Source: a virus
IMG/VR virus record: IMGVR_UViG_3300021247_000346
Coordinates: 1-31,163 of that record
Strand: one strand, 5' to 3'
DNA length: 31,163 nucleotides
Below the pieces are notes generated by a model that saw nothing but the letters and a program-made list of their open reading frames with translations, was not told where the DNA came from and made no database searches. Positions 1 to 31,163 of the stretch are shown piece after piece (position 1 is the stretch's first letter; every line of letters begins with the position of its first letter). The translations under genes and the position numbers were made by a program.

Positions 1-1196
1 TGTACAACTATTGGGTCAGCCAGGAGGCCGAAATGCTGGCCCTGGCCCCCAAGGCCCCGTTCATCGGCTACGGCGGGCAGTTCGAGGGCTACGAGCAACA
101 GTGGAAGACGGCCAACACGACGAACTGGCCATATCTGGAGGTCAATCCCGACGTCACTGACGGCGCTGGCAACCATCTGCCACTTCCGCAGCGCGCGCAG
201 CCGCCGATGGCGTCCAGCGGGCTCCTACAGGCCAAGGCGGGGGCTTCTGACGACATCAAATCGACCACGGGGCAGTATGACTCCAGCCTTGGGGCGACCA
301 GCAACGAGCGGTCGGGCAAGGCCATCCTCGCCCGCGAGAAGCAGGGCGATACCGGCACTTACCACTACGTTGACAATCTGGCGCGCGCCATCCGTTACGT
401 GACGCGGCAACTGGTCGACCTGATCCCAAAAATCTACGACACCCAGCGCATCGCCCGCGTCGTCGGGCTCGACGGCGAAGTCAGCATGGTCAAGATCGAC
501 CCGGATCAACCCGAACCCGTCCGCCGCGTCGAGGACGAAGAAGGCAACCTGCTGCACAAGGTCTACAACCCTGGCATCGGCAAGTACGACGTCGTCGTCG
601 CCACCGGACCCAGCTACATGACCAAGCGCCAAGAGGCGCTGGACGGCATGGCGCAGCTGCTGCAAGGCAACCCGGAACTGTGGGCCACCGCAGGCGACCT
701 GTTCGTCAAGAATATGGATTGGCCGGGCGCACAGGAGATGGCCAAGCGGCTCCGCAAGGCCATCGACCCGCGTCTGCTGGCCGACGACGACAAGCCGCCG
801 GAATTGCAGCAGGCCGAACAGCAAATTCAGGCCATGGCGCAGGAACTCGACCAACTGCACGGCATGCTGCAGAACATCGGGCAGTCCATCGAAGCCCAGG
901 AACTCGACGTCAACAAGTTCGAGGCCACCATCAAGGCCTTCGACGCCGAAACCAAGCGCATCGCGGCGGTTCAAGCGTCCATGAGCCCCGAACAGATACA
1001 AGACATCGTCATGGGCACCGTCCACGGCATGATTACGTCGGGCGATCTGATCGGCGCGATGCCGGATCGTGAAAATCCAGCCGAACAGGAAGGTGAAGGC
1101 CTACTGATGGAGGCCCCGGAAGGCATGGGAGCCCCGGAAATGCCGCCTGAAGGGCAAGAAATGCCATACGAGGCACCGCAGGAGCCCATGCAATGA
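1..1196 (+). CDS. P22-type portal protein, 5' truncated
   Basis: C-terminal part of the dodecameric portal, the ring at the capsid vertex through which DNA is packaged and ejected. The reading frame is open from position 3 to the left edge, and the residues before the first visible Met (YNYWVSQEAE) continue the family sequence, so the true start is outside the window. The stretch LALAPKAPFIGYGGQFEGYE and the later GKYDVVVATGPSYMTKRQEA and KNMDWPGAQEMAKRLR are hallmarks of the P22 gp1-like portal family. A long Gln/Glu-rich helical segment (about positions 790-980) corresponds to the portal barrel region. The last 45 residues are rich in Glu, Pro, Gly and Met and probably disordered. The stop overlaps the next start by 4 bases (ATGA). 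Confidence 0.93.
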   Translation, partial: YNYWVSQEAEMLALAPKAPFIGYGGQFEGYEQQWKTANTTNWPYLEVNPDVTDGAGNHLPLPQRAQPPMASSGLLQAKAGASDDIKSTTGQYDSSLGATSNERSGKAILAREKQGDTGTYHYVDNLARAIRYVTRQLVDLIPKIYDTQRIARVVGLDGEVSMVKIDPDQPEPVRRVEDEEGNLLHKVYNPGIGKYDVVVATGPSYMTKRQEALDGMAQLLQGNPELWATAGDLFVKNMDWPGAQEMAKRLRKAIDPRLLADDDKPPELQQAEQQIQAMAQELDQLHGMLQNIGQSIEAQELDVNKFEATIKAFDAETKRIAAVQASMSPEQIQDIVMGTVHGMITSGDLIGAMPDRENPAEQEGEGLLMEAPEGMGAPEMPPEGQEMPYEAPQEPMQ

Positions 1197-1558
1197 CGAA
1201 ACCAGCCGATTTTGTGGGGTATTTGTTCCTCGCGCGCGACGTCGCGCACTCGGTGCACCTCAACACGCGCAGTTACGCCAAACACATGGCCCTGAGCGCG
1301 TTCTACACAGGTATTGTCGACCTCGCGGACGCGCTTGCGGAGGCCTATTCAGGCCGAAAAGGGCTGATCGGGCCCATCACTTTGCAGTCGGCCAAGAAAA
1401 CGGCTAATATCCTCGAGTTTCTGACGGACCAGATGGCTGATCTTGAACAGTGTCGCTACGACGCATTCGACAAGGCGGACACCCCCATTCAGAACATCAT
1501 TGACGAAATTGTCGGGCTGTATCTGTCCACCCTGTATAAGCTAAGGTTCCTGTCATGA
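1193..1558 (+). CDS. Small Dps/ferritin-like phage protein (DUF5856-like)
   Basis: 121 aa, mostly helical. The N-terminal half reads like a shortened Dps mini-ferritin: H19 and H22 in HSVHLNT (compare the Dps HWN motif), H31, D46 and E50. The H31-D46 (15) and D46-E50 (4) spacings equal those of the Dps ferroxidase ligands, and only the Dps Asp four residues after the second His is replaced (S35). From memory it resembles the phage family DUF5856; that name was not checked. It is coupled to the portal gene by ATGA and to the next gene by a 4-base overlap, so it is expressed with the head genes. Iron binding or a virion role is inference. Confidence 0.75.
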   Translation: MTKPADFVGYLFLARDVAHSVHLNTRSYAKHMALSAFYTGIVDLADALAEAYSGRKGLIGPITLQSAKKTANILEFLTDQMADLEQCRYDAFDKADTPIQNIIDEIVGLYLSTLYKLRFLS

Positions 1559-1851
1559 TCAAAGACATCACCTCCGTCTACGGCTACCAGCAAATCGTTG
1601 GTTTGGCCGCGTCCACGGCTCTGACCATTCCTACGAGGGACCTTAACGGGCTTGGCGGCACACCGTCGGTAGCCATTATCGTGCCGGAGACGCAAGGCGT
1701 GCGCTGGCGCGACGACGGCGTCGCTCCGACCGCGACCGTCGGCATGCCCCTGGCTGTCGGCGCAACGCTGGTCTACGATGGCGACCTGACCAAAATCCGC
1801 TTCTTTCAGCAGGCGGCGACCGCCACCCTCAATGTGAGCTACTACAAATGA
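1555..1851 (+). CDS. Small virion-associated protein, unknown function
   Basis: 98 aa, beta-rich by composition (many Val, Thr, Ala), no signal peptide or transmembrane segment. It starts with MIKDITSVYGYQQI and ends with a likely strand, ATLNVSYYK. It overlaps both neighbours by 4 bases, between the portal and the scaffold, which suggests a head-completion or decoration role. I do not recognise a defined family, so the function is positional inference. Confidence 0.8.
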   Translation: MIKDITSVYGYQQIVGLAASTALTIPTRDLNGLGGTPSVAIIVPETQGVRWRDDGVAPTATVGMPLAVGATLVYDGDLTKIRFFQQAATATLNVSYYK

Positions 1852-2303
1852 ACGTCCTTCCTGCTGGCGGCAGCGTCGTAGTCGCATCAGGTACGATCAC
1901 CACGGTTTCGACCGTCACGACTGTCGGCACCGCAGGCGTGCCGCCCGTCCCGGCGACGCCTTATTTCGTCAACTCGGCGGCGACGACCAACGGCGCGCTG
2001 ATCCTGACCGGCACGTCGGGCCTTCAGGCTTTCTACGCCACCAACATCGGCGCAGCGGTGGCCTACGTGAAGCTGTACAACAAAGCCACGGCCCCGACGG
2101 TGGGGACGGACGTCCCCGAAATGATCATAGCCGTCCCCGCCGCTGTCGGCACCGTCGCAGGCGCGGCCACGTTGCCTATCGGCTACTCGGGTTTCCGTTT
2201 CCCTCTGGGCCTCGGCATCGCCATCACGGGCCTGATGGCTGACACGGACACAACGGCGGTCGCTGCCGGTCAGGTCAAGGTCAAACTTTCAAGGACTGTC
2301 TAA
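1848..2303 (+). CDS. Small beta-rich virion-associated protein
   Basis: 151 aa, rich in Ala, Val, Thr and Gly, with a low-complexity N-terminus (VVVASGTITTVSTVTTVGTA). The middle (GLQAFYATNIGAAVAYVKLY) and the C-terminal half look like a small beta-sandwich, as seen in head-decoration or fibre-associated proteins. It overlaps the upstream gene by 4 bases and is followed one base later by another short gene. No catalytic motif is seen. A structural role is inferred from composition and location. Confidence 0.8.
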   Translation: MNVLPAGGSVVVASGTITTVSTVTTVGTAGVPPVPATPYFVNSAATTNGALILTGTSGLQAFYATNIGAAVAYVKLYNKATAPTVGTDVPEMIIAVPAAVGTVAGAATLPIGYSGFRFPLGLGIAITGLMADTDTTAVAAGQVKVKLSRTV

Positions 2304-2304
2304 C

Positions 2305-2475
2305 ATGGCCAAGTTCGAAATCATCGCCGACGCCAAGCCCTACTACACCGTCAAGGTGTCGTTCGGGGGCCAGGAATTTACCCAAGCCCTTGTGTCGGAT
2401 AAGACCGGCAAGGCGCTGGAAACGCAGCTTCAGGCCTACGCCGACGACTACGAAGAGGCTTGGTCTGCCGCCTGA
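2305..2475 (+). CDS. Small hypothetical protein, 56 aa
   Basis: The ATG lies one base after the preceding stop. It encodes 56 residues beginning MAKFEIIADAKPYYTVKVSF and ending DDYEEAWSAA. The pattern is a short beta-hairpin-like N-terminus, then a helix (KTGKALETQLQAYADDYEEA). The codon pattern matches its neighbours and it is followed directly by a hairpin, consistent with the last gene of this transcription segment. Function is unknown. Confidence 0.7.
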   Translation: MAKFEIIADAKPYYTVKVSFGGQEFTQALVSDKTGKALETQLQAYADDYEEAWSAA

Positions 2476-2478
2476 TCG

Positions 2479-2504
2479 CCGCGCAACGGAAAAATGTTGC
2501 GCGG
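2479..2504 (+). terminator. Hairpin after portal-region genes
   Basis: A perfect 9-base-pair stem (CCGCGCAAC with GTTGCGCGG) and an 8-base A-rich loop, starting four bases after the 56-aa gene's stop. No good U-run follows, so it may be a weak or factor-assisted terminator, or an mRNA-stabilising stem upstream of the scaffold and coat genes. Confidence 0.5.
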
Positions 2505-2574
2505 ATCACGATTTCAGCGGATATATCTACCCACGTACTGATGCGTTTCATCAGGTGTTCTTACGGAACGGAAT
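2505..2574 (+). promoter_or_regulatory. Leader of scaffold/coat segment with small hairpin
   Basis: A gap that is AT-rich compared with its surroundings, between the hairpin and the scaffold start. It holds a second small hairpin (CTGATG with CATCAG, loop CGTTT, 2538-2554) and a purine-rich GGAACGGAA stretch just before the ATG that may serve as ribosome binding site. A promoter for the abundant scaffold and coat proteins would fit here, but I see no convincing -35/-10 pair. Confidence 0.3.
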
Positions 2575-3351
2575 ATGTCTGAGGCAACTCAAGAGACTGA
2601 ATTAGCGGTTGATACCGCGCCGGTACAGGAATTGACGGCGGCTCCTGAACCTGAAGTACACCAGCCGGAAGACGACGCGCCTGAAACGACCAAGACTTTC
2701 ACACAGGAAGAATTGGACGCCATTGTCGCCAAACGTCTAGCCCGAGAGCAGCGTAAATGGGACCGCGAACAGGCCCAACGCGCAGCGGAACGTAGTCCGG
2801 CCCCGGTTAACACCGACGACCTGTCACCAGATGATTTCGACTCTGTCGACGCCTACGCGGAAGCCCTGGCGGAACGCAAAGCCGAAGAACTTCTGGCAAA
2901 ACGTGACGCCGCCCGCCAGCAGTCCGCAGTTCTGGAAGCCGATCAAGACCGCGAAGAAGAAGCCCGGTCCAAGTACGACGACTTCGAAGAAGTTGCGTAC
3001 AACCCGAAGCTTCCGATCTCGGACGCGATGGCGCAATCCATCCAGTCTTCCGACATCGGGCCTGAGATAGCCTATCATCTAGGGTCCAACCCGAAGGAAG
3101 CCGAACGGATTTCCAAGTTGCCGCCGCTCTTGCAAGCCAAAGAGATTGGGAAGCTGGAGGCCGCATTGGTCGCTACGCCACCCACTCGACGAACTTCATC
3201 GGCTCCGGCTCCTATTGCACCCGTCACGGCGCGTACCTCCGGTACTCCGGCCTACGACACCACCGACCCACGGTCTGTAAAGACCATGACCACGTCGGAA
3301 TGGATCGAAGCCGACCGCCAGCGAATGCTCAAGAAGCTAGGGGCTAATTAA
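2575..3351 (+). CDS. Capsid scaffolding-like protein
   Basis: 258 aa, highly charged and predicted helical: an acidic N-terminus, then TFTQEELDAIVAKRLAREQR, a motif common to phage scaffold-type proteins encoded immediately before coat genes, then a long Glu/Lys/Arg/Ala coiled-coil region and a Pro/Ala/Thr-rich linker before a short basic C-terminal helix (ADRQRMLKKLGAN). In P22-like phages the basic C-terminus of scaffold binds the coat. It ends 23 bases before the coat gene. Assignment rests on composition and position; overall sequence similarity to P22 gp8 is not evident by eye. Confidence 0.75.
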   Translation: MSEATQETELAVDTAPVQELTAAPEPEVHQPEDDAPETTKTFTQEELDAIVAKRLAREQRKWDREQAQRAAERSPAPVNTDDLSPDDFDSVDAYAEALAERKAEELLAKRDAARQQSAVLEADQDREEEARSKYDDFEEVAYNPKLPISDAMAQSIQSSDIGPEIAYHLGSNPKEAERISKLPPLLQAKEIGKLEAALVATPPTRRTSSAPAPIAPVTARTSGTPAYDTTDPRSVKTMTTSEWIEADRQRMLKKLGAN

Positions 3352-3374
3352 CCTCTAATTCAGGAGACGCATTC

Positions 3375-4580
3375 GTGTCTAACTCCCTTCTGACTATCGA
3401 CATGATCACCCGCAAGGCGCTGGCGATCCTCGAAAACGAACTGGTCCTCACCCGCAACGTGAACCGCCAGTACGACGACAGCTTCGCGCAAGAAGGGGCC
3501 AAGATCGGCTCTACCCTGCGCATCCGCCTGCCCGACCGCGCCATTGTGACGGACGGCGCGGCTCTGCAAGTGCAGGACGACAACGAGCAGTACACCACGC
3601 TCACCGTCGCCAGCCAGAAGCATATCGGCGTGAACTTCACGTCCGCCGAACTGACCATGCAACTGGACGACTTCGCGGACCGCGTGCTGAAGCCCCGCAT
3701 CAGCCAGCTTGCCGCTTCCATCGACGCCGACGTGGCCTCCATCGCCTACAAGGGCATCTACAACTCGGTCGGCACCCCCGGCACCACCCCGGCCACTTCG
3801 TTCGCCCTGCTGCAAGCCCAGCAGAAGCTGAACGAATTTGCCACCCCCACGTCGCCCCGCTACGCCACCGTCAACCCGGCTGCCAACGCCGGTCTGGTCG
3901 AAGGCATGAAGGGCCTCTTCAATCCTGGCGGCACGATCAGCAACCAGTTCAAGAGCGGCATGATGGGCACGGGCGTGCTCGGCTACGACGAAATCAACAT
4001 GTCGCAGTCCGTTCGTGTTCACACGACCGGCAACTGGGGCACCACGATCACGTCGACCGGCACTATCTCGGCCCAGGGCACCACCTCCCTGCCGATCTCC
4101 TTCACCGGCACCGGCAGCACGTGGAAGGTCGGCGACGTCTTCACCATCGCCAACGTGTTCGCGGTCAACCCGCAAACCCGGGAGTCCACCGGCTCGCTCC
4201 AGCAGTTCGTCGTCACCGCCGACCTGACCGCGACCACCACGGGCACCCTGTCGATCTCTCCGGCGATCTACGTGGGCAACGTGGCCCTGGCTACCGTGAA
4301 CTCCTTCCCGCAAGCTGGCGCAGCTATCACCATGCTCGGGGCGGTCAGTTCGCAGTACGCGCAGAACCTCGTCTACCACAAGGACGCGATCACCTTCGCC
4401 ACCGCCGACCTGCTCCTGCCGCAAGGCGTGGACATGGCTTCCCGCCAGAACCACAACGGCATTTCGATGCGTATTGTTCGTCAGTACGACATCAACAATG
4501 ACCGCATGCCCTGCCGCATCGACGTGCTCTACGGCGCTGGCGTTATCCGTCCTTCGATGGCTGCCCGCCTCTGGGGCTAA
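3375..4580 (+). CDS. Major capsid (coat) protein, P22 gp5-like
   Basis: 401 aa, HK97-fold coat protein of the P22-coat type. It starts at GTG, with a good AGGAGA ribosome binding site 7 bases upstream. The N-terminal half carries the family pattern LPDRAIVTDGAALQVQDD, then VNFTSAELTMQLDDFADRVL and an Ala-rich helix (ISQLAASIDADVASIAYKGI). A Thr/Ser/Gly-rich beta segment (about residues 215-310) sits where P22 coat has its inserted I-domain. The C-terminus (MRIVRQYDINNDRMPCRIDV) is typical. It is preceded by the scaffold and followed by a strong hairpin, as expected for a very highly expressed gene. Confidence 0.92.
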   Translation: MSNSLLTIDMITRKALAILENELVLTRNVNRQYDDSFAQEGAKIGSTLRIRLPDRAIVTDGAALQVQDDNEQYTTLTVASQKHIGVNFTSAELTMQLDDFADRVLKPRISQLAASIDADVASIAYKGIYNSVGTPGTTPATSFALLQAQQKLNEFATPTSPRYATVNPAANAGLVEGMKGLFNPGGTISNQFKSGMMGTGVLGYDEINMSQSVRVHTTGNWGTTITSTGTISAQGTTSLPISFTGTGSTWKVGDVFTIANVFAVNPQTRESTGSLQQFVVTADLTATTTGTLSISPAIYVGNVALATVNSFPQAGAAITMLGAVSSQYAQNLVYHKDAITFATADLLLPQGVDMASRQNHNGISMRIVRQYDINNDRMPCRIDVLYGAGVIRPSMAARLWG

Positions 4581-4585
4581 CCTTC

Positions 4586-4609
4586 TAGCCCCCGGTTCGC
4601 CGGGGGCTA
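4586..4609 (+). terminator. Hairpin with UUCG tetraloop after coat gene
   Basis: Perfect 10-base-pair stem (TAGCCCCCGG with CCGGGGGCTA) closed by a TTCG tetraloop, beginning six bases after the coat stop. Only a weak T-rich stretch follows, so partial termination or 3'-end protection of the coat mRNA is as likely as full termination. Confidence 0.65.
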
Positions 4610-4634
4610 ACTTCCAATTTCAGGAGATTTTCAC

Positions 4635-5036
4635 ATGGCTCTTCCTTCTGTCGGTGGCGGGTATCAACTCGCGGACGGCAACGTCAATGAAATTGACTTC
4701 ACCAACATTGATGTTCCGCAAACCGCCACCTCCACCGCTACCCTGACTGTCGCCCAAATCACGGGCAACCTTCTGGTCGCCAACCCCAGCACCACCGCCG
4801 CCAGCTACACGCTGCCGACCGTGGCTCTGCTGGAAGCCACGCTTGTCAACAACAAGGTCGGCATGGCTTTCGAATTTAAGATCGTGAACCTGGGCACGTC
4901 TTCGGGCGCGCTCACCATCCTGGCCGGTACGGGCTGGACCCTCGTGGGGTCCGCTACCGTGCCGGTCACGTCTTCCGCGCAGTTCCTTGCCCGGAAGACC
5001 GGCGACGGTGCCTGGACTCTCTATACCATCGCCTAA
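4635..5036 (+). CDS. Putative head decoration or accessory virion protein
   Basis: 133 aa, beta-rich, preceded by a good CAGGAGA ribosome binding site and flanked by two strong hairpins, so it is its own small expression unit just after the coat gene. It contains a TLPT motif followed by alternating strands and ends AWTLYTIA. A similar short beta module (TLP ... W..R) closes the 6002-6679 protein. Position, size and composition suit a capsid decoration protein, but the family is not recognised. Confidence 0.75.
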   Translation: MALPSVGGGYQLADGNVNEIDFTNIDVPQTATSTATLTVAQITGNLLVANPSTTAASYTLPTVALLEATLVNNKVGMAFEFKIVNLGTSSGALTILAGTGWTLVGSATVPVTSSAQFLARKTGDGAWTLYTIA

Positions 5037-5042
5037 CCGGGC

Positions 5043-5084
5043 CCCGCCCTGCGTCACTCTCCAAGCGCAGGGCGGGTCTCTTTT
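5043..5084 (+). terminator. Rho-independent terminator
   Basis: Perfect 11-base-pair GC-rich stem (CCCGCCCTGCG with CGCAGGGCGGG), 12-base loop, followed at once by TCTCTTTT. This is the best canonical intrinsic terminator in the window; it closes the coat and decoration segment. Confidence 0.85.
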
Positions 5085-5098
5085 CAAGATTGAGGATC

Positions 5099-5287
5099 AT
5101 GGCTGAAATTTACCTGAAGCACCCTGTCCACGGCACGAAAGTTGCGACCGTAGACGCCGAAGCCGCCTATGACGAAAAGAACGGCTGGACCCGGTACGAC
5201 CCCGCAAACGTGGTATATGCGGACGGCGAGGTTTCTGGTAATGAGCTTAGACGACGCGGGCGCAGGCCGCTAACCCCCGAGGACTGA
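5099..5287 (+). CDS. Small hypothetical protein between head genes
   Basis: 62 aa from the ATG at 5099, which is preceded by TGAGGAT. An in-frame ATG at 5090 lies just after the terminator tail and has no ribosome binding site. The sequence MAEIYLKHPVHGTKVATVDA, with a central AAYDEKNGWTRYDP, is a type often found next to the P22 gp4-like gene. The basic C-terminus (RRRGRRPLTPED) may bind nucleic acid or the head. It ends two bases before the gp4-like gene. Function is unknown. Confidence 0.75.
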   Translation: MAEIYLKHPVHGTKVATVDAEAAYDEKNGWTRYDPANVVYADGEVSGNELRRRGRRPLTPED

Positions 5288-5288
5288 A

Positions 5289-5999
5289 ATGGCGACGGCA
5301 GGTGAACTGATAAACGGCGCGCTGCGGCTGATCGGTCAACTTGCCGAAGGTGAGACACCTTCGTCTGAGACGGCGCAAGACGCGCTTGCCGCCATGAACC
5401 AGATGATCGACTCCTGGAGCACGGAGCGCCTCGCCACATTCTCAACGCAGGATCAAGTGTTCACTTGGCCTGCTAACACCATCAGCCGCACGTTTGGGCC
5501 GACCGGCGATTTCGTCGGCAACCGGCCCGTTCAGTTGGACGACTCAACCTACTTCGTCGACAGTTCCAACGGCATTTCCTTCGGCATCAAGATTATCAAC
5601 CAGCAGCAGTACGATGGCATCGCCGTCAAGACTGTGACCAGCACATACCCGCAGGTCATCTGGCTGAACATGAACATGCCCGACATCGAAATGTATGTGT
5701 ACCCCGTGCCGACCAAGCCGCTGGAATGGCACTTCATTTCGGTCGATGAACTGGCGCAGGTCAGTACCCTGGTCGATGTGGTCAACCTGCCGCCCGGCTA
5801 CCTGCGCGCCTTTCGCTACAATCTGGCCTGCGAAATTGCCGCCGAATTCGGCGTAGAGCCGTCTCGCACCGTGCAGCGCATCGCCATGGCGTCCAAGCGC
5901 GACATCAAGCGCATCAACAGCCCTGGCGACATTATGTCTCTGCCGTACAGCATCGTCGGCACGCGGCAGCGATTCAACATATTCGCTGGAAACTACTAG
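5289..5999 (+). CDS. Tail accessory factor / head-to-tail adaptor, P22 gp4-like
   Basis: 236 aa. P22 gp4-family proteins form the ring under the portal that closes the packaged head and builds the neck. The N-terminal helices ([20 protein letters not shown] ... [17 protein letters not shown]) and the C-terminal helical part ([20 protein letters not shown]) match the family layout, with an inserted beta region between. The first half LRLIG...MI.SW pattern is the most diagnostic. The following gene starts two bases after its stop. Confidence 0.85.
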
Positions 6000-6001
6000 C
6001 C

Positions 6002-6679
6002 ATGGCCAACACGAAGATCAGCGAACTGCCGACAGCGACAATCGCGGCGACGACGGACGTCATCCCTATCGTTCAAGGCGGCGTCACCAAGCAATTGACG
6101 AACGCGCGGCTGTTCACAGGCCCCACCGTATCGGGCGGTACATTCGCTGCGCCAACCGTTACCGGAGGCACGTTTACGTCGCCGACCATGGTGACGCCCG
6201 CGCTAGGTACGCCTGTCAGCGGTATTTTGACCAACGCGACAGGGCTGCCGCTCACGACGGGTGTAACGGGCGTTCTGCCCCGCGCCAATGGCGGCACAGG
6301 CTTGTCGACGGCGGGCACGCTGAACAACGTCCTGACGTCAGACGGCACGAACTGGATTTCCCGCGCGTCTACCGGCTTCAACCCGGCTGTGCGCAAGACC
6401 AGTAACTACACGATGGTGAACGGCGACGTCATCGCCGCCGATACGACGGGCGGCGCATGGACTTTGACGCTCCCTCCGTCTCCGGTTGAAGGAAATCGCG
6501 TCCTTGTGTTCGATGACGGCTCTACCGACACCGTCGCAGGGTTTGCGACCAACAACCTGACCGTCGCTCGCAACGGCAGCACCATTCAGGGCTTGGCGCA
6601 AGACCTGACCGTTTCGACCAAAGGCGTGTCCATCATTCTGGAATACGTCAACAGCACGTGGAGAGTTCGTCTTGGCTAA
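6002..6679 (+). CDS. Tail-fibre-like virion protein
   Basis: 225 aa. It begins [20 protein letters not shown] followed by [13 protein letters not shown], a start typical of phage fibre or baseplate-attached proteins. Two near-identical 10-residue units ([10 protein letters not shown] and [10 protein letters not shown]) lead into the common fibre segment [19 protein letters not shown] and then [13 protein letters not shown]. The C-terminal 80 residues form a beta module ending STWRVRLG. The multiple Gly/Thr repeats suggest a trimeric fibre-like shaft. It overlaps the next gene by 8 bases. The receptor is unknown. Confidence 0.8.
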
Positions 6680-7487
6680 TCTGGAAGCCCTGGTCCCGCT
6701 TGGCGGCGGCATGAAGCTGCTGGACCGTCAGGTCTTCACCGGCTCAGGTACATGGACAAAGCCCGCAGACTACGCGGGTAACGTGGCGGCGGGGGCTAGC
6801 AAGATTTGGGTCGCCCGCGTTATCGGCTCCGGCGCATCAGGGTCTGGCGGCGCAGTCGCATCCCCCGGCGCAGGCGGTCCTGGCGGGGGCTACACGCTGG
6901 ACTGGGGGGCTATATCCCTCGCTGGCGCGACAGAGACTGTTACCGTCGGCGCGTCTGTTGCAGGTTCTGCGGCGGGCGTCGCAGGTCTTCCCGGCAACCC
7001 ATCCAGCTTCGGCGCTTTGGTTGTTGCGGGCGGCGGCGGCGCTCCGGACACAGCTACGCCGGGGTCTATCGAGGCGCTACCCACGGGCGGCACCGGGACG
7101 TACCTCGGCGGCGGCGTGAATTACGCGCTTGGCAACGGAACCGCACTGAGCGCGCTCGGCAGTTGTAGCGCCGGCGGCGGCGGGGCTGGCGGCGGCGCTA
7201 CGGTCACGTCGGGGTCCAAGGGCGGCGATGGCACAACGGCGCTTGGCGGCGCTGGCGGCGTTACCGGCGCAACAGGGGCTAACGGCACCGCAGGCACAAA
7301 CAGCACGAAGAATGGCCCTGGCGGCGGCGGCGGCGGCGGCGGGCGCGGCTCCGCAGGTAACGGCGGTAGCGGCGGGGCTGGCGGCAACTACGGCGGCGGC
7401 GGCGGCGGCGGCGGACGCGGGTCGGTCGCTGGGGGTTCCGGCGGCGCGTCCGGCCCCGGTATCGTAGTTGTGGAGGTCTGGGGATGA
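6672..7487 (+). CDS. Glycine-rich tail protein, putative adhesin
   Basis: 271 aa with a TTG start at 6672 (GGAGAG 6 bases upstream); an internal ATG at 6711 is the alternative. After an N-terminal module ([11 protein letters not shown], typical of phage glycine-rich proteins), the body holds many GGG/GAGG runs, ending in long poly-Gly stretches, then a closing strand GIVVVEVWG. This is the glycine-rich domain seen in phage fibre tips. In the T-even S16 adhesin such runs pack as poly-glycine II helices and display specificity loops; a similar lattice is inferred here. It lies between a fibre-like gene and a small fibre-assembly-like gene. Confidence 0.82.
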
Positions 7488-7645
7488 GGTACGCAGTCGT
7501 TCTAGGCGGTGTCGTCCAGACCGTCGTCTTGTGGGACGGCGAGACGCAATGGACTCCGCCCGAAGGCTCTGAAGCTATTCAGTGCGGTGATGACGTCGCG
7601 ACCGGTTGGCTGTATGACGGGGTCGTATTCGCCGCACCGCAATAG
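7484..7645 (+). CDS. Small tail-fibre-associated protein, 53 aa
   Basis: Starts at an ATGA overlap with the glycine-rich gene. The 53 residues begin [20 protein letters not shown] and end TGWLYDGVVFAAPQ. The pattern 'V..VVLWDG...W.PPEG...GW.YDG.VF..P' is common in short phage proteins encoded directly after tail fibres and in the N-terminal part of tail-fibre assembly proteins. No chaperone domain follows, so it is either a minimal version or a separate small subunit. Confidence 0.8.
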   Translation: MRYAVVLGGVVQTVVLWDGETQWTPPEGSEAIQCGDDVATGWLYDGVVFAAPQ

Positions 7646-7662
7646 GTCTCGGGATTGAGTAG

Positions 7663-9189
7663 ATGAAGACGCCCATTCTCGGTTCGACCTACGAAGCCCG
7701 CAGCATGAACGCTGCGGACAATCAGATGATCAACCTCTTTCCCGAGATTGTGGCGGAAGGGGGCAAGGAAGCCGCGTTCCTGAGCCGCACGCCGGGGTTG
7801 CGGTATCTGACAACTTGCGGCGTCGGACCCGTCCGGGGCGAATGGCAAGTCGGCAGCTACGGTTACGTCGTCTCCGGCACCGAGTTCTACAAGGTCGACA
7901 CGTCGTGGGTCGCCACGAAAGTCGGCGACGTTACGGGTGTCGGCCCCGTCTCCATGGCTGACAATGGCCTGCAAATCTTCATCGCCTGCAATCCCGACGG
8001 TTTCATTTACGATCTGGCGGCGGGGACGCTGACCCAGATCACCGACCCCGACTTCCCCGGCGCGGTCACGGTCTCATATCTCGACGGCTATTTCGTCTTC
8101 AACGAGCCGAACAGTCAGAAGGTGTGGGTGACTGCGCTTTTGGATGGTTCGAACATTGACGGGCTGGAGTTCGCCAGCGCCGAAGGCGCGCCGGACAATC
8201 TCGTGTCGCTGATCGTCGACCACCGCGAGGCATGGTTGTTCGGTTCCAACTCGATTGAAGTCTGGTATGACTCCGGCGACGTCGATTTTCCGCTGGCCCG
8301 CATCCAGGGGGCGTTCAACGAAATTGGCTGCGCGGCCCCCTACTCCGTCGCCAAACTGGACAACGGTCTGTTCTGGCTAGGGTCCGACGCGCGGGGGCGA
8401 GGCATCGTTTACCGCGCCAACGGGTACACTGGCCAGCGCATCAGCACCCACGCCGTCGAATGGCGCATCCAGCAGTACGCCAACATCAGCGACGCTATCG
8501 GCTACACATATCAGCAGGACGGCCACGCATTCTATGTGTTGGTCTTCCCTGACGCGGACACGACTTGGGTTTACGATGTCGCGACGCAGGCTTGGCACGA
8601 GCGCGCGTCGTGGGTCGTTGACCATTTCACCCGCCATCGTGGCAATTGCCAAATGTCCTTCAACGACGAAATCGTCATCGGGGATTATGAGAACGGCAAC
8701 ATTTACGCTTTCGACCTGACCGTCTACGCCGACAACAGTGAAGTGCAACGATGGCTGCGGTCGTGGCGGGCCCTGCCGACAGGCCAGAACGATCTGAAGC
8801 GCACGGCGCACCACGCGCTGCAACTGGATTGCGAAACTGGCGTCGGGCTGCAAGGTGTTGACCCGACAGACCCGCTCGGTTTCTTGCTTACCGAAGGCGG
8901 CGACCTTCTGGTGACGGAAAGCGGCGGCCCGATATTCGTCACCGTTGTGACGACGCAAGGCGTCGATCCGCAGGTCATGTTGCGATGGTCCGACGACGGC
9001 GGGCATACGTGGTCCAACGAGCACATGCGGTCCATGGGCCGCATCGGGCGTTACGGCTACCGCACTATCTGGCGCAGGCTCGGCATGACAACGAAGCTGC
9101 GCGACCGCGTCTACGAAGTGTCGGGCACAGACCCGGTCAAGATCGCTATCATGGGGGCTGAACTCCAGATCAGCGGGACCAATGCCTAG
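7663..9189 (+). CDS. Packaged-DNA stabilisation / tail hub protein, P22 gp10-like
   Basis: 508 aa. P22 gp10-type proteins add below gp4 on the portal to plug and extend the tail tube. The start MKTPILGSTYEARSMNAADN followed by QMINLFPE, the TPGL motif, and the beta-propeller-like middle (WLFGSNSIEVWYDSG, GLFWLGSDARGRGIVYRANG) are the family hallmarks. The C-terminal SDDGGHTWSNEHMRSMGRIG followed by RYGYR is also conserved in many podovirus homologues. It overlaps the next gene by 8 bases. Confidence 0.9.
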   Translation: MKTPILGSTYEARSMNAADNQMINLFPEIVAEGGKEAAFLSRTPGLRYLTTCGVGPVRGEWQVGSYGYVVSGTEFYKVDTSWVATKVGDVTGVGPVSMADNGLQIFIACNPDGFIYDLAAGTLTQITDPDFPGAVTVSYLDGYFVFNEPNSQKVWVTALLDGSNIDGLEFASAEGAPDNLVSLIVDHREAWLFGSNSIEVWYDSGDVDFPLARIQGAFNEIGCAAPYSVAKLDNGLFWLGSDARGRGIVYRANGYTGQRISTHAVEWRIQQYANISDAIGYTYQQDGHAFYVLVFPDADTTWVYDVATQAWHERASWVVDHFTRHRGNCQMSFNDEIVIGDYENGNIYAFDLTVYADNSEVQRWLRSWRALPTGQNDLKRTAHHALQLDCETGVGLQGVDPTDPLGFLLTEGGDLLVTESGGPIFVTVVTTQGVDPQVMLRWSDDGGHTWSNEHMRSMGRIGRYGYRTIWRRLGMTTKLRDRVYEVSGTDPVKIAIMGAELQISGTNA

Positions 9190-10006
9190 CCAAACCAATA
9201 TCACTCAGATACCCGCGCCTCGCGTCCCGATCATCGACGCTAAGACCGGCCTGCTGTCGCGCGAGTGGTTTCGCTTTTTCAACAACATGTTCACGATCCT
9301 AGGCAGCGGCGCGAGCGACGACCCCCTATACGAAGTGAAGGTCGCGCCGATCTACGGCGACGCGTTGTCCGCGTACCAAGCCGAGACGACTAAGGACGTC
9401 GACGCGTTGTTCGCCGCCCCGGCGCAAGAATACGGTGAACTGGCCAAATTGCTAGACGCCGTCGCGGGCCCCCCATTCAACACGGCAGAAATAGACAAAT
9501 ATCTTCAGGCTCTTGACGTGGCACCCGCCACCGCGACGCCGCAAGCGCGACGCAAGACGATGGGGTCTTTCCGCGACACAACGACGCAGACCGCTGCTGC
9601 GATCAATACGGCTTACGCCATCACATTCAACACGTCGGACCTGTCGTCGGGCGTCGCCATAGGCTCGCCTACCTCGCGCATTACGGTCGACCGGGGCAGC
9701 GTCTACAAGGCGCAGTTTGCGCTGCAACTGAACAAGACGACGGCGGTCGCCAAAAACGTCTGGTTCTGGTTGCGCGTCAACGGCGTCGACATCACCGCCA
9801 GCGCCCACCAGATGACCCTGGCGGGCGGCGGCGTCTTGACTATGGCCGTCGGCAGTTATCTGCTGACCATGAACGCAAACGATTATTTGGAACTGGTTTG
9901 GTCCACAGATGACACGGCTTGCCAAGTTGTTAGTATCGCTGCTGCGGCGCCTCTTCCACTGGTCCCTTCCGCCCAGCTTATCGTCACCGACACCGCTTTC
10001 GTATAA
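9182..10006 (+). CDS. Virion structural protein, probable tail/fibre component
   Basis: 274 aa. The N-terminal motif PIIDAKTGLLSREWFRFFNN is frequent in podovirus structural proteins encoded between the gp10-like gene and the tailspike. The central part is helical (ALSAYQAETTKDVDALFA). The C-terminal 140 residues look like a jelly-roll/C1q-type beta domain (FRDTTTQTAAAINTAYAITF ... NVWFWLRVNGVDI ... NDYLELVWSTDD). The start lies inside the preceding gene's end. The role could be attachment of the tailspike; that is inference. Confidence 0.78.
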   Translation: MPSQTNITQIPAPRVPIIDAKTGLLSREWFRFFNNMFTILGSGASDDPLYEVKVAPIYGDALSAYQAETTKDVDALFAAPAQEYGELAKLLDAVAGPPFNTAEIDKYLQALDVAPATATPQARRKTMGSFRDTTTQTAAAINTAYAITFNTSDLSSGVAIGSPTSRITVDRGSVYKAQFALQLNKTTAVAKNVWFWLRVNGVDITASAHQMTLAGGGVLTMAVGSYLLTMNANDYLELVWSTDDTACQVVSIAAAAPLPLVPSAQLIVTDTAFV

Positions 10007-10016
10007 GGACCTCCTT

Positions 10017-12053
10017 ATGACCACGCCCACACCCGGCCCCAAGCTTCAGTTCTTCGCCAACGACGGCACACCGCTGGTCGGCGGAAAACTGTACACCTAC
10101 GCAGCAGGCACTACGACGCCGCTGGCGACGTTCGCTGATAGCGGCGGGTCCACGTACAACACCAACCCGGTCATTCTTGACTCGCGGGGCGAGGCGTCGG
10201 TCTGGCTGGATACGCAGTCGTACAAGTTCAAGCTGACCACGGACACAGACGTGGAAATCTGGGTCGTCGACAACATCAACACGGGGCCCTACGCAGACGT
10301 CAACGGCATCATAAACTCGGTCCTGGCGCTGCTTGCCGCGTCCAACGGTTCGTCGCTGATCGGCTACAGCGCGGGCAATAACGGCGCGGCCATGACGGTG
10401 CAGGACAAGCTGCGCCAGATCACGAACATCAAGGATTTCGGCGCGGTCGGCGACGGCGTCACCGACGACACACTGGCTATTCAGCGCGCGATCAACAGCA
10501 CGAACAGCGACATCATTCTGGTCCCTGAAGGCACCTTTATGGTGACTGGCATTTCGCTATTCGCGGGCAAGCAACTGGTGGGCACCAGCCGCTACGCGTC
10601 GGTCCTGAAGCTGAAGCAGGCGCTGAACGGCAACGGCATGATCAACGCCATTCTGGCGGATGGCATCGCGGTTCGGAACCTGACGATTGACGGCAACAAC
10701 TTCCAGGGCACGGCGCACGCGCTGGTGAACTTCCTCGTCACCAACGACGCGATCATCGAGAACAACACGATCAAGAACTGCGACCGTTTCGCAATCGGCG
10801 TCAACAGTTCGAGCCGCGTCACCATCCGCAACAACACCATGATCATGCCTCAATACGTCGGCGCATGGATACAGTCGTATGTCGCGGGGGCGGGCGGACC
10901 TGCCAGCCAGACCGGGCTTGCAGCCAACGTCGCAGGCGGCGGCGCGCCGACCGAAGTCGCGGAGATTTTCTACGACACCGACGTGACCGGTGGCGTCTCT
11001 CGCTGGTACTACGCTTCGGGCGGCAATTCGAAGTCCGGCAAGGGCTACACGTCCGCCCCGACCATCACCTTTCCTGCGGTCCCGACGGCGTCTGCGGTCG
11101 CGCGGACGGGCGGTAGCCAAGTGGTCGCGATCACCATGGCCCCGTCGATCAGCATCTGCGCCAACTGCGATATTTCGCACAACTACATGTCGGGCGGCGG
11201 CACGGCGCTGTCCATGTCGGACTCGACGGTGCACGATAACTTCGTCACCCAGGCGCTGTACGGCGCGGGCTTCCTCAGTGAAGTCGTCGCAGGCGTCGGC
11301 AACAACGCCTATTACGCCAACACCGTCGCCTACATGAACTACAACACGTCGACCAGTTCATACCAAGGGCCCGACACCGACAACACTGTGTCGTCCGGGT
11401 TCGAAATTTGGGGCGCATACGAGCGCGTGTTCAACAATATCGTCCGCTTCTGCGGCGCGACAGGTATCGATTTTGGCAGCGCCTACGGCAATGTCAGCAA
11501 CAACGTCTGCTACGGTAACGGGCAGTATTATCTGCAAATCGGCGGTCCGTTCAATTCGGCGGGTATCAACATGCGCGACGGAAAAGCATCGTTCCAAGCC
11601 ATCAACGCGCCAGCGATCGGCAACAAGTGTTACGACCCCAATGGCGTCGCAGGCGCGCAGGCCTACGGCATCACGGCCGAAAACGCGCTGGGGACTGGCC
11701 TAAAGATTGTCGACAATGACTGCGTCGGCAACCGCGTCGCTGCGTACAACATGTTCGGCGCGCAGGTGCTCGACTTCCGGGGTCGTCGCCTGGAGGGTCG
11801 CAACACCACCGACCCTGCGTCCATAGCGTCCGGCGGCAACGCGGTTTTCGCCGTAGCCGTCCCTGGCCTGAACAACACTGACAAATGGCTGTTGTCCTGC
11901 AATTTCACCGGCCTGACGACGGAAGACATTGTTTTCACGTCGTACTACACCGGCACGAATGCGGCGGCTGTCCGCGCCCGCAACTACAGCGCCGGAGCCG
12001 TGGACCTGCCCAGCGGCAGCTTCCTGGTGCAAGCCGAAGAAGTCATAGCCTAG
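10017..12053 (+). CDS. Tailspike, pectate-lyase superfamily beta-helix
   Basis: 678 aa from the ATG at 10017; the frame is open further upstream but that extension only shadows the preceding gene. The N-terminal 90 residues (FFANDGTPLVGGKLYTYAAG ... ILDSRGEASVWL) are the anchoring module found in many tailspikes. NIKDFGAVGDGVTDDTLAIQ starts the pectate-lyase-type parallel beta-helix, followed by Asn-rich rungs (NDAIIENNTIKN, SSRVTIRNNTMI, NISHNYM-like turns). Such spikes bind and often cleave host surface polysaccharide. No autoproteolytic C-terminal chaperone is obvious; the last 90 residues are a small beta domain. Catalytic residues cannot be assigned by eye. Confidence 0.88.
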   Translation: MTTPTPGPKLQFFANDGTPLVGGKLYTYAAGTTTPLATFADSGGSTYNTNPVILDSRGEASVWLDTQSYKFKLTTDTDVEIWVVDNINTGPYADVNGIINSVLALLAASNGSSLIGYSAGNNGAAMTVQDKLRQITNIKDFGAVGDGVTDDTLAIQRAINSTNSDIILVPEGTFMVTGISLFAGKQLVGTSRYASVLKLKQALNGNGMINAILADGIAVRNLTIDGNNFQGTAHALVNFLVTNDAIIENNTIKNCDRFAIGVNSSSRVTIRNNTMIMPQYVGAWIQSYVAGAGGPASQTGLAANVAGGGAPTEVAEIFYDTDVTGGVSRWYYASGGNSKSGKGYTSAPTITFPAVPTASAVARTGGSQVVAITMAPSISICANCDISHNYMSGGGTALSMSDSTVHDNFVTQALYGAGFLSEVVAGVGNNAYYANTVAYMNYNTSTSSYQGPDTDNTVSSGFEIWGAYERVFNNIVRFCGATGIDFGSAYGNVSNNVCYGNGQYYLQIGGPFNSAGINMRDGKASFQAINAPAIGNKCYDPNGVAGAQAYGITAENALGTGLKIVDNDCVGNRVAAYNMFGAQVLDFRGRRLEGRNTTDPASIASGGNAVFAVAVPGLNNTDKWLLSCNFTGLTTEDIVFTSYYTGTNAAAVRARNYSAGAVDLPSGSFLVQAEEVIA

Positions 12054-12062
12054 GAGGCCGTC

Positions 12063-12398
12063 ATGACCGTCACTGTCAAAGTCCTTATCCCCGCCAAGAT
12101 CGCCGAAAATTCACAGACGACGCAGTACACCGCGACGAACGTGACGACGATCATCGACAAGTTCACGGCGACCAACTACAGCGCCAACGCCGCTACCATC
12201 AGCGTCAACCTTGTGACGTCTGGTGATAGCGCCGCCAGCGCCAACTTGGTCGTCAAAACCAAATCGATCCAGCCCAACGAGACATACACCTTCCCCGAAG
12301 TGGCTGGATCAGCCTTGGCGTCTGGCGGGTTCATTTCCACGCTTGCGGGGACGGCGTCGGCTATCGCCATTCGCGCCAGCGGGCGGGAGATCAGCTAA
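12063..12398 (+). CDS. Small beta-rich protein after the tailspike
   Basis: 111 aa, preceded by TAGGAGG (12052-12058). Thr/Ala/Ser-rich with alternating strands, starting MTVTVKVLIPAKIAENSQTT and containing TNYSANAATISVNLV, a pattern of small beta-sandwich virion proteins. Its stop overlaps the cupin gene's start (TAATG). A spike-accessory or decoration role is inferred from position. Confidence 0.75.
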   Translation: MTVTVKVLIPAKIAENSQTTQYTATNVTTIIDKFTATNYSANAATISVNLVTSGDSAASANLVVKTKSIQPNETYTFPEVAGSALASGGFISTLAGTASAIAIRASGREIS

Positions 12399-12847
12399 TG
12401 CTGGTGAAGACGGAAACCATCGCCAACTTCCGGGAGAAGGTCTTCCAGCTTCAGGACTTCATGGACGGCGTGGATGCTAAGGCCGACTGCCCGGTCAAAC
12501 ACATCTTCGCGCCCGGCGTTTACGCCCGTGAAATCTTCATCCCGGCGGGTTCGCTCGTTGTCGGGAAGATACACAAGCACGCGCATCTGAACTTCATCAC
12601 GAAGGGGCGCGTCAAGGTCGCAACCGAGACCGGCGCACGTGAATACGAAGCGCCATACACTTTTGTATCTGAAGTCGGCACCAAGCGCGCTGTCTACGCC
12701 ATCGAAGACACCATCTGGACGACGATCCATGTGACCGACGAAACAGACCTTGAAAAAATTGAGGACTATGTCATCGCAAAGTCGTATGATGATTTGCCCG
12801 CGCTAGAAGTCAGCGCGCCTGACCTGATCGAAGGAGCCGCGACGTGA
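12398..12847 (+). CDS. Cupin-fold protein
   Basis: 149 aa. The core GKIHKHAHLNFITKGRVKV holds H59, H61 and H63, resembling cupin motif 1 with N65 where Glu is usual, and a second-motif-like region follows (APYTFVSEVGTKRAVYAIED then TIWTTIH). Cupins are small metal-binding beta-barrels. Phage versions of this length are known in late regions but their substrate is not. The gene is joined to both neighbours by 1- and 4-base overlaps and so is made with the tailspike and ejection proteins. Enzyme activity is not demonstrable from sequence. Confidence 0.75.
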   Translation: MLVKTETIANFREKVFQLQDFMDGVDAKADCPVKHIFAPGVYAREIFIPAGSLVVGKIHKHAHLNFITKGRVKVATETGAREYEAPYTFVSEVGTKRAVYAIEDTIWTTIHVTDETDLEKIEDYVIAKSYDDLPALEVSAPDLIEGAAT

Positions 12848-13566
12848 CTTGGGTAGCTTCCGCCATTGTCGCCAGCACCGTTGTTTCTGGCGCGGTAGGC
12901 ATCAGCGCGGCCAACAAAGCATCGAAGGCGCAGGTCCAGTCGACCCAAGACGCCAAAGCCGCCCAGAAGGAAATGTTCGACAAGCAGGTCGAACTGCAAG
13001 AGCCGTTTCGCCAAGCGGGCATCACGTCGCAGAACAAGCTGCTGGAGTACCTCGGGTTGAGCGGCGACACCGCCGCGCCGACTTATGGCAAATACTCCCG
13101 CGACTTCTCGATGCAGGATTATACGGCTGACCCCGGCTATGGGTTCCGATTTAGCGAGGGCCTGAAGGCGCTGGACCGCACGGCGGCGGCGCGCGGCGGT
13201 CTGCTGTCGGGTAGCACGTTAAAGAACGCGCAGCGGTTCGGCCAGGATCAGGCGTCGCAAGAATACCAGAACGCCTTCAACCGCTATCAGATCAACCGTT
13301 CAAACCAACTGACGCCGTTGCAGTCGCTCATGGGCGCAGGGCAAACCAGCGCCAACACGCTGACCAATGCCGCTGGTAACTTGGGGTCTGATATGGCGCA
13401 GAACTACATCGGCGCGGGCAACGCGCGGGCGTCGGGCTACGTCGGGCAAGCTAACGCGCTGACCGGCGCGATCAGCACCGGCACGAATGCGTGGCTGCAA
13501 AACTCATACCTCAACAAGTTGGGCGGCGCGAGCAGTATCGCTAACAACCCCGTTTCGAATATCTAG
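12844..13566 (+). CDS. DNA ejection protein, P22 gp7-like
   Basis: 240 aa, GTG start overlapping the cupin stop (GTGA). It begins with an Ala/Val-rich hydrophobic segment (VASAIVASTVVSGAVGISAA) followed by an Ala/Lys/Gln coiled coil, the motif DYTADPGYGFRFSEGLKALD, and AAARGGLLSGSTLKNAQRFG. These are diagnostic of the gp7/'DNA transfer' group of internal virion proteins, which leave the virion with the DNA and help form the channel across the cell envelope. The C-terminal half is Asn/Ala/Gly-rich. Confidence 0.85.
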   Translation: MTWVASAIVASTVVSGAVGISAANKASKAQVQSTQDAKAAQKEMFDKQVELQEPFRQAGITSQNKLLEYLGLSGDTAAPTYGKYSRDFSMQDYTADPGYGFRFSEGLKALDRTAAARGGLLSGSTLKNAQRFGQDQASQEYQNAFNRYQINRSNQLTPLQSLMGAGQTSANTLTNAAGNLGSDMAQNYIGAGNARASGYVGQANALTGAISTGTNAWLQNSYLNKLGGASSIANNPVSNI

Positions 13567-13578
13567 GTAGGGTTTGGT

Positions 13579-14991
13579 ATGCCTGTCGACGCAAATATCG
13601 CTCTGGGCGTCCGTCCGGTAGAAGCACCGAACATGCTCGCCATGTACGGCGACTACCAGAAGGCGCAGGCCAATCAGCTAGCGCTGCAAAACGCGCGGCG
13701 TGAGAACGCTTTGGCGGCGCAGACGCAAGCGGAAGCCAACAAACTGAACGTCATGCGCGCCTTCGGTGCAGACTTCACCGACCCCAAGACGCAAGCCTTG
13801 GCGGCTCAAGTCGCACCTAACGCTGCGCCGAAGTACATCGCTGACTCCATCGGCGCGGCGACGTCGGGTGCGGAACTGCAAGGCAAGCGTCTGTCGAACG
13901 ACAAGGCGCAGGGCGAGCTGACGACGGAAAAGGTCCATCGGGCCATTCAGGATATCGTCAACTTCAACACCGTTGCGGACATTCACGCCAGCATTCAGCA
14001 CCACGTCGCGGCGGGCGACATCACGCCGGAGCAAGGCGCGGCGCAGATGGCGCGCGTCCCCAAGACAGACGCGGAAATCCCGGCATGGCAATCGCAGACG
14101 CTGCGGGGGCTGCTGGACGCCAAGGACCGACTGGCGACGCAATACCAAACGCAAAGCCTTGGCGACCGCCAGCGTGTGCTTGCCATTCCAAAGTTCGGCG
14201 GCGCTGATCTGGGTGCTGAAGTGGTACCCGGCTCCGAAGCCCGCGTCAACGCGACGCCGGGGCAAGTGCTCGCGTCCGACACACGCCTTGCGCTTAAGGG
14301 CCAAGGGCCTGTCAGCGCGGGCGGCGCTGGGGGTGCGCCTGCGGTAAGCGGGACCGTGCCTGTCGGTCGCCGGTCGGCTGCACCTGCGGCGACCGGTGCG
14401 CGTGCGCCTGCTGCGGCGAGGGCTCCGGCAGCGCCTACCGAAGAGGTCATGCCGAAGATGACTGGCGAGCAAGCCAAGTCGACGGGTTACTACCTGCGCG
14501 CGGCCAACGCGCACAGGGAGATCGACCGTATAGGGCCGGAATACAGTCCATCAGGTGTCATCGCAACCGACGCCGCGCTCAAGACGCCGATCATTGGCGC
14601 GGTTGTCGGCGGCGGCGTCAACGCATTGCAGTCTCCGAATACGCAGTCCGTCGGCAACGCCCAGCGCGCTTTTGTGAACGCCACGCTACGCCGTGACTCC
14701 GGCGCGGCGATCAGCGCGACTGAATGGGCCGACGCCAAGCAGCGGTATTTTCCGCAGCCCGGCGACAAGCCCGACGTCATTGCGCAGAAGAAGCGCAACC
14801 GCGAAAACGACATCGCCGCGCTGCGCGTCGGATCAGGCCCTGGAGCCACTACGCGGACGGTCCGCGAACAGCTTCTGCCGGAAGGCAAACCTGCGGCTGC
14901 GGGCCCTCGCTTGACACCAGAGCAAGCTGCCAAACTGAAGCCCGGAACGACGTTTGTCGGCACCGATGGCGTAACGCGGGTGAAGCACTGA
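13579..14991 (+). CDS. Internal virion / ejection protein
   Basis: 470 aa. The first 200 residues are helical and Gln/Ala-rich (YQKAQANQLALQNARRENAL). A low-complexity Ala/Pro linker (about residues 255-295) separates a C-terminal domain with the widely shared phage motif FVNATLRRDSGAAISATEWA followed by RYFPQPGDKP. It lies between the gp7-like protein and a larger Ala-rich protein, the expected place for a second ejection protein. Its stop overlaps the next start (TGATG). Confidence 0.8.
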   Translation: MPVDANIALGVRPVEAPNMLAMYGDYQKAQANQLALQNARRENALAAQTQAEANKLNVMRAFGADFTDPKTQALAAQVAPNAAPKYIADSIGAATSGAELQGKRLSNDKAQGELTTEKVHRAIQDIVNFNTVADIHASIQHHVAAGDITPEQGAAQMARVPKTDAEIPAWQSQTLRGLLDAKDRLATQYQTQSLGDRQRVLAIPKFGGADLGAEVVPGSEARVNATPGQVLASDTRLALKGQGPVSAGGAGGAPAVSGTVPVGRRSAAPAATGARAPAAARAPAAPTEEVMPKMTGEQAKSTGYYLRAANAHREIDRIGPEYSPSGVIATDAALKTPIIGAVVGGGVNALQSPNTQSVGNAQRAFVNATLRRDSGAAISATEWADAKQRYFPQPGDKPDVIAQKKRNRENDIAALRVGSGPGATTRTVREQLLPEGKPAAAGPRLTPEQAAKLKPGTTFVGTDGVTRVKH

Positions 14992-17099
14992 TGGCCGACC
15001 CATACGCCGCCTTTTCTAGCCCGGTCGCTAAAGACCCCTACGCGGCGTTCTCGTCACCCGCGGCGGTTGCGCCCGCGAAAACCAAACGTCAGATACTCGA
15101 CGAGCGCGCGGCTGCGCATCGTCCGCTAGGCGACGGCGGCATCTTTGAGGAAATGGGCGCGGCTGTCAGCGGGGCCGTCAAGAAGGTTGGCGCGGACGTA
15201 GCCGAAGGGCGGCAAGTCGCGCAGCGTCGACTGCGGCAGATGAACGCGCAGAACATGACAGACTTCGCGCGCGATCCGTTGGGGCTCCAAGACCTTGGCC
15301 GCACGGCGCGAACGGTAGGTGACGCCATCGCCATACCTTTCGCGCCGGTCGCAGTCATCCAGAACAAACTCTATACGCAGCCTGTCGCCAGCGTCCTGGA
15401 GCGTCTTCCCGGCTACGACAGGGCTACAGCAGAAGCCGACGCCAACCGCGCGCTGATGGGTGCTCGCCCTGCGCCGTACGGCCCGCATCCTGTCACGGTC
15501 GCTGAACAAGCCCTATCCGCCGCCAAAGGCGCGCCTGCCGCCCTTCGCCGGGGTGCTAACGCCTTGGCCGACGCGCCGTTTGGCACAACCAAGACGGCCA
15601 ACGCCCTGCGGCCAGAAGTCGCAGCCCAGATCGAAGCGCAACGGGCGACGGCGGAGGCCGAAGCCCTCGCCGCGCGCCGCGGGTCGGTCAAGCAATTGCG
15701 TGTGGCTCAACGCAACCGAACGCAGGCTCAAGCGGCTACCGCAGAAGCTACACCCGCGCCGTTCGCTGGCGAGGTCAAGCCGCTCAGCGAGCGCGGCGCG
15801 CCGGTCCAAGCGGCCATCATCAAGAAGCGCGACGCCTTGCTGGCGCAGCGCGCCGCCGAACGGGAAGCCCTGGCGGCTCCAGTGGCGGAGACGATTGCGA
15901 CCAAGGAAGCTGGCGGCAACTACATTTCCGACACGCCGGAAGCCAAGAAATTGCTGGTTGAGTCTCGCCGCGCGGTCAGCCCTAGTCCGACCAAATCGCC
16001 CACGGCCACATCCCTGCCGACGCCGGAAGAGGCGCGCGTCCACAACCGCGTCATCGACGCGCTGCGCAACCGCCGCGTCGAAGTGCCGGAAAGCTACGTC
16101 AATTCGCCCGATAGCGCCGGGGCCCAGATTGTCACGGTAAACAGCGAGGAAGGCCCGCGCTACTACCGCGTTTTCAAGACGCAGTACGACGCGGTAGATA
16201 ACCTGCGCCGCCGCTTTGGCGACGCCTTCCACAAGATCGACGTCACCGGGTTCGAAGGCGTCCCGCAGGCGTTGGTCAAGAAGCTGTACCACGAACTGCG
16301 CGACGTCCAGCGCGCATACGTTGGCCCCGAACTGTACGACCCGATGCAGGCCAGCTATTCCAAGTTCACAAAGCTGCTGGAGCCCTACCGCGACACGACG
16401 TTGGGTAAGGCTATCTCCGGTACGCAACGCCTGACCGGCGTCGAGAACCTGACCGCGTCACAAGTCCCTGGAGCCGTCATCGCCAAAGGCGCGGGCGGCG
16501 CTGAACAGGTCGCGGCGCTTGGCGGCAATCCACGTCAGCTTCTGGCCGACACGCTTGCGGCCAAACTGTACGACCCGACGACGGGCGGGCCGCTTCCGTT
16601 CGCCAAAGCCGCAAAGCTGCTGCACGACACGCCGTTGGGTGACGCCGTTGCGGCTGACCCTGCGCTGTCGCAGGCTGTCGGCGCGCATCTGGCGCAGCTT
16701 CAGCGCGCCGAACAGGCCGGAACGCGGGCCGCAGAGTTTACGGCGGCGGCGGAAGACGCCAGCAAGGCGGCGGGCAAACTGACCGAGACGGCGGCGGCGG
16801 CGGCGCAAGCCAAGCGCGCGTTCAACGCCGAACTGCTGCGCATCAAGGGCATGTCGCCTGCCGAACTGGCCAAGAGCGAGGCGCTGATTACGAAAACGCT
16901 GACCGACGCCTATGCGCGGGGCGCTATCTCAGAAGCCCGGTATACCGAACTGCTTGGGGCGTACACCAAGCTCGGAAAGCAACAGACCCGCAAGAACGCG
17001 CTGCTCAAGTTGGGCGGCGCGGCGGGCGCAGGCATCATCGGCCTTAATTACGCCAAGAACCAACTTGCCAGCCAATCCCGTGGCTACTCGGAGAGATAA
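14991..17099 (+). CDS. Large Ala-rich ejection protein
   Basis: 702 aa from the ATG at 14991, which overlaps the previous stop; in-frame upstream sequence only shadows that gene. The N-terminus contains a repeated unit (DPYAAFSSP twice, residues 3-11 and 17-25). Most of the chain is Ala/Lys/Glu/Arg coiled coil, with a central globular part (VNSEEGPRYYRVFKTQYDAV then DNLRRRFG) and a C-terminal hydrophobic stretch near LLKLGGAAGAGIIGLNYAKN. Size, order and composition suit the third and largest ejection protein (P22 gp16 position). Direct homology to gp16 is not visible by eye. Confidence 0.78.
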   Translation: MADPYAAFSSPVAKDPYAAFSSPAAVAPAKTKRQILDERAAAHRPLGDGGIFEEMGAAVSGAVKKVGADVAEGRQVAQRRLRQMNAQNMTDFARDPLGLQDLGRTARTVGDAIAIPFAPVAVIQNKLYTQPVASVLERLPGYDRATAEADANRALMGARPAPYGPHPVTVAEQALSAAKGAPAALRRGANALADAPFGTTKTANALRPEVAAQIEAQRATAEAEALAARRGSVKQLRVAQRNRTQAQAATAEATPAPFAGEVKPLSERGAPVQAAIIKKRDALLAQRAAEREALAAPVAETIATKEAGGNYISDTPEAKKLLVESRRAVSPSPTKSPTATSLPTPEEARVHNRVIDALRNRRVEVPESYVNSPDSAGAQIVTVNSEEGPRYYRVFKTQYDAVDNLRRRFGDAFHKIDVTGFEGVPQALVKKLYHELRDVQRAYVGPELYDPMQASYSKFTKLLEPYRDTTLGKAISGTQRLTGVENLTASQVPGAVIAKGAGGAEQVAALGGNPRQLLADTLAAKLYDPTTGGPLPFAKAAKLLHDTPLGDAVAADPALSQAVGAHLAQLQRAEQAGTRAAEFTAAAEDASKAAGKLTETAAAAAQAKRAFNAELLRIKGMSPAELAKSEALITKTLTDAYARGAISEARYTELLGAYTKLGKQQTRKNALLKLGGAAGAGIIGLNYAKNQLASQSRGYSER

Positions 17100-17100
17100 C

Positions 17101-17346
17101 ATGAACCCTGCTGACATGGACCCCAACGAACTGGCCGACTGCGGCAAGGCCGTCATCGACAGGGCGCACGAACTGATCGACGCCTACCCGGACGTCAGGG
17201 GTCGGGCCAAGCTGCTGAAGGCCCTGAAGGTCTTTCATGCGGCGGGCGATAAGCTGCTGAAGCTGGCAAAGGACCTGGAGCATCCCGACCACGGCGGGCC
17301 AGTCGTCACGCCGTTCTCCGGCGGCGAACCGAAGGTCGGGCCATGA
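17101..17346 (+). CDS. Small helical protein, unknown
   Basis: 81 aa from the ATG at 17101, preceded by GGAGA; in-frame upstream codons lie inside the ejection gene. Helical and Lys/Asp/Ala-rich (ELIDAYPDVRGRAKLLKALK). It overlaps the following membrane-protein gene by 4 bases (ATGA), so it stands at the head of the lysis cassette. No family recognised. Confidence 0.75.
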   Translation: MNPADMDPNELADCGKAVIDRAHELIDAYPDVRGRAKLLKALKVFHAAGDKLLKLAKDLEHPDHGGPVVTPFSGGEPKVGP

Positions 17347-17852
17347 TCAACCCGTCACCGGAGTTCTGGGGCGTTCTGGTTCTCTGCCCCCTGGTCATCA
17401 ACCTGACCGCACGGGCGCGGCTGAACGGCTCGTTCGTCGACGCCTGCGGCATGTCCATGTTCGTGGCTGTCCTGTGGCTGATGACGCATCTCATGGACCA
17501 GACCTACCCGTTTCCGCACAACAAGGCCCTGCACCCGATGTTCGATCTTGCTGGCGGCATGACCGCCATGGGTCTGTGGATCAGCAAGCCGAAAACGTGG
17601 AAGCTGGTTCTGGCCTACCTGTTCGCCATCCAGTGCTTCTTTGACGTCGTCTTCGCCATCGCCATCATCACGACGCCCGCGCCCGCGCTGCAATACCCTT
17701 ACGTGTTGGCGCTGAACCTGCTATTTATTGGGCAGCTGATTGCCCTTGCATGGCAGGGTGGTAAAAGTGTCGCAGGCGATGTTCTCGATTATCTGTTTCA
17801 TATGCCTGATCTGGTTCATTCGCCACGTTCTTCGCATGGCCGCTTGCGATGA
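17343..17852 (+). CDS. Multi-pass membrane protein of lysis cassette
   Basis: 169 aa with four or five likely transmembrane helices (around residues 8-22, 36-49, 68-81, 87-108 and 116-134), short loops, and a basic C-terminal tail. It overlaps the XhlA-like gene by 4 bases. Location before the XhlA-like gene and endolysin suggests a holin or another lysis-related membrane role, but no named holin family is recognised. Confidence 0.8.
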   Translation: MINPSPEFWGVLVLCPLVINLTARARLNGSFVDACGMSMFVAVLWLMTHLMDQTYPFPHNKALHPMFDLAGGMTAMGLWISKPKTWKLVLAYLFAIQCFFDVVFAIAIITTPAPALQYPYVLALNLLFIGQLIALAWQGGKSVAGDVLDYLFHMPDLVHSPRSSHGRLR

Positions 17853-18037
17853 CCGGAAGCCTCGACGCCGTAGAGGTCCGGCTGGACCACGTTGAGCGCA
17901 CCCTTGACGAACACGAGAAAAAGATCACAGAATTGGTCCGGTTCCAGAACTGGCTTCTGGCCGCTGCGGCGGTCATTGGTATCCTCTTCGAAGTGTTCCG
18001 CGACACGATAGCGGACAAATTGAAAGCCATCTTATGA
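17849..18037 (+). CDS. XhlA-like holin accessory protein
   Basis: 62 aa: an N-terminal coiled coil (VEVRLDHVERTLDEHEKKIT) followed by one transmembrane helix (about residues 35-49) and a short amphipathic tail. This layout matches haemolysin XhlA-type proteins, which associate with holin and endolysin in lysis cassettes. It overlaps the previous and following genes by 4 bases each. Confidence 0.82.
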   Translation: MTGSLDAVEVRLDHVERTLDEHEKKITELVRFQNWLLAAAAVIGILFEVFRDTIADKLKAIL

Positions 18038-18426
18038 CGGTAACGCTCGGCACCCGGTCACTCGAACGCCTGACGGGCGTACACCCTGATCTGGTCAAGA
18101 TCGTCCACCGCGCTGCGGAGATTTCCCCGCTGGACTTCACAGTCCTGGAGGGTCTGCGGACGTTGCAGCGCCAGCAGGCGTTGTTCGCCGCAGGCGCGTC
18201 CAAGACGATGAAGTCACGCCATCTTCACGGTTTCGCCGTAGACCTTGGCGCGATGATCCACGGCGAAATTCGTTGGGATTGGCCGCTGTACCACAAGCTG
18301 GCGACGACGATGAAGCAGGCAGCCAAGGATGTCGGTGTCCCGCTGGAGGCCGGAGCCGACTGGAAGAAGTTCCCCGACGGCCCGCATTTCCAACTGCCGC
18401 ACTCCAAGTACCCTGACCCTTCCTAG
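18034..18426 (+). CDS. Endolysin, M15-type L-Ala-D-Glu / D-Ala peptidase
   Basis: 130 aa single-domain zinc peptidase that cuts peptide links in peptidoglycan. The zinc motif SRHLHGFAVD supplies H63 and D70, and FPDGPHFQL supplies H118 with D115 as the likely general base, the same D-x-x-H spacing as in Ply500-type enzymes. No signal peptide or cell-wall-binding domain is present, so release must depend on a holin, for which the adjacent membrane proteins are candidates. Confidence 0.93.
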   Translation: MTVTLGTRSLERLTGVHPDLVKIVHRAAEISPLDFTVLEGLRTLQRQQALFAAGASKTMKSRHLHGFAVDLGAMIHGEIRWDWPLYHKLATTMKQAAKDVGVPLEAGADWKKFPDGPHFQLPHSKYPDPS

Positions 18427-18435
18427 GAGACGACC

Positions 18436-18594
18436 ATGCTCAAGGGCAAGAAAACCTACCTCACCGCAGGCGTCGCTGTGCTCACCGCAGGCGTCGCCTA
18501 CGCGACGGGCGAAGCCACGCCGATCCAGGCGACCCAACTTGTAGTGACGGCCCTGATGGGCGCGTTCCTGCGCAACGGCGTCAGCGCCAAATAA
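18436..18594 (+). CDS. One-helix membrane protein, copy 1
   Basis: 52 aa beginning MLKGKKTYLTAGVAVLTAGV and ending ALMGAFLRNGVSAK. It has a basic start, one hydrophobic helix (about residues 9-24), then a short amphipathic segment. The GGAGA ribosome binding site lies 5-9 bases before the ATG. Type and place are suggestive of a small holin or spanin-like lysis helper, but the family function is unknown. It is the first of a tandem pair. Confidence 0.8.
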   Translation: MLKGKKTYLTAGVAVLTAGVAYATGEATPIQATQLVVTALMGAFLRNGVSAK

Positions 18595-18604
18595 GGAGAC
18601 GACC

Positions 18605-18763
18605 ATGCTCAAGGGCAAGAAGACATATATTACGGCGGCTGTCGCCATCATCACCGCCGTAGCGTCCTATCTGGTCGGCGACGCGACGCCGATACAGGCT
18701 GCGCAACTCGTGTTCACCGCGCTCATGGGTGCGTTCCTGCGCAACGGCGTCGCCAACGCCTAG
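18605..18763 (+). CDS. One-helix membrane protein, copy 2 (tandem paralogue)
   Basis: 52 aa, same length as copy 1: MLKGKKTYITAAVAIITAVA at the start and ALMGAFLRNGVANA at the end. The ribosome binding site and first codons are almost identical in DNA to copy 1 (AGGAGACGACCATGCTCAAG occurs before both). Differences cluster in the transmembrane helix and at wobble positions, so the duplication is old enough to have diverged and both copies keep an open frame. Confidence 0.8.
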   Translation: MLKGKKTYITAAVAIITAVASYLVGDATPIQAAQLVFTALMGAFLRNGVANA

Positions 18764-18770
18764 CCCTTGC

Positions 18771-18792
18771 GGCCCCGGCTAAGGCCGGGGTC
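18771..18792. terminator. Convergent hairpin between late genes and helicase operon
   Basis: GGCCCCGGC pairs with GCCGGGGTC (seven GC pairs, then one G-T and one G-C), loop TAAG. It starts eight bases after the last rightward gene and also contains the stop of the leftward 62-aa gene. It probably ends both transcripts. There is no clear U-run on either strand. Confidence 0.6.
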
Positions 18793-18967
18793 GTAACAGC
18801 GCCTCGCGCTCGCGCAGCGCCCGCAGCTTGGTGTAGCGTTGGTGCAGGCGGATCAGCACCACATGACGGCGCTCGCCGTCGCGCTCCGCCTCCAGCATCT
18901 GCCACACCTCGGCTTCCGTCTTGTCGCGCAGGACGTGGTTCAGCGCCCGCCAAGTCAGTTCCGTCAT
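18779..18967 (-). CDS. Small helical protein coupled to the helicase
   Basis: 62 aa, Arg/Glu/Leu-rich (EVWQMLEAERDGERRHVVLI followed by RLHQRYTKLRALREREALL). The ATG overlaps the helicase stop by ATGA. Highly charged helical composition suggests a nucleic-acid or helicase-partner role, by inference only. Its stop lies within the convergent hairpin. Confidence 0.75.
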   Translation of the reverse strand: MTELTWRALNHVLRDKTEAEVWQMLEAERDGERRHVVLIRLHQRYTKLRALREREALLRPRP

Positions 18968-20298
18968 TTCAACTCTTCCATAACTATGTCGGACAACGCC
19001 TTCTTGTCCTCAAGTGAGCCCCAGATGCGTTGGTCAATCGTCTTCAGCGTCTCCAGAATATAGCACCACACTTCGCGGGTCTGGCCCCCACGGTGCAGCC
19101 GCCCGACGACTTGTTCGTACAGTTCCCGTGACCACGGCAGCGACAGGAAGACGATCTTGTTGCCGCCAAACTGGAGGTTCAGCCCGTGTCCGGCTGACTT
19201 GGGGTGGACGGCCAGCAGTTCGATCTTGCCTGCGTTCCACCGATCCACGGCGTCGACGTCGTCCAGCGTCTGCGCCTGCGGATATCGGCGCTTCAGTTCA
19301 GCAAGTTCTTCCTTGAAGTTGTAGACGATCAGCGTGTTGTCCCGCTGGTTCTCGGCCAGCAGGTCTTCCAGCGCGTCGAACTTGTGCGACGAAAACCAGA
19401 CCGGCGTCTGCACCGTGTCCCACTTACCGGGCGTGCCCGACGCCGTGACGACCGTGTCATATACGAAGCCCGACGACATTTGCGCCAGTTTGCCGGTCAT
19501 GACCGCCGCGTTGACCGCCGTCACCGTCGCGCCGCCCAGGGCGACGACAAGGTTCTTCTTCATTTCCTCGTAGGGCTTGCGGTCGGCTATCTCGCACGGG
19601 ACGTGGACGACGTGCAGCGGCGGCAGCTTGTCGGCATACTCCCCCGGCTCCAGCACGTAAGTCGCGGGCTTGATCCGTTGCATGACCTTGGTGAACGCCC
19701 CTGGACGCGGAGCCCACTCGCCGTAGTCGGGATTGGTCAGCAGGAAATACTGTTGCATGAACGCGCCCTTGGAGCGCCCCAGCAGGCTTTCGTCGATCAC
19801 TTTGCACTGGCCAAAGACGTCTTCAAGGCCGTTGGACGTGAAGGACCCGGTAAGACCCCACCGAACCTTGTATGCGTCCAGCGCCGCGACCAGCGCCTTG
19901 AACCGCTTGCCGCTTGGGTTCTTTAGTTTGGTCAGCTCATCGACGACAATGCCGTCGAACTTGGCCGTCTTCGGCATAGTCTGGAGGTTGTCGTAGTTCG
20001 TCACCACCACGTCGGCGTCGCTGGCGAACGCCGCCGCCCGCTGCGCAGGCGTACCGACGGCGATGGCCAACTTGAGGCCGGGCATCCATTTGCGCGCCTC
20101 CTGCGGCCACACGTCGGTGCAGACGCGCTTGGGGGCCAGCACCAGCCACCGCTTGACGTGGCCGTCGCGCAGCATGTCGGCCATAGCTGTCAGGGTGATG
20201 ACCGTCTTGCCCGCGCCAACAGGGGCCAGGACAAGAGCGCGGTCTTGCTCGTAGAGGAAGTCAGCCGCTTCGTCTTGGTAGGGGCGTAGTTTATGCAA
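18964..20298 (-). CDS. SNF2-like superfamily 2 helicase/ATPase
   Basis: 444 aa. An RPYQ element (5-8), Walker A APVGAGKT (25-32, K31), Walker B-type VVDELTK (118-124), motif III-type GLTGSFTSNGLED (148-160) and C-terminal motif VI QVVGRLHRGGQ give an SNF2/DEAD-like motor that translocates on DNA. The start is a TTG inside the end of the nuclease gene (8-base overlap); no in-frame ATG exists nearby, so the exact start is uncertain. Such helicases are typically paired with VRR-NUC nucleases in phage replication or recombination modules, as here. Confidence 0.92.
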   Translation of the reverse strand: MHKLRPYQDEAADFLYEQDRALVLAPVGAGKTVITLTAMADMLRDGHVKRWLVLAPKRVCTDVWPQEARKWMPGLKLAIAVGTPAQRAAAFASDADVVVTNYDNLQTMPKTAKFDGIVVDELTKLKNPSGKRFKALVAALDAYKVRWGLTGSFTSNGLEDVFGQCKVIDESLLGRSKGAFMQQYFLLTNPDYGEWAPRPGAFTKVMQRIKPATYVLEPGEYADKLPPLHVVHVPCEIADRKPYEEMKKNLVVALGGATVTAVNAAVMTGKLAQMSSGFVYDTVVTASGTPGKWDTVQTPVWFSSHKFDALEDLLAENQRDNTLIVYNFKEELAELKRRYPQAQTLDDVDAVDRWNAGKIELLAVHPKSAGHGLNLQFGGNKIVFLSLPWSRELYEQVVGRLHRGGQTREVWCYILETLKTIDQRIWGSLEDKKALSDIVMEELK

Positions 20299-20566
20299 GC
20301 GCCGCCGCCCATTCGTCGACCTGGGTCTTCGTCCACAGGCACGCGTACTTCTGGTTCAGGTCGGCCATATGCACCGCATGCTGTTTCTGCAAAGGCGACA
20401 GCTTGCCGCCCTTCGTCTTCAGTTCCACAAACCACGTGTCGCCGTTCGGCAGACAGGCGATGCGGTCGGCTACGCCGCGCTGAGACGGGCTGCGGAACTT
20501 GAATGTAGCGCCGCCCATCCGGTCGACGACCCACCGAAAATACTGCTCAACTTCTGCTTCCAACAT
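20291..20566 (-). CDS. VRR-NUC domain nuclease
   Basis: 91 aa from the ATG at 20566; an in-frame extension to 20656 exists but would cover the divergent control region. It contains the PD-(D/E)XK-type core: E3/E5 in the first helix, QRGVADRIACLP with D34, VELKTK with E48 and K50, and LSPLQ with Q60. Stand-alone VRR-NUC proteins of phages act as structure-specific DNA nucleases. The partner SNF2-like helicase follows with an 8-base overlap. Confidence 0.92.
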   Translation of the reverse strand: MLEAEVEQYFRWVVDRMGGATFKFRSPSQRGVADRIACLPNGDTWFVELKTKGGKLSPLQKQHAVHMADLNQKYACLWTKTQVDEWAAALA

Positions 20567-20581
20567 GCCCCGAACATGCCC
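20562..20581. repeat. Two 11-base direct repeats at the VRR-NUC start
   Basis: AACATGCCC occurs at 20562-20570 and 20573-20581, 11 bases apart, just at the leftward start codon and next to the divergent gap. The spacing matches half-sites of OmpR/PhoB-type regulators, but part of the first copy is coding. Confidence 0.4.
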
Positions 20582-20655
20582 GAAATAAAGACGTTGCACA
20601 AGAGATTTGTTTACGCTAGACCAGTGACAGGAACACGAAAGGAAACACTGAACCA
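20567..20655. promoter_or_regulatory. Divergent control region of replication genes
   Basis: The only place in the window from which transcription leaves in both directions: nuclease/helicase leftward, replication genes rightward. On the plus strand TTGCAC (20594-20599) stands 17 bases from TAGACC (20617-20622), a weak sigma70-like pair. AAAGGA (20638-20643) may act as ribosome binding site for the rightward gene. Promoter positions are tentative. Confidence 0.4.
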
Positions 20656-21783
20656 ATGTCTAAACACTCCGATATTGTCGGCGGATCGTCCGCCAAGCGC
20701 GTCATCAACTGCCCCGGCTCCGTGGCGCTGGTGGCCCGAATGCCCAACCTCTCCAGCAGCTACGCCAACGAAGGCTCGCTCCTGCACAACGCAGCAGCCC
20801 GGTGTCTGGAGAATACTTGCGAACCTGAAGCCTGCCTTGGCATGACGTTCGAGGGTATCGAACTGACGCAGGAACTGATCGACAACAAGTTGATCCCGGC
20901 CTTCGACCTTCTGGCCGAATACGATCCCAAGATCGAACTGGACTTCATGGTTGAGACCGAAGTGTCCTTCGGCGACTTCATCCCCGGCGTGTTCGGCTCT
21001 GCCGACGTCGTCGGGCGGATGGGCGACAAGGCCGTCGTGCTCGACTGGAAGTTCGGCGACGGCGTCATGGTCGACGCCGAAGAGAACTACCAGGGCCTGT
21101 TCTACGCCGCCGCCGCCATGCGGACGCCGGAGTGTGCATGGGCCTTCGATGGCGTCGACGAAGTCGAGATCGTCATCATCCAGCCGCCGCATTTGCGGAC
21201 GTGGACGACCACCGTCTCCCGCGTCAAGGATTTCGAGCGCGCGTTGGTCAAGGCCGTCAAGGCTGCGGCCAAGCCGAACGCCAAACTGGCCGAAGGCGAA
21301 TGGTGCCAGTTCTGCGACGCCAAGACCGTTTGCCCCTTGAAGACCGGCGCTGTCGCCCGCGTGCAGCGCGCGGCGCTGGAGGCCGTCAACGTCGAGGACA
21401 TCGGCAGGTGGCTGGCGGCGAAGGAAGACATCAACGCCTTCTTTACCCAGGTCGAGGCGCTGGCTTTTGAACTTCTGGAGCAGGGGCTTGACGTCCCCGG
21501 CTACAAGCTGGTCCCCAAGCGGTCCATGCGGAAATGGACCGACGAAAGCAAGGCCAAGACAGCCCTGCTGGCGCTCGGTCTTAACGAACCCGACGTCACG
21601 GAAACCAAACTGCTGTCTCCGGCGCAGGCTGAAAAGGTGCTCAAGAAGCACAAGCTCGCCCTGCCCGAAGAGGTGGTCGTCGCCGTGTCGTCTGGCAGCA
21701 CGATTGCGCCGGAGAGTGATCCCCGCCCCGCCGTCATGCAAATCGGGAAGCAGCTTTCTGCGGCCCTTGGTAAACTTGGCTAA
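20656..21783 (+). CDS. DUF2800 family Cas4/AddB-like nuclease
   Basis: 375 aa, PD-(D/E)XK nuclease of the RecB/Cas4 type. SSAKRVINCPGS (11-22), EGSLLH (39-44), GSADVV with D117, VLDWKFGDG with D130 and K132, and Q146 in NYQGLFY form the active site. C19 together with C217, C220 and C226 (WCQFCDAKTVCPL) is the arrangement of the [4Fe-4S] cluster found in AddB and Cas4. Expected role: DNA end processing in replication or recombination. It opens the rightward replication operon. Confidence 0.9.
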   Translation: MSKHSDIVGGSSAKRVINCPGSVALVARMPNLSSSYANEGSLLHNAAARCLENTCEPEACLGMTFEGIELTQELIDNKLIPAFDLLAEYDPKIELDFMVETEVSFGDFIPGVFGSADVVGRMGDKAVVLDWKFGDGVMVDAEENYQGLFYAAAAMRTPECAWAFDGVDEVEIVIIQPPHLRTWTTTVSRVKDFERALVKAVKAAAKPNAKLAEGEWCQFCDAKTVCPLKTGAVARVQRAALEAVNVEDIGRWLAAKEDINAFFTQVEALAFELLEQGLDVPGYKLVPKRSMRKWTDESKAKTALLALGLNEPDVTETKLLSPAQAEKVLKKHKLALPEEVVVAVSSGSTIAPESDPRPAVMQIGKQLSAALGKLG

Positions 21784-21798
21784 TAAGGAAAAACAGAC

Positions 21799-22452
21799 AT
21801 GAGCAATCTCCCCTCTACGACGTTCGCGTCCGCGAACCTGCCTGCGGTGTCGTCCCTGTCGAGCGCCCTGCGCGAGATCAAGACGAATGCTGGCGGCAGC
21901 GACAGCGGTGTTATCATGAAGATGGATAAGACCGGGCACTGGGTCTTCGGCGCAGACCAAACCGAAGTCGAAGATGACGCCCGGTGGGCAGTCAATCCGT
22001 TCTCTTTCGTCCACGGCTTCATTGCCTGGGGCGACGGCGAGCCGCTTGGCGAGAAGATGGTTCCTGTGACGGAGCCGCTGCCGGAATGCGGTCCGGCTCC
22101 TGACGGAGCCAAGAAGGGCTGGGAAACGCAGGTCGGCTGTTCGCTGAAGTGCATGACCGGCGAAGACAAGGATATGGAAGTCCGCTACTTGGCCACGTCC
22201 GTCGGCGGCAAGAAGGCCCTTCAAACCCTCGCGCTGGCTATCGCTACGCAGGTCGACAAGGACCAGTCCAAGCCGGTCCCGCTGGTGCTGCTGAAGAAGG
22301 ATCAGTACCAGCACAAGTCCTACGGTCGCATCTACACCCCTGTGTTCGACATCATCGAGTGGGTGGGCCTGGACGGCGACGAAGCGCAAGCCGTGGCCGA
22401 TGAAGTTGAACCTGAACCCGACACGGCGACCCGTCGCCGCCGTCGCGGCTAA
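21799..22452 (+). CDS. Possible ssDNA-binding protein of replication operon
   Basis: 217 aa. A globular domain (about 1-190) with several strand-like segments (KMDKTGHWVFGADQTEVED, RIYTPVFDIIEWVGLDGDEA) is followed by an acidic tail (DEVEPEPD) and a terminal cluster of five Arg (ATRRRRRG). In other phages the gene after DUF2800 is often a single-strand binding protein (DUF2815 group); I cannot show that this is a member. The acidic tail fits SSB-type partner binding, the basic end does not. Function is inferred from place. Confidence 0.65.
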   Translation: MSNLPSTTFASANLPAVSSLSSALREIKTNAGGSDSGVIMKMDKTGHWVFGADQTEVEDDARWAVNPFSFVHGFIAWGDGEPLGEKMVPVTEPLPECGPAPDGAKKGWETQVGCSLKCMTGEDKDMEVRYLATSVGGKKALQTLALAIATQVDKDQSKPVPLVLLKKDQYQHKSYGRIYTPVFDIIEWVGLDGDEAQAVADEVEPEPDTATRRRRRG

Positions 22453-22465
22453 GTAGCAGGCGAAA

Positions 22466-22489
22466 GCCGGGGGAGGCGAAGCCCCCGGC
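22466..22489 (+). terminator. GC-rich hairpin before DNA polymerase gene
   Basis: Eight-base-pair perfect stem (GCCGGGGG with CCCCCGGC), loop AGGCGAAG, in the 50-base gap between the possible SSB gene and the polymerase. There is no U-run; it more likely attenuates or separates transcript segments, keeping upstream gene product at a higher level than polymerase. Confidence 0.45.
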
Positions 22490-22502
22490 GAGTAGCCGCG
22501 CC

Positions 22503-24479
22503 ATGAGTGTCCTCTGGAAGGATTACGAAACCCGCAGCCGTTGCGACTTGAAGACAAAGGGGGTCTACAACTACGCGCAGGACGCCAGCACGCAAGTGCT
22601 CTGCCTGTCCTACGCCTTTGACGACGAAGACGTTCAGACGTGGGTTCCTGGCCAACCCTTCCCTGAGCGCATCGCTAACCACACTGGCATGATCTACGCC
22701 CACAATGCGGCGTTTGAGCGGCTGATCGACTGGTACGTGCTGGCCCCTGATCTGGGCGTCCCTGAACCCAAGCTGGAGCAGTATTACTGCACGGCGACGC
22801 AGGCCCGCGCTAACTGCGCGCCCGGCAGTCTGGAAGATGTCGGGCGGTTCGCGTCGGTCAACATGCGCAAGGACCACCGGGGTTCGCAATTGATCCGGCT
22901 GCTGTCCGTGCCCCGGCCTGACGGGACGTTTAACGACGACCCGACCCTGAGGGCCGAAATGATCCGCTATTGCGAACAGGACGTCCGCGCCATGCGCGCC
23001 TTCAGTCAGGCCATGCGCCCGCTGTCGGACGACGAGCTGGCCGACTACCACGTCAACGAGCGCATCAACGACCGGGGCGTGCTGATCGACCGGCCCTTGG
23101 CTCTCGCTGCTATGCGCTACGCGGCGGACGAACTGGAAGACATTCAGGCCCTTGTCCGCGACGTGACCAAGGGCGAAGTCACCAGCGTCCGCGGCCCGCG
23201 CATGCGTCAGTGGGTGCAGGACCGCGTGGGGCCGGAAGCCGTCAAACTGATGACGACATATAAGGACGGCGCGCCGAAAATGTCTATCGACAAGACGGTG
23301 CGCGCCAACCTGCTGATCCTGGCGGAAGAGAACTCCGACGAAGTGCCCCCCGACGTGGCCGACGTCGTCCAGTGCGCCGACGACCTGTGGGCGTCGTCCG
23401 TCAAGAAGTTCGAGCGCATGGCGGCGCTGGCCGACGATGAAGACCAGCGGGTGCGCGGCGCGTTCGTTTTTGCGGGCGGCAGCGCCACCGGGCGCGCTTC
23501 ATCTTACGGGCTCCAGGTGCATAATTTCCCCCGCAAGACAGCCAAGGAACCCGACGCCGTGCGCCGCGCCATGGTCGCGGGCGACCGTATCGTACCGACC
23601 TACGGCAAGCGCACCACCGACGTGCTCAAGCACATGCTGCGCCCGGCCATCATCCCGCAAGGTAACAAGTCGCTGGTCATCGCCGACTGGGCCGCTATCG
23701 AAGCGCGCGTCAACCCGTGGCTGACCAACAGCGCCAGCGGCGACGGTAAGTTGGACCTGTTCCGCACCGGAGCCGACGTCTACAAGGCCAACGCCGTGGC
23801 GACCTTCGGCGGGCGTATCGACGACGTGACCGACGCGCAGCGTCAGGTCGGCAAAGTTCAGGAATTGGCTTGCGGCTTCGGCGGCGGCGTCGGGGCCTTC
23901 GCCGCCATGGGTCGCGCCTACGGCGTGCGCCTGCCCGAAGCCGACGCGCGGCGCATGGTCGACGCATGGCGGCGGGCGAACCCGTGGGCCGTGCGGTTCT
24001 GGTCAGACCTGGAGCGCGCCTACATGAGCGCGATGTACCACAAGGGACACGAGTTCACCGCAGGCCGCATCACCTACCTGTTCGATGGTCAACACCTTTG
24101 GTACGCCCTGCCCAGCGGGCGCATTCTGTGCTATCCCTACGCCCGACTGGAAGACGGCAACGTCACTTACGCCAAGGCGTCGTGGAAGCCCGCTGCCGAC
24201 GCGAAGGAATGGCCTCGGGCGCGGCTTTGGAAAGGGCTTGCCTGTGAGAACTGCACGCAAGCTACCGCAAATGACCTCTTGCGGAATGCGTTGCGATTGA
24301 CGGAAGATGATGGGCTTGAAACCGTCCTATCGGTTCATGATGAAATCGTTCTGGAAGCCGATGACCCTGCCGACGCCGCTGCGCAGTTAGCCAGGATCAT
24401 GACGACCCCGCCGACTTGGGCGGCGGGTCTGCCCCTGAACGTGGAAGTGTCTGTGAAGACGAGATATGGAAAGGACTAA
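22503..24479 (+). CDS. Family A DNA polymerase with 3'-5' exonuclease
   Basis: 658 aa. The exonuclease domain has motif I KDYETRS (D7, E9), motif II HNAAFER (N68, with E72 where Asp is usual) and motif III YCEQDV (Y156, D160). The polymerase domain has motif A VIADWAAIEARV (D395), a motif B-like segment RQVGKVQELACGFGGG, and motif C SVHDEIV (D613). All catalytic residues for synthesis are present, so it is probably the phage replicative polymerase. No 5'-3' nuclease domain is present. The next gene begins just after its stop. Confidence 0.94.
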   Translation: MSVLWKDYETRSRCDLKTKGVYNYAQDASTQVLCLSYAFDDEDVQTWVPGQPFPERIANHTGMIYAHNAAFERLIDWYVLAPDLGVPEPKLEQYYCTATQARANCAPGSLEDVGRFASVNMRKDHRGSQLIRLLSVPRPDGTFNDDPTLRAEMIRYCEQDVRAMRAFSQAMRPLSDDELADYHVNERINDRGVLIDRPLALAAMRYAADELEDIQALVRDVTKGEVTSVRGPRMRQWVQDRVGPEAVKLMTTYKDGAPKMSIDKTVRANLLILAEENSDEVPPDVADVVQCADDLWASSVKKFERMAALADDEDQRVRGAFVFAGGSATGRASSYGLQVHNFPRKTAKEPDAVRRAMVAGDRIVPTYGKRTTDVLKHMLRPAIIPQGNKSLVIADWAAIEARVNPWLTNSASGDGKLDLFRTGADVYKANAVATFGGRIDDVTDAQRQVGKVQELACGFGGGVGAFAAMGRAYGVRLPEADARRMVDAWRRANPWAVRFWSDLERAYMSAMYHKGHEFTAGRITYLFDGQHLWYALPSGRILCYPYARLEDGNVTYAKASWKPAADAKEWPRARLWKGLACENCTQATANDLLRNALRLTEDDGLETVLSVHDEIVLEADDPADAAAQLARIMTTPPTWAAGLPLNVEVSVKTRYGKD

Positions 24480-24480
24480 T

Positions 24481-26802
24481 ATGACGACGCAAGAGGACTT
24501 CATTAACTTCATCGCGGGGCTGGCGGTCGAAGGCGAGACCGCCCTTAAGGTCTTCCAGCGCCCGCTTATGCGGGGTGGCGAGCCGACCTTCCACGGCGAC
24601 GGGACGCCGAAGTACACATGGCCCGCCGTCCTGCCGGACGGCCCCACACGCGGCGGGTCCGTCTATATGAACACCGGGGCGTTCATCCTGTCGCGCTTCG
24701 TCGACGGCAAGATCAGCGCCAGCGCCGCCAATTGCGATTACGTCCTGTGCATGATGCTGGACGACATCGGGACCAAGTCCAAAGAGCCGCCGCTGACGCC
24801 GACCTGGATCATGGAAACCAGCGAAGGTTCCTTCCAGTGGGGCTATGCCTTCTCCGAACAGCCGTCCAAAGGCCACTTCACCGCTGCTATCCGCGCTATC
24901 GCAGCGGCAGGCTACACCGACCCCGGCGCGACCAACGCGGTGCGCAATTTCCGCGTCCCTGGCTCCATCAACCTCAAGCCGGGGCGAAACCGCTTCGAAG
25001 CCCGTCTGGTGCAGTTCAACTCCGAACGCGAGTACACCCTGGACGAAATCTGCGCGGCGCTGGACGTCACCCCCGGCGACCCGGACACCGACAAGCCCGA
25101 CCCCATCCGTTTGGCCGACACGGGCACAGATACGGTCCTGTCGTGGCTTAACGAGCAGGGCTTGGTCCTGTCGGCAACCAACGCTGAAGGCTGGCTTGGC
25201 GTCGTCTGCCCTAACAGCGCGCAGCACACCGACGGCATGATTGAAGCCCGCTACCGCCCCCTGGAGCGGGCGTTCTGCTGCTATCACGGCCATTGCGAGG
25301 ACTTCACATCGACGCAGTTCCTCCAGTGGGTCTGCGACAACGGCGGGCCCATGACCAAGCCCGGCATCCGTGACGACCTGCTGGCGTCGCGCATGGCCGA
25401 GACGGTCGGCAAGCTGACACTCACAGATATGTTCAGCGAAAGCGCCGCTGACGTCGTCGAGGAGGTAACGAGACGCGAGTTGGGGCGAGTTGAGAAGGCG
25501 GACTGGTACAAGCGGTTCGCCTACGTCGTCAGCGACGACTGCTTTTTCGACACGCTGACCCGCCGCCTCATTTCCCGCCAAGCGTTCAACGCGACGTTTC
25601 GCCACATCAAATGTTGCTCTATCCACGACGGCAAGCGGCGCGTCGAAGCCGCCATCTGCTATGACGAAAACCGACAGCATATGGGAGCGCAGGTCCTGAT
25701 GGGCGTCACCTACGCCGCAGGCGACAGCGTCCTGGTGGCGCAGGACGGCGACGTCTTCGGCAACCGCTGGCGAGACGCGAGGCCCGCGCCTGCGGCGCAG
25801 GGCGGCGACATCAGCCGGTGGCTTGACCATTGCAAACTGATGGTGCCCGACGACGAGGCGCTGGAGCACATTTTCGACGTCATGGCGTTCAAGCTTCAGA
25901 ACCCCCGCGTCAAGATCAACCATGCGATCCTGCACGGCGGCAAGGAAGGCTGCGGCAAGGACACCATGTGGGCTCCCTTCCTGTGGGCGGTCTGCGGACC
26001 AGCCATGCGCAACCGGGGCCTTGTCGACAACGACAGCGTCTCCAGCGCATGGGGCTACCACCTTGAAAGCGAAGTGCTGATCATCAACGAGCTGCGCGAG
26101 CCGAGCGCACTGGACCGTCGCGCGCTGGCTAACAAACTGAAGCCGATCATCGCCGCACCACCTGAAATGCTGACGATCAACCGTAAGAACATGCACCCTT
26201 ACGACGCGGCGAACCGGGCGTTTGTCCTGTCCTTCACCAATGATGAAGTACCTATCTCACTCTCCAGCCAGGACCGGCGCTGGTTCTGCGTATGGACGTC
26301 AGAGCCGCTCATGCGGACGGCCGACGCAGAGGCGATGTGGGACTGGTACAATGACGGCGGTTTCGCCAAGATCGCCCGATGGCTGCAAGACCGCGACGTG
26401 TCGAGGTTCAGTCCCACCGCAGCGCCCGCATGGACCGAATGGAAGTACAATCTGGTCGAGCACGGCATGAGCAGCGCCGAAAGCTATCTAACCGACATGA
26501 TCCGGCGTCAGGAAGGCGAGTTCGCCAAGGGTGTCCTTGGTGCGCCGTTCCACGCCGTCTGCGACCGTGTCGCCCTATCTGCGCCGCCCAGCGTCAAGGT
26601 GCACATCAACGCGCTCCTGCACGCCTTCAACGAGGCTGGGTGGGTCAACGTCGGGCGCATCGCCTCGCGGGAGTACCCCAACAAGAAGCAAATCTTTGCT
26701 GAGCCGAAGATGCTGGACAAGTTCTCCAAGAGCGACCTGCGGCGCATGGTCGAGCAGCCCCCAGGGGGCACGCTGGCGAACACGCTGAAACTGGTGAAGT
26801 GA
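24481..26802 (+). CDS. Primase-helicase fusion (RepB/AEP-type primase plus SF3-like helicase)
   Basis: 773 aa from the ATG at 24481, preceded by AAAGGA 5 bases upstream; an in-frame ATG at 24466 lacks this and overlaps the polymerase. The N-terminal third looks like an archaeo-eukaryotic-type (RepB-like) primase: MMLDDIGTK (D94, D95), GHFTAAI (H132) and the family motif FRVPGSINLK (157-166). A Cys/His cluster (VVCPNSAQHTDG ... CCYHGHCEDF) may bind zinc. The C-terminal half is a D5/DUF5906-like ATPase with Walker A GGKEGCGKD (486-494, K493) and the NELRE Walker B-like strand. It should make primers and unwind DNA for the adjacent polymerase. Confidence 0.88.
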   Translation: MTTQEDFINFIAGLAVEGETALKVFQRPLMRGGEPTFHGDGTPKYTWPAVLPDGPTRGGSVYMNTGAFILSRFVDGKISASAANCDYVLCMMLDDIGTKSKEPPLTPTWIMETSEGSFQWGYAFSEQPSKGHFTAAIRAIAAAGYTDPGATNAVRNFRVPGSINLKPGRNRFEARLVQFNSEREYTLDEICAALDVTPGDPDTDKPDPIRLADTGTDTVLSWLNEQGLVLSATNAEGWLGVVCPNSAQHTDGMIEARYRPLERAFCCYHGHCEDFTSTQFLQWVCDNGGPMTKPGIRDDLLASRMAETVGKLTLTDMFSESAADVVEEVTRRELGRVEKADWYKRFAYVVSDDCFFDTLTRRLISRQAFNATFRHIKCCSIHDGKRRVEAAICYDENRQHMGAQVLMGVTYAAGDSVLVAQDGDVFGNRWRDARPAPAAQGGDISRWLDHCKLMVPDDEALEHIFDVMAFKLQNPRVKINHAILHGGKEGCGKDTMWAPFLWAVCGPAMRNRGLVDNDSVSSAWGYHLESEVLIINELREPSALDRRALANKLKPIIAAPPEMLTINRKNMHPYDAANRAFVLSFTNDEVPISLSSQDRRWFCVWTSEPLMRTADAEAMWDWYNDGGFAKIARWLQDRDVSRFSPTAAPAWTEWKYNLVEHGMSSAESYLTDMIRRQEGEFAKGVLGAPFHAVCDRVALSAPPSVKVHINALLHAFNEAGWVNVGRIASREYPNKKQIFAEPKMLDKFSKSDLRRMVEQPPGGTLANTLKLVK

Positions 26803-26809
26803 ACAGCAA

Positions 26810-26845
26810 AGAGCCCTCCAGCCGGGGCTGTGGCTGGAGGGCTCT
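26810..26845. terminator. Strong convergent hairpin, 14-base-pair stem
   Basis: AGAGCCCTCCAGCC pairs perfectly with GGCTGGAGGGCTCT, loop GGGGCTGT. It starts seven bases after the primase-helicase stop and lies beyond the end of the leftward early operon. On the leftward strand it is followed by TTTGCTGTT, so it can serve as terminator for that operon; on the rightward strand only the stem is present. Confidence 0.75.
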
Positions 26846-26899
26846 AAGGAAAGGACCACCACAACGCTTGGGAGCAATTGCTAGGCCCGCAGATCATAC

Positions 26900-26930
26900 A
26901 GCGTTGTCTGGCGTTATCAAGCGTTGTCTG
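26900..26930. repeat. Three phased 10-base direct repeats
   Basis: GCGTTGTCTG (26901-26910), GCGTTATCAA (26911-26920) and GCGTTGTCTG (26921-26930) stand head to tail with exactly one helical turn between units; the outer two are identical, including the preceding A. The third unit covers the last codons of the winged-helix gene, the first two lie in the non-coding gap before the hairpin. No inverted symmetry. Confidence 0.7.
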
Positions 26931-27297
26931 CAACATAATTCATGATGACGTCGCGTTCTTCGGTTGTGTAGCGCAGGCCAGAGCCGTGGATGCACTTGGG
27001 CTCCGGCAAGCCGTGGCGGGTCATCTTCGCCCGCAAGCGACAGATCACGACGTTAACCGAGTTCTGCGCGCTGGCGGGCTTCATGGACGGCCACAGACCG
27101 TCGTAGACAGTCTTGTAGTAGTCGGCCAGCCCCGGAGCCTTGGCCAGCACGACTTCCAGTAGCTGCGCCTCCTGGAGCGTGAGCCCCAAGGCGACCTTCA
27201 GCCGGGTGATCGACGGCGGAGCCGTGGCCGCGCCTTCGTAATAGGCCAACTTGGCTTCCAGTTCGGCAATGCGCGCCAGCATTTCGTCAGGCGTCAC
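26917..27297 (-). CDS. Coiled-coil plus OmpR/CtrA-like winged-helix protein, no receiver
   Basis: 126 aa, GTG start with AGGAG 7 bases upstream; the start overlaps the preceding stop (GTGA). Residues 3-22 form a short coiled coil (MLARIAELEAKLAYYE). Residues 37-113 match the response-regulator DNA-binding domain: LGLTLQEAQLLEVVLA, then the recognition helix region SAQNSVNVVICRLRAKM and the hairpin 'wing' IHGSGLRYTT. No phosphoacceptor domain is present. Likely a DNA-binding regulator, dimerising by the coil. The target may be phage or host promoters; inference only. Confidence 0.82.
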   Translation of the reverse strand: MTPDEMLARIAELEAKLAYYEGAATAPPSITRLKVALGLTLQEAQLLEVVLAKAPGLADYYKTVYDGLWPSMKPASAQNSVNVVICRLRAKMTRHGLPEPKCIHGSGLRYTTEERDVIMNYVADNA

Positions 27298-27452
27298 GCT
27301 GGCGCTCCTGTGTATCGTGGCGGGTTAGGCCGGGGGCGGCAGGCGACGCAGTTCTTCCAACCGTGCTGCACGGCGTCGCGCTCGGCAGTCGAGCCGCGCG
27401 GGAGCCATGCACCGCAGCGGCATTGTACGGCGCGGGGTGTGGGCTGGATCAT
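27294..27452 (-). CDS. Small Cys-rich putative zinc-binding protein, 52 aa
   Basis: Starts MIQPTPRAVQCRCGAWLPRG and ends with a Pro-rich tail. A CRCG pair and a later NCVAC pair form a likely zinc ribbon. Its ATG overlaps the upstream stop (ATGA) and its TGA overlaps the next GTG (GTGA), which is why it is accepted as a gene despite its size. Function unknown; small zinc ribbons in phage early operons often act on host proteins. Confidence 0.75.
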   Translation of the reverse strand: MIQPTPRAVQCRCGAWLPRGSTAERDAVQHGWKNCVACRPRPNPPRYTGAPA

Positions 27453-27694
27453 GCGCGCAGGGTCCCTGGATAGTAGCGACGCCCGTCGGGGCCAATGACG
27501 TATTCGAGGTTGTCCGGAAGCTTCGTCGTGACCAGCGCCTGCGGTATGGCCTCCGCCTTGGCAGCCTTCAGCTTGTCCCTGGCCCGGATGTAGTATGCGA
27601 AGGCAGCGTCGGCGGAAGCCTGTACGCGCTCGTAGGTTCGATAGGCGTCCTGCGCTTCGTCGTGCGCCATTTCGTATTGCTGTTGCTCGGTCAT
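27449..27694 (-). CDS. Small helical early protein
   Basis: 81 aa, mainly one long helix or coiled coil rich in Gln, Ala, Glu, Tyr and Arg (MTEQQQYEMAHDEAQDAYRT), then a short C-terminal part (EYVIGPDGRRYYPGTLRA). It overlaps upstream by TAATG and downstream by ATGA. No family recognised. Confidence 0.75.
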   Translation of the reverse strand: MTEQQQYEMAHDEAQDAYRTYERVQASADAAFAYYIRARDKLKAAKAEAIPQALVTTKLPDNLEYVIGPDGRRYYPGTLRA

Positions 27695-28248
27695 TAGTCT
27701 CTCCTGCTGTTGATAATCACGGATGCGGCTTCCGGTGACGGAAAACCTTTCTTGCGCAACGCGCGGTAGTCGGCCTCTTCGCTAGGCTTGACACCTAGCC
27801 GGGACAGGTACTGTGTGTGGCGCGCGTTTGCCGCCTTCGCTGCTAGCTCCGCGTTGCCTCGCATACGGTCAGCGCCTGCGGCTGATACGCGGGCAGTGAA
27901 CCCTGGTTGGGCGTGCATAGCCTTCATTCGAGCCTTGCCGTGGCAACTGGCGCAATGGGTGTTGCGTGGTGAGGCGCGGCAAGCGTCGGGCTGTAGACAA
28001 TTAGGTCCGGGCTGCTTGGTCATATGTGCAAGGTTCTCGGTATTAGCTGTTGAGTTACAAACGGTTGCGGCAGATACGTCGAGGCGGGCGGCTTGGCGGG
28101 CTCGCCTTTGTTGCCGGTTTCCTTCGTCCTCGTGCACAAGCATGTTGGCGCGCCGTTCCGCATACTCTTTGTCAGAGTGGTGGCAGCGCGGGGAGTTACC
28201 TTCAGGCCAACGGACGCCACACAGAGGGCAAGTGATCCAAACGTCCAT
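27694..28248 (-). CDS. Two-module Cys/His-rich early protein
   Basis: 184 aa from the ATG at 28248 (a GTG one codon earlier is possible). The first module has CPLCGVRWPEG and PRCHHSDKEY (candidate C-x-x-C...C-H-H zinc finger) followed by a basic helix RQQRRARQAARL-like. The second, from an in-frame ATG at 28023, has CLQPDACRASPRNTHCASCH then an Ala/Arg-rich helical part. Either two zinc modules in one chain or a gene with an internal second start. No catalytic motif seen. Confidence 0.7.
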   Translation of the reverse strand: MDVWITCPLCGVRWPEGNSPRCHHSDKEYAERRANMLVHEDEGNRQQRRARQAARLDVSAATVCNSTANTENLAHMTKQPGPNCLQPDACRASPRNTHCASCHGKARMKAMHAQPGFTARVSAAGADRMRGNAELAAKAANARHTQYLSRLGVKPSEEADYRALRKKGFPSPEAASVIINSRRD

Positions 28249-28595
28249 CACTCACCCCCTACTGTAGGAGCAGCGCCGAAGGCGGCTTGCCAGACGGCCT
28301 CGGTGATCTTGTCATGGTTGCCGATGTGGCGTCGCTGAAGGTCGCAGACGGCATCGCCAGACGCCGCCCACATCTGGCGAGAAGGTTCCCTCCCCACGAC
28401 CTTATACCCAGCCCCCTCAATGGCGCGGAGGGCTGCTAGGGCGAGGTTCATGGACTCCTTGTGCTTGAACTGATCAGCAGGCCAGCCCACGTCCTTTCCC
28501 GCGTACTTTTCCCGCATCTTCTTTTCGGCAAAGTCCATGACTTCCCAAGCGCCGGGGTCGATCACCCGCGCCACGATCTCTACCAGTTCACTCAT
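28248..28595 (-). CDS. Hypothetical early protein
   Basis: 115 aa, soluble, mixed helices. It starts MSELVEIVARVIDPGAWEVM and contains SMNLALAALRAIEGAGYKVV, a short pattern common in small phage early proteins of unknown role. Its start overlaps the upstream gene by 8 bases and its stop shares a base with the next start (TGATG). Confidence 0.75.
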   Translation of the reverse strand: MSELVEIVARVIDPGAWEVMDFAEKKMREKYAGKDVGWPADQFKHKESMNLALAALRAIEGAGYKVVGREPSRQMWAASGDAVCDLQRRHIGNHDKITEAVWQAAFGAAPTVGGE

Positions 28596-28956
28596 GGATA
28601 GAGCCTCCGGTACTCACGAGCCTTTTGAGTTCAGCGCGGGCCGCGAGCGGATTGACGGAAAACGCAGCCGGGCTCTCCTGTAGGTTCTGAAAGTCCGGCA
28701 TGACCGCGCACCACATCCGTTGACCGCGCGCGGAAAAGCCATCGTGGAAAATACGGATCTCATCCGCTTTCGGGCCGCCGTGATTTGGACAGCATGGCCC
28801 AACGCAGAACGGCGCATCTGTTTGATGCCAGTACCGACTCCCTTGGTCATGCCGCAGGACTTCAATCGGCAACTGGTTTCCGTAAGCGGGCGCGTCGCAA
28901 AACCCGGCAGGTAATCCCATCATCCACATGGGGACGCGGCATTTCAGTTCACTCAT
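28588..28956 (-). CDS. Hypothetical Cys-containing early protein
   Basis: 122 aa. It begins MSELKCRVPMWMMGLPAGFC and holds FCVGPCCPNHGGPKADEIRI followed by FHDGF. Six cysteines (C6, C20, C52, C56, C57 and C84) with nearby His residues suggest metal binding. The first half is unlike its neighbours. Overlaps of 8 bases on each side keep it in the operon. Function unknown. Confidence 0.75.
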   Translation of the reverse strand: MSELKCRVPMWMMGLPAGFCDAPAYGNQLPIEVLRHDQGSRYWHQTDAPFCVGPCCPNHGGPKADEIRIFHDGFSARGQRMWCAVMPDFQNLQESPAAFSVNPLAARAELKRLVSTGGSIHE

Positions 28957-29191
28957 GGGGGGCTCCTTTGAGGGCGGCGCGGGCTATCTCGTTGACTTGA
29001 GACACAAGGCTGTCAGTCCACTTCTCGGTCAGATCAGCAATGCGGCGCATTTCCAGCTTCAGCGCCTCCACCTCAGCCTGGAGAGCGTCTTCTCGGGCGT
29101 AAATGGTGGCTAACGCTTCCGCAGTCTTGCTTCCGGGGGGCCAGCCTCCAAACACAACCTTAATGACTTCTTTGGCTTCTTCTGGAGTCAT
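28949..29191 (-). CDS. Small coiled-coil early protein
   Basis: 80 aa. It starts MTPEEAKEVIKVVFGGWPPG and contains a heptad-like helix EDALQAEVEALKLEMRRIAD. It overlaps the upstream gene by 4 bases (ATGA). No enzymatic motif; oligomer formation through the coil is likely. Confidence 0.75.
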   Translation of the reverse strand: MTPEEAKEVIKVVFGGWPPGSKTAEALATIYAREDALQAEVEALKLEMRRIADLTEKWTDSLVSQVNEIARAALKGAPHE

Positions 29192-29412
29192 CGTCCTGCC
29201 TCCTCAACAGCGAGGGAGAGGGCGTCGTGGGCCTGTGAAAACTCCTGAATCGAACCATTCGGATGATTGGCCGCGATCATGCCCTCCCCCGCCAGTCTCA
29301 GCGCCTCATGTGACTTGAGGAGGGCGACAAGATCGGCATTCGGCACCGATACAAACCCGTCGCTTTCGTCCACGTAAACCCTAAGCCTCTCCACAGCCTC
29401 ACTGACCTTCAT
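29188..29412 (-). CDS. Small hypothetical early protein
   Basis: 74 aa, helical, beginning MKVSEAVERLRVYVDESDGF. A good GGAGG ribosome binding site precedes the ATG. It overlaps the upstream gene by 14 bases and the downstream by 4. Function unknown. Confidence 0.72.
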   Translation of the reverse strand: MKVSEAVERLRVYVDESDGFVSVPNADLVALLKSHEALRLAGEGMIAANHPNGSIQEFSQAHDALSLAVEEAGR

Positions 29413-29779
29413 GGTCGCCTCCTATGGCTTGGTGGTAGGTGGCGCGCTCTTTTTCGGCTTGCCCGGCGTCTTCCAGATATTCGACCAGCGGCTTCGCCAG
29501 CTTCACCGCCGCATCGAAACCGGCGAGGAAGGCTTTGATGTCCATGCCATTGTCCCATCCGCCCGTATCTATGTCGTAGGCAGTCGGTCTTTCGTCCTTC
29601 AGCCACTCCCTCGCCGCCAACACCCTTGGGTTTATGGGGTCGGGTGGGGTCCAGTTGGAGACGACCAATTCGCGGTAGACGTTGAAAGCATCGCGGGGGT
29701 TTATTGCGCCATCGATCGGGTGGCGGCTGCGGCGCCAAGCCTCTTCAGCCCGCGCCTTGTCTAGCTGTTCCGGGGTCAT
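29399..29779 (-). CDS. Early protein with 'AREW...LAG' module
   Basis: 126 aa. The N-terminus is helical and charged (MTPEQLDKARAEEAWRRSRH). The middle NPRVLAAREWLKDERPT and GGWDNGMDIKAFLAGFDAA form a module repeated in the adjacent upstream gene. A C-terminal helix EYLEDAGQAEKERATYHQ follows. The start overlaps the upstream stop (ATGA). Function unknown. Confidence 0.76.
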   Translation of the reverse strand: MTPEQLDKARAEEAWRRSRHPIDGAINPRDAFNVYRELVVSNWTPPDPINPRVLAAREWLKDERPTAYDIDTGGWDNGMDIKAFLAGFDAAVKLAKPLVEYLEDAGQAEKERATYHQAIGGDHEGQ

Positions 29780-30109
29780 GACCGCCCCCCAGCCTTGGAG
29801 GCTTTGAGACCGGCGAGGTACGCTCTCAATTCATCGTGGTAATCATAGCCCCCCGCAGCGGGGTCGCAAAGGCATGAGGGATACCGCCCCTTGAACCACT
29901 CCCTAGCCAGCACCAGGTCTGGGTCTACTGGAGGCGGAATGACTTCTACACGGGCGGTAGGGGCGGTGAGTTCGGAGACATAGAAACTCGTGGTCGGCCC
30001 TAGCTCGCCGTCCAATTTGAAAAAGAAACAACCCCTGATGCTCTCGACGAAACCCCCCCTCAACAGTGATCCTAACCCGGTCTCTGGGCTTCATGGTGGG
30101 GAAAGTCAT
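29776..30109 (-). pseudogene. Early gene split by an apparent +1 frameshift
   Basis: Reading starts at the ATG 30109, which overlaps the preceding stop (ATGA): MTFPTMKPRDRVRITVEGG. A run of seven G on the minus strand (30053-30059) then throws the frame. With six G the chain would continue GFVESIRGCFFFKLDGELGP and run to 29776 for about 111 aa, joining two sensible halves. The downstream half alone could start only at a TTG (30063). It carries the same module as the next gene (VLAREWFKGRYPS ... YHDELRAYLAGLKA). A sequencing slip, a real mutation, or programmed +1 frameshifting are all possible. Confidence 0.7.
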
Positions 30110-30489
30110 TCCGCTGTTTCCTTTTCAAGATATGGCGCAAGCAGTTTCAAGCCCGTGGCTGTGAGGTAATAACCCGCGTGCTTGCGGGTGGCGATGACGT
30201 CAGCCGGGGCCAGCTTGGCGCGGATGCGCGCGATGTGGACTGCGGCGGTATTGTGGACGGCGTCGGTCGCCAGCTGGTTGGTCAGCATCGATGCGGAGAC
30301 GATACCGCCCCGCGCGTCGTAAAGGGTGCGCAAAATAGCCTCCTGGTGGGGCGTGAAGCCCCAAGCGGCCCAGCCGGGGGCCGTGACAGGGCGCGGCGTC
30401 GGACGGGCGTCAGCGGCCTCCTTACGCATGCGCGCGATGATGCGCTTAAGGCGGTCGATTTCGGCCTGGAGGTCGGTTTCGGTGGTCAC
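30106..30489 (-). CDS. Second coiled-coil plus winged-helix protein, no receiver
   Basis: 127 aa from a GTG at 30489 that overlaps the upstream stop (GTGA) and follows GGGGGA; an in-frame ATG at 30501 is the alternative. The N-terminal coil TDLQAEIDRLKRIIARMRKE precedes a response-regulator-type DNA-binding domain (WGFTPHQEAILRTLYDARGG, recognition region VHNTAAVHIARIRAKL, wing TRKHAGYYLTATG). Same architecture as the 126-aa protein at the other end of the operon, but with little sequence identity. Probably a phage transcription regulator. Confidence 0.8.
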   Translation of the reverse strand: MTTETDLQAEIDRLKRIIARMRKEAADARPTPRPVTAPGWAAWGFTPHQEAILRTLYDARGGIVSASMLTNQLATDAVHNTAAVHIARIRAKLAPADVIATRKHAGYYLTATGLKLLAPYLEKETAE

Positions 30490-30677
30490 TTGATCCCCCA
30501 TATCTGGCAGACGCCCAAGGCTATGGCGAGAACGGGTGCGCAGACCACCGGGGCCAGCGCAAAAAGCAGCCAAGACAGATGTATGCTCTTACCGGCGGCG
30601 AGCGCGCCAATAGGGACTGACAGGCACACGATAACCAACAGATCTGTCATCAGCAGTTTAGCCATGAGCACAGCCAT
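30486..30677 (-). CDS. Small membrane protein, two helices
   Basis: 63 aa from the ATG at 30677 (its A is shared with the preceding stop, TGATG). Two hydrophobic segments (MAVLMAKLLMTDLLVIVCLS and WLLFALAPVVCAPVLAIALG) with a short KSIHLS loop. Likely sits in the inner membrane. An early-operon membrane protein could be a superinfection-exclusion or envelope-modifying factor; this is inference. Confidence 0.7.
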   Translation of the reverse strand: MAVLMAKLLMTDLLVIVCLSVPIGALAAGKSIHLSWLLFALAPVVCAPVLAIALGVCQIWGIK

Positions 30678-30901
30678 CAGCTTTCGAGCCCCAACAATTC
30701 GCGGAAGTCTTCGCGCATGGCGTCGCGGCCTTCGTGGTGCGCGCGGTTCAGGTACCAAACGATAGACTTTGCAGGCTCCGGCTGGTCAAACGACAGCGGC
30801 AAATGGCCGGTGCCCCACGTCAGCGGATTGTGTCGGGTGTCGTGAATGCCCCAGTAGGTCGCGCCGGAACCGGCGTGTTTGCCTTCGTAAACGGTGTACA
30901 T
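30677..30901 (-). CDS. Small soluble early protein
   Basis: 74 aa. It starts MYTVYEGKHAGSGATYWGIH and contains SIVWYLNRAHHEGRDAMRED. It shares its first base with the upstream stop (TAATG), showing tight coupling. Mixed alpha/beta, function unknown. Confidence 0.72.
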   Translation of the reverse strand: MYTVYEGKHAGSGATYWGIHDTRHNPLTWGTGHLPLSFDQPEPAKSIVWYLNRAHHEGRDAMREDFRELLGLES

Positions 30902-31163
30902 TAGAGAGCCCCCAGGGCGCTGGCGCGGACTTCCAGAAAGTCGAGAATCTGGCTGGTTTCCGTCGCCTTGTCGGTTCCAGGGTATTCGCTTTCGATATGT
31001 GCGCGGAACTCAGGAAAGGTGAACCAGCGACAGCCCGCCATGATCTTCGGGGGGCCGTCCTGAAGCTGGAAGGCATAGAAAACATAGCCGTCATTGCGTC
31101 CCGCGTAGGCGAGAGTGCGCGAAACAGTGTCGTCTTTGATTTTCGAGCCGCTCAGGTTCGAGT
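30901..31163 (-). CDS. Partial early protein, 5' end beyond the window
   Basis: An open frame runs from the right edge to a TAA at 30901-30903, about 86 residues. Visible parts include AYAGRNDGYVFYAFQLQDGP, AGCRWFTFPEFRAHIE and the C-terminus ILDFLEVRASALGAL. The coupling to the next gene (TAATG) supports it as real. Aromatic-rich, soluble, family not recognised. The start codon lies outside the window. Confidence 0.72.
   Translation of the reverse strand, partial: SNLSGSKIKDDTVSRTLAYAGRNDGYVFYAFQLQDGPPKIMAGCRWFTFPEFRAHIESEYPGTDKATETSQILDFLEVRASALGAL

Follow-up and report, generated by a model that had tools for sequence, protein, structure and literature searches.

Genomic context of the two genes

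The window analysed here is the whole 31,163-base fragment IMGVR_UViG_3300021247_000346, which by its gene content derives from a P22-like freshwater podovirus: it carries genes for a portal, a scaffold and a P22-type coat protein, together with those for a DNA polymerase of family A and a primase of DUF5906/RepB type. The nearest named relative is MW202483, a freshwater-spring record (primase 51%, coat 73%), and the lake phage DSL-LC05 is a further relative through its coat protein. On the right side of the fragment, small genes form a leftward cluster that converges on the primase gene and includes the two genes considered here, P0001 and P0002. The features of this region are listed below.

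24466..26802, plus strand: replication gene of DUF5906/RepB-primase type, convergent to the small-gene cluster; anchor for the phylogeny
26810..26845, minus strand: intrinsic terminator at the end of the leftward cluster, in the gap separating P0001 from the primase gene (14-pair stem, 10 G-C)
26917..27297, minus strand: P0001, coiled-coil and OmpR/PhoB-type winged-helix protein, 126 aa (ORF, PF00486, AF2, codon G+C)
27232..27291, minus strand: P0001 N-terminal helix, residues 3-22, with a weak leucine-zipper pattern (AF2, heptad p=0.11, g-e' pairs)
26986..27189, minus strand: P0001 winged-helix domain (PF00486 stretch)
26923..26964, minus strand: P0001 C-terminal helix after the wing, residues 112-125 (AF2)
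30106..30489, minus strand: P0002, coiled-coil and OmpR/PhoB-type winged-helix protein, 127 aa (ORF, PF00486, AF2, codon G+C)
30409..30489, minus strand: P0002 N-terminal leucine-zipper-like helix (AF2, heptad p=0.0065, g-e' pairs)
30163..30357, minus strand: P0002 winged-helix domain (PF00486 stretch)
30112..30159, minus strand: P0002 C-terminal helix after the wing (AF2 H115-130)

Codon-position G+C, Shine-Dalgarno-like sequences and start/stop overlaps all support P0001 and P0002 as genuine genes. P0001 starts with GTG and has AGGAG upstream; P0002 starts with GTG at 30489, with GGGGG upstream and an in-frame ATG at 30501. Both starts are overlapped by the stop of the preceding ORF (GTGA), and the codon G+C is coding-like in P0001 (GC3 0.80, GC2 0.44) as in P0002 (GC3 0.77, GC2 0.52).

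P0001 closes the leftward cluster and is directly followed by a strong terminator; P0002 lies 3.3 kb beyond the end of the primase gene. A previous sequence-only reading of the window had placed each of the two genes close to one end of the cluster; P0001 does lie at an end, but past P0002 the cluster continues off the contig, so that two ends are not demonstrable. The promoter regions of the leftward cluster and of the late genes likewise fall outside the contig. Judging by the layout, the cluster would be expressed early. An alphaproteobacterial host, considered on account of the class of the sole MAG with a primase relative, finds no support, since GcrA turned up in none of 13 genomes of that class; the phage contig may have been wrongly binned in that MAG.

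OmpR/PhoB-type winged helices without a receiver

The winged-helix domain of P0002 matches the PF00486 profile with 33.5 bits (E=4.6e-8), over the curated cut-off of 26.2 bits, while the match of P0001 is significant but under that cut-off (22.5 bits, E=1.2e-4). When P0001, P0002 and four relatives were combined in a profile and compared with PDB sequences, mainly OmpR/PhoB DNA-binding domains were retrieved (best E=0.0015), including AdeR, PhoB, BasR/PmrA, SaeR and CarR. AF2 models of both proteins show an N-terminal helix, three helices with a two-strand wing, and an extra helix (for P0001, helix / a1-a2-a3-b-b / C-helix), with low confidence (pLDDT only 66 for P0001 and 64 for P0002); the N-terminal helix reaches a pLDDT of about 83/72 in P0001 and spans residues 5-31 in the 131-aa form of P0002. 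Foldseek searches of these models against the PDB returned no match below E=0.6. The C-terminal helix is common to P0001 and P0002, and the sequences of their relatives extend alike.

No receiver domain is matched in either protein, nor is there space for one, as merely 36-48 residues precede the winged helix; the absence of a phosphoacceptor domain, already noticed in the sequence-only reading, is thus confirmed. The architecture described there, a coiled coil followed by a response-regulator-type domain, is borne out in its second half, with P0001 under the profile cut-off, and only in part in its first, the coiled-coil pattern being good in P0002 (p=0.0065) and weak in P0001 (p=0.11).

Common to P0001, P0002 and the relatives L005, L007, L008 and L010, described below, are a recognition-helix pattern, V-x-[VI]-x-[KR]-[LI]-R, and the Gly of the wing. 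Winged helices sometimes bind protein, and the domain in P0001 and P0002, with a net charge of just +3 in each, is only mildly positive; it might act as an interaction module, for example towards RNA polymerase or the replisome, rather than bind DNA. This is very unlikely in our view, against the conserved recognition-helix pattern and wing Gly and the DNA-binding nature of the domains that occupy the cluster in other phages.

A different possibility is that P0001 and P0002 bind where a response regulator of the host normally binds, be it CtrA, PhoB or some other, and override it. The domain is indeed of host response-regulator type and lacks the phospho-switch; CtrA belongs to the same domain superfamily and might meet competition from a phage-encoded form, and phages exploit host CtrA and Spo0A, which act on phage promoters (PMC9437464). 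However, in CtrA-using phages it is the host protein that acts, whereas here the proteins are phage-encoded and receiver-less and the window holds no cluster of CtrA sites: TTAA-N7-TTAA occurs once against 1.32 expected. The description of the pair as CtrA-like is not specifically supported, as no family search favours CtrA, its sites occur at chance level and a CtrA-type receiver is absent; the suggested mimicry of CtrA- or PhoB-type promoters is not supported by these results either. Furthermore, the recognition helices of P0001 and P0002 are unlike each other, so that any one host site would probably be imitated by one of them at most. Overall, we regard host mimicry as unlikely.

Relatives of the same build

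To our 80 examined loci with a related primase, about 260 more primase relatives can be added that lie outside the sample. Five of the 80 (L005, L007, L008, L010 and L011) encode one protein each with a zipper and a winged helix, and a single such protein is also found in MW202640, a different and more distant podovirus, where it adjoins recT and a small HTH gene and carries His at the Lys/Arg position of the recognition-helix pattern. The same architecture therefore recurs in related phages and, with the pattern retained in L005, L007, L008 and L010, the proposal that the window encodes a pair of phospho-independent regulators, with conserved recognition helices in homologues, gains support. 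The N-terminal helices of the relatives show a good heptad pattern in most cases (p of 0.05, 0.0105 and <0.0005).

A profile of the relatives' proteins retrieves P0002 (E=1.6e-4) but not P0001 (E=0.59), and a PF00486 search of 50 relatives gave one match although five loci encode the protein, which places the relatives' version close to the limit of what this model can detect. No close homologue of P0001 or P0002 was found in phages by tblastn or in viral_contigs, nor of P0002 in genome_contigs; among plasmids, one Streptomyces match was obtained to the domain of P0002 alone (E=3e-4) and none for P0001. A match in L003 was discarded as spurious (30 residues within an unrelated 206-aa protein). 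The A1 profile, run on 295 genomes from the class to which the MAG belongs, matched just three times, in reading frames 229-240 aa long, which is the length of a full response regulator.

One neighbourhood, several DNA-binding domains

In all five relatives the winged-helix gene adjoins a DUF6378 gene, whose other flank is formed by a DnaA-domain-IV protein with a Pro-rich linker (L011 ends short of that point). In a sister clade, 12 loci (L006, L014, L015, L017-L020 and L022-L026) carry next to DUF6378 a bare DnaA domain IV of 110 aa instead, with overlapping neighbours in L008 and L014. The gene order is thus DnaA-IV, DUF6378, and then either the winged helix or the 110-aa DnaA-IV, that is, a neighbour-for-neighbour swap of one domain for the other in these five relatives. 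The window, with two winged helices, has neither DUF6378 nor DnaA-IV, and for this reason its two genes share with the relatives only the convergent cluster and not the syntenic position; that they serve the same function as the winged-helix genes there is what we infer.

Of the 51 relatives whose downstream sequence extends for at least 3.5 kb, 42 have a compact DNA-binding protein within the convergent cluster, and nothing was recognised in the cluster of the other 9/51. The occupants are DnaA-IV in 29 (3 of which also have a winged helix), MarR in 12 and sigma-70-region-4 in 1; a pair of DUF6378 and a single DnaA-IV is found in 16/51 loci, belonging to other clades. On the primase tree, the type of occupant tracks the clades, with 7 changes against a mean of 37 after shuffling, and the winged-helix type is found twice, once in the window and once in the L005 clade, which lie apart on the tree. 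The presence of different DNA-binding modules in one neighbourhood suggests that the job is refilled with any DNA-binding domain available.

The same data bear on a role in replication instead of transcription, in which origin-binding domains (DnaA-IV or the CtrA/OmpR-type winged helix) would sit on origins of the phage or the host and prevent or direct initiation there. The commonest occupant (29/51 relatives) is a DnaA domain IV that lacks the ATPase, and the cluster adjoins replication genes, but carriers of DnaA-IV show no enrichment of DnaA boxes, at 0-1 per locus, and the MarR and sigma region 4 occupants are transcription domains. In MW202483 the boxes number 6 against 2.2 expected, with up to 7 in shuffles. 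As neither CtrA sites nor DnaA boxes are enriched, replication control and host mimicry both stand without positive evidence, and we consider the former rather unlikely.

Predicted pairing of the N-terminal helices

Dimerisation of P0001 and P0002 probably occurs through the N-terminal helix. Heptad registers were picked from the hydrophobic core alone and the g-e' charge pairs were then scored. In the homodimers all pairs are attractive or neutral, with a score of +4 for both P0001 (R9-E14', K16-E21') and P0002 (E10-K15', E24-R29'), whereas in the P0001/P0002 heterodimer they are repulsive, with -2 to -3 in three registers. Shuffled sequences matched all three charge properties at a frequency of 0.0014 when the e/g residues were shuffled and of 0.00008 when all non-core residues were. 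The charge patterns of the helices thus predict that each protein self-pairs and that the two are mutually repulsive; the test was post hoc and made on two proteins, and the zipper of P0001 is weak, so the preference for homodimers is to be read as a prediction and not as a result.

The option of a heterodimer raised by the sequence-only reading is disfavoured by the same scores. A single P0001-P0002 heterodimer would fit the location of both genes in one leftward cluster and the opposite net charge of their N-terminal helices across the heptad stretch, but the g-e' pairs are repulsive there and attractive in both homodimers; moreover, each relative found has only one such protein, which must function without a partner of this kind. 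We hold this arrangement to be highly improbable.

Proposed function and relation to known systems

In PhoB and OmpR, phosphorylation of the receiver leads to dimerisation and to binding at tandem sites. We favour, with confidence somewhat above even, the interpretation of P0001 and P0002 as constitutively dimeric, phospho-independent phage transcription regulators in an interchangeable position. Just the helix core and wing of the OmpR/PhoB effector domain would have been kept, and a short N-terminal leucine-zipper helix would substitute for the receiver, giving a constitutive homodimer for which a kinase is not needed. Co-expressed with the small genes that converge on the replication module, the homodimers would bind phage, and possibly host, promoters and so time gene expression; in other clades the same role would be filled by a stand-alone DnaA domain IV or by a compact MarR or sigma-70-region-4 protein. 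Zipper orthogonality, DNA targets and timing are, for both proteins, presumed features of this scheme, within which the early/late timing suggested by the sequence-only reading is possible. A broader version, in which the position is serially refilled with DNA-binding domains taken from unrelated cellular regulators and the window lineage has twice taken an OmpR-type one, its zippers insulated to give two independent phospho-free switches, is put forward tentatively and seems to us doubtful.

With the OmpR/PhoB effector domain (PF00486; PhoB, AdeR, BasR) both proteins share the consensus residues and, as predicted by the models, the core of alpha1, alpha2, recognition helix and wing. They differ from OmpR/PhoB proteins in the absence of a receiver and of a predicted N-terminal beta platform and in their length of about 126 aa, and they add a zipper helix before the winged helix and an extra helix behind it. 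Receiver-less proteins of OmpR type are known in ToxR, CadC and HilA, in which Trans_reg_C is N-terminal and is followed by a membrane or helical-repeat part. The likeness lies in a Trans_reg_C domain without a phosphoacceptor; in P0001 and P0002, in contrast, the domain is C-terminal, after a zipper, and no membrane segment is seen. The stand-alone DnaA domain IV (PF08299) of the sister phages likewise binds DNA, lacks the regulatory part that belongs to it and adjoins DUF6378, as does the relatives' winged helix, but its fold is unrelated and a Pro-rich linker or the bare domain stands in place of the zipper.

Phage-borne regulators of diverse folds are common. In a literature search with most subscription papers outside its scope, no report was found of a phage-encoded zipper joined to an OmpR-type winged helix, nor of a stand-alone phage DnaA-IV protein; the domain is already known, while its arrangement in these proteins and its exchange with DnaA-IV seem to be novel. 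If the proposed function is correct, phages make switchable host regulators constitutive by retaining the DNA-binding domain alone, the unrelated domains exchanged at one position are natural comparisons of the role of that position, and the two zippers are a testable orthogonal pair. The occurrence of DnaA-IV, OmpR-type, MarR and sigma region 4 versions in close relatives would permit complementation to be tested across non-homologous proteins.

Stand-alone DnaA domain IV proteins in related phages

Stand-alone DnaA domain IV proteins (PF08299), which are devoid of the ATPase, are common in the phage family of the window, being found in three loci with a related primase, L004, L005 and L006, and in about 40 further loci. 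Four of them are the following:

L006, 15467-15799: stand-alone DnaA domain IV protein (PF08299)
L006, 16377-16943: stand-alone DnaA domain IV protein (PF08299)
L005, 5778-6413: stand-alone DnaA domain IV protein (PF08299)
L004, 31423-31719: stand-alone DnaA domain IV protein (PF08299)

These proteins occur in two builds, in which the domain is either bare or preceded by two elements, the conserved motif HYKxVRARL and a linker rich in Pro, and in some genomes two such genes flank a DUF6378 gene on both sides. DnaA domain IV pairs are also carried by the sister phages of locus L013; L013 itself encodes in the same convergent cluster:

L013, 15256-15921, minus strand: 221-aa protein with C-terminal sigma-70 region 4 (E=9.7e-14)

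In another locus, a beta-clamp-like protein is encoded at L081 14308-14955 (minus strand); the single DNA_pol3_beta_2 match in a Pfam scan of the protein set containing it was assigned to this protein from its sequence.

Other features of the window

29399-29779 and 29776-30063, minus strand: adjacent genes
30040-30109, minus strand: region with a seven-G run
18438-18763, plus strand: small hydrophobic protein gene in two tandem copies

The adjacent genes share the motif LAREW[LF]K...G..[YW]D...[IL][KR]A[FY]LAG and are apparently paralogues. The seven-G run (minus strand) lies between two overlapping frames that together read as a single protein, and represents a frameshift, a sequencing error or a slippage site. 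The tandem copies, placed downstream of the structural genes, are 75% identical in DNA over 158 nt and encode a protein of ~50 aa (MLKGKKTYLTAGVAVL...); the pair may represent a lysis or membrane gene that has undergone duplication.
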